Source: Brevibacillus laterosporus
Lineage (GTDB): Bacteria > Bacillota > Bacilli > Brevibacillales > Brevibacillaceae
Direction: 5' to 3'
NCBI GenBank assembly: GCA_007833815.1
Contig: CP033464.1
Coordinates: 4,086,001 to 4,150,000 of the forward strand
Length of the DNA: 64,000 bases
A program made the position numbers and the translations under genes. The notes below the pieces were generated by a model. That model saw nothing but the letters and a program-made list of their open reading frames with translations. It was not told the DNA's origin and searched no databases. Positions 1 through 64,000 of this stretch are shown here, piece after piece (the stretch's first letter is position 1; the number at the start of each line of letters is the position of its first letter).

Positions 1-30
1 TTCAAATATGGAAGGGGTTTGGGTAAGCAT
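1..30 (-). CDS. 5' end of the next gene in the PKS/NRPS operon (partial)
   Basis: The minus strand has ATG at position 30 preceded by GAGGAGAA, and reads MLTQTPSIFE to the window edge. It starts 29 bases after the stop of the PKS-NRPS gene, so it is probably the next operon member. Because that PKS protein ends in a C domain with no adenylation domain, this gene is a reasonable place for the missing A-PCP. Ten codons are too few to assign a family. Confidence 0.6.
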   Translation of the reverse strand, partial: MLTQTPSIFE

Positions 31-59
31 TGAGATTCTCCTCTAGTTAGAATTGAGAG

Positions 60-3000
60 TTAGAAATTAAATTCAAAATCTCCCATGACACTTGATGTTT
101 GTGAAGCTTTCAGTTCCTGCATCTGGACTTGTGACAAGAGCTGCACATCTGGAATCCGCAAACTACTATTGTTTATCTCATGCAAGATATTTACGTAATA
201 CTCTGCCAGCTTTTTGATCGTTTCTACTTTGAAAAGATTCGTATTAAACTCGAATCGGAAATTTAATTGTTCTTCTTTGGCTTCGGCTAACAAGCTGACA
301 TCGTACAAGCTTACACCATCGTTTGCATAAGGCATTGACTCGTGCCATTCAAACATTGTGGAAAAAATCGGACTACGTTGAGAACGACCAGCATTAACCT
401 GAGCGACCACAGTATCAAATGGATAGCGACTGTGTGCACTTGCTGTACTTCTCTTCTCTTTAACGATTGTAAATAACTCCTGAACAGTATTTGCTTCTTC
501 TACCTTCACTCGCATGCAAAGAATGTTCGTCAATGCTCCTACAATTTCATTGGTAGCTGGATCATCTCGGTGATGAGCATTCATTCCAACGATGATATCA
601 GTATCAAGCGTAAGTTTGTGCAGCAGAAGGTAATACGCTGACAGCAGATAGGTTTCTAAGGTAATATCTACACGTTTGATTGTTTCCTGAATTGATTTCC
701 ATAAGACCTCTTCCTCTATGTGAAAAGAAAGAAGGCTTCCTTGATAACTTGGCGTCTTAGAGCGTTGATAATCCGTTGCCAGATTCAAGACAGGAAGGGG
801 ATTCCTTAATTCTTGTTGCCAGTAAGCTTGAGCTGTTTGATACATGTCACTTTTTTCCCAACTAAGCTGATTTTGTACCCAAGAAATATAGGTACGGGCT
901 GGTGGAAGAAGAGGTATCTCCTGCTCTTCCTTCAAAGCGTTATATACTCGGACTATTTCGTCAGCAATACGCTCCAAACTCCACTGGTCTCCAATCAGTG
1001 AATGAATAACTAGACCAAAGAGAGTTTGCTTATCTGGCAAACGGTACACGATTGGACGCCATGTTGACTTGGAGAGGTCACACGCTCGAACTCTGGCCTC
1101 TGTTAACTTCGTTCTAGCTAGTTGCCATGCATTTGATTCAAAGGTTAGGTCTTCACATTCAACTTGTACTTCCATAAATGGCAAAATCACCTGTTTTGGT
1201 AGACCATTCTCTTCGCGGAAAATGGTACGCAGAGCCTGATGTTGATAGACAACTGTGTCAACGGCCTTTTGGAGCAGTTCTATGTCAACAGACGTAGGAA
1301 TTTCTTTTTCATAAAGCAAGGTAAGTTCTGTCATAGACGGATTATACGACTGAAGGAAATAGATATGACGCTGCATACCAGTAAGTTCGTAACCTTCCTC
1401 CGTCTTCGTTCTCGCGATAGATGCTACTGTAGATTGCTCAGGGACAGAGGTTTCTTCACTGCCTCCTTCTTGAGCACTAAGATGCGACGCAAGTGCATAG
1501 ATCGTTAAGTTCTGGAATATTTCACTGATCCCAACATTCTTGTTCAGATATTTTTGAATCGAATTAACGATCTTGACGGCAATAATGGAATCGCCCCCGA
1601 GACTAAAGAAATCATCGTAGATATTTATTTCATCAAGACCCAATTCTAAGCAAAATACTTGCGCCAATAATCGCTCATTTTTAGAATAAGTTTCATTGGC
1701 AATACGCCCTAACACTGTTATTTCTGGAAGTGTTTGTGACGTCACTGTGCCTTGTTTCGCACCTTTTGGTTTCCCGGCTTTCTTTAATCTGTCCATAATC
1801 GGTTTTGCCAGATTAAGTGTAAAGCCGCCTTCCATATTACCGTGGTCATTATCATAATTGACTTCCGCAAGCGTTACCCTTTTCACCTGCTTATGCAGAA
1901 CCTGGTGAAAAGCTTGTATCGCATTTTTGGTCGATAAGGACTTGAAGAATCCTGAATCGTGATTAGCTCCATATTCTACAGCCATCCCTACTTCTTTCCA
2001 TGCTGCCCAATTGATTGTCAACGTTTTTCCATAATAACGGTTACGGAATAAAGTAAATGCATCTAGATAAGCATTGGCTGCTGCGTAGTCCCCTTGACCC
2101 ACTCCACCGTAAAGAGAGTTAATCGAGGAAAATAGTACCATGAAGTCAAGCTGATCAGCTTTAGTCAGATGGTGTATCAACCAAGTACCATAAACTTTTG
2201 GATGTAAAACAGGATGACTGCTCACTTCCTCTTTGCGAAGGATAAAGCCTTCTCCAGCTACACCAGCACTATGGATAATGCCGTGGATTGTAGTAAATTG
2301 AGATCGAACTTGGGTAAGAACTGCTTGTAACTCGTTATGATCGCTAATATCCGCACTAAGTACGGTGACGTGACTTCCCAATGACTCTATATTACGTATT
2401 GCTTTAATTTGTCGGTATAATTTGGGTTGAGTCTGTTCATCTACTTGATCCCAAAGCTCTTGGCTTGGCATCGTAGAGCGATTAATCAATACAAGATTCA
2501 CAGAAGCTTGTGAAGCAAGATAATTAGCCATTTCAAGTCCAATAGCACCTAGACCACCTGTTATGAGATAAACCCCATTTTCACGGATTTCTATAGATTC
2601 ATCGTTAGCAAATTCATCTAGGTCACGTTCACAAAATTCCTCTACCAACCTTTGTTTTTCACGGTACACCACCAGATAATCCTTCTCTTTCCTACTTAGC
2701 TCGGAAAGAATGATATCCCCTGTGGTGAATTTATCAATGTCTATCGCCCGACACAATAAATGAGGGTATTCTTGACTTACTACTTTTCCCAATCCAAACA
2801 TAGTAGCGTGATGAGGATTAACATATTCTTGCTGTTCGTTCACTTCATATACATAGGGAGCAACAAGCAAAATGTCTATTTCTTCATGTATGTTGTGTTC
2901 TAAAAGGGCTTTTGTCAGGCGAACTAGACTTTCGTACCCTCTCTTTTGCGTCCCTTCTAAATCCGTGAGTTCATTGATATCCTGATTTTGCGTAACAGAC

Positions 3001-6000
3001 ATCAGATGCACGATTTGAGAAATGCCTCTTTCCTTCAACATTCCAATCAAAGTTAGATAATCCGCTTGAAGACCATTCATTTTGTAGGTCCGCTGATCAA
3101 TCTCTTCAAAACCTACACCCATTTCCACCTGAATCCACGGCCTACCAACAGAATCAAATGCTTGAATCATCTGGTCGCCTATGCTGGTTTCATCTTTAAA
3201 AATAAGTACAGTCCCCATCTTCTCGGCACTTTCTTCTGAGCTCAGCTCTTTGTCAACCCAATTTATTCCATAAATCAGGTTAGATTTATCTGATTTATTT
3301 GCTTGCAGGTCCATATGATGTACTCGTTTGATCGCATAATCCTCGACTTCTGCAAATACGATCCCCTCATCATTTACCAGAGTCACATCAAAATTGATAA
3401 TTTCTTTGCTCTCAGACTGATTTGGTTTTAGTCTCAGATGACTGTAAAACCTACTAGGCATGGCACTATAAACTTTGCATGTACGGTATGTAAAAGGTAA
3501 ATAAAAATCTTGACTTACCGTGTTAATCGCTAAGTTAACAGCATTATCCATCATAGAAGGATGGATATAATACAAATCCTCATCTGTTTCAAATCGTTCT
3601 GGAAGATTAAAATAAGCAAGCACTTCACCGTTACCGGCATAAACATGCTGAACATTATTCCAGCGAGGTCCCGTAATAATGGCGCCAGAACCAGAGAAAT
3701 CCTCTTCATATTGAATGAATTCTTTGCGCTCCACATTGCATCTTTCTTTTATTTCTTCAATTTTAAGCACAGGGGCATCATGATCTATGCCAAAAATCAC
3801 TTTCCCTTGAGCGTGCCTTACCCACTCCCCGTTGTAACGGCTTGCAATGATAAAGTCATACGATTCGTCATTTTCTTTTAATATGGTCTGTACTTCATGA
3901 GACTCACCATGTTCGCAAATTAACGGGGCAAGGAAAACAATATTCTCTACTTGTACTTGTCTAGAAGGTGTTTGTTGATAGCACGCCTCAAGTAACATTT
4001 CTATATAAGTAGTGCCTGGTACAACATATTTGTCATTGACGATGTGTTCATGTAACACCCAGTGTTTGTCCACATTAAATTCTGTCGCATAAATGACAGT
4101 ATCGATAGAATCTGCCTCTAAACGATCAAGCAGGGGGAGATCAAGTTCTTTTTGTAATTTTTTTACGTATGAGTAAAGAACGTCAGCTTCTGGCTCCACC
4201 CAGCAACGTTTTCTATTGAATGGATAGACGGGAAGGCTTACTTTTTGAACATTTTCTTTTTGTAGCAGTCTTTCCCAATCCACTTCAGCACCGCTGACGT
4301 ATAATTGACACAATTGGTGGGAAAGCACCTCTGCGGCATCTGCCATGACTAGCTGGCTAATCAACCGATTCGCTTGATCGCTCAAATGACTTATATCTGC
4401 TTCCGTTAGCTCACCTTCACTCCGAGTTTGTTTTTGCTCGTTTATTACTTTAAATGTTTTCGCATAACACCCAACTAGCTCGGTAGTACCAAATAGTTCT
4501 TCCCTACACAAGGTAAGCTTATCTAACAAGTCCTTATGGTCACGTACTACCAGTGCCAATCTTGAACCATAGTGTCCTCTACCTGTATTGGAGGTATATG
4601 CGATATCAGCTACGTTTACATTCTCGTTCTCACCGATAAAATGAACATAATTGTTTACTAACTGAAGTAACCCATCTTCCGTTTTTGCTGACAACGTTAG
4701 AATGCAGGGTTTTGATTCAGGTTCTTGTGTCTGAAGACGTAACTTAGTTTCTGGTGCCTCCTCCAAAATAATGTGGCAGTTCGTACCACTCAATCCAAAT
4801 GAACTGATCCCGCAACGGCGCGGATGACCGTTAGACTCCCATTCTCTTAAACAATCATTGACGTAGACAGGTGAATCGTCGAATGGGATTTTTTGGTTGG
4901 GATATTGAAAATTAACTGTAGGAGGAATTTCTTTATGTTTTAGCGCCAATATGCTTTTCATTAGGCCTGCAATTCCGGCTGCATGATCGAGATGTCCAAA
5001 ATTCGTTTTTAGGGAACCGATGCCGCAAAATTGTTTCTTATCGGTATACTTTTCAAAGGCACGCTGAATACCCTTGATTTCAATCGGATCACCAAGGGAG
5101 GTTCCAGTCCCGTGAGCCTCAATATATTGAATGGTCTCTGGTTCTATGTCCGCATTTTGCCAAGCCCTCACAATCACATCTTCCTGTGCAAGTGAGTTAG
5201 GAGCTGTTATTCCAATAGAATGGCCATCTTGATTGAAGGCACTTCCTTTAACTACAGCATAAATATGATCATTATCATGAATCGCCCGATCAAGAGCTTT
5301 TAACATCACAACGCCAACACCTTCACCAAAACCAGTACCATCTGATCGATTATCAAAAGTTTTGGCGCGCCCGTCTAGTGCCGAAATGCCGATCCCTGAA
5401 ACTGAATCTTCAAGGAGTGGAAGCATGATGATTTTTACGCCCCCAGCAAGAGCCATGTCACAATCTCCATTACCGATCGCCTGACAAGCCAAATGAACGG
5501 CAACCAGAGAAGAGGAGCATGCTGTATCAATCATCATACTTGGTCCATGCAAATCAAGAGTATAAGCAATTCTACTAGCGATAATAGATTTTATGTTTCC
5601 GGGAATCGATGCTCCAGACAAAGACGGGGCCACACTTTTGATATATTGCTTATAGTCTTCCCCCGTATCTGCATCAGCGCTATAGCCAACAAATACACCT
5701 GTTCGGGTTCCCATAATCTTTTGTCCGCCATATCCGGCATCTTCAATTGCCGACCATGCCATTTCTAAAAATAGACGTTGATTAGGGTCCATTAAACTGG
5801 CTTCTTTAGGTGAAATTGAAAATAATCCGTAATCAAACTTATCGATTTCTTCTAGATAAGCTGCATTTAGATAGCGATTTTGAGTCTTCGGTTGAACATG
5901 GTTAAGAAAACGCTCAACATCCTTTTGTCGTGATTCAGGAATCGTTCGAATGCAGTCCTGACCGCTACGCAAAACCTCCCAAAACTCATCCAAATTTTGC

Positions 6001-6131
6001 GTTTCGCCGAAGCTTCCAGAAATTCCGATAATAGCGATATCATTTTTATTGACGTTCTTCATCTGGACAACCGTATGATCGTCTTTTTGCGTCAAATTGA
6101 TCCCTGATAAATCTAGCAATTTTTTCTTCAC
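60..6131 (-). CDS. Hybrid trans-AT PKS-NRPS protein, KS-DH-KR-ACP-C
   Basis: A 2023-residue megasynthase with a GTG start behind AGGGGAG. Ketosynthase at about 30-460 has Cys205 (DTACSSS), His340 (EAHGTGT) and His380 (NFGH). No acyltransferase follows. Residues 460-645 are an adaptor ending in the post-AT-linker-like motif LPVYPFNRKRCW, so extender units must come from the separate acyltransferase upstream. A dehydratase-like domain at about 680-940 keeps His696 and Asp862, but its usual HxxxGxxxxP has Asp at the Gly position. Ketoreductase at about 950-1420 has TGGLGAIG (1191-1198), Ser1336 and Tyr1349. The ACP at about 1480-1555 has LGGDS with Ser1515. A condensation domain at about 1580-2010 has HSLIGDQ instead of HHxxxDG, so the catalytic second His is Ser1711. 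The module probably adds one malonate and reduces it. Condensation activity is doubtful. Confidence 0.93.
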   Translation of the reverse strand: MKKKLLDLSGINLTQKDDHTVVQMKNVNKNDIAIIGISGSFGETQNLDEFWEVLRSGQDCIRTIPESRQKDVERFLNHVQPKTQNRYLNAAYLEEIDKFDYGLFSISPKEASLMDPNQRLFLEMAWSAIEDAGYGGQKIMGTRTGVFVGYSADADTGEDYKQYIKSVAPSLSGASIPGNIKSIIASRIAYTLDLHGPSMMIDTACSSSLVAVHLACQAIGNGDCDMALAGGVKIIMLPLLEDSVSGIGISALDGRAKTFDNRSDGTGFGEGVGVVMLKALDRAIHDNDHIYAVVKGSAFNQDGHSIGITAPNSLAQEDVIVRAWQNADIEPETIQYIEAHGTGTSLGDPIEIKGIQRAFEKYTDKKQFCGIGSLKTNFGHLDHAAGIAGLMKSILALKHKEIPPTVNFQYPNQKIPFDDSPVYVNDCLREWESNGHPRRCGISSFGLSGTNCHIILEEAPETKLRLQTQEPESKPCILTLSAKTEDGLLQLVNNYVHFIGENENVNVADIAYTSNTGRGHYGSRLALVVRDHKDLLDKLTLCREELFGTTELVGCYAKTFKVINEQKQTRSEGELTEADISHLSDQANRLISQLVMADAAEVLSHQLCQLYVSGAEVDWERLLQKENVQKVSLPVYPFNRKRCWVEPEADVLYSYVKKLQKELDLPLLDRLEADSIDTVIYATEFNVDKHWVLHEHIVNDKYVVPGTTYIEMLLEACYQQTPSRQVQVENIVFLAPLICEHGESHEVQTILKENDESYDFIIASRYNGEWVRHAQGKVIFGIDHDAPVLKIEEIKERCNVERKEFIQYEEDFSGSGAIITGPRWNNVQHVYAGNGEVLAYFNLPERFETDEDLYYIHPSMMDNAVNLAINTVSQDFYLPFTYRTCKVYSAMPSRFYSHLRLKPNQSESKEIINFDVTLVNDEGIVFAEVEDYAIKRVHHMDLQANKSDKSNLIYGINWVDKELSSEESAEKMGTVLIFKDETSIGDQMIQAFDSVGRPWIQVEMGVGFEEIDQRTYKMNGLQADYLTLIGMLKERGISQIVHLMSVTQNQDINELTDLEGTQKRGYESLVRLTKALLEHNIHEEIDILLVAPYVYEVNEQQEYVNPHHATMFGLGKVVSQEYPHLLCRAIDIDKFTTGDIILSELSRKEKDYLVVYREKQRLVEEFCERDLDEFANDESIEIRENGVYLITGGLGAIGLEMANYLASQASVNLVLINRSTMPSQELWDQVDEQTQPKLYRQIKAIRNIESLGSHVTVLSADISDHNELQAVLTQVRSQFTTIHGIIHSAGVAGEGFILRKEEVSSHPVLHPKVYGTWLIHHLTKADQLDFMVLFSSINSLYGGVGQGDYAAANAYLDAFTLFRNRYYGKTLTINWAAWKEVGMAVEYGANHDSGFFKSLSTKNAIQAFHQVLHKQVKRVTLAEVNYDNDHGNMEGGFTLNLAKPIMDRLKKAGKPKGAKQGTVTSQTLPEITVLGRIANETYSKNERLLAQVFCLELGLDEINIYDDFFSLGGDSIIAVKIVNSIQKYLNKNVGISEIFQNLTIYALASHLSAQEGGSEETSVPEQSTVASIARTKTEEGYELTGMQRHIYFLQSYNPSMTELTLLYEKEIPTSVDIELLQKAVDTVVYQHQALRTIFREENGLPKQVILPFMEVQVECEDLTFESNAWQLARTKLTEARVRACDLSKSTWRPIVYRLPDKQTLFGLVIHSLIGDQWSLERIADEIVRVYNALKEEQEIPLLPPARTYISWVQNQLSWEKSDMYQTAQAYWQQELRNPLPVLNLATDYQRSKTPSYQGSLLSFHIEEEVLWKSIQETIKRVDITLETYLLSAYYLLLHKLTLDTDIIVGMNAHHRDDPATNEIVGALTNILCMRVKVEEANTVQELFTIVKEKRSTASAHSRYPFDTVVAQVNAGRSQRSPIFSTMFEWHESMPYANDGVSLYDVSLLAEAKEEQLNFRFEFNTNLFKVETIKKLAEYYVNILHEINNSSLRIPDVQLLSQVQMQELKASQTSSVMGDFEFNF

Positions 6132-6155
6132 GATCTCCCCTCTTTTCCATCCCGA

Positions 6156-9100
6156 TTAGATAGTTGTCTTACTTTCATTTTCTAGCATGAGGGAAAGTAG
6201 CTTGATATACCCATAAATCAGTTCTTCTACTTTTCCTTGATTTAATTTTTTTTGATCATAGCGACATTCAAAGGAGATATTTTTTGACTCAATGTGCAGT
6301 TCAAATATGATATCAAACAGGCGATGAACCTCATTGGTGCGAAAAAAGCGTTCAGTAAATAGCGGCCATACTTGCCCGCTTCTTTTTGTTGATAGGTTAT
6401 TTTCCAGGACTTGTGAGGAATATATGGAAAGAGCATTTGGTTGCATTCGCACTGCTCTTACATGTCTAAATAATTCACCAAAATCTTCTACATCATCCAT
6501 GTTTACATTAATAGAGATAGACTTGTTGTCAGCTGTCATCATCTGAATAGTAACATCAGTTAACTCGCCCACTTCAGAGTACAAATATAGATTCATAGCT
6601 AGTAAAATATCAGATATTTCCACATCATACATATCTGCTACCACATGTAAACCAGCAACCATATCATCTTGAAATGCAAAGGAGAAGATGGTACTTGCTT
6701 TATGTGATTCACTAACGTCAAAGTATTCTGGAGGTAGATTCATAGCTGGAATCTCAATCAATGGTATTCTTTCTTCTGTCCCCGACTCAATATAGTTCGC
6801 CAACTTAGCAATCGTAGAATAGGAGAAGACATCACCAATATCTGTTTTTCCAACGTACTTTTTATCAACTTGAGCATGCATTTGTACCAATAGAATAGAA
6901 TTGCCGCCCAAATCGAAGAAGTTATCATGTAACCCAATATGGTCACGCTTTAGCACGTTTTTCCAAATCTCCATCAACTCTTGCTCAACCTCCGTTTTAG
7001 GAGCTTGAGCGCCCCCTACACCCAGACGCTCGCTTTCCGTCGGTTTGGGTAATTGCTTCCGGTCTATTTTACCGTTAGCTGTAAGAGGAAGTTCCTTTAG
7101 AGAGATAAAGTGAGTTGGCACCATGTATTCAGGCAACTCTCGGCTAAGTAAATGACGAAGCTCCTGCACACTGATGTCTTGTTGACCCACGTAGTAAGCG
7201 CAAAGATTTTGTGTCACACCAATATCCTCTACCATGACCACTGCTTCTTTGACTGCTGGATGTTTTAACAGACGATTCTCAATTTCACCCAGTTCAACTC
7301 GGAAGCCTCTTAATTTAATTTGATGATCTATCCTACCTTTGAATTCTATTGTTCCATCGGGTAGCCACCTTGCCAAATCTCCAGTACGATACATTACACT
7401 CTCTGGTTGAAAAGAATTAGGAACAAACCTCTCGGCAGTCAGTTTTTCCTGATTCATATAGCCCTTTGATAAGCCGTCACCTGCTATACATAATTCTCCT
7501 GTCATACCTATTGGTTGTAAGCTATCGTGACGATTGAGAATATAAATTTGTGTATTAGCTATTGGTTTTCCAATCGTAATCGTGGATGCACGAGTGACAT
7601 CCTGTATCAATGACCAAATGGTTGTCTCTGTCGGTCCATACATGTTAAATATGCGCGCTTGAGTTCGTTCTTGAACCTGAGCTAGTAAGGAAGGTAGAAG
7701 GGCTTCTCCCCCAATCATGATTTGTTCCAATTGGGCAAGACAATCTGCTTCACTGTATAAAAGTAATTGCAGCCTTGACGGTGTGATTTGCAAAGAATCG
7801 ATACCATTAACTTTGATCGTCTCATTCAACAATTTTGGGTCACGTTGCTGGTTTTCTGTTGCAATGACTACTCGCATTCCTTGAGTAAGTGGTACTAACG
7901 TCTCTAATCCAAAAATGTCAAAGGAAATGGTAGTAAGTGCCAAAATCGTTTTCCCTGCGGAAAAAGAAAGTTTGTCTGTGATTCCTTGTATAAAATTATG
8001 TACGGATCTATGAGGAATCATCACACCTTTTGGTTGCCCCGTTGAGCCGGACGTGTAGATCACGTACGCCAAATCTTCTGACGTAGCAGCATTACCTACC
8101 TGCACAGGTTCTACTGCATACACTAGTGGATCGTCTAACAGAATGCTTTCATACCCCATTTGGTTTCCTGAGACCAAGTGACGTTGGGTAAGAACCAACT
8201 TGGCGCCACTATCTGTAAGCATGTAATTCACACGCTCCTCAGGATATGTCGGATCAATCGGTAAATACGCTCCTCCTGCTTTGAGAATAGCAAGTAAGCC
8301 AATAATCATTTCCAAAGAACGTTCAGTCATTAATCCGACAATCGTGTTTGGAATCACCCCTTTTTCCGTTAAAAAGGAGGCGAGTCTATTAGCTTGTTCA
8401 TCCAGTTCACGATATGTTAACTGCCCCCCCTCACATACTAACGCTACCTGATCTGGATTATTCTTTGCTTGTGTGGCAAACAATTCATGAATGGTTTTAC
8501 TACGATCATATGGAAGCATTGTGTCATTAAATTGATAAAGCAGTTCCTTTTCTTCCGCTGGAGTTGTAATCTTGAGGTGGCTAAGCGGAATTTCCGGGTT
8601 AATGATGATTTGTTCTATCATCTCTTGAATATGACCAAAGATTTTTTCAATAAAATGGTAGCTATGTATGTTCGAATTGTAGCTCATGCGAATTGTCAGG
8701 GATTCTCCCGTTATGACCATAATGCCAAAGTCATAGTTGGTTTGTTCCAATAGCTCAACATGATTAATAACTTGACCAAATCCTTTGATTTGATCACTGT
8801 TTGCCTCGTTCATATCAATCGGCGATTTTTGAAAAATAGAAACATGGTCAATGAGCCCTTGACGCATCTCCGTTTCCACAGGCATCTCATAAAGTGGGAA
8901 AAAGTCATACATTTTTGCCTTGGTGGAGCTTTCTTGTGCCATTTGAACAAGTTCAGCAAACGTCTCTACTTGATCTGTCTTGATACGCACGGGAATCGTA
9001 TTAATAAATAATCCGATCATCTGGTTAATGCCAGCAACTTCAGCATTTCGACCCGATACAACGGACCCAAACACTACGTCGTCTACATTGTTGTATCGTT

Positions 9101-9893
9101 GTAGCACCAACCCCCATAGAGCTTCCCAAACCGTGCTCAAAGTAGCATTGTTCTGGCGAGCAATCCTAGTGAGCTGTTGTGTTTTTTCTATATCAATCTC
9201 AAACTCTGCCTCTTTCGCATCATAAGCATTGACATTCATCTTATTGATCAAGCTCGGCACCACAGCCAACTGATCGTATCCTTCTAAATAGCTCTTCCAG
9301 TAATCCTTTGCTTGCTCTTTATCTTGCTTTTCCAGCCAGTGTATGAATTGTTGATAGGAATGCACCGGTTCAAGCTTACGTTGCCTATTGAAAGCAAAGG
9401 AATCATAAATTTGTAAAAACTCATTAAACATGATACCAAGCGACCAACCATCCATAATCAAATGATGGTAGCTCCAAACTACTTTGTATTGCGCTGAGGA
9501 TGTTTGAAAAATGGCAACACGCATAAGGATTTCTTTTGCCAAATGAAAGCCTTTTGTTTTATCTCGCTCCATATAATCTTGCAAATAAGCATCCTGCTCA
9601 CTCACACCAGAAATATCCTTAAAATGGATGCTAGCCATCTCGCGTTTTTTCAGTACAAGTTGCATAGGCTTTTTAACCTTCTCATAAACAAAAGCCGTTC
9701 GAAGAATCTCATGACGTTCAATTAATATGTTAACGCTTTTCAAAAAAATCTCGGTATCCACACAATCTTCAACAGAAAAAGTTAGGCTCTGGAAATAAGC
9801 ACCTGAATCGTTATTCACAATCGAGTGAAATAAAATCCCTTCTTGTAAGGGAGTCAGCGGATAGATTTTGGTTACTTCTGGTTTTTTCTCCAA
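6156..9893 (-). CDS. NRPS module C-A(Gly)-PCP with C-terminal half-condensation domain
   Basis: Start chosen at TTG 9893 because GGAG lies 8 bases upstream; the frame stays open to a TTG at 9944 with no clear ribosome site. Domains from this start: condensation about 5-435 with intact HHLIMDG (143-149); adenylation about 460-950 with YTSGSTG, YGPTE, YRTGDLA and NGKIDR cores; carrier protein about 965-1035 with LGGNS. The specificity residues read in order (FDIFGL, LQITPS, IMIGGE, NMYGPTE, IW, final K) give DILQMGMIWK, very close to the glycine code DILQLGLIWK. The last roughly 200 residues resemble only the C-terminal half of a condensation domain and have no HHxxxDG. They could be a docking or non-catalytic domain. 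The gene lies 24 bases before the PKS-NRPS gene and is co-transcribed with it. Confidence 0.92.
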   Translation of the reverse strand: MEKKPEVTKIYPLTPLQEGILFHSIVNNDSGAYFQSLTFSVEDCVDTEIFLKSVNILIERHEILRTAFVYEKVKKPMQLVLKKREMASIHFKDISGVSEQDAYLQDYMERDKTKGFHLAKEILMRVAIFQTSSAQYKVVWSYHHLIMDGWSLGIMFNEFLQIYDSFAFNRQRKLEPVHSYQQFIHWLEKQDKEQAKDYWKSYLEGYDQLAVVPSLINKMNVNAYDAKEAEFEIDIEKTQQLTRIARQNNATLSTVWEALWGLVLQRYNNVDDVVFGSVVSGRNAEVAGINQMIGLFINTIPVRIKTDQVETFAELVQMAQESSTKAKMYDFFPLYEMPVETEMRQGLIDHVSIFQKSPIDMNEANSDQIKGFGQVINHVELLEQTNYDFGIMVITGESLTIRMSYNSNIHSYHFIEKIFGHIQEMIEQIIINPEIPLSHLKITTPAEEKELLYQFNDTMLPYDRSKTIHELFATQAKNNPDQVALVCEGGQLTYRELDEQANRLASFLTEKGVIPNTIVGLMTERSLEMIIGLLAILKAGGAYLPIDPTYPEERVNYMLTDSGAKLVLTQRHLVSGNQMGYESILLDDPLVYAVEPVQVGNAATSEDLAYVIYTSGSTGQPKGVMIPHRSVHNFIQGITDKLSFSAGKTILALTTISFDIFGLETLVPLTQGMRVVIATENQQRDPKLLNETIKVNGIDSLQITPSRLQLLLYSEADCLAQLEQIMIGGEALLPSLLAQVQERTQARIFNMYGPTETTIWSLIQDVTRASTITIGKPIANTQIYILNRHDSLQPIGMTGELCIAGDGLSKGYMNQEKLTAERFVPNSFQPESVMYRTGDLARWLPDGTIEFKGRIDHQIKLRGFRVELGEIENRLLKHPAVKEAVVMVEDIGVTQNLCAYYVGQQDISVQELRHLLSRELPEYMVPTHFISLKELPLTANGKIDRKQLPKPTESERLGVGGAQAPKTEVEQELMEIWKNVLKRDHIGLHDNFFDLGGNSILLVQMHAQVDKKYVGKTDIGDVFSYSTIAKLANYIESGTEERIPLIEIPAMNLPPEYFDVSESHKASTIFSFAFQDDMVAGLHVVADMYDVEISDILLAMNLYLYSEVGELTDVTIQMMTADNKSISINVNMDDVEDFGELFRHVRAVRMQPNALSIYSSQVLENNLSTKRSGQVWPLFTERFFRTNEVHRLFDIIFELHIESKNISFECRYDQKKLNQGKVEELIYGYIKLLSLMLENESKTTI

Positions 9894-9955
9894 GTGAAAA
9901 GCTCCTTTTCCGTCATCTATAGTAAAAAACGACGGTAAAATCAATTTTCAAACCG

Positions 9956-11221
9956 TTATTTCTGCAAATTTGGAAGCAGATAACCTGTCCCCGTCTCTTC
10001 TAAAATCTCATCAAAACGTTTTTTCTGTTCGTCACTTGAAATTTTCTTGGTTAAAAAAACAGATTGAAGCATAGTAAGTGCCTCACGCATTTGTTCTACG
10101 GTTGGCTCTGCACCTGCCTCTTCTAACTCAAATTGCATCTTTTGCACCCGGCGATATGGCTCTATCATGCCTTTTTGGTACTCTTCACTGTCGAAGTTAC
10201 GATTCGGAGTCGCAACAGCAACAGCAAGGCACTTCGTAATTACGCTAGGTACAAATGGCTTATGATCCTTTGGAATCCCCATTATTTCCTTCACGCTAGC
10301 GACATCTTGTGGTACGTCGTAAGCATAAGCAAGTACATCTGGATACTCTTTTTTCATTAGATTGCGCAAGACCTTGTTAGGACCAAACTCGACTACTTTT
10401 CGAATGCCTTGCTGATATAAAAACTGCATGGTGGCAAGCCATTGTACCGGTGCTGTCACCTGTTTGGTTAAATTCCCCACTATCTGTTCACTACTCGTAT
10501 ACGGTTGTCCGTTAACATTAGCAATCACTGAGTACCGCATAGGTAGATAGACATTATTCTGCAGCTCAGTGTGTAAAGAAGTGGCAACTGATTGCATCAG
10601 TGGACTATGAAAAGGGGCACTCACACGCAAGAAAATGACTGTGCCACCCATCTCTTCCAATCTTTTCGCTACCTGTTCAATAGCCTTTCGATGACCAGAA
10701 ATGACAACCTGGCGCGAAGAATTAATGTTAGAAAGGTGCGCAAAGTTTGTCTCATCAGAATATTCTTGACAAATATTCTCAATATCAGACTTGTCTAATC
10801 CAGAGACGGAGGCCATCGCTCCAGTTCCTTCCGTTGTTACTTCCTGCATGAGTAGTCCACGTTTTCGGACTAAACGTACCGCTTGTGAAAATTTCAACGC
10901 TCCAGCACAAACAAGTGCAGAGTACTCTCCTAAGCTATGTCCGGAAACGAAATGAGGCTTGACACCAATTTCCTGCATGTAAACACGCCAAAGGGCAATG
11001 CTTGTAGTTAAAATAGCTGGTTGAGCATTAGCCGTTTGAGTCAATTCCTCAAGGTCACCTTCTGTACATAGTCTGAGTAAATTGAACCCTAAAATGTCTC
11101 CAGCCTCTTCAAAAGTTCTTCTAGCAATGGCGGAATGATCACAAAGTGCTTTTCCCATGTTGACATATTGTGATCCTTGTCCAGAAAACACAAATGCTAA
11201 ATCTCTCATGTTATTCATCAC
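9956..11221 (-). CDS. Discrete malonyl-CoA acyltransferase (trans-AT)
   Basis: A 421-residue FabD-type acyltransferase that loads malonyl units onto the AT-less PKS downstream. Seen: FSGQGSQY near the N terminus, the nucleophile motif GHSLGEYS with Ser96, Arg121, and SAPFHSP with His205. The Phe next to the catalytic His fits malonyl preference. The body ends near residue 320; a further stretch of about 100 residues, ending in EETGTGYLLPNL, is the kind of tail found on trans-AT PKS acyltransferases rather than on housekeeping FabD. The first codon is GTG; ATG codons 2 and 5 are alternative starts and no strong ribosome site separates them. It sits between the SbnA-like gene (32-base gap) and the NRPS gene. 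Confidence 0.92.
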   Translation of the reverse strand: MMNNMRDLAFVFSGQGSQYVNMGKALCDHSAIARRTFEEAGDILGFNLLRLCTEGDLEELTQTANAQPAILTTSIALWRVYMQEIGVKPHFVSGHSLGEYSALVCAGALKFSQAVRLVRKRGLLMQEVTTEGTGAMASVSGLDKSDIENICQEYSDETNFAHLSNINSSRQVVISGHRKAIEQVAKRLEEMGGTVIFLRVSAPFHSPLMQSVATSLHTELQNNVYLPMRYSVIANVNGQPYTSSEQIVGNLTKQVTAPVQWLATMQFLYQQGIRKVVEFGPNKVLRNLMKKEYPDVLAYAYDVPQDVASVKEIMGIPKDHKPFVPSVITKCLAVAVATPNRNFDSEEYQKGMIEPYRRVQKMQFELEEAGAEPTVEQMREALTMLQSVFLTKKISSDEQKKRFDEILEETGTGYLLPNLQK

Positions 11222-11253
11222 TCGCTCACGACATATTTTTGTAATCAGAATCT

Positions 11254-12198
11254 TTAAAGCCTAAAGTTTTCCACCCATTCTTTGTTGTATATCGTATCTA
11301 CATAAGATAAACCGCTATCGGGGCAGATAAAAAGCACATTTGGTGGAGTAGTGAATACCTTGTCCGCAAAATAGTTCCCAATGGCATAATAAGAGCTTCC
11401 CGATGAGCCGCCGACAAATAAAGCATGCTTTTCTAGCATTTCGTAACACCCTTGGATAGCTCTGTACTCAGGTACATGAATAACTTCATCGATAATAGCC
11501 TCTTTGAGTATTTCTGGCACCATACTGGAACCAATACCTGGAATATAACGTTTTTTCGGACTATTCCCAAAAATAACCGAGCCCTCGCTATCCACTGCGA
11601 TGACCTTAACAGACGGAAATTTCTCTTTCAGTCTGCGGGATATGCCAGCAATTGTTCCACATGAGCTAACACCGATAAATACATAATCCAGCTGCTCAAA
11701 TGCATCTGCAATTTCCTTGCCTAGCCCGTGATAATGTGAGAGGAAGCTATCACGATTGGCATATTGGTTTGTCCAAAACGAATCTTCGATAGTAGAAAGG
11801 AGTTCATTTACCTTTCTAATGCGATTCAATAAATAGCCACCTGTTTCATCTCGCTCATTTACCTTGATCACATTTGTGGCAGTTACGTGTAAAATCTTTT
11901 CATAGATTTCGTTAATATTGCTATCAATAATCGGGATGAAGGGAATTTCTAGCTTTTTGCATAACAGAGCTAATGCTATACCAAAATTTCCAGAAGTAGA
12001 CTCAATGATCGTGGTAGTAGGAGTTATTTCGCCCCTCTCAATTGCGGATTTTAATATGTAATAAGCCGGCCGAACTTTAACACTTCCTCCATAATTTTGA
12101 AACTCCAGCTTGGTGTAAAGATTGATTGTATCGTTTTTCAATTGTAAAAGAGGTGTATCACCAATAAATGGGCGTATCGTGTCTAGTTTTACTAACAT
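11254..12198 (-). CDS. sbnA: SbnA-like PLP enzyme, N-(2-amino-2-carboxyethyl)-L-glutamate synthase family
   Basis: A 314-residue member of the cysteine synthase fold-type II family. It resembles staphyloferrin B SbnA, which joins O-phosphoserine and glutamate on the way to 2,3-diaminopropionate. Seen: GGSVKVRPA with the PLP lysine, the STSGNFGIALA loop, WTNQYANRDS, SHYHGLGKEI, GSVIFGNSP, PGIGSSMVPEIL, and the C-terminal GGSSGSS and CPDSGLSYVD segments. The usual SVKDR is SVKVR here. Start ATG 12198 follows AAGGAGAGG. It is the first gene of the operon. The partner dehydrogenase SbnB is not in the window, so diaminopropionate supply is inferred and the partner should lie beyond the left edge or elsewhere. 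Confidence 0.85.
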   Translation of the reverse strand: MLVKLDTIRPFIGDTPLLQLKNDTINLYTKLEFQNYGGSVKVRPAYYILKSAIERGEITPTTTIIESTSGNFGIALALLCKKLEIPFIPIIDSNINEIYEKILHVTATNVIKVNERDETGGYLLNRIRKVNELLSTIEDSFWTNQYANRDSFLSHYHGLGKEIADAFEQLDYVFIGVSSCGTIAGISRRLKEKFPSVKVIAVDSEGSVIFGNSPKKRYIPGIGSSMVPEILKEAIIDEVIHVPEYRAIQGCYEMLEKHALFVGGSSGSSYYAIGNYFADKVFTTPPNVLFICPDSGLSYVDTIYNKEWVENFRL

Positions 12199-12574
12199 AA
12201 AAATTACCTCTCCTTATTATTGAAAAGATGAAATTATGAGTAAATTTAAATAGAAAGTAATAATAAATCACGTTATCAACTGTTGACAGAGCGAAAGCTC
12301 CTATTTAGGATAAAGTTTACTAATGAAGAATATAATTGAAATTATTTTTCCATATTTTTAATATACCTAAACTTTCCAGTATTGTCTATAAGCTAAAAAA
12401 TCTGAATTTAGTACCTTTACTTTTTCAATCAATGATAATTCTTCTACTAAAGTGCAAAAGGAAAGTCTTTACTGAATTCTCTCATTATCAGGTAAAAAAT
12501 TCCATACTAAAATTCTATGAATAAAATTTTGCATCCAGCATTTTTTTGCCAATAATAGGGACTAGGAATTTTTG
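12199..12574 (-). promoter_or_regulatory. Leader and presumed promoter region of the biosynthetic operon
   Basis: About 375 AT-rich bases with no convincing gene lie upstream of the first operon gene. A perfect 11-base odd palindrome, TCAAC-T-GTTGA, sits at 12276-12286, about 80 bases upstream of the start codon, and could be an operator. TTGATA overlaps it on the minus strand, but no good -10 box lies at the expected distance, so no exact promoter is claimed. Confidence 0.35.
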
Positions 12575-12579
12575 TTAAG

Positions 12580-12615
12580 AAAAAACGCTGATCTTCACGA
12601 GACCAGCGTTTTTTC
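12580..12615. terminator. Bidirectional rho-independent terminator
   Basis: The arms AAAAAACGCTG and CAGCGTTTTTT enclose a short loop, with a T-run on both strands. It lies just downstream of the broken dehydrogenase gene and separates it from the biosynthetic operon. Confidence 0.8.
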
Positions 12616-12627
12616 TAGATAGATATT

Positions 12628-12862
12628 TTAGATAGACAGTCCGCCATTTACTTCTAACACCGTACTTCGCATCTTCTGAAGCTAAATATAGGTAAGCTTT
12701 GGCAATGTCGGAAGGTTGTCCCAGACGTTGTAACGGAATTTGTGCGATCATACCCGCTAATACCTTTTCTGGTACCTTTAACGCCATAGATGTCTCAATG
12801 AAGCCAGGTGCTACTGCGTTCACAGTTATACCCTTTCTTCCCAGTTCTTTCGCCCAGGGTAA
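12628..12862 (-). pseudogene. 3' fragment of a FabG-like short-chain dehydrogenase
   Basis: The minus strand encodes the C-terminal third of an SDR: WAKELGRKGITVNAVAPGF, then QRLGQPSDIAKAYLYLASED. The expected end VLEVNGGLSI followed by TAA at 12628 is present but in another frame, so a small deletion after EDAKY has broken the end. The beginning, with the NAD-binding Gly motif and the Ser/Tyr catalytic residues, is missing. The coding match stops abruptly at about 12862, some 35 bases from the end of a serine recombinase gene, which suggests that element insertion cut the gene. Confidence 0.8.
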
Positions 12863-12898
12863 TGTTATGTAAATACTCCTACTATTATCATAAAGAGA

Positions 12899-14415
12899 CT
12901 ACGTTGATTGTTTTAAAAGCTCATTTATTATGATATTAAAATTAATTTTTATTACGTCACTATACTCTACACTATCCAATACTCTAGATAACATTGTCTT
13001 CTTAGAATCCCAATCGGCATTTCTATATTTTTCTTCCCAATTACAAAGTTCTGATTAAATTTTAATAGTCTTTTTATTTTCATTCTCTAGTTCCGCAATT
13101 TTTTCGTTGGACTCATTTAGCTTCCTTTGATATTCTTTCAGTTCCTCCTCTTTATATTTTATTTGCTCCTCAACATATTCTTCTGATAATTTGCTTTCTC
13201 CAATAGCAATTTTTATTATTAATTTTTTTACAGCCTCTAGCTGCTGGTTTGTTTCATCTATTTCTTTAATGATATTTTTTCTAACCATCTTTTCATTTTC
13301 AATTTTTATCTTTTTGAATTGACTGCTTCTTCTAGTCCATTTAGTTGTATTAACTTCATTGTTTCTATAATTACTTCCTCAGCTTCAAAGTCATATTTTT
13401 TTGCCCCAAAGTAACTTTTTGGATGTGTTTCTCTATGACTAATTCCTTTTCGACAAATATATCGCCAATAAATGTATCTGTTCTTTTCTCCATTCTTCTT
13501 TGTTTTTGTACATGCTGTAGAACCCACAAATAGTCTTGACCCACAATATCCACACCTTACTAAACCGTTTAAAAGCAAATGCTTACTAGGTGCAATAGCT
13601 TTATAATTAGAAGCGTCTCTCTGAATTCTTCTAGAATCCATAATATTTTGTACCTCATCAAAAATCTCGTCAGATATAATTACTAAATCTTCTCTCTTAG
13701 GTTTCAGTTTAACCTCCTCAACAGGCTTTAGCTTATTATTACTATACGTAGTTCCGTATCGTTGTTCGCCTTTGTAAATAGGATTACGTAAAATCCTTCT
13801 AACAACAACGCTACTCCATTTGACACCGTACTGAGAAGGTATGCCACATTTGTTTAAATAATTCGCAATTCTATCCGTTCCATATCCTTTTTCTAACACA
13901 AGGAGAAACATAAGTTTTACTATTCTAGATTTCTCTTCGTTTATTCTGATATTTTTCCTTGTTCTATCATAATTAGGATGTTTTTGATTGGTATCATAAA
14001 CCTCATAACCATAAGGAACTCTTGCTCCTGTCCACTTCCCTTCTTCATTCATTTGCTTAATTGCCTCTGTAACCCTAGTTGATGTTTTTTTACTCTCGCC
14101 TTCAGCAACCCAAAATCTAAGAAAACTTACTAAACTGTCTTCATGTTTCTCGTCCCTGTTTAATACTCCATCTACTACTGACCAAACTTCTATCCCATTT
14201 TTCTTTAAGTACTCCAGCATAAAAGGAATTTCATATTTATTTCTGCCTAATCTATCATCTTTCCAAACTAGTAAAATGTCATATTCTTTATTTTCAGCTC
14301 CCTTTTTAATTAGCTGTATTTTGTCACGTTCTGAAACACTTTTCTTATACCCAGAAACCCCCAATTCACTAAGTTCATTAACAAGCATCCAATTCATAAT
14401 CTCCTGTTTTTGCAA
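12899..14415 (-). pseudogene. Large serine recombinase, broken
   Basis: Three pieces on one strand rebuild a large serine recombinase. The first (14415-13306) begins after the catalytic YxRVS segment and shows GVSG, LLVWKDDRLGRN (resolvase core), a recombinase domain (GARVPYGYEV, KCGIPS, ILRNPIYKG) and a zinc ribbon (RCGYCG, CRKG). A frameshift in an A-rich stretch near 13310 leads to the coiled coil (13288-13058). An in-frame TAA at 13055 is followed in the same frame by CNWEEKYRNADWDSKKTML and a TAG at 12899. The catalytic serine is absent because a stop lies about 10 codons upstream. This is a dead integrase beside a cut dehydrogenase gene. Confidence 0.8.
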
Positions 14416-14748
14416 AACCCAATACCGATATAGAAAACAAAGCGTCTCTCATTTTCTTATACTTTTCTGTTGGCATTTGAGTTGCTTCACCTTCGATTAT
14501 AATGTCATCTTCAAAAGAACTTCAACCCAACTTGCTTAGTTTATTTTTGTCAATTCCTTTAATGCCCCCAATTTATCATCACTGATAAATTCTTGATTTT
14601 ATTATATGAGTTTTGAAATTACTGCTTTGTCGTTAAATACAAATACCCTAAAAAATTGCTTAAACATTCCTTATAACTGCAAAATCCATAAAATGGAAGT
14701 ATAATTTAATTGATCCATAAAATACCATTAATAAAGGAGAGGGTTTTT
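14416..14748. other. Intergenic stretch between recombinase remnant and PLAT gene
   Basis: About 330 bases. The recombinase-proximal part has a short open minus-strand frame in another phase, possibly relic coding sequence. A TATAAT at 14700-14705 upstream of the plus-strand PLAT gene may be its -10 box, but the matching -35 box is poor. Nothing else is seen. Confidence 0.4.
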
Positions 14749-15240
14749 ATGAAACGTTTCGCTCTATCTACAATGATGGCAGTAGCTCTTTTATTTGCTG
14801 GTCAAAGTGTTTATGCTAGTGATATTGCTCAGAATTCCAACAGCAACCACAAAGCTAGTGTAAATCCCCAAGTCAATGTGGTTGCCTCCTATATTTACGC
14901 TGTCACTGTACAAACAGGTGATGTAAAGGATGCAGGAACAGATTCGAACATTTATGTAACATTAACAGGCAAAAATGGAATGTCAGAACCAGCACTTTTA
15001 GATATACCGAATTATAACGATTTTGAACGTGGCGCTAAAGACAAATATTATATAACTGTAAACAGAGACCTTGGTGAGATTTTAGCTATTACGGTATACT
15101 CAGACGGCACAGGGAATAAACCAGGATGGTATCCAACTTCTTTTACAGTTGAATATAATGATAAAAGATGGGTTTTCTCCAATAATCAATGGATTGGAGA
15201 GGGGAAGGGCGGCCCTTATTCAGTTATTTTAACCCGCTAA
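14749..15240 (+). CDS. Secreted PLAT/LH2-domain protein
   Basis: Start ATG 14749 is chosen because AAAGGAGAGG precedes it; upstream codons in the frame lack a ribosome site. The 163-residue product has a signal peptide (MKRFALSTMMAVALLFAG, cut near VYAS). About 110 residues then match the PLAT/LH2 beta-sandwich pattern: VQTGDVKDAGTDSNIYVTL, then the FERGAKDKYYITV and DLGEILAITVYSDG strands, a Trp, and a closing RWVFSNNQW. PLAT domains bind lipids or proteins and often occur in secreted toxins or lipases; here the domain stands alone. It lies next to another small secreted protein. The exact role is unknown. Confidence 0.75.
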   Translation: MKRFALSTMMAVALLFAGQSVYASDIAQNSNSNHKASVNPQVNVVASYIYAVTVQTGDVKDAGTDSNIYVTLTGKNGMSEPALLDIPNYNDFERGAKDKYYITVNRDLGEILAITVYSDGTGNKPGWYPTSFTVEYNDKRWVFSNNQWIGEGKGGPYSVILTR

Positions 15241-15258
15241 ATATCATAGATTATACTC

Positions 15259-15284
15259 TGCATCTTTTAAATGATGCAAATTTT
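15259..15284 (+). terminator. Weak hairpin terminator after the PLAT gene
   Basis: TGCATC and GATGCA arms separated by 8 bases and followed by AATTTT, starting 19 bases after the PLAT stop codon. The stem is only 6 pairs, so it is modest evidence. Confidence 0.45.
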
Positions 15285-15302
15285 ATATGACTGCTCTGTT
15301 CC

Positions 15303-15443
15303 TTAATCTTTGATTCTTATCTCTCTATACTTAATAACTTCAATATTGCATGTATTACAGTAATACTCATTACTTATAATGCCTCCGTTGTCTTGATCTG
15401 TGAGCCATACAAGCTTTTCCTTGCATTCCGGGCATTGATACAC
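15303..15443 (-). CDS. Small zinc-ribbon protein, 46 residues
   Basis: A minus-strand reading frame begins at GTG 15443 after AAAGGAG. It encodes VYQCPECKEKLVWLTDQD, then EYYCNTCN and a basic tail. The two CxxC pairs are spaced like a zinc ribbon. Many phages encode short proteins of this kind with no assigned role. The good ribosome site and paired cysteines make it likely to be real. Confidence 0.6.
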   Translation of the reverse strand: MYQCPECKEKLVWLTDQDNGGIISNEYYCNTCNIEVIKYREIRIKD

Positions 15444-15729
15444 TATGAATCTCCTTTAGCTTCTTATTTTATAACTCTAATACTTTCAAGTTTATCAATT
15501 GTATTTCTAATTGCACCATGTTGATCCTTTGACATTGACAAAAAATTAAGACTGGTCAACTGGTTGTTTCAGTTTCATTTTTCCTCTGATTTGCTTGACT
15601 TCTGTTTAGAAATTATTGTTTCTTTCACTATAATATATTTTTGCTCTTACATTTCCATTAATTGATATTAAATACATGATATTCTATTATTTAATTATTA
15701 CAAAATAATACATTTTTGGAGGTGTTTTT

Positions 15730-16008
15730 ATGTTTAAAAAATCTATAATTGCTTTCGCTTTAGTTGTTGTTTCGGCATTTTCCGTTTCCGTAGCATTTGC
15801 TAATGAAGCACAGCTTAGTAACACCACAGCTTCTGATAAGTATTGGGCAAGTATCACAAAAAAATATACTGCTTTTGAAGCGCCTGATGAAATTTCTTAT
15901 GATGACGGACGTGGTTATATAGGTAAATTAAAGAGAGGCGTTGGGACTAATTGCCTTCCCGAAGGTTGTGATTGGACATATTCTGGCTGGATGTATTATC
16001 AATACTAA
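15730..16008 (+). CDS. Small secreted protein, 92 residues
   Basis: Start ATG follows GGAGG. Residues 1-24 form a signal peptide (MFKKSIIAFALVVVSAFSVS, cut near AFA-NE). The mature part of about 68 residues is rich in Tyr and Gly, with ISYDDGRGYIGKLKRG and two cysteines in NCLPEGC close to the C-terminal WTYSGWMYYQY. The segment suggests a small beta-fold wall-associated or antimicrobial-like peptide, but no family is recognised. A strong terminator follows it. It is one of two plus-strand secreted genes at the edge of an otherwise minus-strand prophage, so it may be lysogenic-conversion cargo. Confidence 0.65.
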   Translation: MFKKSIIAFALVVVSAFSVSVAFANEAQLSNTTASDKYWASITKKYTAFEAPDEISYDDGRGYIGKLKRGVGTNCLPEGCDWTYSGWMYYQY

Positions 16009-16028
16009 AATACAATTGCCTTTTCTTC

Positions 16029-16060
16029 TCCCCTGATGTTTATTTCAGGGGATTTTATTT
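16029..16060 (+). terminator. Rho-independent terminator
   Basis: Perfect 8-base arms TCCCCTGA / TCAGGGGA with an 8-base loop and a T-rich tail, 20 bases after the small secreted gene. Confidence 0.85.
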
Positions 16061-16088
16061 GTTTTATATTGATAAAATAACTATTTCA

Positions 16089-16361
16089 TCAATATGTAGT
16101 CTCTTTCCAATCCCAATATGTATCTCCTGTTAGTACTTCATTGTCGTCTTCGTCATAAATAATTTCTGGATTTTTTGTAACATCGCTAAAGAAGTCTTTC
16201 TTAATCAGAGCTAAAATTACTCTTTCATCTCCTTGAAACTCACCATCCCATTGAACATACTTCTTATAACTTTCTTTCTGCTTTTCATAATCACGAAGTG
16301 CCTCTTGCTTATCATCAGTTACACAAATGATACCTTCCATTTGATCATAGACCATCCACAT
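16089..16361 (-). CDS. Hypothetical phage-type protein, 90 residues
   Basis: An ATG with GTAGGAGCTG upstream. The product is acidic and Tyr/Trp-rich, beginning MWMVYDQMEGIICVTDDKQE and ending TYWDWKETTY. No motif identifies it. It follows a small membrane protein gene on the same strand with a 19-base gap. Confidence 0.55.
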   Translation of the reverse strand: MWMVYDQMEGIICVTDDKQEALRDYEKQKESYKKYVQWDGEFQGDERVILALIKKDFFSDVTKNPEIIYDEDDNEVLTGDTYWDWKETTY

Positions 16362-16380
16362 TTCTATTCAGCTCCTACTA

Positions 16381-16629
16381 TCATTTTCTTAAAATCATTA
16401 GACTTGGAAATATCAATGCAACTGCGCTAATCCATCCTGCAAAACCAGCAACAGCAATTTTCACAACATTAATAGCTACTGATAAGCCATTAATCCCATT
16501 TCCATTTATTGCATCGGATACATTATCAACTAACCCTGCAATACCACCTATGAAGCATAGCCAACCACCCACATAAACACCTAATGTTACTCCACCAATA
16601 AACATCACAATTCCCAACAACTTCTTCAT
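16381..16629 (-). CDS. Small membrane protein, 82 residues
   Basis: Start ATG 16629 follows GGGAGG. Hydrophobic segments at about 4-30 and 53-78 flank a short Asn/Gly-rich loop (DAINGNGINGL), giving two predicted membrane helices. No family is recognised. A short open frame ends 1 base upstream, so translation may be coupled. Confidence 0.55.
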   Translation of the reverse strand: MKKLLGIVMFIGGVTLGVYVGGWLCFIGGIAGLVDNVSDAINGNGINGLSVAINVVKIAVAGFAGWISAVALIFPSLMILRK

Positions 16630-16630
16630 T

Positions 16631-16759
16631 TTATGCCTCCCTTTTTAACGTCCCCAAATAGTCGTAGCTGTACATCCACCAATAATCAATGACCAAAATA
16701 TCAACCAAAAAATTCACGTAAAGCCTATGCTTTTTGTACTCTAACTCGTTATCGTCCAT
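16631..16759 (-). CDS. Very small ORF upstream of the membrane protein
   Basis: ATG 16759 follows GAGGAGAAGTA and encodes 42 residues starting MDDNELEYKKHRLYV. In the neighbouring frame from about residue 16, the same DNA reads FWLIFWSLIIGG, a far better membrane helix, ending at TAA just before the next ribosome site. A single indel may therefore have shifted a small membrane protein. Either way the start signal looks genuine. Confidence 0.4.
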   Translation of the reverse strand: MDDNELEYKKHRLYVNFLVDILVIDYWWMYSYDYLGTLKREA

Positions 16760-16808
16760 TACTTCTCCTCACTTCATCTGCAAGTCTCACATCCATCCAT
16801 TAAACCTT

Positions 16809-17009
16809 TTATTCCTTACTAAATTCACTTATTAGATCGTTGATTTTCACTTTTAACCTTTCATATTTTAATATTTCCTTCTTGCTATCTTCCTCTAGTT
16901 GCTTCCCAAATATTGAGTTGTTACTATAGTTTATACTCCTTTTCCTACGTGTTTTAATCTCCCATTCGACTAATCTCTCTAATTCAACTAAATCTTGTAG
17001 ATTAAACAT
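16809..17009 (-). CDS. Hypothetical coiled-coil protein, 66 residues
   Basis: Start ATG 17009 is preferred over the TTG just before it because GAGAGGTG lies 4 bases upstream. The product is charged and helical throughout (LVELERLVEWEIKTRRKR, KKEILKYERLKVKINDL). No function is recognised. Its position among prophage genes suggests a small phage accessory protein. Confidence 0.5.
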   Translation of the reverse strand: MFNLQDLVELERLVEWEIKTRRKRSINYSNNSIFGKQLEEDSKKEILKYERLKVKINDLISEFSKE

Positions 17010-17213
17010 CAAACACCTCTCTTCAAAAAATTATTGTTGCACATGTTATTAAATTCGCCTTATTGGTCAATACTATGAATAACGACAATCTAATGATATA
17101 ACTATGCCCATATTTGGAGTCGAACTTGCTAGAACCGTTTTAGTATATTCAAATCCTTTACAAAATTAGAAAATAGGGCATAGACATTTTTTAACAAGGG
17201 GAGGAAAAACAAA

Positions 17214-17453
17214 ATAAGATTTACAGGTAGTGTTCAAGAAATTAATTGCAAACTGGTAATGCTAGTTAGGGTTCGTCCTAATACATTTTCTTCTTTAAAA
17301 AGTAAAATGGGCTTTAAAAACTTAATTGAAAAAATAGCTAAAATGAAACTAATTTTAGTAACTTGCTCCAAAGACGGCAATATAGATTCAAGTGATGATA
17401 TATTGCCTAACAAGATTCAAAATGTTAAGTGGATTCGATATAATCTTACGTAA
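17214..17453 (+). CDS. Small protein with apparent ATA start
   Basis: A plus-strand frame encodes RFTGSVQEINCKLVM, then SLKSKMGFKNLIEKI and a C-terminal SKDGNIDSSDDILPNK. A strong AGGGGAGG lies 9 bases before the ATA at 17214, where ATG would be expected, and the next in-frame ATG is at 17259 with no ribosome site. The gene may have lost its start codon or use AUA weakly. A good terminator follows. Function unknown. Confidence 0.45.
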   Translation: MRFTGSVQEINCKLVMLVRVRPNTFSSLKSKMGFKNLIEKIAKMKLILVTCSKDGNIDSSDDILPNKIQNVKWIRYNLT

Positions 17454-17460
17454 GAAATCT

Positions 17461-17490
17461 AGCAGCCTATTTTATAGGTTGCTTTTTTCA
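17461..17490 (+). terminator. Rho-independent terminator
   Basis: GCAGCCTA / TAGGTTGC arms around a TTTTA loop, followed by TTTTTT, 8 bases after the small plus-strand gene. Confidence 0.85.
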
Positions 17491-17558
17491 TGCCCAATGA
17501 AAGTTATTTTTTATTGGGTAAGTATGGAGCTATATCTCAAGCCCCAATATTTTTATTT

Positions 17559-17726
17559 TTAAAGATTGCTCAACACTCTCTTACGGATATCTTGTAAACT
17601 TTCTTCTCTTACCAATTTTCCGTCTACAAAGACATCTTCATGATAGTCGTACTCGTCAAACCATTACATACAAACCACAGTTAACTTGCTCTCGCTGTAA
17701 TAGATACGGTAATAAACACTTCTCAT
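17559..17726 (-). pseudogene. Small phage gene with one in-frame stop
   Basis: AAGGGGAG precedes ATG 17726. The frame reads MRSVYYRIYYSESKLTVVCM, then a TAA at 17664-17666, then continues in the same frame as WFDEYDYHEDVFVDGKLVRE to a natural TAA at 17559 (55 codons in all). The downstream half still looks like protein, so a single stop mutation is the simplest reading. Confidence 0.6.
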
Positions 17727-17842
17727 TTAAACTCCCCTTAACGAAATATTATTCGTTTGTAATTTCATGAATTATTTTGCGATATCAGAATAAAGTAAGA
17801 GTTGAGTACAAATAAAACTTAACGTCCCATGAGGTGAAGCAT

Positions 17843-18118
17843 ATGACATTTAAAGCTATTGAGATTACACATTGTGGTGTATCATTTCCAATTGTACTGA
17901 TTCCCAAGAGTGAATTTAACAATAAGTTTGCTTCAGATAAGGCGATGAGATATTACTCTCGCTACTTCAATTCCAACGATGTCATATTAGCCACTCAAGA
18001 TATCATGGGAGTGTTTCATTACAAAGGGAGAAGAGATATTGTTGATTTTTTACGCACTTTACATCCCTCACAAATCCATTGGAAAAGATACACCAAAGAA
18101 AATTTTTATACCTACTAA
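17843..18118 (+). CDS. Hypothetical protein, 91 residues
   Basis: ATG 17843 is chosen because GAGGTG lies 6 bases upstream; the frame also has an upstream GTG. The product MTFKAIEITHCGVSF... contains a basic segment MRYYSRYFNSNDVILATQD and no signal or membrane segment. It is convergent with the next minus-strand genes. Family not recognised. Confidence 0.5.
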   Translation: MTFKAIEITHCGVSFPIVLIPKSEFNNKFASDKAMRYYSRYFNSNDVILATQDIMGVFHYKGRRDIVDFLRTLHPSQIHWKRYTKENFYTY

Positions 18119-18124
18119 GCTGCT

Positions 18125-18433
18125 TTAAAAGTTATCCATTTCCAATCCAATTAGACTATATCCAGCAATATCTTTATAAGGCGACTCTCCCAACAAATCC
18201 CCTTTTGGATTGGAGAAAATCCGATTTTGTTTGTCGATCATCCGAACCTGTAGCAATAAGTGTTTTAAAAGAACTTCTGGGATTGTATATGTATCATAAT
18301 TATTTTTATATTCTTTAAGGAAAACTTTCATTAGCTCAAATGATTTGTCTACACTATTCCCGTATGCTTCCTGTTTTAAATCTGTGAATGCCCCAATCTC
18401 TGTACCGATTTCCTCAAATTTTTTATTTTGCAT
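18125..18433 (-). CDS. Phage-type hypothetical protein, 102 residues
   Basis: ATG 18433 is chosen because GGGGA lies 6 bases upstream, and because the restored upstream transglycosylase frame would overlap it by a few bases. The sequence shows EIGTEIGAFTDLKQEAYGNS, then a C-terminal GDLLGESPYKDIAGYSL. This layout (a short helical N-terminal half and a conserved GESPWRDIAGY-like end) is common in phage proteins of unknown role. Confidence 0.6.
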   Translation of the reverse strand: MQNKKFEEIGTEIGAFTDLKQEAYGNSVDKSFELMKVFLKEYKNNYDTYTIPEVLLKHLLLQVRMIDKQNRIFSNPKGDLLGESPYKDIAGYSLIGLEMDNF

Positions 18434-19026
18434 CCAGTTCCCCACTTTCAAGTTTATTTTTATATGCCAATACTTTGTCTATGTATTTATGGTGTAAGCC
18501 ATTTTGTCTTACATATTTTGCACTTTTTCCTACTCCATACCTATAGCCGATCAATACTCTTTTAATAAGCAGCCTCTTTTTTATATCCTTCATTGAGATA
18601 CTTTTCCTTTAAGTAATTCACATACCAGCTTGCCATTTTAGCTGAATGATATGGATTCTTGGCATTTGGCTTATCAAGACCAACACTTTCTCCAAGCCAA
18701 TTAATTGTGTTTCTTGTGTTGATTTGAAATAATCCCACACTAGAACCATCATATGAGACGATATCTGGTCTAAATGTTGATTCTGTATGTGCGATGGCAA
18801 GCATTAACTCATAGCTTAGATCGTACTTTTCCGCTTGATTATATATGTATTTCTGCAAGTCATTTGACAATGGAATATCGTATCGCTTATATGTATGTTC
18901 TTTTTCAGTCGCTGCATGTACCTCTTGGCTCTTAGCTTGTTTCTCGCTATATGCAATTAATGTCGTATCAATTACTCCTCCATATAACTGCAAAAGCAAC
19001 GACATAGTTAAAAGCTGTGTTAGCAT
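18423..19026 (-). pseudogene. Lytic transglycosylase-like protein, frameshifted
   Basis: ATG 19026 follows AAAGGGGGC. The first frame (154 residues) has a hydrophobic N terminus and the SLT fold core: LAIAHTESTFRPDIVS with the catalytic Glu, then SSVGLFQIN. It stops early at 18562. In the next frame the DNA continues as GYRYGVGKSAKYVRQNGLHH and IDKVLAYKNKLESGE to TAA at 18423, which is the expected end of the domain. Loss or gain of one A in a six-A run near 18575 explains the break. A sequencing error cannot be excluded. Expected role: local peptidoglycan cleavage. Confidence 0.7.
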
Positions 19027-19042
19027 AGCGCCCCCTTTGTTT

Positions 19043-19309
19043 ATGTTTATTGATAATGAACAGAATGAGTCACATTCAGTTCCAATTAAGCTGGTTCAGA
19101 GTGGAATTTTATTACATGGGAAAGTATAAAGAAGCTTAGAAACAAATATTGAGATTCCAAAATACTCACAAATCCTATCTTTCGAAGTAAGCGAACAAGA
19201 TTTAATTGTAAATGTGCTAAGTGATTTATGCGATTCAAAGCTCATATTCAATCAAACAATTCGATTCAATAATAAGTCATATCACATTTTTTGCAACGAA
19301 TATATCTAA
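19043..19309 (+). pseudogene. Hypothetical gene with one in-frame stop
   Basis: The plus-strand frame reads MFIDNEQNESHSVPIKLVQ... to TAA at 19127-19129, then continues in the same frame as EIPKYSQILSFEVSEQDLI and NNKSYHIFCNEYI to TAA at 19307. The two halves look like one 88-residue protein with a single nonsense change. There is no clear ribosome site, so expression is doubtful. Confidence 0.45.
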
Positions 19310-19341
19310 AAGATGTGGTTTAACAATCATTATTTACTATA

Positions 19342-19449
19342 TCATTCTCCTTTTTTATTTTTAATTTGTTTAATGTAATTATTAATTTCTCCAGCTTTGC
19401 CTGTCATCCCAACTATAAAACGAGTGTTTTTACTGGTAATGATTTTCAT
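19342..19449 (-). CDS. Short hypothetical peptide, 35 residues
   Basis: ATG 19449 lies behind AAAGGGGGATAAGACAT and encodes MKIITSKNTRFIVGMTGKAG ending in a basic KQIKNKKGE. A longer frame starting at 19554 overlaps the upstream gene and has no ribosome site, so the short form is preferred. Function unknown. Confidence 0.5.
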   Translation of the reverse strand: MKIITSKNTRFIVGMTGKAGEINNYIKQIKNKKGE

Positions 19450-19486
19450 ATGTCTTATCCCCCTTTCTATTAAAACTACAATTTCA

Positions 19487-19861
19487 TTAGGCATTAATAC
19501 CTTCGATTTTATATCCCAGTTTGTATACAGCAATCTTAATTCCTTTACAAACAAGTTCTCCTTCCGTAGTCATTGGAATCCACATCGCTGATCCTACATT
19601 TTCATACATTTGATAAACAGAAAGCAACTCTTCTTCTGGAGTGGGTTCAATTTCATAACCATGCACTAGAGCTTGAGCATAATTGACCAGATTATCCTTA
19701 GCATAGCTATTAATAATTTCATGCTCTTCATAATATTCATCTTGAAGTAAATTCCAATTAGTTAAAACGAAATGTTTCAAATAGACTGGAAGATTAGAGT
19801 AATCGTCCCAAACTTTTTCAACAGATTCCGCAACCTCTTTAGGCAATTTAACTTTTCCCAT
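19487..19861 (-). CDS. DUF1642-like phage protein, 124 residues
   Basis: Starts MGKVKLPKEVAESVEKVWDD, the usual opening of the DUF1642 family of small proteins in the early regions of Firmicutes phages. An AGGAGAAACAC-type ribosome site precedes the ATG. The rest is acidic and helical (EIEPTPEEELLSVYQMYENV). No enzymatic motif is seen and the family's role is unknown. Confidence 0.65.
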   Translation of the reverse strand: MGKVKLPKEVAESVEKVWDDYSNLPVYLKHFVLTNWNLLQDEYYEEHEIINSYAKDNLVNYAQALVHGYEIEPTPEEELLSVYQMYENVGSAMWIPMTTEGELVCKGIKIAVYKLGYKIEGINA

Positions 19862-19899
19862 ATGTGTTTCTCCTTTTCTAATGTACTATATACGTGCTA

Positions 19900-20134
19900 T
19901 TAACAATTAAATGACTTGACTACATTCGTAAACTCACTTAGTATCCTAATTCTGTTTGATGCATCTTTCTCTCCGTTTGTTTCACAAATCCAGTTTTTAA
20001 GAATTCTATTTCTGTAACCTTGCCTTACCCAATATTTAAATGCGAAATCTCTACCCATGATGTTTTCTGCCATCTTCTCAGCTAATTGTTCAATTCGTTC
20101 AAAATCTGCGTCATGACTAAATAATATATAAAAG
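19900..20134 (-). pseudogene. 3' fragment of a phage gene cut by an insertion sequence
   Basis: A frame starting at the IS boundary encodes FYILFSHDADFERIEQLAEK, then IMGRDFAFKYWVRQGYRN, ending at TAA 19900. Its beginning is missing: the IS end directly precedes it. The gene on the far side of the IS does not supply a matching 5' end, so a rearrangement probably accompanied or followed insertion. Confidence 0.6.
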
Positions 20135-21648
20135 GAATCAATTTCATAAAGGCTTTTTCCAAAAATAATTAGACTATCCCTACGGGATTAATGCTGTTTT
20201 TTTGAAAAAATTAAGCTGCTACTTTCATCCTACTTGCCAGTTCCTACGAATTCGATCCACTGCTAACTTGGATGCATTATAAACAAGAGTAACCAAGTCA
20301 AAATGGACTTTTGCCCTCTTTCCTGTGCGATATCGGACATTGTTTAGCTGAAAGAACTCCTTCAAATAAGCATGTACTCGCTCTACGGCTGTTCTCTGGT
20401 CATATAGTTCTTCCCACGTTTTTGTTCCTCTGGCTGGCGCGGTGTACTTTCGAAGATCGGTTTCAGCCTTAATTTTATAGACTTTTTGACAGAGAGAATC
20501 CTGATTCAATGGACAGTCTTTACATTCTTTTGGCCGTACAAATTTCAACGTTTTGTACTTCTTATCATAACTGTCGTAACGAATAAGAGCATTCTCGGAC
20601 ACAAGTTGGCGCAAAATGTGAATCGAATCCAACCATTTCTCCTTCATTCCGCTTGTTGTAAGCAATAATCGTTTGTGCGTTCATTCGTCCGATTTGTTGA
20701 TAGATCGGGGCAGGACAGTTTGAATTCCTTTCAACAAAGGAATCGCTGCTTTCCCATCGTTCATACTTCCAGAGGACATGAGGGAGCAAAGAATATATTG
20801 ACTTTTCGTACTGACTGCAAGATGAGCTTTGTATCCAAACCAAAACATGTTCTTTCCATCACTATTTTTCTTTATTCCCCAAGCAGGTTTGATAGGAACT
20901 TGGGACCGTAGGTCCTCCAACGTCACATCCAGTTGAGCTGCAATGGTTTTTTCATATAAGGACTTCTGGGCTTCCTTTTCTTGCTTTTGCTTGTCGTAGA
21001 TATCTTTTTCTGCTTTTGATTTACGTCCGCGTTTTTTCAATTCTGGTTTCGTCTTTTTTTTCTTTTGCCACACCTCGATCACGGGATTCAAAATGGGTTG
21101 CATCGATGGCAATTGCTTCATCGCCTATGAACCCTTCCTGTATCGCTTGCAACAGTAACTTGTCTTGGACTTTATCGAGGTGTGCTGTTTCAGAAAGCTT
21201 CTGAACGAGACGAGAGTACGATGCCTCGGAAGGAAGATTGTCAGAAAACAGAAAACCGCATTCCATTCGAAAGATAAAGTCATGTTTTAGTCGTTTTCGT
21301 AAATCTTTCACAGTGGGAATTCGTTCTACGATTCGAGCGACCAGAGAATATAGCATGGCAGCATAATTCAACTCGGTAGGAGCACCATAGATCGACTTTT
21401 TGGAAATAGAGAAAAGAAGCGGTTTAATGTCAAGAGTGGAGAAAATAGCCTCAAAACGTTTGGGAGGTTCTAAGTCGAATAATTCCTGTATATCAAATAG
21501 GCTTCCTTGTTTTATAATAGAAATTGGGAGTCACCACCACCTCTTAAGTTTGGGTCGCACTTAACTTATTAGAGATTTGGGGAGGTACTCCTTTTTCTAT
21601 GCTCAAAAACTCTTGGGCCCGTAGGGCTCTGATTTATGAAATTGATTC
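20135..21648 (-). mobile_element. Degenerate copy of the 1.56 kb insertion sequence
   Basis: Ends in the same 16-base inverted repeat GAATCAATTTCATAAA as the intact copy at 43257-44814, and is nearly identical over its whole length. It is 44 bases shorter, with a deletion of about 46 bases near 20710 plus two 1-base insertions. The flanking four bases do not match (AAAG left, ATTT right), so there is no target duplication. That suggests the copy arose by, or took part in, recombination or an adjacent deletion. Confidence 0.9.
20225..21524 (-). pseudogene. Broken DDE transposase of the degenerate IS
   Basis: Compared with the intact 447-residue transposase in the second copy, this gene has ATT in place of the ATG start (21522-21524), an extra T near 21060, a deletion of about 46 bases near 20710 that removes the second catalytic Asp segment (MDAGYDY), and an extra A near 20580. 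The C-terminal block with DQRTAVERVHAYLKE remains. It cannot make active enzyme, though the ends could still be moved in trans by the intact copy. Confidence 0.9.
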
Positions 21649-22181
21649 ATTTCTGTGTCAAATTGTGGCACTATAAATCTCTTTAATTTTTTATCGTTTT
21701 CCTCACGTTCTTTGACTCTTTGGTAAACATCATTAATGTAGTTTTGTATAATAGCCATCATATAATCGACTTGATGTTCTTCAGAAGAAAACTTAGATTT
21801 ATCTGCAAATGAATTTAAGATATCTACCTTTTTTACTTTAAAAGTCATATGTATAATTTCGTAAGGATATCCATGTTTACTCAACGAAACTTTTGTATTC
21901 TTCCTCACCCCATAATTTCCACTTCGCAACCCTTTAAGTCTACTTACACAGTGTTTACTAAGAGATTGCATCGTGTCATATCTAAAAATTTCTACTTTTA
22001 TATATTGATAAAGTGATTTCCATTTCTTCTCTTCTTCCATCATTTGGATGTATACTCGGTGACAATTATCCGAATGAAAATATCTATTATACTCGTTTTT
22101 TAAAGTTTTATATCTTTCTATAATGGCATCAACTTTTTGAACATCTCCCTTGCACTGATAACATTTAACCGTAGATTTCAC
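21603..22181 (-). CDS. Phage protein with IS-derived C-terminal tail (truncated)
   Basis: GTG 22181 follows AAAAGAGGTGAG. The N terminus has a CYQCKGD motif and later FHSDNCH, which could bind zinc; the rest is helical and basic. The native sequence ends at about FDTE. The last 15 residues (MNQFHKSEPYGPKSF) are encoded by the terminal repeat of the adjacent insertion sequence, so the gene was cut and given a new end. Its original length is unknown. Function not recognised. Confidence 0.65.
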   Translation of the reverse strand: MKSTVKCYQCKGDVQKVDAIIERYKTLKNEYNRYFHSDNCHRVYIQMMEEEKKWKSLYQYIKVEIFRYDTMQSLSKHCVSRLKGLRSGNYGVRKNTKVSLSKHGYPYEIIHMTFKVKKVDILNSFADKSKFSSEEHQVDYMMAIIQNYINDVYQRVKEREENDKKLKRFIVPQFDTEMNQFHKSEPYGPKSF

Positions 22182-22243
22182 AAACTCACCTCTTTTAGAA
22201 ATATGGGTGAGAGATTTATCCCCTCACCCATATAAAACAATAG

Positions 22244-23230
22244 TTACAACTTCTTCATCTTTTCAATAACTTCTTTGAGTTGAGATGCCATTAATGGATC
22301 ATTGTATTTCTCAACACATTTTTCCTTCATTAGCTTACCAATCTTTGATTTGTTTTCTGGATCGGTATCCCCTAGTCTCTTATATAAATCTTTAAACTCT
22401 TTCACAATTGTTTCAAAATCTTCTTGCTCTTTTTTCATACCTTCCATATTAGTTTGAATAGTTTTATCATAATTGGAATCGATTATCTTTGCTTTCGAAT
22501 TTCGCTCAATATATTCTTTAAAGTTTTCATAAGTCACATTTTCAATTTTTGTACCGAGTTTATATGTATTTGTTGTATCTTTTTCGACATCAGCGCAATA
22601 TTTATATTCTCCTGTCACAATATCTTTTTCTTTATAGAAACGAAACACGACATCGAATGTATGTTCAGCGTTCTTGCGTAAGTCAGGCTTTTCTCCAATT
22701 TTAATCCAGTTGTCTCCTGATTTTTGTTTTACGTCCTCTTTATGTGCAACTGCAATTACATTGATACCTTTTGCAGAAGCTTGAGCAATGAAATCATCTA
22801 GTCGTACTACATTTAGTTTGACTTTTCCATGACCACGCATAGAGATGGTTTGATCATCAACGTTACCACCTTTTTTACGAGCACGCTCCTCTTCAACTTC
22901 CATTGCGCTAACTTGAACAGAATTATAGACTTTAGTATAAGAATCAACAGTAAATGTCTTACAAATTTTTGGGTCTTTTAGTACCTGTTCCATTAGTTCT
23001 ACTACATCATAATAATTTGAGGTATCAGCAATACCAACAATATTATCTTTAAAACGTGGGTTTGATTCGTTCACTCCAATTTTAGACTCAGAATCAACAA
23101 CTGCATTTTTAGGAAATGTAAGTGCCGTCCATGATTTCCCTGAACCGTTTTCTCCATAGAATAGGATTTTCAAGCCTTGCTTACGTTCTTCTGGTTTACG
23201 AAATTTTAAAGTCAACTTTTTACACTCCAA
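22244..23230 (-). CDS. Sak4-like AAA ATPase, phage recombination
   Basis: A 328-residue RecA-fold ATPase of the AAA_24/Sak4 type found in phage recombination modules. Walker A is GENGSGKS (residues 27-34). A Walker B-like strand is TFTVDSYTKVYNS, and VIAVAHKEDVK follows. The C-terminal 70 residues are a charged helix. Sak4-type proteins act with a phage single-strand-binding protein to anneal or exchange DNA, and the gene just upstream encodes such a candidate (33-base gap). Cytoplasmic. Confidence 0.75.
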   Translation of the reverse strand: MECKKLTLKFRKPEERKQGLKILFYGENGSGKSWTALTFPKNAVVDSESKIGVNESNPRFKDNIVGIADTSNYYDVVELMEQVLKDPKICKTFTVDSYTKVYNSVQVSAMEVEEERARKKGGNVDDQTISMRGHGKVKLNVVRLDDFIAQASAKGINVIAVAHKEDVKQKSGDNWIKIGEKPDLRKNAEHTFDVVFRFYKEKDIVTGEYKYCADVEKDTTNTYKLGTKIENVTYENFKEYIERNSKAKIIDSNYDKTIQTNMEGMKKEQEDFETIVKEFKDLYKRLGDTDPENKSKIGKLMKEKCVEKYNDPLMASQLKEVIEKMKKL

Positions 23231-23263
23231 TTTAATGTTATTTTTATTTAATATGTATAAACC

Positions 23264-24361
23264 TTATTCTAATTCATCTAAAAAGGAGAAATCATCATCT
23301 TTGAATTGATTAGATGCAATAATTACTGGTTCTGGTTCTTTATCTAAATTGTTCATATCATCTAACGTGTACTCAGTATCACTATAGTCGGCTTTTATTT
23401 TATTAGTATCTCTATCTTTATTAACTACTGGTCGAATTACTGTCATTTCATCTACATAGTCACGATTTACATACATCTTGAGAACTTCTTCTTTGGTATA
23501 AATACCATCATTGATTAACTCAATCACTTCAAGTGGGGAATCCTCTTCTTTAACTTGACCAGATACATAGCCAACACTGTATTTTCCTTCTAAACGAATG
23601 CGTCTAACTTTATCTCCATCAACTTTATAAAATTTCTCAATAACACTCCGAACTTTCTCTTTGTTTTCTGGTGTGCTACGTATCACTAGTGGGATATGCA
23701 GAACTGTCAACTTCTTCTTAACTTTTTGAATTACTTTTGCTTTCAGCGTAGCTATGCCTTCCTCTTCCCACTTATCATCAATTAACGATTCGGTTGTCAA
23801 TAGTACGTTTTGATAAAACTTAAATCCAAGTGTTGTCGTATCATCTTCTGGCAATAAATAAATTGATTGAATTTGGAACTCCTTGTTTAGAGAATCATTA
23901 TACGGACTATATTTTGTTCTACCCCATACAGACAACTTCATTCCCGTTTCAAGTCGTGGCTTAAGGAAGTTAATTGCATCGTAAAGAGTTAAAAAGTTGT
24001 TGTACTCCCATTCCTTCTTGCCTTCTGACTTTTCCACTTTTTGTAGAGCCACACGAATATAAGATGATTCGTCTACATACGAAAGAATTTCAGAATTATT
24101 TCGGTCGGCAAAAGCAATTTGAAGCTGCTCTTTGCTGTCTTTGATTTGTGCAAAGATTGTTTTTCCATTTATTGAATCAAATCCATCCTGAGCATTTAAA
24201 TAAAAACTCTTTCCATTACCATCTTCCATTTTCATATTGATCCTAGCGTAATTCCATGTAGGAGTATTTTTACCTTTCAGATCAATTTGGAACGTGTCTG
24301 GCGTTATAGTTATGAAGCCCTTAACTTCGAAATTACCAAACGTTTGGTTTTGATTAGCCAT
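23264..24361 (-). CDS. Phage single-stranded-DNA-binding-like protein
   Basis: A 365-residue protein starting MANQNQTFGNFEVKGFITIT. The N-terminal half has the strand pattern of OB-fold phage SSB-like proteins (NYARINMKMEDGNGKSFYL, MKLSVWGRTKYSPY). The last 10 residues are acidic and end in aromatic/Leu residues (DDDFSFLDELE), the typical partner-recruiting tail of SSBs. Together with the ATPase gene immediately downstream it forms a likely recombination or replication pair. Assignment rests on tail and context rather than on a diagnostic motif. Confidence 0.6.
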   Translation of the reverse strand: MANQNQTFGNFEVKGFITITPDTFQIDLKGKNTPTWNYARINMKMEDGNGKSFYLNAQDGFDSINGKTIFAQIKDSKEQLQIAFADRNNSEILSYVDESSYIRVALQKVEKSEGKKEWEYNNFLTLYDAINFLKPRLETGMKLSVWGRTKYSPYNDSLNKEFQIQSIYLLPEDDTTTLGFKFYQNVLLTTESLIDDKWEEEGIATLKAKVIQKVKKKLTVLHIPLVIRSTPENKEKVRSVIEKFYKVDGDKVRRIRLEGKYSVGYVSGQVKEEDSPLEVIELINDGIYTKEEVLKMYVNRDYVDEMTVIRPVVNKDRDTNKIKADYSDTEYTLDDMNNLDKEPEPVIIASNQFKDDDFSFLDELE

Positions 24362-24618
24362 TATATATTCCCTTCTGTTTTTTAATTTTTTATTTTTTAA
24401 TAAACTTCAGGAGGACTCTTGTTCAACTCTATCCCACTCAATCACCTCTCTTATAAAACTAATAATACCACACGATATCATCTTTGTGAATACATATTTT
24501 TATTTTATATTTTACCCTATAAAATGAATCTTTTATGGGCGATTATTATCATTCTTCTTATTTCTCTTACAAAGGTCGACCATAATACATATCGACCTTG
24601 TAAGAGAAAAATCATTTC
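24362..24618. other. Noncoding spacer containing a long hairpin
   Basis: AT-rich spacer between two minus-strand transcription units. Apart from the inverted repeat at 24562-24608, no gene is seen. Confidence 0.5.
24562..24608. repeat. Near-perfect 16-17 base inverted repeat
   Basis: The arms TCTCTTACAAAGGTCGA and TCGACCTTGTAAGAGA differ only by one bulged A and are separated by about 13 bases. Neither strand has a strong T-tract directly after the stem, so it is not a classical terminator. It could be a protein-binding site, a processing site or a weak bidirectional terminator. Confidence 0.6.
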
Positions 24619-25047
24619 TTATTCCTTATTAGCATTATAATTTTCTGTGCTAGGAGCCGTCTTTATTCCGTTTTCAAATACTTCTCCAAATTCTTGGATA
24701 CATTTTTGAGTTGTCCTCACTGAAAACGTATACTCATCATCAGTTAATAGATCAAAGACTAGATTAAATTTTTCAGATGAAGGGTCATATTCCCAAGAAA
24801 ACTCAAGGTGTTTCTCAAAATGTGAGAAGTAACCATCATATTCTTCGAGAGGAAATTGTTTGAGCGCTTTTATAAAGAGATTGAGGACAAGATTTGTCCA
24901 TCCAAACTCAAGTTCCTTTTCCAATCGATTATCAGTATATGTTCTAAGCACAAGCCTTGAACCTTCATCTTCTTCTTTCATATGATAGAGAATTGAAAAT
25001 TCAATAAAATTTCCGTCATGCATTGTATCTTTTAAGACAATTTTCAT
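24619..25047 (-). CDS. Candidate immunity protein for the adjacent toxin fragment
   Basis: A 142-residue acidic protein starting MKIVLKDTMHDGNFIEFSIL. Its strand-helix-strand pattern with GWTNLVLNLFIKALKQF resembles WapI-type immunity proteins of polymorphic toxin systems. It begins 46 bases after the stop of a gene that looks like the C-terminal tip of a toxin, the standard toxin-immunity order. The assignment comes mainly from context. Another possibility is an unrelated phage protein. Confidence 0.45.
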   Translation of the reverse strand: MKIVLKDTMHDGNFIEFSILYHMKEEDEGSRLVLRTYTDNRLEKELEFGWTNLVLNLFIKALKQFPLEEYDGYFSHFEKHLEFSWEYDPSSEKFNLVFDLLTDDEYTFSVRTTQKCIQEFGEVFENGIKTAPSTENYNANKE

Positions 25048-25093
25048 ATAACCGACCTTCTTGAAATATTTTGTATTCTACACTACACTGCTA

Positions 25094-25399
25094 TTATTCG
25101 AAAAACCAATTAATTGGCGACCATCTTCCGTCCGCTGGCCTGTTTTTAATTGATTTCCCAGAGTCCTTATACACAGTAATAATGTTATTTTTCTTTGAAT
25201 CCATGATTATAACAATTTTACTGTTTGGATCAACAATAACACGAGCCCCTGAAATATCTCTGTATGTTTGTAATTTAAATGCCCCAGATGACTTTCCAGA
25301 CAGTATTTTATCAATCATTTTACTAGTAATACCATCAATAAATGCTTCATCCATAGCATGTCCAGATAATTTCGTTGGGATTTTTTCCTTTGTTGCCAC
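25094..25399 (-). CDS. Orphan C-terminal toxin-like domain
   Basis: The frame is open upstream to about 25465 without a start, reading DLVFKRNNTAKKVVATKEKI, so this is probably the 3' end of a longer gene; GTG 25399 gives 101 residues. The domain has LSGHAMDEAFIDGITSKMID, ARVIVDPNSKIVIIMDSK and a C-terminal RPADGRWSPINW. A His-containing N-terminal helix followed by a beta meander recalls the small RNase-like toxin tips (BECR group) of polymorphic toxins. It is followed by a likely immunity gene. Confidence 0.45.
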   Translation of the reverse strand: MATKEKIPTKLSGHAMDEAFIDGITSKMIDKILSGKSSGAFKLQTYRDISGARVIVDPNSKIVIIMDSKKNNIITVYKDSGKSIKNRPADGRWSPINWFFE

Positions 25400-25554
25400 T
25401 ACTTTTTTCGCGGTATTATTCCTTTTAAAAACAAGATCAATTAACTTTATAAGACCACAGAAAATGCTTTATTTATAAAATATTACTTTGTTTAGTTATT
25501 ATTGTCAATTCTTACAATAGTTAAATAAATATAGCTATTGGAGTTAGTATAGTT

Positions 25555-25665
25555 TCATGGACACCTCTTAATAATGTTCTTACTAGAATCTCTGATTTGC
25601 AATTCATTAACTAATTGACGTACCGACTTTAAATCTTCAAGATTATTAATCAATTCTGTTTTCAA
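25555..25665 (-). CDS. Very small protein, 36 residues
   Basis: TTG 25665 lies behind a strong AAGGAGGG at about 6 bases. The product KTELINNLEDLKSVRQLVNE...RDSSKNIIKRCP is a single amphipathic helix. The strong ribosome site supports translation; function unknown. Confidence 0.45.
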   Translation of the reverse strand: MKTELINNLEDLKSVRQLVNELQIRDSSKNIIKRCP

Positions 25666-25850
25666 AGTAGCCCTCCTTTATCATTTTCTTGAACCCATAA
25701 AATTTTAAGCTCTGTTTTCCTCTTATCGCAGCATACTCTTTCTGAAGGATAATTTTTGAGCCATTATGAAATTTAATTGCACTCTTGATAATTTCTTCCT
25801 CCTTACATTAATTGATCATCTTTTCCAAAAATTCGATAATGAGTCCTTTC

Positions 25851-26117
25851 TTATTCAACTAATTCATATGTGGCTTCGAAAATGTCAGGTTTACATGGAT
25901 ACTTCTCACCTTTTATCCCAGTTATTATCCAGTCTCCTATCTCAGCTCTCATCTTTCCCTCTAGCGTTTCAATTACTGCGCAGTCAGTATGGTAATTGAT
26001 ATATCGTGTTCTGTGACCCACTCTAAAAGGGTTGGGGAGTCCAGCGTTCTTCTGGCACATCTCAACTGTTAATTGTTCAGCATCAATAATTACTGGCTTT
26101 TTACGATATTTAGCCAT
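25851..26117 (-). CDS. Conserved small phage protein (YRKKP family)
   Basis: ATG 26117 is chosen because AAAGGAGG is well spaced for it and too close to the ATG two codons earlier. The sequence opens MAKYRKKPVIIDAEQLTVE and ends GDWIITGIKGEKYPCKPDIF, a pattern common to small early proteins of Firmicutes and other phages. The role is not known; the conserved GDWIITG core suggests a small beta fold. Confidence 0.7.
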   Translation of the reverse strand: MAKYRKKPVIIDAEQLTVEMCQKNAGLPNPFRVGHRTRYINYHTDCAVIETLEGKMRAEIGDWIITGIKGEKYPCKPDIFEATYELVE

Positions 26118-26165
26118 AATCATTCCTCCTTTAATTGATCTGATAAAAACATCATTTTATTATAT

Positions 26166-26317
26166 TATTAGTATTTGTTTAAACTACTTGCTGCGCTCTT
26201 TGCTCGTTCCCATGTTTCATCATTGCAATGTATGTGAATTCCCCTTTCATCTGCTGAGTCTAAATATAAATCTACTAATTTTATATTTTTATTTAATTTA
26301 TAGAGCAGAGAAAATTC
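26166..26317 (-). pseudogene. Small coding remnant without a start codon
   Basis: The frame reads KLVDLYLDSADERGIHIHC, then DETWERAKSAASSLNKY to TAA. It looks like real protein, but no ATG, GTG or TTG occurs between the upstream stop and the conserved part. It directly follows another phage gene. Confidence 0.35.
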
Positions 26318-26323
26318 TCAGCC

Positions 26324-26602
26324 CTATTCATCAACCTTTACAATTCCCATCTCTTTTTCAAGCATAGGTAATTCTATGTTTACTCTTGTTATACTGTCTT
26401 GCGCCAAGGAAGAACTTGTCATAAAATCTTGTAAATCTTTTTCATTCTGATTGATAGCATAATTTTTTATATTCCACATTGCAATAGATTTAAGTGAATA
26501 ATGTAATCTTAAATCTTCTTTAATTTTTTTTAATTTCTTTTCTCGCTCCTCTGTTAGACCGCTTGGAATTACTAAACGTTCAAGTTGTTTTGATACACTC
26601 AT
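26324..26602 (-). CDS. Hypothetical helical protein, 92 residues
   Basis: Mostly helical and charged (TEEREKKLKKIKEDLRLHYS). ATG 26602 has no good ribosome site, and the frame is open upstream to about 26640 (NLDLIGNADDEYM), so a 5' part may have been lost. Neighbouring genes here are also damaged. Function unknown. Confidence 0.4.
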   Translation of the reverse strand: MSVSKQLERLVIPSGLTEEREKKLKKIKEDLRLHYSLKSIAMWNIKNYAINQNEKDLQDFMTSSSLAQDSITRVNIELPMLEKEMGIVKVDE

Positions 26603-26644
26603 GTATTCGTCATCTGCATTTCCAATTAAATCTAAATTTGGTAT

Positions 26645-26880
26645 TTACCCACTTTTAAACTTTGACAGTTCTTCTGAAACTTGATTATTTATTCCTTCAA
26701 CTTTTGATGTGATTGAATAGACTTTTTTTTCAAATTCTATAACAATTTGCGCTTGTTCCTCTGCTGTTCCTTCACTAAAATACTGAACCAAAGCATTACA
26801 TCCCTTAACAACCCCAAAAATTAGTGCAATAAAAATAATTAATATAATTACTCCTGTGTTTGATGAACCTTCTTGCTCAT
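26645..26880 (-). pseudogene. Single-pass membrane protein, frameshifted at its start
   Basis: TTGGAGG precedes ATG 26880, but that frame stops after 10 codons. One frame over, the DNA reads QEGSSNTGVIILIIFIALIF (a membrane helix), then a helical domain with E/Q-rich repeats to TAA 26645. Adding one base near the start restores a protein of about 77 residues with an N-terminal anchor. A small phage membrane protein such as a holin-like or exclusion factor is possible, but no family is assigned. Confidence 0.45.
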
Positions 26881-27074
26881 GTACTTACCTCCAATTTTTA
26901 ACTATGCTATACAATTTTATTATCATTCAAAATCCCTAAAATTTGGAGATAAAGTTCACTTCATCTGAAATAACCCAAGTATCCATATTTATTGCATACA
27001 CATCCATCTTGATAGGTCTTTTTCTTTAAGATAAAATCAATAAAATCATACAAAATAGCCAATTTATCCTTAAA
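26881..27074. other. AT-rich noncoding stretch
   Basis: No ORF, repeat or terminator is convincing here. It lies among several damaged phage genes. Confidence 0.4.
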
Positions 27075-27260
27075 TCAATTCTCTACTACTCTTGAATCTC
27101 TAGCTCTCTTAAATCGTTCAGCAGCTTCTCTTCTTTGTTCCTCTGTCATCTCCCGTCCTTTACTGTTTGACCTAAAGGATATTTGCTTAAAAGTCACTTC
27201 TTTATAATGATGTCCCCCATCTTTATCAATCTGAAAAGGCTCTATTCCAGCAGGAATTTG
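27075..27260 (-). pseudogene. 3' fragment of a phage gene
   Basis: A frame ending at TGA 27075 encodes QIPAGIEPFQIDKDGGHHYK, then REMTEEQRREAAERFKRARD, a basic helical end. It has no start codon and the match breaks sharply at about 27260, where plus-strand coding sequence begins. Confidence 0.4.
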
Positions 27261-27502
27261 AAAAGGCTAAAATTGGCAAATTGAATTACTATGAAAGTAA
27301 AATAAATGAAATTAAAGAAGAGATGTTAGGACTACAATTAGGGTAAGAGTTGAATAAAGTAATTAGAGGAGGATTTAATATTTCTTATACAGCATTTGAA
27401 CGTGAAACAGTAATGACATGTGATGATGAGACTAAAATGTGGACAATTTACACGTTACAGCCAACTGTTATCACAAGATTAAGAAAGCACTGTTGTTGGT
27501 AA
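27261..27502 (+). pseudogene. Plus-strand scrap of two phage genes, inverted among minus-strand genes
   Basis: First piece: FEKAKIGKLNYYESKINEIK ... GLQLG to TAA at 27344, with no start. Second piece: AGAGGAGG at 27365-27372, then ATT at 27380 where a start codon is expected, then SYTAFERETVMTCDDETKMW and PTVITRLRK before running into sequence that is the 3' end of the minus-strand gene 27448-27705. The two pieces overlap like adjacent phage genes. Their orientation is opposite to everything around them, so a short inversion or insertion is likely. Confidence 0.45.
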
Positions 27503-27705
27503 TGCTTAAAGCATTCTTCTTTAGTGAAGAAGATATTTAATGATACACCCTTATAACTCCGATATCCCGTGTTGTCATAAGGAGCAATTATTCTACTTAA
27601 TGGTCTATCTTTTTTATTTAAAGGTCTAAAATGATGTTCAGAATAATATACATTTTTACCTTTAGGTAAATCACTATTGCTGAATACCATTACCCTTTGC
27701 GGCAT
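27448..27705 (-). CDS. Phage protein, C terminus replaced at a breakpoint
   Basis: Starts MPQRVMVFSNSDLPKGKNVY with FRPLNKKDRPLSRIIAPYDN and VSLNIFFTKEECFKHY. The last 15 or so codons (FLNLVITVGCNV) overlap plus-strand coding scrap and probably replaced the native end. No function recognised. Confidence 0.5.
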   Translation of the reverse strand: MPQRVMVFSNSDLPKGKNVYYSEHHFRPLNKKDRPLSRIIAPYDNTGYRSYKGVSLNIFFTKEECFKHYQQQCFLNLVITVGCNV

Positions 27706-27720
27706 AATATAAAGGTTACC

Positions 27721-27876
27721 CTACGGAAATTTATCATAATCTACACATGGCTCCATTAAACGGATTAGCTTGGAAAACCTCTCCACCTCACGCTTTAACT
27801 CTGCTGCTAGGTCACGGTCGCAGTACGGGCAAGGCGGTTCACTTTCGTAATGGCAAACACATCTGTCTGTTATCAT
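27721..27876 (-). CDS. Small Cys-rich zinc-binding-like protein, 51 residues
   Basis: ATG 27876 lies 8 bases after GGAGG and overlaps the stop of the upstream gene. The product MITDRCVCHYESEPPCPYCD has CxC-H and CxxC groups, likely a zinc site, followed by a helix (LAAELKREVERFSKLIRLM). Small zinc proteins like this are common in phage early regions. Confidence 0.6.
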   Translation of the reverse strand: MITDRCVCHYESEPPCPYCDRDLAAELKREVERFSKLIRLMEPCVDYDKFP

Positions 27877-28073
27877 TCATTAAACCTCCGTCTTAGTGAT
27901 TCACGTTTCATACGTATCTGATCGTACACTTCCGCAGGAATATTTGTTAGTGTATTAAACTCTTTGAGCCACATATCTTTAAAGTACAAATAATAAAATC
28001 GTATTGTACCAAGATCAGGAGCATGTTGTATCCTACGATATAACCACGCCATTAAACTTTCTTGTTCGGTCAT
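27873..28073 (-). CDS. Hypothetical phage protein, 66 residues
   Basis: ATG 28073 is chosen because GAGAGG lies just upstream and the upstream gene stops 2 bases before; the longer frame would overlap that gene. The product opens MTEQESLMAWLYRRIQHAPD and is helical and basic at its end. Tight packing with neighbours suggests one operon. Confidence 0.55.
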   Translation of the reverse strand: MTEQESLMAWLYRRIQHAPDLGTIRFYYLYFKDMWLKEFNTLTNIPAEVYDQIRMKRESLRRRFNE

Positions 28074-28074
28074 T

Positions 28075-28425
28075 CTATCCTCTCTCTCCGTTACTATTAA
28101 TCTTGTTTTCACGTATCATCTGCAACTCTAACTCTGTCAGTACTTTTCCATGATACTTAGCCTGCAATTGAATATTCGCCTGTTTTTCTTTTAACTTATG
28201 TTCGTATCTGGTTATGAGTCCACGAATCATCTTATTAATATACTTATCTAATTTTGTGATATTAATATCAGATAAACCACATGATGAAATTGTAGGCCAG
28301 CCATGCCATTTTCGTTCTTGCAAACAGCCTTTAAATGCAAATTCCATTCTTTCAAAACGGTCAGTTGGCTCCTGAATTACAACTCTCATTCCATTTGGCA
28401 GATAAATGTGAATATCATCCATCAT
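28075..28425 (-). CDS. Hypothetical phage protein, 116 residues
   Basis: Starts MMDDIHIYLPNGMRVVIQEP and has a basic helical second half (MIRGLITRYEHKLKEKQANI). No motif is recognised. It is the upstream member of a tightly packed minus-strand run. Confidence 0.55.
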   Translation of the reverse strand: MMDDIHIYLPNGMRVVIQEPTDRFERMEFAFKGCLQERKWHGWPTISSCGLSDINITKLDKYINKMIRGLITRYEHKLKEKQANIQLQAKYHGKVLTELELQMIRENKINSNGERG

Positions 28426-28494
28426 TCTATTCTCTCCGTCTCCTTTTTTACTGTCATTCCTATGTATTGATATACCTAATATTAAGAAATGCTT

Positions 28495-28821
28495 CTATTT
28501 ACCATTGAGATTATCCATCTGTATGTCATACTGTCCTTGCTTGTATCCATCATAATAAGCTTCATATCTATCTCTATACGCTTCCAGCTTTTCTATTGTC
28601 TCAAGTAGCTTCGGAATATCTTCACGTGCATGGGCTATAAACTCTGCATCTTCATTACGTAAAACCTTGACATAACTCATATCATCACCAACTACTGTCA
28701 CTATCACGTTGCCTTCACTATTTGATAGTGAACAATCATAGTATTCTTGCCATTTCCATGATCCTTTTGTTGCCTTCTTTGCACGTTCACGAATCTCTTG
28801 CATTTCTTCCTCGGTCATCAT
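28495..28821 (-). CDS. Phage protein of the Ea22-like type, 108 residues
   Basis: Opens MMTEEEMQEIRERAKKATKG, continues SWKWQEYYDCS and has DAEFIAHAREDIPKLLETIE. This pattern (helix, Trp-rich strand, FIAHAREDIPKLL) is common in small early proteins of many tailed phages. It overlaps the upstream gene by 4 bases, indicating translational coupling. Confidence 0.6.
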   Translation of the reverse strand: MMTEEEMQEIRERAKKATKGSWKWQEYYDCSLSNSEGNVIVTVVGDDMSYVKVLRNEDAEFIAHAREDIPKLLETIEKLEAYRDRYEAYYDGYKQGQYDIQMDNLNGK

Positions 28822-29186
28822 TCCCCACCACCCTGTATCAAATCTGGATTTTTGTAGATATTACCGATGACTTCACATCTCCTATAAATTTTGTTTAATA
28901 ACGAATTACCAAGTGTCCACTCCACGTATTCAGTAGAGTACCCAACAAAATCCCTTGCCTTTTTGTCTGATTCATCGAAGTAATAAAACTTCTTGTACTC
29001 TAAAATATCTCCCTCGTAAATCTCTTTTCCGTTTTTATCGCTAAGACCAGTACACTGCATGTAAATAGGTTTCTCTGTTTCAAAGTGAGAAAATCGGAAC
29101 CCCATCATGTCATCGAACTGTTCGAAATTACTAAATGACATTACTTTACTTACATCATCCCAAGCCCTGAACTTTATATCTCGCAT
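28818..29186 (-). CDS. YopX-family phage protein
   Basis: A 122-residue protein with the YopX pattern: MRDIKFRAWDDVSKVMSFSN, then IYMQCTGLSDKNGKEIYEGD and EVIGNIYKNPDL. YopX is an SPbeta prophage protein of unknown role found widely in Firmicutes phages. Its presence fits the SPbeta-like lysogeny genes 5 kb away. Confidence 0.8.
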   Translation of the reverse strand: MRDIKFRAWDDVSKVMSFSNFEQFDDMMGFRFSHFETEKPIYMQCTGLSDKNGKEIYEGDILEYKKFYYFDESDKKARDFVGYSTEYVEWTLGNSLLNKIYRRCEVIGNIYKNPDLIQGGGE

Positions 29187-29213
29187 TAACTTCCGCCTAA
29201 TGAATTCCTTCTT

Positions 29214-29441
29214 TTATTGAAATAGTTCCTCTTGTTCTTTTCTCTTGTCTTCCAATTCAAAAAATGAATCCATCAAATACATTAGCTGTTCACCATTATC
29301 TCCGTCGCCACCCGACTTCCAATAGAAATAATCCCCATGTTCAAAATCAACTTTGTCGATGTGACGATATAATTTGATACTTTTTGGGTGATGGTCAAGA
29401 CCTAACTCCCATCGTTTACTTGGATCAAGAATAATCTCCAT
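29214..29441 (-). CDS. Hypothetical acidic phage protein, 75 residues
   Basis: Starts MEIILDPSKRWELGLDHHPK after a GGAGAA ribosome site, with a KSGGDGDNGEQLMYLMDSFF segment and an acidic tail. No family recognised; small proteins with a GDGDNGE(Q/M)L core occur in phages. Confidence 0.55.
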   Translation of the reverse strand: MEIILDPSKRWELGLDHHPKSIKLYRHIDKVDFEHGDYFYWKSGGDGDNGEQLMYLMDSFFELEDKRKEQEELFQ

Positions 29442-29502
29442 TGAATGATTCTCCTTTCTAATTAAATCGTACTTTTATCTGCTCGTATCCTTGACGCCAG
29501 CA

Positions 29503-29922
29503 TTAATCACTTTTTGCAAAAACTCCATTTGCCTTTTTGTTAATTCTACCTGACTCTATTAGCTCAAATTGCCATGGGCGTCTGTATGCCGTTTCAATTA
29601 ATTCTCTAAAACTAAAAGCACATTCTCTTATCCCTAAACCATTAGCATTAGGATGGACATACTGATATTCATAATACTCCTCAATGTAAGAGTACTGCCT
29701 CGCCAGTGCCTCATAAAGTGTATTGAATCTATATCCTTCTTCATCTTTGTATGTATATTTTGTATTTACATAAATCTCTCCAATATCATCAACATGTCGT
29801 TCAATACTGGCTTTTAACTCTTCAGCCTTTTTATACTCCTCTTCCTCACTTCTTTCGCTCAACCAAGGTTTTTCAGGTATGACGACCACTTCACTAATAT
29901 TAGTTTTCTTTATTTTAATCAT
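29503..29922 (-). CDS. Hypothetical phage protein, 139 residues
   Basis: Basic N terminus (MIKIKKTNISEVVVIPEKPW), then an acidic middle and Tyr-rich helix (YSYIEEYYEYQYVHPNANG). Overlaps the upstream gene by 8 bases. No function recognised. Confidence 0.5.
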   Translation of the reverse strand: MIKIKKTNISEVVVIPEKPWLSERSEEEEYKKAEELKASIERHVDDIGEIYVNTKYTYKDEEGYRFNTLYEALARQYSYIEEYYEYQYVHPNANGLGIRECAFSFRELIETAYRRPWQFELIESGRINKKANGVFAKSD

Positions 29923-30169
29923 TTTCTATATCTCCACTATTTTTATTTTTTATATAAACAGTCATATAAGATAAAATCTGAGATGGCATGCCATATGGTC
30001 TTTTATTTTTAAATACGCAATGTTTGACCTTCAAAACTTCAAAATTACCTATCATATCATCTACGTTAATGTCTATAATTTCACCTACTCTTGGTATTAC
30101 ATTTGCTTGATACTCAAAGCTACTTTCGCCCTCAAATTTCAATTCAACTTCAATACTCGTATCTCTCAT
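29915..30169 (-). CDS. Hypothetical small beta protein, 84 residues
   Basis: MRDTSIEVELKFEGESSFEY with alternating hydrophobic strands suggests a small beta barrel (PRVGEIIDINVDDMIGNFEV). A GGAGG-type site precedes the ATG. Start of a two-gene overlapping pair. Function unknown. Confidence 0.5.
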   Translation of the reverse strand: MRDTSIEVELKFEGESSFEYQANVIPRVGEIIDINVDDMIGNFEVLKVKHCVFKNKRPYGMPSQILSYMTVYIKNKNSGDIEND

Positions 30170-30207
30170 GATTTACCTCCATTGAATAGATTTCTTTTTT
30201 ATTCATA

Positions 30208-30339
30208 TCAAAATAAGCCTCTGTTGATAATCATTCGATATCCATAATCAAGATAACCGAACTCTTTACTTTGTTTCGAATTACTCTCATATTTTAACCA
30301 ATCAGTCCATTGACAAATTAAGCTATTTTTTATTAAATT
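30208..30339 (-). pseudogene. Possible coding remnant without a start
   Basis: The frame LIKNSLICQWTDWLKYESNS continues to FGYLDYGYRMIINRGLF and TGA 30208, and looks protein-like. No usable start codon is present, so it is listed as a remnant with low confidence. Confidence 0.3.
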
Positions 30340-30343
30340 TGCC

Positions 30344-30511
30344 TTATTTAATAATTAAAGCCCATTTCGCTTTTGCAATTTCTTCTATAGTAAAGTCTAC
30401 AAATTTTTGTTTTCCATATTCCTTGCAAAATACTTGACTTCCCACATTTGGCAAAAGGTTGTTGAGTAATGTTTTCAATTCACACAACCCTTTTGTCGTT
30501 TCTGAACTCAT
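30344..30511 (-). CDS. Small hypothetical protein, 55 residues
   Basis: ATG 30511 lies behind AGGAGGGGAATTA. The product MSSETTKGLCELKTLLNNLL...VDFTIEEIAKAKWALIIK looks like two helices. The strong ribosome site supports it; no function is recognised. Confidence 0.55.
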   Translation of the reverse strand: MSSETTKGLCELKTLLNNLLPNVGSQVFCKEYGKQKFVDFTIEEIAKAKWALIIK

Positions 30512-30681
30512 TAATTCCCCTCCTAATCTTTGATAAAATATTCATTTCATTTATGGTATTTAGACGTTTTTAATGGTACAATTTCTTGCAGTTAATTTTC
30601 TTTACTACGTTGCTTTGTTTGATGATGTTTAGCAGGGAGCATTGATATTTTGGAGGAATCAGAAAGGATGGAAAACATGAT

Positions 30682-31089
30682 ATGATTATCTTTTCAATTA
30701 TAGCTACAATTATTGCCATAATCCTAAATTTCAATGAAACACTAATGGGCAGTCAGGCTACTCTGGTAAATTTTATTGTTACGGCTATTTATTTGAGCGT
30801 ATGGATTTGGCTTATGATTTTGGGAGCTAAAAGTAAGGCGAAAAGGCTAAATATATACTTTGGTGTATTTTGGTCTATAACATTATTGACTTCTATTTCC
30901 ACTATTTTCGCTAACATTATTACGAAAGTAGATTTCACTGCAACTATACCGTTGGTAATAATCTTTTTAACACCTTTGTATGGAATTAGATTTTTTAACC
31001 TTACATTTTTAACCTGTTCTGTTATTTATGCAATTTTATCAACAGTCTTCGCCTTGATTGGATTTGCGTCTGTTAAGCGTAACAATTAA
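30682..31089 (+). CDS. Four-helix membrane protein, 135 residues
   Basis: Almost entirely hydrophobic, with predicted helices at about 1-16, 28-48, 58-80 and 86-130. A short charged loop (AKSKAKRLNIYFG) follows helix two. Start ATG 30682 lies 13 bases after AAAGG; a GGAGG is further upstream. It is one of few plus-strand genes in the prophage and may be a lysogenic or exclusion gene, but no family is recognised. Confidence 0.55.
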   Translation: MIIFSIIATIIAIILNFNETLMGSQATLVNFIVTAIYLSVWIWLMILGAKSKAKRLNIYFGVFWSITLLTSISTIFANIITKVDFTATIPLVIIFLTPLYGIRFFNLTFLTCSVIYAILSTVFALIGFASVKRNN

Positions 31090-31223
31090 GCAATTTGCAT
31101 AGTGCACAAGCATTTTCGCCACTCACCTGCTAAACATTTTTAATACCACTTCTTTTGCTCATGAGAATATATCAAAATAAACTATTAAAATATTAATCTG
31201 AAAACGTGCCTATACTGTCTGTA

Positions 31224-31874
31224 TTAATTAATAACATGGCTTAAAAGAATAGTTTTTACTAGGTTTGGCAATAATCTGCTCAAGCCTTTGCGCAGTACTT
31301 TTTCTTCATACTCTTTCGGAAGGTAGTCTCTCTCTTCTTTTAACAAATCCTCGTAAATCCTAACGTTCAAATTCTTTAAAATTATCCCCATATCTTCAAT
31401 ACCAAATTTTTCATCTAGAATTCCTTCATCAACTAGCTTGTACAAGAATTTTTCCACTCTTGCCTGTGTTACATATTGCTCAACAAATAACATCTCTGGA
31501 GTCTTCAACTGATTTGGGTCTTTCGGTGCTTTTTGTTTTTGGACTTCACGAAAACTGTCAGTTACCAGTTTTACAAACAATTGCTTCCCAAAGCGATCCT
31601 TGTAGTCAACATTCTTAACTACAATCCCTTCACCTGTCTCCATTTCATCAAGTAATTCACACTGCCATTTTGAAAATGAATTATATGCTCCATACTTTCG
31701 ACAAGAGCTAATACGTGCGATTACAACTTCACGTTCGAAATTATCAAATCTGTGTACAGTTTGCCAATCATTAAAGCATGTAATCACTTCATTGAGTCTC
31801 TTCCTATTTGTATCCCACCATGAAATTCCTGTGTCTAATTCAATTGTTTCTTGAAGTAATATTTTTCTGCTCAA
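31224..31874 (-). CDS. RNA-ligase-like protein, probably lacking the catalytic N terminus
   Basis: TTG 31874 is chosen because AAAGGAG lies 8 bases upstream. The middle has GEGIVVKNVDYKDRFGKQLF followed by VKLVTDSFREVQKQK. This matches nucleotidyltransferase motifs IV (EGxVxK) and V (KxK-like) of phage RNA ligases, and a helical C-terminal domain follows. The lysine-containing motif I (KxDG), which receives AMP, is not visible in the 216 residues, so the protein may be a truncated ligase or a divergent relative. Expected family role: RNA repair. Function of this form is uncertain. Confidence 0.45.
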   Translation of the reverse strand: MSRKILLQETIELDTGISWWDTNRKRLNEVITCFNDWQTVHRFDNFEREVVIARISSCRKYGAYNSFSKWQCELLDEMETGEGIVVKNVDYKDRFGKQLFVKLVTDSFREVQKQKAPKDPNQLKTPEMLFVEQYVTQARVEKFLYKLVDEGILDEKFGIEDMGIILKNLNVRIYEDLLKEERDYLPKEYEEKVLRKGLSRLLPNLVKTILLSHVIN

Positions 31875-31912
31875 ATGCTGTTCTCCTTTCCTTATAAAAT
31901 TCATGTTTTAAT

Positions 31913-32245
31913 TTAAAACCAATGCACATGGTCACGCCAATTATAATTGTCATCTCTTTCTTCCGACCTATAATAATGCGGTGGAACTAAATACATAAAT
32001 ATCAATTTAAAATCTTCATGGTACCTTAAAGCTAAATCGACATATACCTCTCTGTATCTGTAACTTCTACACTGAAGAGAAAACTTACGTGCCTGAATCG
32101 TTTTGGTCTGTGTTTTAACAAGGTCTTTTCTTCTAAAAACAATATCTTCATTTATTCCTGTAATTAACTCATTTAATTTTGCTTCAGCTTTCTCTTGTTC
32201 ATCTGAAAATATCATTGTATTGATGTGACTTGCATTTAAACTCAT
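31913..32245 (-). CDS. Hypothetical phage protein, 110 residues
   Basis: Helical N-terminal half (FSDEQEKAEAKLNELITGIN), then a basic, Tyr/Arg-rich C-terminal half (SLQCRSYRYREVYVDLALRY). No motif recognised. Sits 38 bases upstream of the ligase-like gene on the same strand. Confidence 0.5.
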   Translation of the reverse strand: MSLNASHINTMIFSDEQEKAEAKLNELITGINEDIVFRRKDLVKTQTKTIQARKFSLQCRSYRYREVYVDLALRYHEDFKLIFMYLVPPHYYRSEERDDNYNWRDHVHWF

Positions 32246-32282
32246 ATTTCACACCCCTTTCTGATCAAATCCATATCCTACT

Positions 32283-32909
32283 TTAAAAGTTAATGCATGT
32301 CACTTTAGCATCATTTTCGCCATTGAATCTGCCTAACACATAATCTGGTCTTCGTTGGTTTGATTGAGGGCAAACAGCTAGAATTCTCCATCCTTGATTC
32401 AATACTACTTGTAGTTCTTCGGTACATTTATCAACTGCATAGCCCATCTGATTAATATTCAACAACCCAAGGTTCCCAATGTGTACATCGCACTTTTGAT
32501 TAAACTCAATTTTTTCATCAAATGATTGCAATGCTTTTTGAAACTTATCTTGTACCTCTTGCATTTGCTTCAGCATATTAGCTACAGCACTATTTGATGT
32601 TTGGACTGTGCCTCTAATTTTAATTATAATCGTTGGAAATTTTTGAATAAAAGATTCTATCTCAATTAAATATTCTTTACTTGGTTTCAATTCTACATAA
32701 TCAGATGTGGTTACAAATTTCATTTTCCCTTCGGATAAAGCGGCTTCCTCTTCTTTATATGTATGCGACCAACTATAGAATTCTTTTAGTTCACCATTTT
32801 CCAACACTAATTCTTTACAATCTATTGCATCACCAATAAATAATTCAATCTCTTCTTTTTCTTTAATCTTAATTCGATTTTCACTATCAAAACTAACTCT
32901 CGCAAACAA
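32283..32909 (-). CDS. Hypothetical phage protein, 208 residues
   Basis: The N-terminal 100 residues are strand-rich (MFARVSFDSENRIKIKEKEE). A helix follows (NMLKQMQEVQDKFQKALQSF), then a C-terminal domain ending ILAVCPQSNQRRPDYVLGRF. The end resembles sensor-like domains of the kind GWRILAVCPQ...PDYVLGR seen in phage proteins of unknown role. It lies 3 bases from the next upstream stop, so translation is probably coupled. Confidence 0.55.
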   Translation of the reverse strand: MFARVSFDSENRIKIKEKEEIELFIGDAIDCKELVLENGELKEFYSWSHTYKEEEAALSEGKMKFVTTSDYVELKPSKEYLIEIESFIQKFPTIIIKIRGTVQTSNSAVANMLKQMQEVQDKFQKALQSFDEKIEFNQKCDVHIGNLGLLNINQMGYAVDKCTEELQVVLNQGWRILAVCPQSNQRRPDYVLGRFNGENDAKVTCINF

Positions 32910-32912
32910 TCT

Positions 32913-33326
32913 CTATTCCTCCAATTCATTCAACTCTGGAAGCCATCCCTTAAATAATTCCTTAAAGCTCATTTTTAAATCTCCAATGTAGATTTCTGGT
33001 TCTTCATTGCCGAATGTAACCTCTAATCCCAGTTGCTTACCTAACTCAATTGCACGTTGTTTTTCTTCATCAGTCACAATATTCTTCCCTCCAACTCTTG
33101 TCATCACAGGATCTGGTTTGTATTCTGAGGTTAATTCCAACAAAGCTCGATAAAGAACATTAACCTTACCTCTAACAGTGTCATTGCTCTCATTGAAATA
33201 ATATATGAAATCAGAAAGTGATTGTTTTGAATCGTAGTAACCATCTTGTCCATGTAGTAAATCATATGCAGCTTCTATATGCTCAAAAGCACTTTCGAGT
33301 TCTTGTTTTACATTTTCGGGTAGCAT
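32913..33326 (-). CDS. Hypothetical acidic phage protein, 137 residues
   Basis: Acidic and helical, starting MLPENVKQELESAFEHIEAA after AGGAGG. The C-terminal half reads GLEVTFGNEEPEIYIGDLKM. No function recognised. Confidence 0.5.
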   Translation of the reverse strand: MLPENVKQELESAFEHIEAAYDLLHGQDGYYDSKQSLSDFIYYFNESNDTVRGKVNVLYRALLELTSEYKPDPVMTRVGGKNIVTDEEKQRAIELGKQLGLEVTFGNEEPEIYIGDLKMSFKELFKGWLPELNELEE

Positions 33327-33395
33327 TTGAATCCCTCCTATCTGATGAAAGCCAGCTTTTATTAGGTTCTTGCTTTAATTATTAAATTTTATTTG

Positions 33396-33611
33396 TCATT
33401 GATTTCTTCTAAACTTAAGTTCTACTACTCTCTCTAGAGGATCACGAAGTTGCCAGTTAACCGCCCCCCATAGAAACTTTCCATTTTCTTGCTCTTGTCT
33501 GAGCTTACTTGGAGAAAGCCAAATGTCATGATAACTAGAATAGAACCACAATCCTTTTTTCTCTGCTTGATCAAATAATGATTGCAAACTTGCTACTATT
33601 TCACTTTCCAT
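33396..33611 (-). CDS. Hypothetical phage protein, 71 residues
   Basis: MESEIVASLQSLFDQAEKKG, then LWFYSSYHDIWLSPSKLRQE and GAVNWQLRDP. The Trp-rich middle with WLSP and a closing LRDPLE is found in small phage proteins of unknown role. Confidence 0.5.
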   Translation of the reverse strand: MESEIVASLQSLFDQAEKKGLWFYSSYHDIWLSPSKLRQEQENGKFLWGAVNWQLRDPLERVVELKFRRNQ

Positions 33612-33648
33612 TTTCTATTCTCCCTTTTAATAAAAAGTGTCTTTTACT

Positions 33649-33831
33649 TTATGATTTTATTTTGTTTAGTTTTTCTTTTATATCTTGAATTTCTTCTTCA
33701 AGCATGCTGCAATCACTGTACGACTCTTTGAGTTTAATTAACTTTGCTTCCTGTCTTCTAATGCCACACTCATACAGTGAAACTAAATCTTTTGTTGACA
33801 TTGGCTCTCCTTCATCCCAAACACTACTCAT
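33649..33831 (-). CDS. Small coiled-coil protein, 60 residues
   Basis: Starts MSSVWDEGEPMSTKDLVSLY; the second half is a heptad-type helix (MLEEEIQDIKEKLNKIKS). A GAGGGGGCATTCA site precedes the ATG. Function unknown. Confidence 0.45.
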   Translation of the reverse strand: MSSVWDEGEPMSTKDLVSLYECGIRRQEAKLIKLKESYSDCSMLEEEIQDIKEKLNKIKS

Positions 33832-33980
33832 TGAATGCCCCCTCTTATAAATAAGATATTTAAATACATATTTTTATTTTATATTACATCTTCTTTTCAG
33901 ACTTGTAAATACCCTTTTAGGAATTAAATAAATTATTTTTGTTTTTATATTCACTTCAACTTCTCAGTCTATGGTATAAA

Positions 33981-34006
33981 TAAACCCCCAGACATTCTGA
34001 GGGCTT
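33981..34006 (-). terminator. Rho-independent terminator of the repressor operon
   Basis: Minus strand: CCCTCAG, short loop, CTGGGGG, then TTTATTTAT. It begins a few bases after the stop of the MrpR-like gene. Confidence 0.75.
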
Positions 34007-34011
34007 CGCTC

Positions 34012-35022
34012 TTATTCACCATATAGTTCTTTAATCCTGTCTAGATTTATATACTCTTTAATCCGATTGTAATTATAATCATACATATTAGCATAATAAG
34101 CTTTGGGTATATTAAATCTTACGCATATTTCTCCGAATTGCTCTTTATCTAAAACTCCATCTCTCTTGTATAACTCATAGCCCATATAGATCATACCTGA
34201 TCTCATTATTTTTAAAGCAGTAAAGTTATGGATTCCAAAATACTCACCCAATGCAGTTAAACGTCTTGAAACAACATGCTTACCTACTGCATCAGTATTG
34301 ACGACTCTAGTCTTAGCTGGCTTCAATACATAGCCTGTTTCCACTAGATCGATACCTTCTCTTATATTACGTGATGTATCTGGTAGTTCATTCCCATTAT
34401 TTTTAAGGTATTCTGCTTCATGATGAGCAGCTTTTAAAAGCTCAATTAATTTATCAGAGACAATCAATTCTCTTTTGGAGCCATCTATATCAGTTAGCAA
34501 AACACTATTATTATTTACGTCTACCTCGTGCCATTTTAGATTTCTTATTTCACAGTTTTCTTTTCCTGCAAAACCCTCAAACAAAGCCAATGGAATAACA
34601 GCATCTTGACGATTTACTGCAAATTGAACAATTTCCTCAATTGTTTTTTTAGAAAAATACTGTTTTGCACTTTCATCAATAAATTGTCTCGCATATCCCT
34701 CGATGCTTTTAACCATCACTAATGGGTTAATATTATTTTCTCTATGCCCATTTTCTATAAACCAGTTTACATAGCTCTGAACAATGCTGATATTGGTTTG
34801 ACTAGCCCATATACTTGAAGGATTTAAGTGGGTGAATAAATCTTCCAAATCACCAACGTTAAAACTTCCTAAGTCTTTTCCTTTTTCTTCCTCGATATCT
34901 TTGCTTGCTTTCAGAATCCTAGAATATGAGTCATATGTTCTAAGGTTACTTGAGTGCTCATCCAAAAAAGCATTTTTTAAGGCTTCATTATAGTAGCCAT
35001 CCTCGTATCGTAAATTAGACAT
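34012..35022 (-). CDS. yopR: MrpR/YopR-like phage lytic-cycle repressor
   Basis: A 336-residue protein with a tyrosine-recombinase-like fold but without its catalytic residues. Seen: an N-terminal core-binding-like domain with LNPSSIWASQTNISIVQSYV and ENNINPLVMVKSI, then FEGFAGKENCEIRNLKWHEV, where recombinases carry the first catalytic Arg. It ends near KIMRSGMIYMGYELYKRDG and RIKELYGE. This layout matches MrpR (YopR), the master repressor of SPbeta-like prophages, so the expected role is keeping lytic genes off by DNA binding. It overlaps the upstream YopQ-like gene by 8 bases, as a coupled pair. A terminator follows. Confidence 0.75.
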   Translation of the reverse strand: MSNLRYEDGYYNEALKNAFLDEHSSNLRTYDSYSRILKASKDIEEEKGKDLGSFNVGDLEDLFTHLNPSSIWASQTNISIVQSYVNWFIENGHRENNINPLVMVKSIEGYARQFIDESAKQYFSKKTIEEIVQFAVNRQDAVIPLALFEGFAGKENCEIRNLKWHEVDVNNNSVLLTDIDGSKRELIVSDKLIELLKAAHHEAEYLKNNGNELPDTSRNIREGIDLVETGYVLKPAKTRVVNTDAVGKHVVSRRLTALGEYFGIHNFTALKIMRSGMIYMGYELYKRDGVLDKEQFGEICVRFNIPKAYYANMYDYNYNRIKEYINLDRIKELYGE

Positions 35023-36415
35023 TGTTTATCTCCTCTTTAACATCCAATTTTTTAAAAAAGTTTATTATTTTACTCTTAGGCTTGGTCATCATCGAACTGT
35101 TATTGTCCAATACTCCTATTTCTTTCCACAGTGGATTGCTACGTGAAAAATCAATCTTGTCTATGAGCGTTGTGATATGACTTGGAGGCAACTCCACATT
35201 CTTCAATTCCTTAGCTAGAATCACATACGCATTGAACATTTGATTGTGGTTAATGATCGTTTCTTTTCTAGTTTTACCAATGTTAGTTACAAATTCTTCA
35301 GGATATCGCATCGCAATTGAATCAAAAGTTTCTTTTAGAAGACCTACAACCTCTTTTGCTTCAATGATGTTTGATGGATGGAACACTTCATCTATAATTG
35401 AATCTAAAACAGTGAAAGTTACTAACTGATCAGTTGAAAGCTGATCACCTGAAGATATCTTGTCTCCAAGCATGCTTTCTTCTCTAAGTTGTTTAACAAC
35501 ATATGAGGAATGGCTTTGACGCATTTCTGCCAACCTTGACACACTTTGACTGGTGAATGTATTAATTTGAGAGAACAGGCTCTGTGCTTTTTTCTGACTG
35601 TAATTAACGATCCTTAATCCGAACGTCATCTTAATATCAGGGTTTGTTTTTATGGCATTGATTGTAGCAGTTAACCTATGAAAACCGTCCAGACAGTCTA
35701 ACTTTGTACCTTCGGTGACGGTTAATGTTTTATTCTTCGTGTCAAAAATTAATTCTTGTCCCGAATCAGAGGAGTTTAATCTAGCATTAAATGTGATTGT
35801 TGTTCTAAACAATTTGTCTTCAAGAATTAATTGAGTGATTTCCTTTACCGCTTTGCTATTTAACTTAGGAGCTTTTATTATACCGGTTGCTACTTTCAAT
35901 AATTTAGCTTCCCTTTGAGTGTCAAAATTGTATTGAATGACATTTCCTTCACTCAATTTGAGAAGCTGCTCTGCATCAATTGATGTATCATAATCATCTA
36001 ACTCAAACTGCTTCGCATCAGAAAAAGTATATGGTAGCAACTCCTCATTCTCTGTGGAAAGCTCCATTAAATTTATTTCATTAATCTCATGTTGTGTAAA
36101 ATAATTTTCAGCAGCTATCTTATTTTTTAAGTCTTGTCCTTCTAGGAAATCTCTGATGTGAATAAGGAATAGACATAATACACTATTTTCTACTTTATTT
36201 AGAGGTGTTTTCCCATTAATAATGCGTTGAGAATCTGCTAACCCTACTCCGTGTGCAGATAACTGTTTTTTGAAGGAGTTTACTGTCTTCCTACTGGTCT
36301 TAATTTCAATTAAGGCTTGAGACAACACTTCCTCAACCATATCTCTAGTTACGCCAACTTGCATCCGATCAGCCTCTTTCGGGAAATTAATATAATAATA
36401 ATTAATTGTAGACAT
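35015..36415 (-). CDS. YopQ-like protein with a DGQHR-type (DndB/ParB-like) core
   Basis: 466 residues, close to the length of SPbeta YopQ, and placed just upstream of the YopR-like repressor as in SPbeta. Near residue 240 it has KLDCLDGFHRLTATINAI, a DGQHR-type motif (DGFHR) seen in DndB-like and ParB-like DNA-associated proteins. Downstream are SQKKAQSLFSQINTFTSQSV and a helical C-terminal half. The biochemical role is unknown. Co-translation with the repressor suggests it acts in the same lysogeny switch. No transport signal or membrane segment. Confidence 0.65.
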   Translation of the reverse strand: MSTINYYYINFPKEADRMQVGVTRDMVEEVLSQALIEIKTSRKTVNSFKKQLSAHGVGLADSQRIINGKTPLNKVENSVLCLFLIHIRDFLEGQDLKNKIAAENYFTQHEINEINLMELSTENEELLPYTFSDAKQFELDDYDTSIDAEQLLKLSEGNVIQYNFDTQREAKLLKVATGIIKAPKLNSKAVKEITQLILEDKLFRTTITFNARLNSSDSGQELIFDTKNKTLTVTEGTKLDCLDGFHRLTATINAIKTNPDIKMTFGLRIVNYSQKKAQSLFSQINTFTSQSVSRLAEMRQSHSSYVVKQLREESMLGDKISSGDQLSTDQLVTFTVLDSIIDEVFHPSNIIEAKEVVGLLKETFDSIAMRYPEEFVTNIGKTRKETIINHNQMFNAYVILAKELKNVELPPSHITTLIDKIDFSRSNPLWKEIGVLDNNSSMMTKPKSKIINFFKKLDVKEEINNV

Positions 36416-36458
36416 TTTTATTTCTATTATACAGTTTAATAGGGTGATCTGACAACAA

Positions 36459-36488
36459 AAATTGACCCCTCAAGAAAGGAGTCAATTT
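36459..36488 (-). terminator. Rho-independent terminator
   Basis: Minus strand AAATTGACTCCTT / GAGGGGTCAATTT arms (one mismatch) followed by TTTGTTG. It overlaps the last codons of the gene starting at 36876 and separates it from the YopQ-like gene. Confidence 0.75.
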
Positions 36489-36876
36489 ATCCAAGTGATA
36501 TTTGATGAAAGAACTTTAAAACAATGTGTTTGTTTTTTAAATTCTAATTCAAGAAACTCACAGTCCATATTTAAATCTGAAAGCATCCAGTATGCACAGG
36601 TGACAGGACTTTCCCCGTCAATCTCTTCTGAATCTCCTAGCGCCATACGAACATTCATATGTATCTCATAGTGCATGACTTCATCAATTTCTTCCTCTGC
36701 TTCGAAAGTTACCTTTGTCACATCTAACTTAATATCTGTGCCACTGGTTGTACCCACTAGGATTTGCTGATTTAATATTGAACCGCAAACATCAAAATCA
36801 GAGTTGTCAATTTCAAATGAAAAAATACCATTTGCAAAAACTATTTTTTTGTATAGTTTTCTAGATAAACTAACAT
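36482..36876 (-). CDS. Hypothetical protein with an apparent -1 frameshift at a seven-A run
   Basis: GAGAGGAG lies 9 bases before ATG 36876, which opens MLVYLENYTKK and stops at TAG 36841. The seven A bases just before that stop (complement of 36844-36850) allow a -1 shift. In that frame the DNA continues IVFANGIFSFEIDNSDFDVC ... VTKVTFEAEEEIDEVMHYEI to the end at 36482, giving about 131 residues. Without the shift, the best start in the long frame is GTG 36757, with no ribosome site. It could be programmed frameshifting, a mutation or a sequencing error. Function unknown; the protein is beta-rich and acidic. Confidence 0.5.
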
Positions 36877-36879
36877 TTC

Positions 36880-37145
36880 AATAAATACTCCTCTCGTTTA
36901 CCATTGTCGAGAATGAAAGTTCGTTCTTTTGTATTTTTATAATCTGATTTTTCACTTCTCAATTTTTTGTTTTGTTTGGTACGTTTACTGTTGTTATTAT
37001 TTTTTTATTACTATTTACATTTAAACACAGTTCCAAAAGAAATAAAATATAAGTAAAATGGAATTGTTGCGACAATATTCGACAATATCTACAACAAAAA
37101 AAACCTCCCAAAGACATTGAGAGGTTTTAAGATACTTATGTAATT
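36880..37145. other. AT-rich spacer between the peptide gene and the next unit
   Basis: Contains the terminator at 37095-37129 and a short tandem GACAATAT (37073-37089) upstream of it. No ORF is convincing. By analogy with arbitrium loci this is where a regulated downstream transcript could begin, but no promoter is clear. Confidence 0.4.
37095..37129 (-). terminator. Rho-independent terminator of the receptor-peptide operon
   Basis: Minus strand AAAACCTC / GAGGTTTT arms with further pairing at the top and an eight-T tail, 17 bases after the peptide gene stop. Confidence 0.85.
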
Positions 37146-37265
37146 CTAAGGTCGTTCTCCTGCGTCCATTAATGCTACTGGGCGTTCTCCTGCGTCTGCA
37201 CTAGCCACTGATGCCATTGATACAAGGCATAACACTGCAAACATTGAAAGTAATAACTTCTTCAT
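37146..37265 (-). CDS. Secreted signalling peptide precursor with duplicated DAGERP
   Basis: A 39-residue gene missed by length filters. ATG 37265 lies behind AAAGGAGGTGAT, a near-perfect anti-16S match that begins at the stop codon of the receptor gene. The product has a signal peptide (MKKLLLSMFAVLCLVSM...ASA) followed by DAGERPVALMDAGERP. The same hexapeptide therefore sits directly after the predicted signal-peptidase site and at the extreme C terminus, where AimP-type precursors carry the mature signal. The gene order receptor then peptide, the size, the signal peptide and the C-terminal hexapeptide all fit the AimP/Alo/Phr class. Expected role: exported, trimmed, re-imported and bound by the receptor. 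The exact mature form is inferred. Confidence 0.75.
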   Translation of the reverse strand: MKKLLLSMFAVLCLVSMASVASADAGERPVALMDAGERP

Positions 37266-37279
37266 AGAATCACCTCCTT

Positions 37280-38608
37280 TCATCGTTTCTTATATAAGTC
37301 ATACAGCTTGTTTTTCTGTTCTTTATTTGCATATTCAATATTTTGACTTAATAAAGCGACCAACTCACCAAACTCTGGTGTCAGATCGAGATTTATTGCT
37401 ATCTCTGCCGCTTCTAATATCCTGTTTATCCCTTTATCGTACATATCATTTTGTATATGTATTAACCCCTCTGCCCTTTTAAACTTCATAATCTTAAAAG
37501 CAAGATGAGTTTTATCATCCTTATCTAAGTTTAAATGCTGATTGCATTTTTCAATCAGTTTTAATGCTGGATCTAATTGGCTTGTTTCCGAGTATTTTTC
37601 AAGCACTATTGCGAGTGTGGACTCTCTAGTTGGTGAAGGATTCTTCAATGCAATTTCAATAAGCTCATCAGCCTTGGTCATATCTCCAAGATGTATGTGC
37701 GTTATTAATTGGTTTATTTTAGCTTGTTCTTCAAAAAGATCAATATTTTTATACTCATTAATAACTTCTAAAGCTTTATTGAACCTGTGAAGCCCATTGA
37801 GGGCAAACCCTTTTGAAACTAAGGAAAAGCCAAATTTATCTTCGTTTTTTCCTTTCGCCAAATTTTCTAGCGCAACTGATGATTCATATAACTTGTCCCA
37901 GTTATAATACATCTTATAGTAAGCACAAGCTCGTTCATAAGCAACTAATTGCTCATCCTCTGGCATAAATCGTATAAAGTTTTTCATTAAGACAAATCGT
38001 TCATGTACTTGCTGTGGATCAAATCTGAGTAAGTAAAAAATTCTCAGATAGCAAACTGCTAACTGTGGAGAAAAGCTTTTTTCTTTTTCTGAAATAAGCT
38101 GGTATAGATAAAGTGCGTGAGTGTATTCTGGTTGATTGTAGTTTACAGTGCTTGGATCATAAGGATACTTTACTTCTGCGTGAGAAAAAATTTCTTCAGC
38201 TAGATCAAAGATCACTTTTGTATTTTTCTCATTGATAACTTCTTCAATTAACTCTGACACAATACTATACAGCGAAATGTCTAAACATCTCTTAATAAAG
38301 TCCTTCGTTTTCCCTTCGATAAATGTACCACTTTCATTTTTCTTTGTTTTTCTTCTCAGTTCACCTAAAAACCAAGGATAAAAGTATCCTTCTGGCAGCT
38401 TTAGAATAGAGGTAATGGAATCAATCATTTCTACATTAAACTTTCTATCTACCGAATCACTGGGTTTTAGAATTCGTGTTAATGTGGTTACATTATCTAT
38501 TCCTAACAGTTCAGCTAATTTATTTAATTTTAAACCTTGAGATTTTCGCTTAATATTAATCTCTTGTCTAAGGTGCACTTGCAATTCCTGATATTCAGAA
38601 TAAATCAT
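37280..38608 (-). CDS. AimR/Alo-like RRNPP receptor: HTH plus TPR
   Basis: 442 residues with ATG 38608 after TGGAGGTAA. Residues about 14-75 are a helix-turn-helix (KSQGLKLNKLAELLGIDNVT, then TRILKPSD). Residues about 130-440 are helical repeats of the TPR kind (for example ALYLYQLISEKEKSFSPQLA, ERACAYYKMYYNWDKLYESS). The next gene, 14 bases on, encodes a secreted peptide, which places it among RRNPP peptide receptors. It is longer than SPbeta AimR (386 residues) and closer in size to the AimR-like Alo receptors of Paenibacillus. Expected role: binds a target promoter, with peptide binding changing DNA affinity; in arbitrium this tips lysis against lysogeny. A good promoter lies upstream and a terminator after the peptide gene. 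Confidence 0.75.
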   Translation of the reverse strand: MIYSEYQELQVHLRQEINIKRKSQGLKLNKLAELLGIDNVTTLTRILKPSDSVDRKFNVEMIDSITSILKLPEGYFYPWFLGELRRKTKKNESGTFIEGKTKDFIKRCLDISLYSIVSELIEEVINEKNTKVIFDLAEEIFSHAEVKYPYDPSTVNYNQPEYTHALYLYQLISEKEKSFSPQLAVCYLRIFYLLRFDPQQVHERFVLMKNFIRFMPEDEQLVAYERACAYYKMYYNWDKLYESSVALENLAKGKNEDKFGFSLVSKGFALNGLHRFNKALEVINEYKNIDLFEEQAKINQLITHIHLGDMTKADELIEIALKNPSPTRESTLAIVLEKYSETSQLDPALKLIEKCNQHLNLDKDDKTHLAFKIMKFKRAEGLIHIQNDMYDKGINRILEAAEIAINLDLTPEFGELVALLSQNIEYANKEQKNKLYDLYKKR

Positions 38609-38646
38609 AAAATTACCTCCACAGCCAATTAATTCCCCACACCTTC

Positions 38647-38675
38647 ATTATAACACACTTTGTTATTTAATACAA
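38647..38675 (-). promoter_or_regulatory. Promoter of the receptor-peptide operon
   Basis: Minus strand TTGTAT, 17 bases, TATAAT, ending 39 bases before the receptor ATG. The -10 is a perfect consensus and the spacing is optimal for sigma-A. Confidence 0.7.
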
Positions 38676-38737
38676 ATTTTTATTTTATATAATGATATAT
38701 TTTTCTATGTATGCCATTAAATTGAACAGTCACTATC

Positions 38738-38772
38738 CAAAAACCGACTACCCCTATTAGTAAGAGTAGTCG
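38738..38772 (-). terminator. Terminator overlapping the end of the zinc-ribbon gene
   Basis: Minus strand CGACTAC / GTAGTCG arms with the gene's TAA stop in the loop, followed by GTTTTTGG. Confidence 0.7.
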
Positions 38773-39362
38773 CAATAATCACCTGCTCTATAAAAATTTC
38801 CATGTGAATCTCTATTGGGAAATCCCTCTTTATGAGCTGACTTAATTGGCATCTTACTTCCACAAGCATGACACCACGTTTCGGTCGAATTGCTATAAAT
38901 GTAATGAACTCCCTTATTCATACAAATTGGACATTCGTATCTTAATTTATATCTTTTTTTTCCATTAGAATCTTCCTTAATTCCTGTTGTTTGATAATCT
39001 GAAACCTGTACAACATTATCAGGAACAGTGTCCGTTTGAGTGTCTCGATCCCCCTGATTCTCTGGAGATTTATGAATCTCTTGAAGTCCTTCAATCATTT
39101 GCTCTCGAATTTCTTCATTGTTAATTTGCTGCTTCTCTTCTACCTGCTCTTCTTCTTGCTTCATATTGTCAAAGAAATGACTATAAGCCTTACCTATTTT
39201 TTCAAACTCTTTTACTGTTTTCAAAATATCTTTATCAATACCAAATATGTTAAACACATTTTGAACGATAACCAATTTTGAAAGACTATCAGTTTCTTGT
39301 AACTCTAATTCAGCTTCTTTACCCTTATCATCTTTAATGGAAATTTTAACTATTAATGACAT
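38757..39362 (-). CDS. Phage protein with C-terminal zinc ribbon, 201 residues
   Basis: The N-terminal 60 residues are strand-rich (MSLIVKISIKDDKGKEAELE). An acidic, Gln/Glu-rich linker follows (EEEQVEEKQQINNEEIREQM). The C terminus has YECPICMNKGVHYIYSNSTE and TWCHACGSKMPIK, two CxxC pairs that make a zinc ribbon. Such proteins occur in the early regions of many phages; a nucleic-acid or protein-binding role is likely but unproven. Confidence 0.6.
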   Translation of the reverse strand: MSLIVKISIKDDKGKEAELELQETDSLSKLVIVQNVFNIFGIDKDILKTVKEFEKIGKAYSHFFDNMKQEEEQVEEKQQINNEEIREQMIEGLQEIHKSPENQGDRDTQTDTVPDNVVQVSDYQTTGIKEDSNGKKRYKLRYECPICMNKGVHYIYSNSTETWCHACGSKMPIKSAHKEGFPNRDSHGNFYRAGDYCDYSY

Positions 39363-39453
39363 TTTATAATCACCTCACCCAGATGATTATAAGTAAAATA
39401 ATAGTGCAAGGCAATAAGAAAAGCATGCTGTATAATTATTCTATTTTTTGGCT

Positions 39454-39738
39454 TTACCCATTAATAGACTTATGAATCTGGTGTAAGATTAGCTGAACTT
39501 CTTCATCAGTACCTTCAAGCGTGTCAAAACCATTCAGATTGTCTGAAGAATAACTACATGAATTACAATCAAAAAATACTCTAATTTCTGGATAGGGTAA
39601 TGCTCTGTTTCTTATATTATACTTAATTTGTTTAATTCCTTTTCCTTTCATTTTCCAATCAAAAGAAATACTATCTGCGTAAATTGCTTCAACATGAATC
39701 TTTGTATCGTCACTATTACATTTTGGACATCTAATCAA
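39454..39738 (-). CDS. Zinc-ribbon protein, 94 residues
   Basis: MIRCPKCNSDDTKIHVEAIY at the N terminus and VFFDCNSCSYSS in the middle give paired CxxC groups for zinc. The C terminus is acidic and helical. Start after GGAGGGGAACC. Function unknown. Confidence 0.6.
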   Translation of the reverse strand: MIRCPKCNSDDTKIHVEAIYADSISFDWKMKGKGIKQIKYNIRNRALPYPEIRVFFDCNSCSYSSDNLNGFDTLEGTDEEVQLILHQIHKSING

Positions 39739-39768
39739 AGGTTCCCCTCCAATAAAAACAGTATTTCA

Positions 39769-40062
39769 TCAGCTATTTTCTATCCAGTACCCTTCTTCTT
39801 TCAGTTTGGCAATTAACCACTCTACACCTTTCTTTCCGCAAATCATTGCAACTACAGCATCTTTTGAATTTGTAACTTCGCTCCATTCCATAAGGAGATC
39901 CATTTTAGGAGTTACATTGTTATTTTCAAGTTTACTGATACTACTTCTAGATATAAATAGCAATTCTGCTAACTTCTCTTGGCTCAATCCCGCCCTTTTT
40001 CGGCATGCAGCCATAATTGAGCCAATATATTTTTCAATATCCGAAATTGATGTAAAGTCCAT
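39769..40062 (-). CDS. XRE-family transcriptional regulator, 97 residues
   Basis: ATG 40062 is chosen because AGGGGGA lies 8 bases upstream; the longer frame would overlap the neighbouring pseudogene. Residues about 18-70 are a Cro/C1-type helix-turn-helix (RKRAGLSQEKLAELLFISRS, SISKLENN). The C-terminal helix may dimerise. Likely phage or prophage regulator. A zinc-metallopeptidase gene lies close upstream, a pairing that recalls ImmR-ImmA switches, though it is not the canonical order. Confidence 0.75.
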   Translation of the reverse strand: MDFTSISDIEKYIGSIMAACRKRAGLSQEKLAELLFISRSSISKLENNNVTPKMDLLMEWSEVTNSKDAVVAMICGKKGVEWLIAKLKEEGYWIENS

Positions 40063-40087
40063 AATATGTTTCCCCCTATGCTTTAAA

Positions 40088-40357
40088 TCAGCTTCCAATC
40101 TCAATAATCTCTGGCTCTATAGGAAAAACTATGTGATCAACCATCTTTAAAGCAGAATTAATATACTGGCGAACATCTGTCCATGTCTGTTTGAGACTTC
40201 TTGAGGTATGCAGGGTTGATTCGTGAATTGGATAACAAATATCTAAAGCTAAAAAACCTCCAGAATTGAAATCAGCTGTACCGTATTCTTAAAATGAAAA
40301 GTCGGGAAGTTATCTCTTTCGTTCAAGCCAAGGTGTGAGAGGTGAAAAACAGTTCAT
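40088..40357 (-). pseudogene. Phage gene with two in-frame TAA stops
   Basis: AGGAAAGAGG precedes ATG 40357. The frame reads MNCFSPLTPWLERKR, TAA (40310), LPDFSF, TAA (40289), EYGTADFNSGGFLALDICYP and so on to a natural TGA at 40088 (89 codons). The reading frame is uninterrupted apart from these two stops and the downstream part looks like real protein. Confidence 0.55.
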
Positions 40358-40394
40358 ATTTACATCCTCTTTCCTAATGAAATGCCAAATTTAT

Positions 40395-41333
40395 TTAATC
40401 TACAACACCAATAATAATTCTATTTCCTTGGGAATGAACTTCTACTCCTAAATCATTCCATAACTTCAATACCACTTTTCCGACAGCATCTAAAACGTTT
40501 ATTGATTCCCACTTTGGATACTTCGCATACAATTCATTAAGTTCAGTATTCAATCTTTGCCATGTGTCGTGATAGTATGATTCACCGAGTTGTTCACTAA
40601 TTATACCAATATAATCACACTCACTAGAAATTTCCTGTAACCCTTGCATAGCTCCACAAAAAGCGGAACTATATTTCAATAATAAATTAGCTTTTTCTTG
40701 TAACTCCTTAAATAGTAGCCCCGTATTATGTGAATTTTTATACTCACTAATACTTAGCATAACGCCCTGATTAGTTTCTTCAATCATTTCAAAAAGATAT
40801 TTAACATCACTTCGAACGTTATCTATTCTATAGCTTTTAATTGATAAACGCTCTACTACATATTCACGCCAAATTATATCGGAGTGAGTTCTCAAAAGAC
40901 TTATTAAATCTCTATATTGAACGTCTTCCACTTGAGAATAAATATGTTGCATAACAAAATTATCATGCACATGACAAAATTCGTGATGTATAGTATGAAA
41001 TGTAGAAGCCGCTAATTTTTCCTGAAACAATCCCATAAGTAATTGATCCTTAAAGAAAATTGTTTGAGACAAGCTTCCATCTGCTTCATTATACTTAACA
41101 ACTTTAGCTACACCGATTGCTGTATCACTTTTGGTTGCTCCTATCGCTTCTAAACTATGCTCCATTTGAAAGCTTTTTAATTCTTCTACGTAATCTTTAG
41201 CTATGAATATTGACTTTAAACTACTTAAATTTAACTGTTCAGTAAACCCAGTAATTTGTTGCAATAAAAATTCTTTAAGTGACTGCTCCTCTTCTTTTGT
41301 ATACATATCTGTAATAACGTTTATTTGTATCAT
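40395..41333 (-). CDS. HExxH zinc metallopeptidase-like protein, 312 residues
   Basis: ATG 41333 is chosen because GGAGG lies 6 bases upstream. The centre has TFHTIHHEFCHVHDNFVMQH, containing HEFCH (HExxH), the zinc-binding and catalytic motif of zincins. A helical C-terminal half follows. No signal peptide, so it is cytoplasmic. The family is not recognised. Its place next to an XRE regulator suggests it could cleave a repressor, as ImmA does, but it is longer than ImmA and has a different surround. Confidence 0.6.
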   Translation of the reverse strand: MIQINVITDMYTKEEEQSLKEFLLQQITGFTEQLNLSSLKSIFIAKDYVEELKSFQMEHSLEAIGATKSDTAIGVAKVVKYNEADGSLSQTIFFKDQLLMGLFQEKLAASTFHTIHHEFCHVHDNFVMQHIYSQVEDVQYRDLISLLRTHSDIIWREYVVERLSIKSYRIDNVRSDVKYLFEMIEETNQGVMLSISEYKNSHNTGLLFKELQEKANLLLKYSSAFCGAMQGLQEISSECDYIGIISEQLGESYYHDTWQRLNTELNELYAKYPKWESINVLDAVGKVVLKLWNDLGVEVHSQGNRIIIGVVD

Positions 41334-41366
41334 AATGAGCCTCCAATTCATAATAAAAACGATATT

Positions 41367-41582
41367 TTATTTGATCATCTGTCCGTAAAATTGAATTAAT
41401 TTTTCCATGCCTTCTTTTGTTAAAGTAAATGCATATTTCTTTTTTTCACCTTTGGCTTAAGAATAAAAACTTAGAGTATCCTGAGCAATAAAAAAGTCTA
41501 CCGGACATTCAACCTCGACTGCTGTATCTCCATCAAAAACCTCATTTTCATTGGTAGTTAGTCTTAAAAAAATTGATGACAT
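41367..41582 (-). pseudogene. Small phage gene with one in-frame TAA
   Basis: AAGGAGGG precedes ATG 41582. The frame reads MSSIFLRLTTNENEVFDGDT ... QDTLSFYS, then TAA at 41457-41459, then in the same frame AKGEKKKYAFTLTKEGMEKL to a natural TAA at 41367. The strong ribosome site and protein-like second half argue for a single recent stop. Confidence 0.6.
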
Positions 41583-41693
41583 ATACTGAACCCTCCTTGA
41601 AAGTAATGTGATGTGTTGCTCATAATATCTTGACAAAATTCATCCTCTTCTTATTTTTTTAACCCATGTATAATAAAATACCAATTTCATTGC

Positions 41694-42212
41694 TTATCTC
41701 GCAAAATGATAATTTTTGTGATATAAGTCCCTTATCATTTCTATCATTTGAGCTTGAGAATAGCCATATCGTAAAAGAACATTCTTTTTAATTTTAATAA
41801 TATCCATTGAATACTTAATGTTATCTAAATACGCATCATTTGCAAATCTCTTTCCAATTTCATTAACCTCTTTGCTTATTGTGTGAGTGTGTTCTTCTAT
41901 CAAGTATAATGCATCGACTATTTCCATTGCTGCTTTCAAACTAATACCCTTTATTTCTTGGAAATTGTTAATGAAATAATAAGATTTAGAATATCTGTAC
42001 CCAGTTTCATTAACAAAATTATCTCCATGATCAAACCAATCTTCTGAAACCAGATGCTCATCTACACAGTTAGTTAAATCAAATTCTCGTTCCAAATAGA
42101 GATATTTAGCCACATCAAGTACACTTTTGAAACCTGATTTAGTAGTAGATTCTTTTTCGAGGATTGTCTTTTTATCATTGGAATAAGTTTCAACATACAC
42201 TAATTCTAACAT
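41694..42212 (-). CDS. Hypothetical phage protein, 172 residues
   Basis: Starts MLELVYVETYSNDKKTILEK after a GGGGGTAG site; mixed alpha/beta with a helical C terminus (QAQMIEMIRDLYHKNYHFAR). No motif recognised. Confidence 0.5.
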   Translation of the reverse strand: MLELVYVETYSNDKKTILEKESTTKSGFKSVLDVAKYLYLEREFDLTNCVDEHLVSEDWFDHGDNFVNETGYRYSKSYYFINNFQEIKGISLKAAMEIVDALYLIEEHTHTISKEVNEIGKRFANDAYLDNIKYSMDIIKIKKNVLLRYGYSQAQMIEMIRDLYHKNYHFAR

Positions 42213-42235
42213 GATTAATCTCTACCCCCTTAAAA

Positions 42236-42379
42236 TTACCTTTTCATTACAAACTCGATTACTTTTGAAAGGTCTTTATCTTCAATAATCCAATCACTAC
42301 CCACTTGGATGTAGTAAACATCACCTAGTGTCCAATGTTTGATTTTGTATCCGTTAACCTCTTGAATGAAAGTGTGCAC
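42236..42379 (-). CDS. Small hypothetical protein, 47 residues
   Basis: GTG 42379 has GAAGGG about 9 bases upstream; the ATG three codons earlier is too close to it. The product HTFIQEVNGYKIKHWTLGDV...EDKDLSKVIEFVMKR looks like a small beta-beta-alpha protein. Function unknown. Confidence 0.45.
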   Translation of the reverse strand: MHTFIQEVNGYKIKHWTLGDVYYIQVGSDWIIEDKDLSKVIEFVMKR

Positions 42380-42398
42380 AGCAGTCATCCCTTCTAAT

Positions 42399-42629
42399 CT
42401 AAATATTAGTGTTTTTAAAACGTTGCAATTCTTCTTGTTCCTGACGTATCAATTCATCCAATACTTTCTCTAAATCTCTGTCAGAAATATTTCGTTCATC
42501 AATAAATGCTTCGTGTCTTAATCTCCAATACTTCATTCTGATTTCTCTAAGTTGAGGACATTGAATGCGATTTATTTCTTCTTGGTTCAATATTACTTTA
42601 AACGGATCTTCATTGTTTAAATAATCCAT
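42399..42629 (-). CDS. Hypothetical helical protein, 76 residues
   Basis: MDYLNNEDPFKVILNQEEIN, then a charged helix (RDLEKVLDELIRQEQEELQR). It is preceded by GGGGGG at moderate distance. Typical small phage protein, unassigned. Confidence 0.5.
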   Translation of the reverse strand: MDYLNNEDPFKVILNQEEINRIQCPQLREIRMKYWRLRHEAFIDERNISDRDLEKVLDELIRQEQEELQRFKNTNI

Positions 42630-42664
42630 TTTTCAGCAACCCCCCATTGGATGAAATCACCGTT

Positions 42665-42979
42665 TCATTTCAATTTTTCAGGATCAATGTCTTTGTATCC
42701 ACCAACTGACCCGATTGAGCCATAGTTACCAGGATTCCCGTAATTACCAACATTTCCATAATTCCCATAAGAGCCATAGTTTACTGAACGATGAGGGGAA
42801 GTTGTTTTGTACATTAATCTGTTTTTATGGATGATTTCACCTAAATATCGACCACGCATATCAATAAAAATCTCATATCTTTGAAGGTAGTGACCAATGT
42901 TTTTACCACTTGGAGAATGTAGTTGCCCCCTTACAAAATTTGCGATGTGCTGACCTTTACTATTAAATAAAAATTGCAT
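42665..42979 (-). CDS. 4-fold beta-flower-like protein with Tyr-Gly-Asn tail
   Basis: Residues 1-58 match the small 4-fold beta-flower type: MQFLFNSKGQHIANFVRGQL, GKNIGHYLQRYEIFIDMRGR, YLGEIIHKNRLMY. Four similar G-x-x-IG/F strand hairpins make the fold. A low-complexity tail follows with repeats of NYG-x-(Y/V/P)GN, then an acidic end. Found in phages and mobile elements; role unknown. Confidence 0.6.
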   Translation of the reverse strand: MQFLFNSKGQHIANFVRGQLHSPSGKNIGHYLQRYEIFIDMRGRYLGEIIHKNRLMYKTTSPHRSVNYGSYGNYGNVGNYGNPGNYGSIGSVGGYKDIDPEKLK

Positions 42980-43252
42980 GTTTTACCCACCTTTCTCATT
43001 GAATCTCCATTTTACCGCAAGAAATATCAGTTTACTTCTAAAGCCACACCATTTTCATAATTATCCATAAATTCTTGGGCAGAGTATTCATATTTACTTG
43101 CACCATCTTTGCGAACAAAAACTTTCTTATTCCCTTTCCTCTTTGCAACAAACAAAAAGCTACCAGCAGGTGTGTAACTGATTAAACTACCTGTCGCCAT
43201 ACAATGTTCCCCATCTTCAGCATAATAAGCCCTAACTACGGTATTTTCACTT

Positions 43253-43256
43253 AATT
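43253..43256. repeat. Target-site duplication, left copy (AATT)
   Basis: AATT directly precedes the left terminal repeat; the same four bases follow the right terminal repeat at 44815-44818. Confidence 0.85.
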
Positions 43257-44814
43257 GAATCAATTTCATAAAGGCTTTTTCCAAAAATAATTAGACTATC
43301 CCTACGGGATTAATGCTGTTTTTTTGAAAAAATTAAGCTGCTACTTTCATCCTACTTGCCAGTTCCTACGAATTCGATCCACTGCTAACTTGGATGCATT
43401 ATAAACAAGAGTAACCAAGTCAAAATGGACTTTTGCCCTCTTTCCTGTGCGATATCGGACATTGTTTAGCTGAAAGAACTCCTTCAAATAAGCATGTACT
43501 CGCTCTACGGCTGTTCTCTGGTCATATAGTTCTTCCCACGTTTTTGTTCCTCTGGCTGGCGCGGTGTACTTTCGAAGATCGGTTTCAGCCTTAATTTTAT
43601 AGACTTTTTGACAGAGAGAATCCTGATTCAATGGACAGTCTTTACATTCTTTTGGCCGTACAAATTTCAACGTTTTGTACTTCTTATCATAACTGTCGTA
43701 ACGATAAGAGCATTCTCGGACACAAGTTGGCGCAAAATGTGAATCGAATCCAACCATTTCTCCTTCATTCCGCTTGTTGTAAGCAATAATCGCTTGTGCG
43801 TTCATTCGTCCGATTTGTTGATAGATCGGGACATAGTCATATCCCGCATCCATGATTGCATATCGCATGTGATTGGGAAGGACAGTTTGAATTCCTTTCA
43901 ACAAAGGAATCGCTGCTTTCCCATCGTTCATACTTCCAGAGGACATGAGGGAGCAAAGAATATATTGACTTTTCGTACTGACTGCAAGATGAGCTTTGTA
44001 TCCAAACCAAAACATGTTCTTTCCATCACTATTTTTCTTTATTCCCCAAGCAGGTTTGATAGGAACTTGGTACCGTAGGTCCTCCAACGTCACATCCAGT
44101 TGAGCTGCAATGGTTTTTTCATATAAGGACTTCTGGGCTTCCTTTTCTTGCTTTTGCTTGTCGTAGATATCTTTTTCTGCTTTTGATTTACGTCCACGTT
44201 TTTTCAATTCTGGTTTCGTCTTTTTTTCTTTTGCCACACCTCGATCACGGGATTCAAAATGGGTTGCATCGATGGCAATTGCTTCATCGCCTATGAACCC
44301 TTCCTGTATCGCTTGCAACAGTAACTTGTCTTGGACTTTATTGAGGTGTGCTGTTTCAGAAAGCTTCTGAACGAGACGAGAGTACGATGCCTCGGAAGGA
44401 AGATTGTCAGAAAACAGAAAACCGCATTCCATTCGAAAGATAAAGTCATGTTTTAGTCGTTTTCGTAAATCTTTCACAGTGGGAATTCGTTCTACGATTC
44501 GAGCGACCAGAGAATATAGCATGGCAGCATAATTCAACTCGGTAGGAGCACCATAGATCGACTTTTTGGAAATAGAGAAAAGAAGCGGTTCAATGTCAAG
44601 AGTGGAGAAAATAGCCTCAAAACGTTTGGGAGGTTCTAAGTCGAATAATTCCTGTATATCAAATAGGCTTCCTTGTTTTATAATAGACATTGGGAGTCAC
44701 CACCACCTCTTAAGTTTGGGTCGCACTTAACTTATTAGAGATTTGGGGAGGTACTCCTTTTTCTATGCTCAAAAACTCTTGGGCCCGTAGGGCTCTGATT
44801 TATGAAATTGATTC
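43257..44814 (-). mobile_element. Intact 1558-bp insertion sequence (IS1182-like DDE type)
   Basis: Bounded by 16-base perfect inverted repeats (GAATCAATTTCATAAA) and flanked by a 4-base AATT duplication. It carries one full-length transposase. A second, degenerate copy lies at 20135-21648. The sharp ends and exact duplication show simple transposition into a phage gene. The family name is inferred from the transposase layout and length. Confidence 0.9.
43347..44690 (-). CDS. Intact DDE transposase, 447 residues
   Basis: The N-terminal DUF772-like region has FRMECGFLFSDNLPSEASYS. The catalytic triad is visible as Asp in IAIDATHFES, Asp in AIMDAGYDY and Glu in DQRTAVERVHAYLKE. A basic insert (KKRGRKSKAEK) and a Cys pair (CKDCPLNQDSLC) lie between. 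This is the usual layout of IS1182-type enzymes. The full reading frame suggests it is active and could mobilise the degenerate copy too. Confidence 0.9.
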   Translation of the reverse strand: MSIIKQGSLFDIQELFDLEPPKRFEAIFSTLDIEPLLFSISKKSIYGAPTELNYAAMLYSLVARIVERIPTVKDLRKRLKHDFIFRMECGFLFSDNLPSEASYSRLVQKLSETAHLNKVQDKLLLQAIQEGFIGDEAIAIDATHFESRDRGVAKEKKTKPELKKRGRKSKAEKDIYDKQKQEKEAQKSLYEKTIAAQLDVTLEDLRYQVPIKPAWGIKKNSDGKNMFWFGYKAHLAVSTKSQYILCSLMSSGSMNDGKAAIPLLKGIQTVLPNHMRYAIMDAGYDYVPIYQQIGRMNAQAIIAYNKRNEGEMVGFDSHFAPTCVRECSYRYDSYDKKYKTLKFVRPKECKDCPLNQDSLCQKVYKIKAETDLRKYTAPARGTKTWEELYDQRTAVERVHAYLKEFFQLNNVRYRTGKRAKVHFDLVTLVYNASKLAVDRIRRNWQVG

Positions 44815-44818
44815 AATT
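44815..44818. repeat. Target-site duplication, right copy (AATT)
   Basis: Matches the AATT at 43253-43256 on the other side of the IS. Confidence 0.85.
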
Positions 44819-44972
44819 CCCTTAGTTGTTTAATATTCAAATCCATCTATATCCTCTCCTTTTAATGTGATGAAAACCATCTTTTATTCTACTCTACAAG
44901 ATTGCCCGCAGCTTATGTTTGCTCCTCTTAAATTTCAGCTATGCACTCAGGTAAATCATTTAAATAGACTAT

Positions 44973-45024
44973 AATAAATAGAGGATAGATAGTTTAGTAT
45001 GATACTATTTATTCTCTATTTATT
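44973..45024. repeat. 11-base inverted repeat upstream of tnpA
   Basis: AATAAATAGAG at 44973-44983 and CTCTATTTATT at 45014-45024 pair perfectly across 30 bases. It lies about 110 bases before tnpA and may be a recombinase-binding or regulatory site at the element's left end. Confidence 0.5.
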
Positions 45025-45133
45025 ACATAATAGAAACATTAATCAGACAAAACAAAAAAGGTATTGTTAGTATAACATGTATTTGATAATTAGATCGTTT
45101 CAAGATCCATGCCAATAGGAGGTTGCGAATCAA

Positions 45134-46273
45134 ATGAGAGTTCAGGAAGTATTATTAGAGAACAATCAAAGGCGGTATATGTTATTAGACGACAATGGAA
45201 ATCCGGTTTTATCTGCTTTGAAATACCTCAAATACCTTGATTCATCCAATAAAAGTCGGAATACACAGAAGACATATTGCTATGCCTTGAAACATTTCTT
45301 CGAATTTTTGAATGATGTAAAAATAGATTTCAAAGAAATTAATGTCAGTGACCTCTCAGATTTTGTAGGTTGGTTAAGGAATCCTTACGAAAGTAGCAAA
45401 GTTACTCCTATTAAGAAGGTTAGATCTTTAAGATGTGAAACTACTGTAAATCTTATCATTACTGCTGTTACAAATTTTTATGATTATTTATATAGGTATC
45501 AACAAATCGATACTGACTTGGCGAATAAATTAATGAAAAAAGTATCTACCAATCGTTCAAGATATAAAGATTTTCTGTACCACGTTAATAAAGATAAACC
45601 ATCCAATAAGAACATATTGAAAGTAAAAGTACATAGAAAAAAGGTTCGGATTTTATCAAAAGAAGAAGTTGAGAAAATATATCAAGCAACAAATAATATA
45701 CGCGATAAGCTGCTAATACGATTACTTTTCGAAACTGGATTAAGAATTGGCGAAGCTTTATCGTTGTTCATCGAAGACTTCATTTATGACCACAAAAATG
45801 GGCATCGGATTCGACTAATGGATCGTGGTGAACTCCCTAATGGTGCTGAACTGAAAACTGGTGAACGTACTATCTTTGTTTCACAAGATTTGATGAATAT
45901 TTTTGATGATTATATGTATGAAATACTCGACGAACTTGAGGTTGATACTAATTTTGTATTTGTAAAGTTAAAAGGTAAACGGATTGGACAAGCTCTGGAG
46001 TATCAAGATATTAGTGCCTTGATGAAGCGGTTAAAAGCAAAAACAGGTATCGATGTCCATGCGCATCTTCTTCGACATACTCATGCTACCTTTTATTACA
46101 GACAGACCAAAGACATTAAGCAAGTACAGGAACGACTAGGACATTCAAACATACAAACCACACTAAACATGTATGTTCATCCATCCGAAGAAGACATCCG
46201 TGAAAATTGGGAGATAGCCCAGTCAGCATTCCAAGTTGGGAGAAAAATCGAGGAGGTTGAAGAACTTGGTTGA
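45134..46273 (+). CDS. tnpA: Tn554-type transposase A (tyrosine recombinase)
   Basis: 379 residues; GGAGG lies 10 bases before the ATG. The N-terminal SAM-like domain is followed by a catalytic domain with Arg in ETGLRIGEALSL, HLLRHTHATFYY (HxxR), LGHSNIQTT (His) and the nucleophile in NMYVH. Size and neighbours match Tn554 TnpA. With TnpB and TnpC it catalyses site-specific insertion of Tn554-family elements. Confidence 0.88.
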   Translation: MRVQEVLLENNQRRYMLLDDNGNPVLSALKYLKYLDSSNKSRNTQKTYCYALKHFFEFLNDVKIDFKEINVSDLSDFVGWLRNPYESSKVTPIKKVRSLRCETTVNLIITAVTNFYDYLYRYQQIDTDLANKLMKKVSTNRSRYKDFLYHVNKDKPSNKNILKVKVHRKKVRILSKEEVEKIYQATNNIRDKLLIRLLFETGLRIGEALSLFIEDFIYDHKNGHRIRLMDRGELPNGAELKTGERTIFVSQDLMNIFDDYMYEILDELEVDTNFVFVKLKGKRIGQALEYQDISALMKRLKAKTGIDVHAHLLRHTHATFYYRQTKDIKQVQERLGHSNIQTTLNMYVHPSEEDIRENWEIAQSAFQVGRKIEEVEELG

Positions 46274-48383
46274 AGTTATTTCCCAGAATCATAAACAAAT
46301 GAATCATTTGGATCATGTTATAGATAGCTTATCTTCATATTCAAGAAAAACTGTAACAGAAGATGGTAAAATCATATTTGATACTGTTTATGATGATTAT
46401 TTTTTAACGAACAACAAATGGTATATAAATTACCTTGGAAAGATCCCGAATTTTGAGGTGCAATTTAAAAGTTATAAAGGAAAGGAAAGAAATGTTCCCT
46501 TTTTAGTCAATAGTTTTCCTGTGAATCTAGAACTGAAGTTTGTCTTCTATCAAATGCTGTTTACTGATAAGTGGGAACTGAAGAATACTTTTTCTGGCCA
46601 AGCTCAATCCCTTAGAAGATTGACACAGTTTCTGAATGAAAAATATAAGTCTCTCTCCAGTCTACTCCACTTGGATATTGAAAAAACTCAAAGTGAATGG
46701 GTGTTATGGTTAAAAAGTATCGGAATCAAAACAGAAATATCCAAAACTTATAGACGAAATGGTCGCACTTACCCCGCATATGCACCAGAGGTTTACTTTC
46801 TTAGAACTATTTACAATGCTCTTAATAATCTTACTGATCAGCGAGAAGAATGGGAAAAGGATAAGTGGGATATCCGAATTCTAAATCAAAGGTACAATTT
46901 AGGATTTAATCCGTCGACTAACCAATACTTTTTGGATTTTTCAGGGATTAATAATAGATATGTTAGAATGCAACTCAAAAAGTATTTTAAACAACGACTA
47001 TTGGGAAGAAGAAATTTTACTTGGGGTACAGCAATCTCTAAATTATCCTATCTAGTTAAGTTTTTAAATTATATATTCGTACTTGAGCCTGCATGGAATG
47101 ATTTAAAGCACCTCTCTAGAAAACATATAGAAAAATTCATTGAATGGCTCCATGAATATGTGAATAGCAATCCATATAAACGGATTAAAAATCCTGAAAG
47201 ATTTATCAAACATTCACTGGATCTCGTACAAGGGTTTTTAGAAGACCTTCGAAGGTTTGAGTACGCAATTGCACCCGAAATGAATACTAGGATTCTTATT
47301 TTTCCTAAGGATAAACCTAATCAACCCAAAAAATCTTTTGACCAAATAGACTATATTCCTGATTATGTATTACAACAAGTTTTTGAAAATATTAATTTAC
47401 TGCACTCTCAGGTTCAACCTGTATTTTGGGTGGCTTTTAAGACTGGGCTTCGAATCTCAGATGTTTTAGGTTTAACACAATACTGCTTAGTTAAGCTAAA
47501 TGAAAAATATCAAATCGTTACTGACATAGAAAAAACCTATTGTAAAGGACACAGCATTCCGATTGATGAGGAATTAGCAAACATTATTGCAGTCTTAATT
47601 AAGACATCAATAGAGAGTTCAAACGATGACAACAACCCTGAAAAATACATATTTGTTCGCTATCGTGGGTCTCGTAAAGGTCAACCATACGGCCAAAGTT
47701 GGATTCGGGATAAACTAAATGAACTTGCGCTCCAGTGTAACATCACAGATGAAAGCGGAATGAGGTTCCACTTTAAGACCCACCAATTTCGACATACGTT
47801 CGCAGTTAAGATGTTAAACAGCGGTGCTGACATTTTAACTGTTCAAGAATTATTGGCACATTCTTCTCCAGAAATGACGATGAGATACGCACGTTTATTA
47901 GACGATACAAAACGAAAAGCATTTGAAACCGCGGTAAAACAAGGGATTTTCAGTTTTGACATAGAAGGTAAGATTCTTGAGATAGGCATTTATGGTGATC
48001 CTGATACAAATGTATTAGATATTCTATGGCGTGATCATAAACTGACCGCTATAGATAACCCCTATGGCTCATGCCATGCTAGGCTAAACGGGAATTGCCC
48101 TTATTCGGAAGAACCACCATGTCTAACATGTAACAGTGGAAAACCATGTAAGGACTTAGCCGTAGGTCTCTCTGATATGGATATAGCCAAATATGAAATT
48201 CATATTCAATCAACATCTAAAATGATTGAAATTGCTCAACAATATGGGCGTGAAGAAATTGCAAATAAAAATAAAAAGAATTTAAATAGGTTACAAGGCA
48301 TATACAACACAATTAAACAAGGCAACATCATCTTCGGACAGCTAGATCGTGTTAAGCGAAAGCAAGGGGTGTCAAATGTCTAA
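46266..48383 (+). CDS. tnpB: Tn554-type transposase B (tyrosine recombinase)
   Basis: Start chosen at TTG 46266, behind GGAGG within the end of tnpA and overlapping it by 8 bases; the longer frame from 46236 has no ribosome site. About 705 residues. Catalytic residues: Arg in KTGLRISDVLGL, HQFRHTFAVKML (HxxR), LAHSSPEMTM (His) and Tyr in RYARLLDD. The C terminus has a Cys cluster (SCHARLNGNCPYSEEPPCLT), likely zinc-binding and typical of this family. Confidence 0.88.
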   Translation: MVEVISQNHKQMNHLDHVIDSLSSYSRKTVTEDGKIIFDTVYDDYFLTNNKWYINYLGKIPNFEVQFKSYKGKERNVPFLVNSFPVNLELKFVFYQMLFTDKWELKNTFSGQAQSLRRLTQFLNEKYKSLSSLLHLDIEKTQSEWVLWLKSIGIKTEISKTYRRNGRTYPAYAPEVYFLRTIYNALNNLTDQREEWEKDKWDIRILNQRYNLGFNPSTNQYFLDFSGINNRYVRMQLKKYFKQRLLGRRNFTWGTAISKLSYLVKFLNYIFVLEPAWNDLKHLSRKHIEKFIEWLHEYVNSNPYKRIKNPERFIKHSLDLVQGFLEDLRRFEYAIAPEMNTRILIFPKDKPNQPKKSFDQIDYIPDYVLQQVFENINLLHSQVQPVFWVAFKTGLRISDVLGLTQYCLVKLNEKYQIVTDIEKTYCKGHSIPIDEELANIIAVLIKTSIESSNDDNNPEKYIFVRYRGSRKGQPYGQSWIRDKLNELALQCNITDESGMRFHFKTHQFRHTFAVKMLNSGADILTVQELLAHSSPEMTMRYARLLDDTKRKAFETAVKQGIFSFDIEGKILEIGIYGDPDTNVLDILWRDHKLTAIDNPYGSCHARLNGNCPYSEEPPCLTCNSGKPCKDLAVGLSDMDIAKYEIHIQSTSKMIEIAQQYGREEIANKNKKNLNRLQGIYNTIKQGNIIFGQLDRVKRKQGVSNV

Positions 48384-48756
48384 TTATAACCGAAAAAGGC
48401 AGTTACAGCTTCTTCATGATCAGAGAAAAGCCAAAACCTTGGTAAAGGTATATGAGGCCATTAAACGGCTTCTAAAGGCTTACAAGAGCATTAATTTTAA
48501 TAGTGTAGCTAGTGAGTCCGGTGTTAGTAAAGCAACGCTCTATAACAATCCAGAACTCCGACAGAGAATTGAGTCTCTTCGACTACAGCAAGCACAGATC
48601 CCAACGCCGAAACAACTTAAACTTGAAATGAACGAAAATAATAAAGATGCTATGATTGCATCGCTAAAGCGTCGCTTAAAAAAGATGGAAGATGAAAATA
48701 AACAACTGCGTGAACAGTTAAAAATTGCCTACGCAGAGGTATATAGAAATCTATAA
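48376..48756 (+). CDS. tnpC: Tn554-type accessory protein C
   Basis: ATG 48376 is chosen because AAGGGG lies just upstream; it overlaps the end of tnpB by 8 bases. The 126 residues match the usual TnpC length. A helix-turn-helix-like segment (SVASESGVSKATLYNNPELR) is followed by a C-terminal coiled coil (LKRRLKKMEDENKQLREQLK). In Tn554, TnpC helps set the efficiency and orientation of insertion. Confidence 0.82.
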   Translation: MSNYNRKRQLQLLHDQRKAKTLVKVYEAIKRLLKAYKSINFNSVASESGVSKATLYNNPELRQRIESLRLQQAQIPTPKQLKLEMNENNKDAMIASLKRRLKKMEDENKQLREQLKIAYAEVYRNL

Positions 48757-48804
48757 GTTTCAACTAACTGGTAGAATTGTTAATATAAGAAGTACTGTGT
48801 TAGA

Positions 48805-48823
48805 TGAAAATAAAGTACTAGAC
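48805..48823. repeat. 19-base direct repeat, copy 1
   Basis: TGAAAATAAAGTACTAGAC, matched at 18 of 19 positions by 49214-49232. Confidence 0.5.
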
Positions 48824-49051
48824 TGGAAACCCTTACGTAGTGCGAAATTCAGAGGAGATAACTGATCAAGTTTTAAACAATTAGTTTTAGACTGATCTGA
48901 AATAAAAAGGTAGCTTCAGTTGTTCGAAGAAAATAAAGTTGTAGTTATCAAGACTTATTTTTTCACAATAGCGTATTAATTAGTGCTAATTCTTTATATT
49001 CATGTATTCAATGATATAATCAGTATTAATTGACTCTTACACCTTATACAA

Positions 49052-49098
49052 CAAAAAACAGTCAAAAACACGATATTAGTGTTTTGGGACTGTTTTTT
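49052..49098. terminator. Rho-independent terminator
   Basis: AAAACAGTC with an inner AAAACAC, pairing GTGTTTT and GACTGTTTT, with A- and T-runs on both sides. It could end transcription from the tnpABC operon. Confidence 0.75.
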
Positions 49099-49213
49099 AA
49101 TTTGTGTGTGCTTTCAGACCGTTAAATGCTGGTTTGGTAAAAGTCCAACAGGTATAGCCTCAAAGTTGAAAACAACTAGTTAAGAAATCTAATCCGAAGC
49201 CGCGGCTGTACAT

Positions 49214-49232
49214 TGAAAATAAAGTATTAGAC
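49214..49232. repeat. 19-base direct repeat, copy 2
   Basis: TGAAAATAAAGTATTAGAC, one mismatch from copy 1 at 48805. Confidence 0.5.
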
Positions 49233-49305
49233 CGAATGTGTTTAGTTCACGCCGCTTTTTCAATCACAAACCGTCAGACTCCGTAAAGAAATCAAATTGG
49301 AAAAT

Positions 49306-49355
49306 AAAAAAGGTATTCAGGATCAAAAAAATACATTCCTGAATACCTCTTTTTA
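49306..49355. terminator. Strong bidirectional terminator
   Basis: Twelve-base perfect arms AGGTATTCAGGA / TCCTGAATACCT, preceded by AAAAAA and followed by TTTTT, about 90 bases after the stop of the minus-strand gene ending at 49442. Confidence 0.85.
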
Positions 49356-49441
49356 TTCAACTAACGTACCCGTTAACTGAAACGATTCTTGTGGTACGTT
49401 TTCGCCTTCTCCGCTTTAAGTACTCAAAGTCATCATTAGAA

Positions 49442-49837
49442 TTACATGCCAATAAACATATTTCTGCTAAATGGAGCCCAGTTTTCCCCCATAAAACCGG
49501 TCATTCCCTCTAAGTTAACAAAGCAAGGGAGAACAGTATACATTATACCAGACATTGCATTAACCCTAAATGTCACAAAGTATCTCATCATGGAATTATC
49601 AGCAGGAGTTATCATTGCCATATCGGGGCGTATTGCGTTCTCTGCTGTTAGTGCATCCTTCATCCCTACGGTCGCAATACCAACAGGAACCATATTACTT
49701 CTAATCCAGTAATTTGAAACATTTGTTGCTGAGGCTAAATCAGTCCGCTTATCATACGTCATTAAAATTTGATTTGGAGCAGTTTGTCTTACTTCTAAAA
49801 GGATTGGATGTGGCATCATCTGTTGCCCTGTAACCAT
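49442..49837 (-). CDS. Hypothetical 131-residue protein with an Ig-like strand pattern
   Basis: ATG 49837 is chosen because GGAGG lies 8 bases upstream; an earlier ATG overlaps that site. The sequence includes PHPILLEVRQTAPNQILMTY, DLASATNVSNYWIRSN, and a long hydrophobic end VNAMSGIMYTVLPCFVNLEG. The phrase ILMTYDK...SATNVSNYWI resembles bacterial Ig-like (SbsA/Big_5) strands. No signal peptide is seen. The function is unknown. Confidence 0.55.
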   Translation of the reverse strand: MVTGQQMMPHPILLEVRQTAPNQILMTYDKRTDLASATNVSNYWIRSNMVPVGIATVGMKDALTAENAIRPDMAMITPADNSMMRYFVTFRVNAMSGIMYTVLPCFVNLEGMTGFMGENWAPFSRNMFIGM

Positions 49838-50104
49838 TGTTAACCTCCACATTTTGATCTTATAGTAAAATGACTCATTTCAGTATATGTAGTTCACTTA
49901 ATTAGGTTCATAATGAGAGCAGCGAGGCATTTCACTATCCTGCCCGTTAGCTCAATGATCTGAAGAAATTGTTTCACTCAAGCTATTCCTCAGAAATCTC
50001 TACGCACTATCTAAACCCAATTTGACGCCGAAATTAGGCATTCACCTTGCCTAGGGCGAATATCTTAATGGGGAAGTACATTTTTCAAAATTGAGGTGAT
50101 ACAC
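49838..50104. other. Divergent intergenic region
   Basis: About 270 bases between a minus-strand hypothetical and a plus-strand hydrolase; promoters for both should be here, but none stands out. Confidence 0.4.
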
Positions 50105-50884
50105 TTGGGATACTTCGTTACTGTGGAACCGGGCGTAAAAGTATTTATAGAGGACATCAATCCGAAGGGAAATAAAACGATACTTTTTATTCATGGATGG
50201 CCGCTAAACCATAACCAGTTCGAATATCAGTTCAATTTCCTTCCTAAGCTCGGATATCGTTGTATCGGAATGGACTGGAGAGGATACGGCAATTCGGATA
50301 AACCATTCGACGGTTACGGTTTTGACAGATTAGCAGATGATCTTCGTATGGTCATCGAAGCGTTACAGCTAAAAAACATAACACTGGCAGGACACTCTAC
50401 CGGAGGCGCGATCTCGATTCGTTATATGGCTCGTTACAAAGGGTACGAGGTATCTAAACTCGTCCTGATCGACGCTGCGTCTCCATCAAGCGTTCCAAAA
50501 GAATTTACGAATAAAATCATCGAAGAAACAAACAATGACCGTCCGAAAATGCTGCAAAACCAAACAGGGATTTTTTTCTTTCAGTACATTTCTGAACCGA
50601 AATCCGAATGGTTCTTTCTAATGGGTTTACAAGCTGCGAATTGGTCGACTTCCGCCATTATGGCCACGCTAAGAGACGAGAATGTTTACAACGATCTTGG
50701 ACAGATCGATGTGCCCACATTAATTATTCATGGAATTCATGATAAAGTCGTTCCGTTTACCCAAGCTCAGGAAACAAATAAGCTGATTAAAAATTCGCGA
50801 TTAGTTCCATTCCAATACAGCGGACATTGCCCTTTTTTGGAGGAGCGTGATAGATTCAACCAACTATTATCTTCTTTTGCATAA
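50105..50884 (+). CDS. Alpha/beta hydrolase, chloroperoxidase/esterase-like
   Basis: TTG 50105 is chosen because GAGGTG lies 6 bases upstream; an upstream GTG overlaps that site. 259 residues with an oxyanion motif HGWPLNH, nucleophile elbow AGHSTGGA (Ser), acid in HGIHDKVVP and His in SGHCPFLEE. This is the canonical triad of cofactor-free haloperoxidase-type esterases. Substrate unknown; cytoplasmic. It stands alone with its own terminator downstream. Confidence 0.85.
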   Translation: MGYFVTVEPGVKVFIEDINPKGNKTILFIHGWPLNHNQFEYQFNFLPKLGYRCIGMDWRGYGNSDKPFDGYGFDRLADDLRMVIEALQLKNITLAGHSTGGAISIRYMARYKGYEVSKLVLIDAASPSSVPKEFTNKIIEETNNDRPKMLQNQTGIFFFQYISEPKSEWFFLMGLQAANWSTSAIMATLRDENVYNDLGQIDVPTLIIHGIHDKVVPFTQAQETNKLIKNSRLVPFQYSGHCPFLEERDRFNQLLSSFA

Positions 50885-51048
50885 CGCCTCTGATTAGCCG
50901 CACCATCGCTCAGCCGATATGCCGGTACCAATTTCCGTAGCTAATTAATATAGCTCCCTCTTCTTTGTTCTCATTACACGATTATAAGTCAAATGTAATA
51001 TTCTGTAAAACGCAAAAGAATGTATTCTACTTACATATTCCTATTTAA

Positions 51049-51104
51049 GAAAACAAGCTACTTAACATATTAGTCATGTACAATATGTCAAGCAGCTTGT
51101 TTTA
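51049..51104. terminator. Bidirectional terminator between convergent genes
   Basis: AAAACAAGCT / AGCTTGTTTT arms extended by CTTAACATAT / ATATGTCAAG with small mismatches. It serves the hydrolase (plus) and the SRAP remnant (minus). Confidence 0.8.
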
Positions 51105-51111
51105 ATCGATT

Positions 51112-51651
51112 CTATAAAGTTAGGTCTTGATAAAAATCATTTCTAACGTTGCCTACCATTTTAGACACAGGATATGCTTGCATTTGTTCTTCTTCAAATG
51201 GCAATAGTAGAGATTCCAACAACTCACCATCTTGAACATCCCTATTTAGCCATAATGATTCATCTTCTCTCTTAATTATTACAGGCATGCGATCATGTAT
51301 GTCTGCCATTAAAGTGTTAGGTTTAGTTGTGATTATGGTACATGTATTTATTCTTCCTCCATCTGGACTTTTCCAAGTATCATATAGTCCTGCCAATGAA
51401 AACACCCCTTTATCCTTCACCATAATTCGCATTGGCTGTTTATCATTACCGATCTTCATCCACTCATAGAAACCATCAGCAGGAATTATGCAACGTTTTC
51501 TAATGAACAAATTCTTAAAGGATGGTTTTTCCCTGATGGTTTCCGCTTTAGCGTTAATCATTTTATAAGCCATTTTTTCATCTTTTGACCAAGAAGGAAT
51601 CAGCCCCCATCTGAGCTGTCCAATTCGATTTTTACCTTTATCAAAGCTCTT
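51112..51651 (-). pseudogene. SRAP (YedK/HMCES-like) protein, 5' end missing
   Basis: The frame is open from about 51651 as SFDKGKNRIGQLRWGLIPSW, then MAYKMINAKAETIREKPSFK, RKRCIIPADGFYEWMKI and HDRMPVIIKREDE, clear SRAP (SOS response-associated) signatures. These proteins crosslink to abasic sites through an N-terminal Cys2. The N-terminal 60-70 residues with that Cys (MCGR) are absent: a stop lies just upstream and the DNA beyond belongs to other remnants. The ATG at 51573 could give a fragment, but it would lack the active residue. Confidence 0.8.
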
Positions 51652-51732
51652 TCAGTATATCCATGTAGATGTTGCAGGTGATTAATTACAGTAGAATTAG
51701 TAAGTTGATATATTTCGTTTTTTGTATTTATA

Positions 51733-52017
51733 TTATGACGATGATGTTGCAAAAATAATTGCCTCAATCGAGGGATTTGAGAAGTGTTCAATAATCCAAT
51801 CTATACACATTTGATAGTGTTTTGAAAGCAGACGCTTTGCCTCATCTCGATTGTGACCTACTCCCTCACTTCCTGGTATGCGTAATTTGAGTTGTACATG
51901 CTCTAGCGAATCTAAATCCTGCTGAGAGAAATTAATTGCTCCAGTAGCAAACCCCACTCTTGATGCCTCATCTGCAATATTTCCTCCTGCTCCTCCACAA
52001 CCAATAACAGCTATCAT
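51733..52017 (-). pseudogene. tubZ: Truncated TubZ/FtsZ-like GTPase
   Basis: 94 residues: MIAVIGCGGAGGNIADEASR, then GFATGAINFSQQDLDSLEHV, GSEGVGHNRDEAKRLL and a final EAIIFATSSS. This is the N-terminal third of a tubulin/FtsZ-like GTPase of the plasmid and phage TubZ type. The frame stops just where the GGGTGSG nucleotide loop should begin, and the following DNA does not continue it. It overlaps the upstream regulator gene by 4 bases, as tubZ follows tubR in type III partition cassettes. Role, when intact: DNA segregation by filaments. Confidence 0.7.
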
Positions 52018-52301
52018 TCTTTATCCACTCCTTTGAAAGATATATCAATGGCAGTAATGCCATACTTACTAAGATAATACGCTTTCTCTTTAAAACCAGA
52101 TACAACGTCAATCAATCGGCAAGCTAATAGTCTCGTGATTGATGTTCTCAACATTGCCTCAGTTAAATTTGTGTGTTCACATATTTTTTTATTCTTTTTG
52201 GCTTTAAATGAGGCTATAGCATCTTCATCCGACAAAAAACTCAATACCTGCAAGTCATTAAATGTTAATGATTTTATAACTTCAGAATAATACTCATTCA
52301 T
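52014..52301 (-). CDS. TubR-like winged-helix regulator, 95 residues
   Basis: Starts MNEYYSEVIKSLTFNDLQVL. The pattern DEDAIASFKAKKNKKICEHT followed by LTEAMLRTSITRLLACRLID and a beta wing (KEKAYYLSKYGITAI) fits a small winged helix-turn-helix. Its place directly upstream of, and coupled to, a TubZ-like gene suggests TubR, the centromere-binding adaptor and repressor of type III partition systems. Assignment is by context and fold pattern. Confidence 0.55.
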   Translation of the reverse strand: MNEYYSEVIKSLTFNDLQVLSFLSDEDAIASFKAKKNKKICEHTNLTEAMLRTSITRLLACRLIDVVSGFKEKAYYLSKYGITAIDISFKGVDKE

Positions 52302-52383
52302 ACTATGTCACCTCCTTAAAGATCATCCTCGATCAACAGCAATGTTTGAATATCACTATGTATCCAATAAAAAACGAATTTCA

Positions 52384-52881
52384 TTACATCTTATCTAAGT
52401 TACCGTTTCTGTCCATTTTAAAGGCTGTCTTCGGACGTTTAACATCAACTCTTCCGTTAGTTTCTTTCGCACTTGTTCTTTTTTCTGTTAGTAGGGAAAT
52501 AGCTTCAATTCGCTTCTTAATATCAGCCATCTCCTTAGTGAGTTTGTTGATCCGCTTGTCTTTTTGTACAACCATCTCATCTTTCATTTTGATTGATTCT
52601 TGGTAGATTTCAATAAGTTGCTCTGATTGAGCAATTTTTGATTTTAAGTAGTCTATTTCAACTGTTTTAGTATCCAACTTAGAAATGAGTTCCTGATTTC
52701 TAGAAATCCATTCTGCTTCTTTGTGATGCAAGTTTTCTGTTATCTCTTTGATTTGATGAGTCATTGAGTTTTCAAACCAACTTTTCATTTCCAAAAGGGG
52801 TGTAAAATTTGGCACACTTGTAGCACTTTCAACCGTTTCATCTTTTTTGAGGACAATCCCTCTTGTAATCAGTATTTTCAC
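52384..52881 (-). CDS. Coiled-coil protein, possibly 5'-truncated
   Basis: 165 residues from GTG 52881, which has no ribosome site. The start (KILITRGIVLKKDETVESAT) looks like the end of a MerR-like or other HTH unit. A heptad-rich coiled coil fills residues 55-140 (HHKEAEWISRNQELISKLDT, MADIKKRIEAISLLTEK). With TubR- and TubZ-like neighbours, a third partition component such as TubY (HTH plus coiled coil) is possible. The N-terminal HTH seems lost. Confidence 0.45.
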   Translation of the reverse strand: MKILITRGIVLKKDETVESATSVPNFTPLLEMKSWFENSMTHQIKEITENLHHKEAEWISRNQELISKLDTKTVEIDYLKSKIAQSEQLIEIYQESIKMKDEMVVQKDKRINKLTKEMADIKKRIEAISLLTEKRTSAKETNGRVDVKRPKTAFKMDRNGNLDKM

Positions 52882-52906
52882 GATTATATTAATTTATTTA
52901 TTTTAT

Positions 52907-52935
52907 TTTACTAAAATTTTTAACACTCTTATAAT
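52907..52935 (+). promoter_or_regulatory. Promoter of the polymorphic toxin gene
   Basis: TTTACT, 17 bases, TATAAT, ending 36 bases before the TTG start. The -10 box is a perfect consensus and the -35 box matches 4 of 6. Confidence 0.65.
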
Positions 52936-52971
52936 ATAACGGAAACTTAATATATAGGAGGTTATTGGAAA

Positions 52972-55900
52972 TTGAAATTTAAATTACTTACTTTTGTTCT
53001 ATTACTCAGTTTAATCAGTCAGATTGCATTAACACCGTTTCAAGCTTTTGCTACTTCAGATGAACTCCCTACAATCCATATGTCTGAAACAGAAAAAGAA
53101 TCTACGTGCTTAGATCAGAGTTCTGAAGAAGGTACACCCCCTGATTGCACAACCACTGTTCTCCCCACTGAATCTGAAATCAGCGAGGATATAGAATCAA
53201 AAGAACAAGTCTCCAAAGATGCAACTGATTCTATTGAGAAAGATCCGGAAATCGATACAAGTAAAGATACAACTGTTTTAGAAGAAGAGGAAATTACTGT
53301 TGATGATTTTAAGAATCGTATCAAACGTGCAGCCGCATCTGTAAAAGAAGAAACAACTGTACATAAAGGAGAAACGATAGTATTTGAGAGTGATGATACC
53401 GTATCAATATCTAGTGATGCATCAAGCTCAAAAAAAACCTTTTTCAATTATGTTAAGTATGATGCTGCAGGAGTATTCGTAGAGTTTTTTGATAATAGTT
53501 CTAGTGGAAAATCATTAAAAGGTAGAATGATAGTCACAGTAATTTCTGATGAACCTGTAACCTTTAAATATCCATTAGGTGTAAAAGTGACATTTTCTAG
53601 CTCCCCTGCATTGAGAACTGTTGAGTTAGGATTAAACGAGAGTTATACATTTACAAATACCTCAGATATCAAGTTCTTTGTAAAAAGTAATGGAGGAACA
53701 AAAAGCCCCTCCCCTAAATATGATTTTGCTCTCTATGACTCTGAGGATAATCTAATTAAATCTTTAGTCGCCCAAGGCTCTCAATCAGGTGGGATTGCTA
53801 TAAAACCGGGCGAGAAAATAGTTGTAACCACTATTTCAGGTGACTCTATTAGATTTTCAGCCCCTTTTGAGATGACATCAGGCGATTATAGCGATGAGCC
53901 TGCGTTAATAAGAAAAGAGTTATCTTTTGGTGAATCATTAACCTTAACTAATGCGAATAACAAATCCATTAATTTGCATACTGACGCCTCCACTAAAAAC
54001 CCTTATCAGTACGCAAAATATAAAAGTGACGGAGCAGCAGGTCTTATTAACTTAAAATACACAACTAACGCTTCTGTATCTGCTGGGGAAACTATTGTTG
54101 TATCACCTTCTACAAGTGAACCTGTATCATTCATATACCATCCATTAAATTTTCTCAATGAGGATGAATCTGATCCTCCGTTTTATGAGCAAATATTACA
54201 TAAGGGTGAAAGTTATTACTTTGATAATTTGAGTGAATTCCCATTAGATCTTAAGGAGATTAGAGTTGCTACATCTGATAAGTTTGACTATAAATTATTT
54301 GATGAAAATGGTAACTTTGTTAAAGAAGTTGTGAATACATCAGTAGCACCTAAATTACCACCTTATAACAGAGTCTTAATTAGCAACGTATCAAATAATC
54401 CAATTACAATCTATAGTCATTATAGATATTTATCTTCCACAGACAGTTCTGAACCAGCTCTTGAACGTATTCCGTTGCGTAATGGGGAAACAATTGAACT
54501 ACTAAATATATCCGAAAAAACACAAAAAATACAGACAGACATGTCCAAAAAAAATGACAATCTTCCAAGTATGGTGTATTACAAGCCGGATGGCTCTTTT
54601 GATACTTTTGAATATCTATGGGGTTCTGCTCTGGGTTCCAGTGCAACTTCAAAAAGTATCTCTTCTAATGGGAAATTAGTATTAAGTGGAATCTCGCAAA
54701 ATCCAGCTACTATTATATATAATAAAGACAACTTCTCAGTTAACTATGTTAAAAACAAGGATGCTTTAACCTATAAAAAACTTTCACAAGGGGAAAGTTT
54801 TACCTTCTATAATCCAACTAACTACGTATCTAGAATCAAAGCCTTTGGGGAAAAGGAAAATACAAAATACAGCTATACACTTTACCATTCTGATGGAACA
54901 GTAAAGGAATATACAGGCTTCATTTCATCACCATATCTGCCAGCACATAGTCGAATAACTATAACCCTTTTGAGCGAAGAACCATTTATATTCTATGGCC
55001 CTGCTGAACATATTCGCGAAACAGATAATAGTATCCCTACTTTCCATACCCTTGAGTTAAATTCATCTCAACCATTAATTCAAGAAAATAGTGACAGTCT
55101 TTATTATAAATTTACTACAAGTAAGTCAGGCTTACATCGCCTATTTACTGACGCTATAGGAATTAATAACACTGACATCAAGGTATACGAAGATCCTCAA
55201 CTAACTAAATTAATTACTGAAAGTGCCGAAAACATTACGATTGGATATTCCCATTACAAAAAAGCAGAGACTCTATTTAGAGGAAACCAAACCTACTATG
55301 TTCAGATAACAGGCGCTAGCACCAGTAGTAGAATTACTCTTGAAGAAGATTTTGATTCAACGCCTCAAGATGCGACATTAGCAACGCTAAATGCTATTTA
55401 TGATTTTGATCTCAGTTCAGTATTTGACATTGATTATTATCGATATGTTTTAACTGAATCATCTCAACTTAACATTATTCTTCCAAAAGGAATCGCTACT
55501 ATTGAAAATGGAAATGGGGATATTTTAAAAACCATAGTAGCTGGCAGTGATGATACTGTATTCATACCCGAAAATCCCGGCGTTTATTTTGTAAAGCAAC
55601 AATTAAGTCCTGAAGAACCTCAGTATCGAGCTAAGAGGAGCATTGGAAGTGATAAAGGAAAATTTGCTGTTAAAGATTTAACTCCAATTCCTATGTTTAA
55701 GACAATTACTTCGATTCCAGGTAAAAAAGATCCAGTTAAGTTTAAATGGCGTTATCTCTCTCCTCATACAACTACTGTTTTCGAAGTCTATGAAAAACGA
55801 AATAAGACCAAGGGAAAATTAGTTTATAAAGATGTTCGGACAGATTTATTTCAGGCTAATAAAGACTATTTCTTTCTTTGGGATGGATATGTAAACCAAA

Positions 55901-56808
55901 CCGGTTCTGGAACCCATGCTCAAAACGGTCGATATGTGGTATCAATTTATGCTTCAGATGCACAAATGTTTAAATATGAAGCAGATGTTATGGTCTTAAA
56001 TAACAAAGATATGGAATTAGATGCGGATACGCTTATTGATGTTTATAATAAAAGAATACCGTCTGAAAAAATCTCACGTATGCAAACCTATCTGAAGAGT
56101 ATTCAATTTTATGAAGGTGAAATAACTGGTCATTATGATTATGAATTTTTAGTATCTGTAATGGCCTATGAAAATGTTATCAATAAATGGGGATTGCATG
56201 TTGCTAGAGATGTTTATATCTATGATATGGGATATCTATCAGAAACTGGTGAAGTAAACGACCGATTACTAGGCTACGCTTATACAGATGCTTCTCTAGG
56301 GCATAGTAAGTATAGTGAATTTACTCAGCTAATGCTCGAAGGTGATTCTATTATTCTATCTTTCGCGGAGCCATCTTTGCCCTTAGGGTATTTTGGAACC
56401 TTGATAGGAAAAAGCGGTAGCAAGATTATTAAGAAAACTGGTGAATTAATAACCAAAACTGGAAAACTAAGCAATGGAGTTCTTAGTCATTTAACTAAAC
56501 GCCATGTCTTTAATAAAGTAAAAGATGAAATCCCTTTTCTGTTAAGAAAAATGACTCGTGAAAAAGTTGAAATAATTATTTCCGGGACAAGCAAAAAACC
56601 AAGAAGTTACTTCAACAAAGAATGGTCAAACAAGCAGGTCGAAGATGCAGTTCAGTTTGCTTTTGATGATGCTCTAAAAAAAGGGAAAACTAATGGTATA
56701 CATGATGTCGAATATTTAGGTGAAAAAATCACTATTTATATCCGTGAAGGTGTTCCTAATACTGCTTATGGTTCACAAAGATACTCTTTGAAAGATTTTG
56801 GTTATTAG
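52972..56808 (+). CDS. Large secreted polymorphic toxin with repeat stalk
   Basis: 1278 residues from TTG 52972, with AGGAGG 10 bases upstream. Layout: signal peptide 1-28 (MKFKLLTFVLLLSLISQIA...); acidic Ser/Thr-rich linker to about 115; a beta-repeat stalk to about 700 with five copies of a G-E-S/T-x-x-x-x-N strand spaced 91-102 residues apart; a PPC-like domain from about 702 (SDSLYYKFTTSKSGLHRLFT); an RAKRS site near 886; a FlgD-Ig-like strand near 985 (NGRYVVSIYASD); a peptidoglycan-binding-type helical domain from about 1034 (SRMQTYLKSIQFYEGEITGH); a pre-toxin segment near 1096 (RLLGYAYTDASLG); and a toxin tip from about 1170 (HLTKRHVFNKV, SYFNKEWSNKQVEDAVQFAF). An immunity gene follows 12 bases later. 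The tip resembles nuclease-type toxins, but its activity is unassigned. Likely role: contact-dependent killing of related cells. Confidence 0.75.
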   Translation: MKFKLLTFVLLLSLISQIALTPFQAFATSDELPTIHMSETEKESTCLDQSSEEGTPPDCTTTVLPTESEISEDIESKEQVSKDATDSIEKDPEIDTSKDTTVLEEEEITVDDFKNRIKRAAASVKEETTVHKGETIVFESDDTVSISSDASSSKKTFFNYVKYDAAGVFVEFFDNSSSGKSLKGRMIVTVISDEPVTFKYPLGVKVTFSSSPALRTVELGLNESYTFTNTSDIKFFVKSNGGTKSPSPKYDFALYDSEDNLIKSLVAQGSQSGGIAIKPGEKIVVTTISGDSIRFSAPFEMTSGDYSDEPALIRKELSFGESLTLTNANNKSINLHTDASTKNPYQYAKYKSDGAAGLINLKYTTNASVSAGETIVVSPSTSEPVSFIYHPLNFLNEDESDPPFYEQILHKGESYYFDNLSEFPLDLKEIRVATSDKFDYKLFDENGNFVKEVVNTSVAPKLPPYNRVLISNVSNNPITIYSHYRYLSSTDSSEPALERIPLRNGETIELLNISEKTQKIQTDMSKKNDNLPSMVYYKPDGSFDTFEYLWGSALGSSATSKSISSNGKLVLSGISQNPATIIYNKDNFSVNYVKNKDALTYKKLSQGESFTFYNPTNYVSRIKAFGEKENTKYSYTLYHSDGTVKEYTGFISSPYLPAHSRITITLLSEEPFIFYGPAEHIRETDNSIPTFHTLELNSSQPLIQENSDSLYYKFTTSKSGLHRLFTDAIGINNTDIKVYEDPQLTKLITESAENITIGYSHYKKAETLFRGNQTYYVQITGASTSSRITLEEDFDSTPQDATLATLNAIYDFDLSSVFDIDYYRYVLTESSQLNIILPKGIATIENGNGDILKTIVAGSDDTVFIPENPGVYFVKQQLSPEEPQYRAKRSIGSDKGKFAVKDLTPIPMFKTITSIPGKKDPVKFKWRYLSPHTTTVFEVYEKRNKTKGKLVYKDVRTDLFQANKDYFFLWDGYVNQTGSGTHAQNGRYVVSIYASDAQMFKYEADVMVLNNKDMELDADTLIDVYNKRIPSEKISRMQTYLKSIQFYEGEITGHYDYEFLVSVMAYENVINKWGLHVARDVYIYDMGYLSETGEVNDRLLGYAYTDASLGHSKYSEFTQLMLEGDSIILSFAEPSLPLGYFGTLIGKSGSKIIKKTGELITKTGKLSNGVLSHLTKRHVFNKVKDEIPFLLRKMTREKVEIIISGTSKKPRSYFNKEWSNKQVEDAVQFAFDDALKKGKTNGIHDVEYLGEKITIYIREGVPNTAYGSQRYSLKDFGY

Positions 56809-56820
56809 AAAGGAGTTATT

Positions 56821-57375
56821 ATGTTTATTATAAATTATCAACTTGTTTTGTCTGAATCAGAAATTGCCTCCCTTACGTATGAAGAGTTTATAGAAGAACA
56901 CAATGATGACTTTTTAGGATTGATACACTTTTCATTTAATGAGCATGAATATGGATATTATTCAGAATATGCAACGATCCATGAATTCAACTTATTCGAA
57001 GAATGGATTATACTTTGGTTTCGAATGTTAAATGATGCTGTTTTTTTATTGAAAAAGAAGGGTTATGCTGCTATTAAAACCATAGAGGAACCTGATAACT
57101 GGATCGTATTCAAAAATAGTAATGAAAATGTATTGATTGATTTCGTACTGGCAACAGATATGATTCCCAATGTAATTGTAACTGCTGTTCCTCTTTGTGG
57201 CATCTATCATGTTGGATGGGAAAATGAGGTTATAAATAAATCACAATTTTTCTCTGAAATTAAAACGAAAACAGGCGATTTAATTCAAAAGATAGAAAGA
57301 TTGAATAACAATCTTGCAAAATCAAGTGTAAACTTTCAAAGACTTAAAGAAGCATACCTCTTGGCACACTTTTAA
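56821..57375 (+). CDS. Likely immunity protein for the main toxin
   Basis: 184 residues, starting MFIINYQLVLSESEIASLTY behind AAAGGAG, 12 bases after the toxin stop. Acidic, with no signal peptide, so cytoplasmic. No family is recognised, but size, acidity and position match immunity proteins that bind and block the cognate toxin tip. It is the last gene before a strong terminator. Confidence 0.6.
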   Translation: MFIINYQLVLSESEIASLTYEEFIEEHNDDFLGLIHFSFNEHEYGYYSEYATIHEFNLFEEWIILWFRMLNDAVFLLKKKGYAAIKTIEEPDNWIVFKNSNENVLIDFVLATDMIPNVIVTAVPLCGIYHVGWENEVINKSQFFSEIKTKTGDLIQKIERLNNNLAKSSVNFQRLKEAYLLAHF

Positions 57376-57450
57376 GTTTAAAAAACGAGCTTTACTTTAT
57401 AGTCGCTTCTGATTTGTAGTACATGATCATTCTTTTTGTACAAGTGTAAT

Positions 57451-57513
57451 AAAAAAAGATCGTTCTCTACCTTAACTAACTACTCTTAGTAAGGAGAAGA
57501 GCGATCTTTTTTT
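57451..57513 (+). terminator. Rho-independent terminator of the toxin-immunity operon
   Basis: AAAAAAAGATCG...CTCTACCTTA pairs with TAAGGAGAAGAGCGATCTTTTTTT over about 20 bases, with A- and T-runs at both ends. Confidence 0.85.
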
Positions 57514-57544
57514 GCTGTTATGGACTCGTCAATTAGCTGTATAG

Positions 57545-58167
57545 TATATACAAAAGGTTTCTGAAGTTGGACAAATAGATAATAGGTTGCTAAACTATGC
57601 TAGAATTGATGCTGGTTTAGGTCGTGATAAATACGGCAGTATTTATGACATATTGTATATCGGTGACGCCCTTATTTTAACAGAAGGAGCTTCTGGAGTT
57701 GCTGCTGAAGCAATTGTTATTTTATCAAAAGGAAGTAAGTTGGTAAAAAAAGTTATTCAGATTTTTAATAGAGTTAATGACCCAATTGATGCTATTACAA
57801 AAACACTTGTAAAAAACTTAGTTGGAAAAGTTAAGGTTAAGGGTCCCGTATGGAAAACTATTCAACATCTTGAAGAACATGTTTCTAAACGTATAAAAAA
57901 AGGACATCTGCCTAAAGGATCAACAGCCGAAGATTTAAACAATAAGATTAAACAAATTATGAATAACCCAGATAATGAGGTGTACGAATATTTCCTTGAA
58001 CATTTCAATCAAAAGTACTATGTATTTTCTGATAACGAATTAATAACTATTATTGGTGAAGATGGTCTAATGGAAACAGCTTTCCCCTAAAAGACGGTAC
58101 TACAAAATATTTAGATCCAAAAAAGGGGTATAAAAAATTTGGAAAAATTAAGGGGTTGATTAAATAA
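57545..58167 (+). pseudogene. Orphan toxin tip with pre-toxin homology, frameshifted
   Basis: The frame opens right after a TAG at 57542 as YIQKVSEVGQIDNRLLNYAR, IDAGLGRDKYGSIYDILYIG. It aligns with the main toxin's EVNDRLLGYAYTDASLGHSK, so the shared pre-toxin segment is kept and the tip beyond it is different (KVKGPVWKTIQHLEEHVSKR, NQKYYVFSDNELITIIGEDG). The frame stops at TAA 58088, but one base shifted it continues PLKDGTTKYLDPKKGYKKFG to TAA 58165, overlapping the next gene. It has no start or signal peptide, like other orphan toxin tips. A 1-base loss near TTTCCCC (about 58081) has broken the end. Confidence 0.7.
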
Positions 58168-58514
58168 TGGTACAATTAGAAGAATATATTCAAACGTATA
58201 TAGATACAGTCACAGATAGCATTTTAATCAGTCCCTTCGAGTTTCACCATGGCTTTCATGCAAGAAGCCACCTTTATAAAGAAAAAAACTTGTTAACAGA
58301 AGAACAAAAGAGAACTTTAATCACCTATGATGAATTATTATTTAACCGCGCATCTGAGATTTATAATCATATGGAAGTAATATATAATTTCAAAAATTCC
58401 TCTGAGTCTATTGAGGAATGGTGGTGGCATTTGGATAAAGTAGTTAATAAGTCATTAATTATTGATTTTAAGTCACAGATTATTGTATATAATAGTCACA
58501 CCTACCAGTTGTAG
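58167..58514 (+). CDS. Likely immunity protein for the orphan toxin tip
   Basis: 115 residues; AAGGGG lies upstream and the ATG overlaps the restored stop of the orphan tip. It starts MVQLEEYIQTYIDTVTDSIL and has FEFHHGFHARSHLYKEKNLL and EEWWWHLDKVVN. No family is recognised; assignment rests on position. An intact immunity gene beside a broken toxin is what selection for protection would leave. Confidence 0.55.
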   Translation: MVQLEEYIQTYIDTVTDSILISPFEFHHGFHARSHLYKEKNLLTEEQKRTLITYDELLFNRASEIYNHMEVIYNFKNSSESIEEWWWHLDKVVNKSLIIDFKSQIIVYNSHTYQL

Positions 58515-58521
58515 AAAATAA

Positions 58522-58567
58522 ATCAAAAAGGACAAAAAGATAATTTATATTCTTTTTGTCCTTTTGA
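58522..58567. terminator. Strong bidirectional terminator
   Basis: Seventeen-base arms TCAAAAAGGACAAAAAGA / TCTTTTTGTCCTTTTGA with a short loop and T-rich tail, ending the orphan toxin-immunity unit. Confidence 0.85.
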
Positions 58568-58607
58568 TATTTTTAAATATAGAACCAAAAGAATGTAATT
58601 CTCCTTT

Positions 58608-58747
58608 TCAATAATTGATTTGTAAATAGTTCCTAATTTTGTTGGATTTTACTCTCTCCCAAGCATTGGCTTCACAACCATAAATGCCAAAATTACTTCT
58701 ATCGTAATAGCCTAGCTCTCTTACTGGTGTAACTTCAAATTACTCAT
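58608..58747 (-). pseudogene. Small gene with a 1-base shift near its start
   Basis: GGGAG precedes ATG 58747, whose frame stops after 7 codons. One base over, the DNA reads FEVTPVRELGYYDRSNFGIY, GCEANAWERVKSNKIRNYLQ to TGA 58608, which is protein-like. An indel near codon 3 is the simplest cause. Confidence 0.4.
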
Positions 58748-58759
58748 TCAATCTCCCTA

Positions 58760-59803
58760 CTAGTTATTAATTTTTCTCGCTATTTTTGCTTTAATTCCTA
58801 AATCTAATCCCTGTATGACATTGATGATTTCCTCTTTTGTCATCTCTTCTAACTTAGATAGATCGATTTTTTGTCCAAGCAAGAAAGAAGGCATCATTTT
58901 AAAATCATGGATAGAGTCTGTATAAATATTTAAAGTCGTGCTTGGGTTCGAATGATTAGCATGCTGCTGTGTAATTTTCACGTCTTTAAATACTTTTTGA
59001 GTCGTATCTACACTACCTTTCTTAAATGAGTGAAGCGTTATCTTCCTATCCTTAGAAAATTGTAATTCATCACATACTTTTGCAATAGCATTGTTTAAGG
59101 TAGTTTGAGATCTAATAGTGAATACTCTTTCTCCTACTCCATGTTCTTCCATAAAATCCATTAGTTCATTATAAATGGCTACTGGAATTGGTTTTATGTC
59201 TAGTTTCCCCCTCTTATCATAAGCTTTAATTACAGGCACACCGTCTATTAACTGTATTCCTGTCCATTCTAAATTGAATAAAGCATCTTTTCTAATTGCT
59301 GTTTGCGCTGCTAAGGTTAAAATGAGCGACTTTTCCCATCCATTCCATTGTTCTTTTACCTTATTTATAATTTGTTGCATTTCTTCCCATGTTAAGAAGC
59401 CATTTGGCTTAGAGTCTCTGTTTTTTAGAGGGATCAATTTGAATACCAATGAGCTAACTTGATAATCATAGTTCGGTAAAAAATCAAAAAGTGATTTCAC
59501 TATTGAAATTTTTGTATTAATAGAAGAATTTGAATACCTTTTTTTTGCACCATTTTTATCCATTAAGTTAATTAAGTAATTTCTATACTCTACAACCTCT
59601 TGTCTTGTGAATGTTAAATCTTCTTCATTTAGTTTTTTTCCTCTTGTGTAACCAAAAAATTGTTCAATGTGTTGCTTATAGCTGATAGCAGTATTATTAC
59701 TAGCTCCTCTTCTCTCTTCTAAGAATGATAAGATTGCTTTATGTACAGTAGGTGTGTGAATACCTATTACTTTTGTATAGTCTTGAGTATTGTGTGCGTT
59801 CAT
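58760..59803 (-). CDS. Phage-type tyrosine recombinase (SPbeta YomM-like)
   Basis: ATG 59803 is chosen because AGGGGAGG lies about 8 bases upstream; the longer frame lacks a ribosome site. 347 residues with a core-binding domain (ISYKQHIEQFFGYTRGKKLN) and catalytic region: Arg in TAIRKDALFNLEW, HSFKKGSVD where Lys replaces the usual second Arg, NHSNPSTTL (His) and nucleophile Tyr in NIYTDS. SPbeta-like phages encode several related proteins of this type. The Arg to Lys change may reduce or alter activity. Confidence 0.75.
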   Translation of the reverse strand: MNAHNTQDYTKVIGIHTPTVHKAILSFLEERRGASNNTAISYKQHIEQFFGYTRGKKLNEEDLTFTRQEVVEYRNYLINLMDKNGAKKRYSNSSINTKISIVKSLFDFLPNYDYQVSSLVFKLIPLKNRDSKPNGFLTWEEMQQIINKVKEQWNGWEKSLILTLAAQTAIRKDALFNLEWTGIQLIDGVPVIKAYDKRGKLDIKPIPVAIYNELMDFMEEHGVGERVFTIRSQTTLNNAIAKVCDELQFSKDRKITLHSFKKGSVDTTQKVFKDVKITQQHANHSNPSTTLNIYTDSIHDFKMMPSFLLGQKIDLSKLEEMTKEEIINVIQGLDLGIKAKIARKINN

Positions 59804-59824
59804 CCAATCTCCTCCCCTAAGCAA

Positions 59825-59853
59825 ATTATATAAGAGCCGATTCAATAATACAA
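59825..59853 (-). promoter_or_regulatory. Promoter of the tyrosine recombinase gene
   Basis: Minus strand TTGTAT, 17 bases, TATAAT, 21 bases before the ATG. The two boxes and spacer length are identical to the promoter of the peptide-receptor gene at 38647-38675. Confidence 0.65.
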
Positions 59854-59956
59854 TATAAAAATTTGTGTTGAATATAATTTTAATCAGATGTATAATAAAG
59901 GTGAAAGGAGATTATCTATATTAACCTACAAAATTCAGGCATTCATTAAAAAATAC

Positions 59957-60535
59957 TTACTTTTCGAAAATCTCTTTATATTTTTCCACTACTTCGTCTC
60001 TCAGGTTTTGATAATGGCTGTTTTCTGATGCTAACCCTTGTACCTTATCAGACTCATTAATATCAAATTTACCTTGATATACCCCTAACAAATTGTAGCT
60101 TTCACCGTCATTAGTTTTTGATAAAAACAATAAATATTCTCTTCCTTTTTCCATAGGTTCATAGCCTTCTATTGTCAATAAGTCATCTTGATGTTTAGAA
60201 GGGCTATCTATATAGGCGGCATCTTGAAGAACAGGAATAACCTTTGTATCAGTTTCTCCTTTAAGTGTTTTGTCAATAATGACATCAGTTTTCGTGTAGA
60301 ATTCCCCAATTCTTCCTACTGAAGAATAGTTAAAAGTTGGCTCATATTCTGAAAAATCCTTTTCAAGGTGTCCCACTACAATATATTCTGCTTCATTTTC
60401 TAATGCTTCCACATTTTTATATCCTACTACTTTAGCTTCTACCTTCACTACTTTTGATGGTGTCAGAAAATAAAACCCACCTGCTACCAATGCAACCGAA
60501 CAAACAATAGTTCCTGCCAGCTTCTTCATGTTCAT
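59957..60535 (-). CDS. Secreted or membrane-anchored hypothetical protein, 192 residues
   Basis: An N-terminal hydrophobic segment (MKKLAGTIVCSVALVAGGFY) gives a signal peptide or anchor; a Cys within it might allow lipoprotein processing, but a clean lipobox is not seen. The rest is beta-rich (EYIVVGHLEKDFSEYEPTFN, KGREYLLFLSKTNDGESYNL). It starts 3 bases after the metzincin gene and is clearly co-transcribed. Similar small exported proteins accompany Bacillus matrixin-like proteases; the role is unknown. Confidence 0.65.
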   Translation of the reverse strand: MNMKKLAGTIVCSVALVAGGFYFLTPSKVVKVEAKVVGYKNVEALENEAEYIVVGHLEKDFSEYEPTFNYSSVGRIGEFYTKTDVIIDKTLKGETDTKVIPVLQDAAYIDSPSKHQDDLLTIEGYEPMEKGREYLLFLSKTNDGESYNLLGVYQGKFDINESDKVQGLASENSHYQNLRDEVVEKYKEIFEK

Positions 60536-60538
60536 TAA

Positions 60539-61102
60539 TTATTTCCCCCATTTCAATTTCAAATTCTTTTCATCATCTGCCTGAATATCTGTACTTAGAT
60601 TAACCGAATGCATGATCAAATCTGAATCTGAGTCATTATGCGCCAAACTTAGAGCATGTCCCATTTCATGAGTAAACACGCCTCTTTGTTCGTCAATTCC
60701 AATCCTCGATAGAGTATTGTCATATCCAATTACGTCTATATTATCCCAGATATCATCCAGTTCATAATCTCGATCTCCATCAGCAAATGGCATCATAATT
60801 CCATATAAATTGTTTTTATTAGAATTTGTAAGTATTACGCTCACTATTGCTCCAGATTTACCCTCAGACACATTCACCTTTGATGAAATATCGTTCCAAG
60901 CCTCAACTCCAGCTTTCATTACTTTCTTTTGGTAAGAAGAGCTTCCTCCAGCTAATACGTATTTGATTTTCTTAACATCTGAAGCCCGTAAACCACCTGT
61001 GAAAAGATACTTCTTCTTTCCATAATCAGCGTATGCTACAGCAGAAAAAAGGGATACACACGATAAAGTAGTTACAATTGCTATCTTTAATTTTTTTCTC
61101 AT
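60539..61102 (-). CDS. Secreted matrixin-like metzincin protease
   Basis: ATG 61102 is chosen because AGGAGG lies upstream and it begins a clean signal peptide (MRKKLKIAIVTTLSCVSLFS, cut near AYA-DY). The 187-residue product has RGVFTHEMGHALSLAHNDSD, a full HExxHxxxxxH zinc site, followed by a Met-turn (LIMHSVNLS). This is the metzincin/matrixin (M10) layout without a long propeptide. Expected role: extracellular proteolysis. Its operon partner immediately downstream is exported too. Confidence 0.8.
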   Translation of the reverse strand: MRKKLKIAIVTTLSCVSLFSAVAYADYGKKKYLFTGGLRASDVKKIKYVLAGGSSSYQKKVMKAGVEAWNDISSKVNVSEGKSGAIVSVILTNSNKNNLYGIMMPFADGDRDYELDDIWDNIDVIGYDNTLSRIGIDEQRGVFTHEMGHALSLAHNDSDSDLIMHSVNLSTDIQADDEKNLKLKWGK

Positions 61103-61213
61103 TAGTGCATTTCCTCCTAATTTTAAGAGAATGTCGGACATCGAATAACTGAAAAAACGGCTATTTATATACCACAAAGGTTTCCGTACAGCGTATTCTC
61201 ATCGACAACCAGT
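61103..61213. promoter_or_regulatory. Upstream region of the metzincin operon
   Basis: About 110 bases with the ribosome site AGGAGG; no promoter with good boxes is evident. Confidence 0.35.
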
Positions 61214-61333
61214 TTAGTGTTTTGTAAGCTTTTGAAAGGCAACAATGTACTTATCTAGTTGTTGGCTCATCTGCAATACTTCTGGATGTAAAAATGATCC
61301 TTTCTTGAAAAACCGATGCTCTAACTCTTTACG
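61214..61333 (-). pseudogene. Spo0E-like phosphatase remnant
   Basis: The frame reads KELEHRFFKKGSFLHPEVLQ, MSQQLDKYIVAFQKLTKH to TAA 61214. The SQxLDxxI pattern with a preceding short helix is the signature of Spo0E-family aspartyl phosphatases, which dephosphorylate Spo0A-P. The 5' end is missing, replaced by an IS3-type fragment. Confidence 0.65.
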
Positions 61334-61530
61334 GGGGATTCTTCAGGTGTCCGATTATCAGCTTCCTTGAAAGAACCGGAGGTTTTATACTGGGTTATCC
61401 ACTTATCTAAAGAAGATGGCGTTAAACTGTAATCCTGGATTATGTCTTTCCTCGGCTTCCCAGTCATATAAAGCTGTACCATTTGTTCCTTACATTATTT
61501 TGTAAATGTTCTGCGTTCTCTTTTGGCCAT
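61321..61530 (-). pseudogene. IS3-family OrfA fragment
   Basis: ATG 61530 opens MAKRERRTFTK, then an in-frame TAA, then KEQMVQLYMTGKPRKDIIQD, SLTPSSLDKWITQYKTSGSF, a typical IS3-type OrfA helix-turn-helix. It ends at the junction with the Spo0E remnant; OrfB and the rest of the element are absent. Confidence 0.75.
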
Positions 61531-61533
61531 GGT

Positions 61534-61780
61534 AGATTCTCCTCAAATATGTTATTTGTAGTCTACTTGACCTTAAAATATCTGTCCAACTAAGTGTAGC
61601 CTATCCATTTGTCTTGCCAAAAGATTTAAATAAATACTGAGGACACAGCCCATAATTCACCAATACCCTATCCAAATTAATACTATGGTACATTACTATC
61701 AACTATAATTATTATGTATACTATTTTCTGACTCTATTTTTAGGGCTTCGAGAAAACAGCTATGTTATTTTAAACAACCA
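61534..61780. other. Gene-free stretch
   Basis: No gene, repeat or RNA structure is seen in these roughly 250 bases. Confidence 0.4.
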
Positions 61781-61822
61781 AAAGCCTGGGCTGACAAAGT
61801 TCTTTTTTGTCCCCAGGCTTTC
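61781..61822. terminator. Rho-independent terminator after the two-component operon
   Basis: AAAGCCTGGG / CCCAGGCTTT arms with a loop of about 20 bases. On the minus strand it lies just after the end of the response-regulator unit. Confidence 0.7.
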
Positions 61823-61827
61823 ATGTA

Positions 61828-61983
61828 TCAATGAAAATTATTTCTTATCATCTTTACGTTCTTATCCTTGTCGTCGCCTTGTTCATCTTCCTGTTCTTTC
61901 TTCTCTTGTTTTTCCTCATGAAATTCAACATTGGTGTGACCGGTAATGTTACATCTCATCGACGCATTATGCTTGTCCGTCAT
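61828..61983 (-). CDS. Small charged ORF overlapping the response regulator end
   Basis: ATG 61983 within the last codons of the response regulator opens 51 residues: MTDKHNASMRCNITGHTNVE, then a Glu/Lys/Gln/Asp-rich run. It lies in another frame and ends just before the terminator. There is no clear ribosome site, so it may be chance; composition is unusual for random sequence. Confidence 0.3.
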   Translation of the reverse strand: MTDKHNASMRCNITGHTNVEFHEEKQEKKEQEDEQGDDKDKNVKMIRNNFH

Positions 61984-62638
61984 TTATAAGTTGATACTTC
62001 ATGGCGTATTCAACAAGTTCGCTCTTTCTAGAAACATTAAGTTTATTCATAATTCTCGTCTTATGGGTATCAACCGTTTTGATACTAACCGTTAATGCTT
62101 GAGCTGTCTCAACTAGAGAATATCCTCTAACAATAAACCGTAACACCTCGCGCTCGCGGGGACTTAAAATTACATAAGGATTTCGTGACTCTGCTTCTTT
62201 TGACGTTCTTTTAAACATTGATGAAATCAATGTCTGAGTTTCTTTTGGCCGAAGGTATACGTATCCGTTCATAACGGTATCAATAGCTGTATATAATTCT
62301 TCATCTACTGCCGCCTTAGGGACGTAGCCTGAAGCTCCCGCATGCATGATAGATGTTATGTAGTCTTCATCTTCATGCATTGTAAGCACGATGACTTTAG
62401 CTTGTTCATGACGCAATTTAATTTCTCTTAGAACCTGAATTCCGTCTAAGCGTGGCAAACTGATGTCGAGTAGCAAAATATGGGGCCTTAAATTTTCATA
62501 AAGCCGAAGTGCTTCGACTCCATCGGCAGCTTCACCTACAACTTTTAAGAATGGTTTCTTTTGCAGCAGCAGTTTTAAGCCCGATCTCAGCAAAGAGTGG
62601 TCATCAGCTAGCATGATTTGAATTGTCTGTTCCATCAC
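61967..62638 (-). CDS. NarL/LuxR-type response regulator
   Basis: 223 residues. The receiver domain (1-125) has the acidic pair ADD, the phospho-acceptor Asp in HILLLDISLPRLDG, Thr in VIVLTMHEDED and Lys in GYVPKAA. The C-terminal LuxR helix-turn-helix (155-215) has LSPREREVLRFIVRGYSLVE and SIKTVDTHKTRIMNKL. It overlaps the kinase gene by 35 bases, indicating translational coupling, and is its cognate regulator. Target genes unknown. Confidence 0.9.
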   Translation of the reverse strand: MMEQTIQIMLADDHSLLRSGLKLLLQKKPFLKVVGEAADGVEALRLYENLRPHILLLDISLPRLDGIQVLREIKLRHEQAKVIVLTMHEDEDYITSIMHAGASGYVPKAAVDEELYTAIDTVMNGYVYLRPKETQTLISSMFKRTSKEAESRNPYVILSPREREVLRFIVRGYSLVETAQALTVSIKTVDTHKTRIMNKLNVSRKSELVEYAMKYQLINDGQA

Positions 62639-64000
62639 TGCACCCTTTTTCCAGTTTTAGCGGGATAGACACCATAAGTTCGGTCCCGCCGATACCCGTA
62701 GTTTTGACAAAGAAAGAACCGCCAAGCAACTCGGCTCTTTCCTTCATACCGTATATTCCGATCCGATTTTGCTTGCAAGCCCTTTCAAAATCTTCCTGCT
62801 GAATACCGTGCCCGTTATCATGGATAGTCAATTGTATACAATGGTCTACGATTCCCATTTTAATCACAATCTGGGTCGCTACTGTATGTTTGACTACATT
62901 AGTCAAGCTTTCTTGAAGAATTCGGTACAAGGCTACAGCAGCATGACTATCGATGATAATCTCATCTTCAGGGACGAATAGGATAACAGCAATATCGTAT
63001 TTCCCTTCAAACTTTCTAGTATATTTCTTTATTGCCGGAATTAAACCCATATCATCTAAAATAGGCGGTCTTAATTCTACCGCTAAATCTCTAATTTCTC
63101 GCAAAATACTTGCTGCAATCTCTCGGCTGGCATTAAGCAACTCCTGCTGTTCGGTATCTTTAGCTTCATTAGCCAAAACACGCATTGTAACCATCAGCGA
63201 AGTAAGAGCTTGGCTTGTTTCATCATGAAGTTCACGAGAAATTCTCTTTCTCTCATCTTCCTGAGCGGATAACAGCTTCAAGATTAGCGTGTCTCGAAGT
63301 CTGTCTTTTTCTTGAAGTTCCTTTAATAGCATTTCTACTTCGGTGTTGGAGCTAATTAAGTTGTCAGCCATTTCATTAAAAGCCTGCGCTAGTTTCCCTA
63401 CTTCATCGTCACTCGTTACTTTAGCCCGCAAAGACAAATTTCCAGCTGATATGCCTGTTGCAACAGCAACCAAACTATTTATCGGTTTAGTGATAAAGCG
63501 GGTAACATAATAAGTGATTCCAGCAGTTCCTATGCAAACCAATAATGTCGCAAAAATCAATTCACCAATTTTAATAAAAATATAGGTTTTGGCCTGTTTT
63601 TCCGCCATTCCAACGCGAACAAATCCTACGTCCCCCTCTTCGATTGGGACAAGTATATCATGGATATTTCCTTCATCTGAAGTTAGTGTAGCAACTTGTT
63701 GACTATTTAAGCCATTAGGAGTGTGTGCATTTAATATCCCTTTCGCTATCTGATCGGAGAACGTGTGCCCTACAAGACCGTTATTACTATTGATTATCAA
63801 GATATAACGAACGTCTTCGTTCGCTTTTTGTGCCTGAGAAATGAGAAGATGAATAGAAAATTGATCATCAGTAAGAATGTAGTCAGAACACAATGCCGCG
63901 ATATTATTCGCAATATTGACGCCGCGTTTCTTAAGCTCTTCACCCATCATTTTTGTAAGCGAGTCCCAAATGATCCACCCTAAGACTGAGGCAAGAAAGA
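62604..64000 (-). CDS. Sensor histidine kinase (HisKA_3 type), partial at the right edge
   Basis: The frame continues past ATG 63950 to the window edge as FLASVLGWIIWDSLTKMMGE, the end of a first membrane helix, so the true start lies outside. Visible parts: an extracytoplasmic sensor domain of about 110 residues, a second membrane helix (IGELIFATLLVCIGTAGITY), HAMP (ITKPINSLVAVATGISAGNL), a coiled region, the HisKA_3 phospho-acceptor ISRELHDETSQALTSL, and an ATPase domain with DNGHGIQQEDF and GIYGMKERAELLGG. NarX/LiaS/DegS-like. Pairs with the overlapping response regulator. Confidence 0.9.
   Translation of the reverse strand, partial: FLASVLGWIIWDSLTKMMGEELKKRGVNIANNIAALCSDYILTDDQFSIHLLISQAQKANEDVRYILIINSNNGLVGHTFSDQIAKGILNAHTPNGLNSQQVATLTSDEGNIHDILVPIEEGDVGFVRVGMAEKQAKTYIFIKIGELIFATLLVCIGTAGITYYVTRFITKPINSLVAVATGISAGNLSLRAKVTSDDEVGKLAQAFNEMADNLISSNTEVEMLLKELQEKDRLRDTLILKLLSAQEDERKRISRELHDETSQALTSLMVTMRVLANEAKDTEQQELLNASREIAASILREIRDLAVELRPPILDDMGLIPAIKKYTRKFEGKYDIAVILFVPEDEIIIDSHAAVALYRILQESLTNVVKHTVATQIVIKMGIVDHCIQLTIHDNGHGIQQEDFERACKQNRIGIYGMKERAELLGGSFFVKTTGIGGTELMVSIPLKLEKGCSDGTDNSNHAS

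Follow-up and report, generated by a model that had tools for sequence, protein, structure and literature searches.

A receptor gene and a short precursor carrying one hexapeptide twice at the arbitrium position of a Brevibacillus laterosporus prophage

Results

A receptor and a small precursor gene in the window

The DNA analysed here, called the window throughout, is a stretch of 64,000 nucleotides from Brevibacillus laterosporus (contig CP033464.1, positions 4,086,001 to 4,150,000). On its minus strand a receptor gene is followed by a small gene whose product has the architecture MKK...ASA / DAGERP-VALM-DAGERP (Table 1). The observations of the original prediction were all reproduced: the receptor, a gap of 14 bases, a gene of 39 codons with its ribosome site, a signal peptide ending in ASA and the hexapeptide DAGERP present twice. 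The Sec-type signal peptide is predicted, as judged by eye and by hydrophobicity, and its ASA end fits the -3,-1 rule for signal peptidase. A small adjacent gene with a predicted signal peptide of this type is characteristic of RRNPP receptor-propeptide pairs. An in-frame ATG at 37283, upstream of the assigned precursor start, would give a protein of 45 residues. In a related locus on a viral contig, L028, a stop codon lies just ahead of the inner ATG, and the 39-codon form is therefore the sole possibility there. Terminator-like stems set the receptor-precursor pair off (3 found in the search against 1.2 expected by shuffling), and promoter-like sites showed no excess (17 found, 16.8 expected).

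Table 1. Features of the locus, in the direction of the minus strand (positions are those of the window)
Feature	Position	Strand	Basis
201-aa phage gene, with homologues ahead of this locus in L028, L030, L124, L125 and L139	38757..39362	minus	
Terminator-like stem-loop, upstream of receptor gene	38745..38772	minus	
Receptor gene, 442 aa, HTH and TPR-like superhelix	37280..38608	minus	ORF call, profile comparison, AlphaFold2 model
Ribosome site AGGAGGTGAT, before precursor ATG	37269..37278	minus	
Signal precursor gene, 39 aa, MKKLLLSMFAVLCLVSMASVASADAGERPVALMDAGERP	37146..37265	minus	ORF call; mature part identical in L028
Signal peptide codons, ending in ASA	37197..37265	minus	fit to the -3,-1 rule
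Hexapeptide copy 1, DAGERP, right behind the predicted signal-peptidase site	37179..37196	minus	
Linker VALM between the DAGERP copies	37167..37178	minus	
Hexapeptide copy 2, DAGERP, the precursor C terminus	37149..37166	minus	
Terminator-like stem-loop, after precursor	37100..37128	minus	
Conserved noncoding block (borders approximate), aimX position	36990..37095	minus	
91-aa ORF with a shorter N terminus than the 131-aa forms of L028 and L030	36482..36757	minus	
Terminator-like stem-loop, after the 91-aa ORF	36459..36488	minus	
Promoter-like site TTGTCA-18-TATAAT (11/12), before the YopQ homologue	36426..36455	minus	
YopQ homologue, DndB/DGQHR-like, 33% to SPbeta YopQ	35015..36415	minus	
MrpR homologue, SPbeta master repressor family, both Pfam MrpR domains	34012..35022	minus	

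Relationship of the receptor to known families

Pfam gave no match for the window receptor itself. An HTH was detected with a profile built from its relatives, which aligns with Xre-type HTH chains over profile positions 12-72 and similar (C.BclI, E 1.7e-4), and the AlphaFold2 model (mean pLDDT 88.9) is nearly all helical and TPR-like, a fold match that is unspecific in that unrelated TPR proteins score equally high. An N-terminal HTH with a C-terminal TPR-type domain is the architecture of RRNPP receptors, and the window receptor has it.

Comparison with the AimR and Alo families, which the original prediction had proposed, separated the two: AimR models failed while homology to AloR-type receptors was detectable. 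The models Pfam PF22871 and NCBIfam NF038310 match the AimR proteins of SPbeta and phi3T and leave the window receptor without a match, and hhalign against two AimRs returned probabilities of 0.3% and 0.1%, so that AimR membership was rejected. The lack of AimR among the sequence matches of the PDB search is no evidence for a different fold. AloR-type receptors of Paenibacillus are homologous to the window receptor (tblastn E down to 2e-16, about 20-29% identity). A tree of 76 receptors split into two clans of 38 rows each with support of 100/100, and the window receptor fell outside the Paenibacillus AloR-type clan, a label taken from species and a published profile search that possibly counts Brevibacillus rows of both clans and given to rows that include no experimentally tested AloR. 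The plasmid receptor of P. polymyxa ATCC 842 was placed in the other clan than the window receptor. These comparisons support the receptor being a non-AimR relative of AloR-type receptors.

The pair occupies the arbitrium position

Beyond the precursor, the window carries a terminator, the conserved block, a short ORF, YopQ and MrpR. The arbitrium loci of SPbeta and phi3T share this order; SPbeta has yopK(aimR)-yopL(aimP)-stem loop-yopM,N,O,P-yopQ-yopR(mrpR), and phi3T is alike with AimX between. MrpR is described as the master repressor of SPbeta, with aimR, yopP, yopQ and mrpR among the core genes of SPbeta-like phages (PMC10516654). Because this gene order is matched together with homologues of YopQ and MrpR, the pair occupies the arbitrium position. 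The adjacent MrpR and YopQ homologues represent an SPbeta-like lysis-lysogeny module, and the receptor-peptide pair lies upstream of yopQ-mrpR as AimR does in SPbeta and phi3T. This position, the AloR-type kinship and the missing AimR match together favor the original proposal of a divergent arbitrium- or Alo-like switch of this prophage.

We searched 40 genomes of the order for Pfam MrpR_C_cat (E up to 1e-8), which was found at 17 places in 11 genomes. YopQ is adjacent at 6 of the 17, and L028 brings the number of YopQ-MrpR pairs to seven. In five of them (the window, L030, L028, G039 and G019) the same contig carries a receptor with its precursor at a distance of no more than about 2 kb, and in G025 a receptor is probably linked to YopQ-MrpR across a contig break. 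The seventh pair, in G001, is without a receptor; there, 190 bases separate the homologue of the 201-aa upstream gene from that of the downstream ORF. In G039 the order is YopQ-MrpR-receptor-precursor, while G019 has two ORFs between precursor and YopQ and a YopQ match that runs over one stop. At the 11 MrpR places lacking YopQ, no full-length receptor was found in stretches of 6.7 to 19 kb (one weak match of 66 aa). Outside the family, none of seven YopQ-MrpR pairs had a receptor in stretches of 14-15 kb (one weak match of 81 aa), nor did any of four other phages (E3, Sundance, KKP_3916 and Perkons) have such a receptor nearby. Thus, YopQ-MrpR does not need a receptor of this kind.

Two observations were made alongside. 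At L139:7396-11061 the upstream gene, the ORF, YopQ and MrpR are present without receptor and precursor, a natural empty site. Additionally, MrpR-like proteins of two sizes (318 and 346 aa; L130, L133, L134) are found together, without YopQ, in some genomes of the family (G007, G017).

A phage-borne system of the Alo kind could act on the host, for example on sporulation, and merely be carried beside lysogeny genes. Published examples include Alo systems with a Spo0E-like gene behind them and phage systems located next to sporulation regulators (PMC7425212, PMC10075063). Brevibacillus phage SecTim467 encodes a receptor of the AloR type next to a Spo0E-like gene (L222:5610-7433), where the next ORF after the receptor (45 aa) shows no signal peptide. 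However, no host regulator occurs among the neighbours scanned here, and receptors of two subclades are associated with YopQ-MrpR; we regard a host-directed role as very unlikely.

The region between precursor and YopQ

The conserved block contains the direct repeat CGACAATAT twice and a promoter-like pair at 37075-37046, the number of such sites being no better than chance. Over about 100 bases, seven overlapping segments of 30 bases are identical between the window and L028 at 22-28 positions, of which some is expected because the block is AT-rich by composition. Identity at fourfold sites is 37/67 in MrpR, 46/96 in YopQ and 51/86 in the receptor. No recognisable AimX was found in the window locus, and the small ORF that the window has in this block is interrupted by a stop in L028. 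Judged by its sequence, the block is the best candidate for the operator, the promoter and an aimX-like transcript.

The SPbeta-type operator ATCACT-25-AGTGAT has no match in the window, a result that excludes only the SPbeta type because AimR of phi3T uses another operator. Sites resembling TTGTCGNAACAA show no enrichment across the window, with 30 found against 25.5 expected, and the intergenic region holds short repeats and no convincing operator. The 91-aa ORF further downstream looks broken in the window copy. A PHROG search with its 131-aa counterpart gave a best E of 0.061 for the L028 form and no match for the L139 form.

Precursors with the same hexapeptide at both ends

The L028 receptor is 85% identical to that of the window, and both hexapeptides are unchanged. 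Between the two precursors, all six changes in the mature part are silent, and the signal peptide differs at five amino acids. L030 is a second copy of the locus in the same genome (C4:4450000-4468000), 97% identical over window positions 33324-39771 and encoding the same peptide. Absence of the peptide ORF from homologous loci, or loss of the hexapeptides there, had been named as grounds for abandoning the original prediction; the ORF is present and both copies are identical in L028 and in L030. As separate observations, the L028 receptor frame is split into two overlapping ORFs (L028:6001-7345), through a real change or a sequencing error, and the two related prophages of one genome (window and L030) would share one signal.

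When the part of the window precursor beyond residue 20 was shuffled, none of 2000 trials gave a repeat of six near the C terminus. This result and the recurrence in further lineages rule out a chance repeat. A recent DNA duplication is likewise ruled out, as the copies differ at 2 to 5 of their 6 codons in every case.

To survey recurrence, signal-peptide-like ORFs downstream of 124 distinct receptor ORFs were listed, which gave 88 receptors with a candidate and 81 distinct precursors; the finder returned no candidate for the other 36. Eight of the 88 candidates score low and are probably not real (five in the first set, three in the second). The first set comprises 68 receptors with 40 distinct precursors, and the second (L143-L200) comprises 56 receptors with 41, after the receptors of L143, L144 and L193 were dropped as identical to first-set ones. 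An exact C-terminal repeat of six was found in seven distinct precursors from six lineages, all in the clan of the window receptor and all among the 40 of the first set. The repeated words are DAGERP (the window, with L030, and L028), SSGDRG (L029), NVGEHG (L020), HGGIGW (phage Emery gp61), EDGPGW (L049, plasmid NZ_CP085877) and DIGERG (L053). In every case the repeat is exactly six residues long and copy 1 follows A-x-A or V-x-A, a predicted signal-peptidase site. The residue preceding copy 2 is M, L, Y, F, N or Y across the six lineages.

Comparison of the two copies within each precursor showed differences at 22 of 42 codons and 23 bases, every one of them silent (seven precursors, with L030 omitted as identical to the window). 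If changes were unconstrained the probability of this would be about 6e-15. Collection of the two-ended cases for exact identity biases the count of silent differences upward, and the window and L028 are not independent. Because these codons differ and do so only silently, both hexapeptide copies appear from their sequences to be under selection, and the original suggestion of two signal copies per precursor is favored over a single one.

Precursors that bear on a C-terminal signal alone were also found in this clan. In two minimal precursors (L124:8514-8627 and L125:9184-9297) the signal peptide leads directly into one C-terminal hexapeptide, DDGERG and NDGERG respectively; this hexapeptide abuts the signal peptide and is also the C terminus, so that cleavage by signal peptidase might suffice to release it. 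Copy 1 of the two-ended precursors could accordingly be a relic of such a minimal form, with only the C-terminal copy serving as the signal, as in AimP, Phr and AloP. The absence of an exact terminal repeat of six from all 41 distinct second-set precursors (L143-L200) is also consistent with this. A relic should drift, however, and the copies are equal in six lineages in spite of the silently changed codons, a comparison to which the selection bias noted above applies. We therefore consider a C-terminal signal alone unlikely.

A further reading takes the whole 16-mer as a bivalent ligand bridging the two subunits of a dimeric receptor. One chain does present two identical ends, and AimR is reported to act as a dimer with one peptide per subunit (PMC9232636). 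The linkers between the copies, however, measure 4, 8, 14, 14, 15 and 20 residues and are dissimilar across lineages, which makes a bridging role highly improbable.

Partial repeats (at least three residues, near the C terminus) visible to the finder comprised, besides the exact cases, DNGA in two precursors and GGS in one. In the related group L003/L009/L010/L011 the copies differ by one residue (DNGAKP/DNGARP) and extra C-terminal residues follow; this degenerate group was excluded from the exact count. For L011 the finder picked the wrong ORF although a precursor of the DNGAKP type exists.

Phage setting of the two-ended loci

The DAGERP and SSGDRG loci adjoin YopQ-MrpR, and all six two-ended lineages lie beside phage-type genes. 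Further genes of the window match phage families. At the SSGDRG locus (L127), neither of the two further neighbours scanned had a PHROG match, and YopQ-MrpR is the sole phage sign. The HGGIGW locus is in phage Emery, and the plasmid that bears the EDGPGW locus (44.6 kb) also carries genes for terminase, portal and capsid. The NVGEHG locus lies among antirepressor, helicase, primase and polymerase genes and also occurs in an IMG/VR contig; the DIGERG locus lies among RecE-like, FtsK-like, DnaB-like and antirepressor genes, its IMG/VR match being probably the same contig (G026:C41). The DNGAKP group looks chromosomal; the two L031 neighbours scanned gave an esterase/lipase match and a weak DNA-binding match.

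Searches of viral contigs returned one locus for query P0001, one each for the NVGEHG and DIGERG receptors, and none for query A1 or for the YopQ protein. Query A2 found the locus of P0001 and, among the matches listed, seven AloR-type loci. In genome contigs, A2 returned 50 loci and P0001 alone returned none.

Discussion

What is established for the locus in the window is its sequence, gene order, conservation, kinship and the silent-only differences between the copies. On this basis we consider it probable that the pair is an arbitrium-type switch between lysis and lysogeny of the phage, built on a non-AimR receptor of an AloR-related clan, with both hexapeptides being the same active signal. 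By analogy with Phr and arbitrium systems, from which we infer secretion, processing, import, binding, DNA target and the effect on lysogeny, the precursor would be exported by Sec and cut by signal peptidase after ASA, exposing copy 1. A secreted protease cutting after VALM would free copy 2, and trimming would free copy 1. DAGERP would then be imported, bind the TPR domain of the receptor and switch it. The DNA site of the receptor is expected close to the conserved block beyond the precursor, where receptor binding would control a transcript from the aimX position and, through that transcript, the MrpR repressor.

The locus resembles the arbitrium of SPbeta and phi3T in its position before YopQ and MrpR, the length of the hexapeptide, the terminator after the precursor and the HTH-TPR architecture; the gap between receptor and precursor is 13 bases in SPbeta, 14 in the window and 30 in phi3T. 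Unlike arbitrium, it has no YopP between precursor and YopQ, its receptor is unmatched by AimR models, and its peptide is present in two copies and is not of the RGA type, whereas AimP of SPbeta and phi3T has one C-terminal copy away from the signal sequence. Similar to the window, AloR-AloP of Paenibacillus combines a homologous receptor with a small secreted precursor behind it (predicted here), but the receptor belongs to the other clan and the 41 distinct precursors of the second set are without a terminal repeat. A Paenibacillaceae receptor cluster, found also in phages and on a Brevibacillus laterosporus plasmid, has been predicted (PMC10075063). Compared by description only, cluster 8 of RRNPP_detector is possibly the clan of the window receptor; the portion of that report describing the cluster mentions neither an arbitrium position nor a two-ended precursor, in which it differs from the window (PMC10075063).

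Doubled pheromones as such are already known. They are described in Phr and NprX (PMC5199041), and up to six copies are reported in precursors of AimR, NprR, PlcR and Rap systems, prophages included, in a survey that sought them only among unusually long precursors (PMC9765709). Compared with the repeated Phr, NprX and AimP precursors, those of the window type are short and hold two copies and no more, which form the two ends of the mature chain, with different words in six lineages. Our search of the open-licence literature in PubMed Central found no report of this locus, of its arbitrium position or of a recurrent two-ended short precursor.

By structure, AloR, subfamily 08 and AimR have been assigned to one clan, and a receptor shared with Paenibacillaceae has been proposed as the ancestor of AimR (PMC12700828). 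Tentatively, and as a possibility we rate a little short of even, Brevibacillus phages may hold a second arbitrium, in which the AloR-related clan was recruited into, or is ancestral in, the SPbeta-like arbitrium position and several unrelated phages, often with a short precursor whose first signal copy is laid bare by signal peptidase and whose second is bounded by the stop codon, each secreted chain yielding two identical hexapeptides whose copies coevolve with the receptor. Such loci would be living intermediates for the proposed descent of AimR. If so, arbitrium-type decisions in SPbeta-like phages would be independent of AimR, with another receptor clan serving in the same place, and this proposed ancestry of AimR would become directly testable (PMC12700828). 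Because two-ended precursors mark the mature signal by sequence alone, at exactly six residues with both borders fixed, such signals can be read off genomes.

The findings raise the question of why doubling occurs in some phage systems of this clan but is missing from other phage systems and from the Paenibacillus ones examined. Doubling is not a rule for phages of this clan: the receptors of L051 and L052 are linked to YopQ-MrpR and have single-copy precursors. No doubled precursor was found at the AloR-type loci in IMG/VR contigs (L194-L200; seven among the matches listed). Elsewhere in the window, positions 31224-31904 encode a protein with a PHROG match to RNA ligase (phrog_548), and positions 43347-48383 hold a gene for a DDE transposase and, behind it on the opposite strand, two integrase-like genes in tandem.
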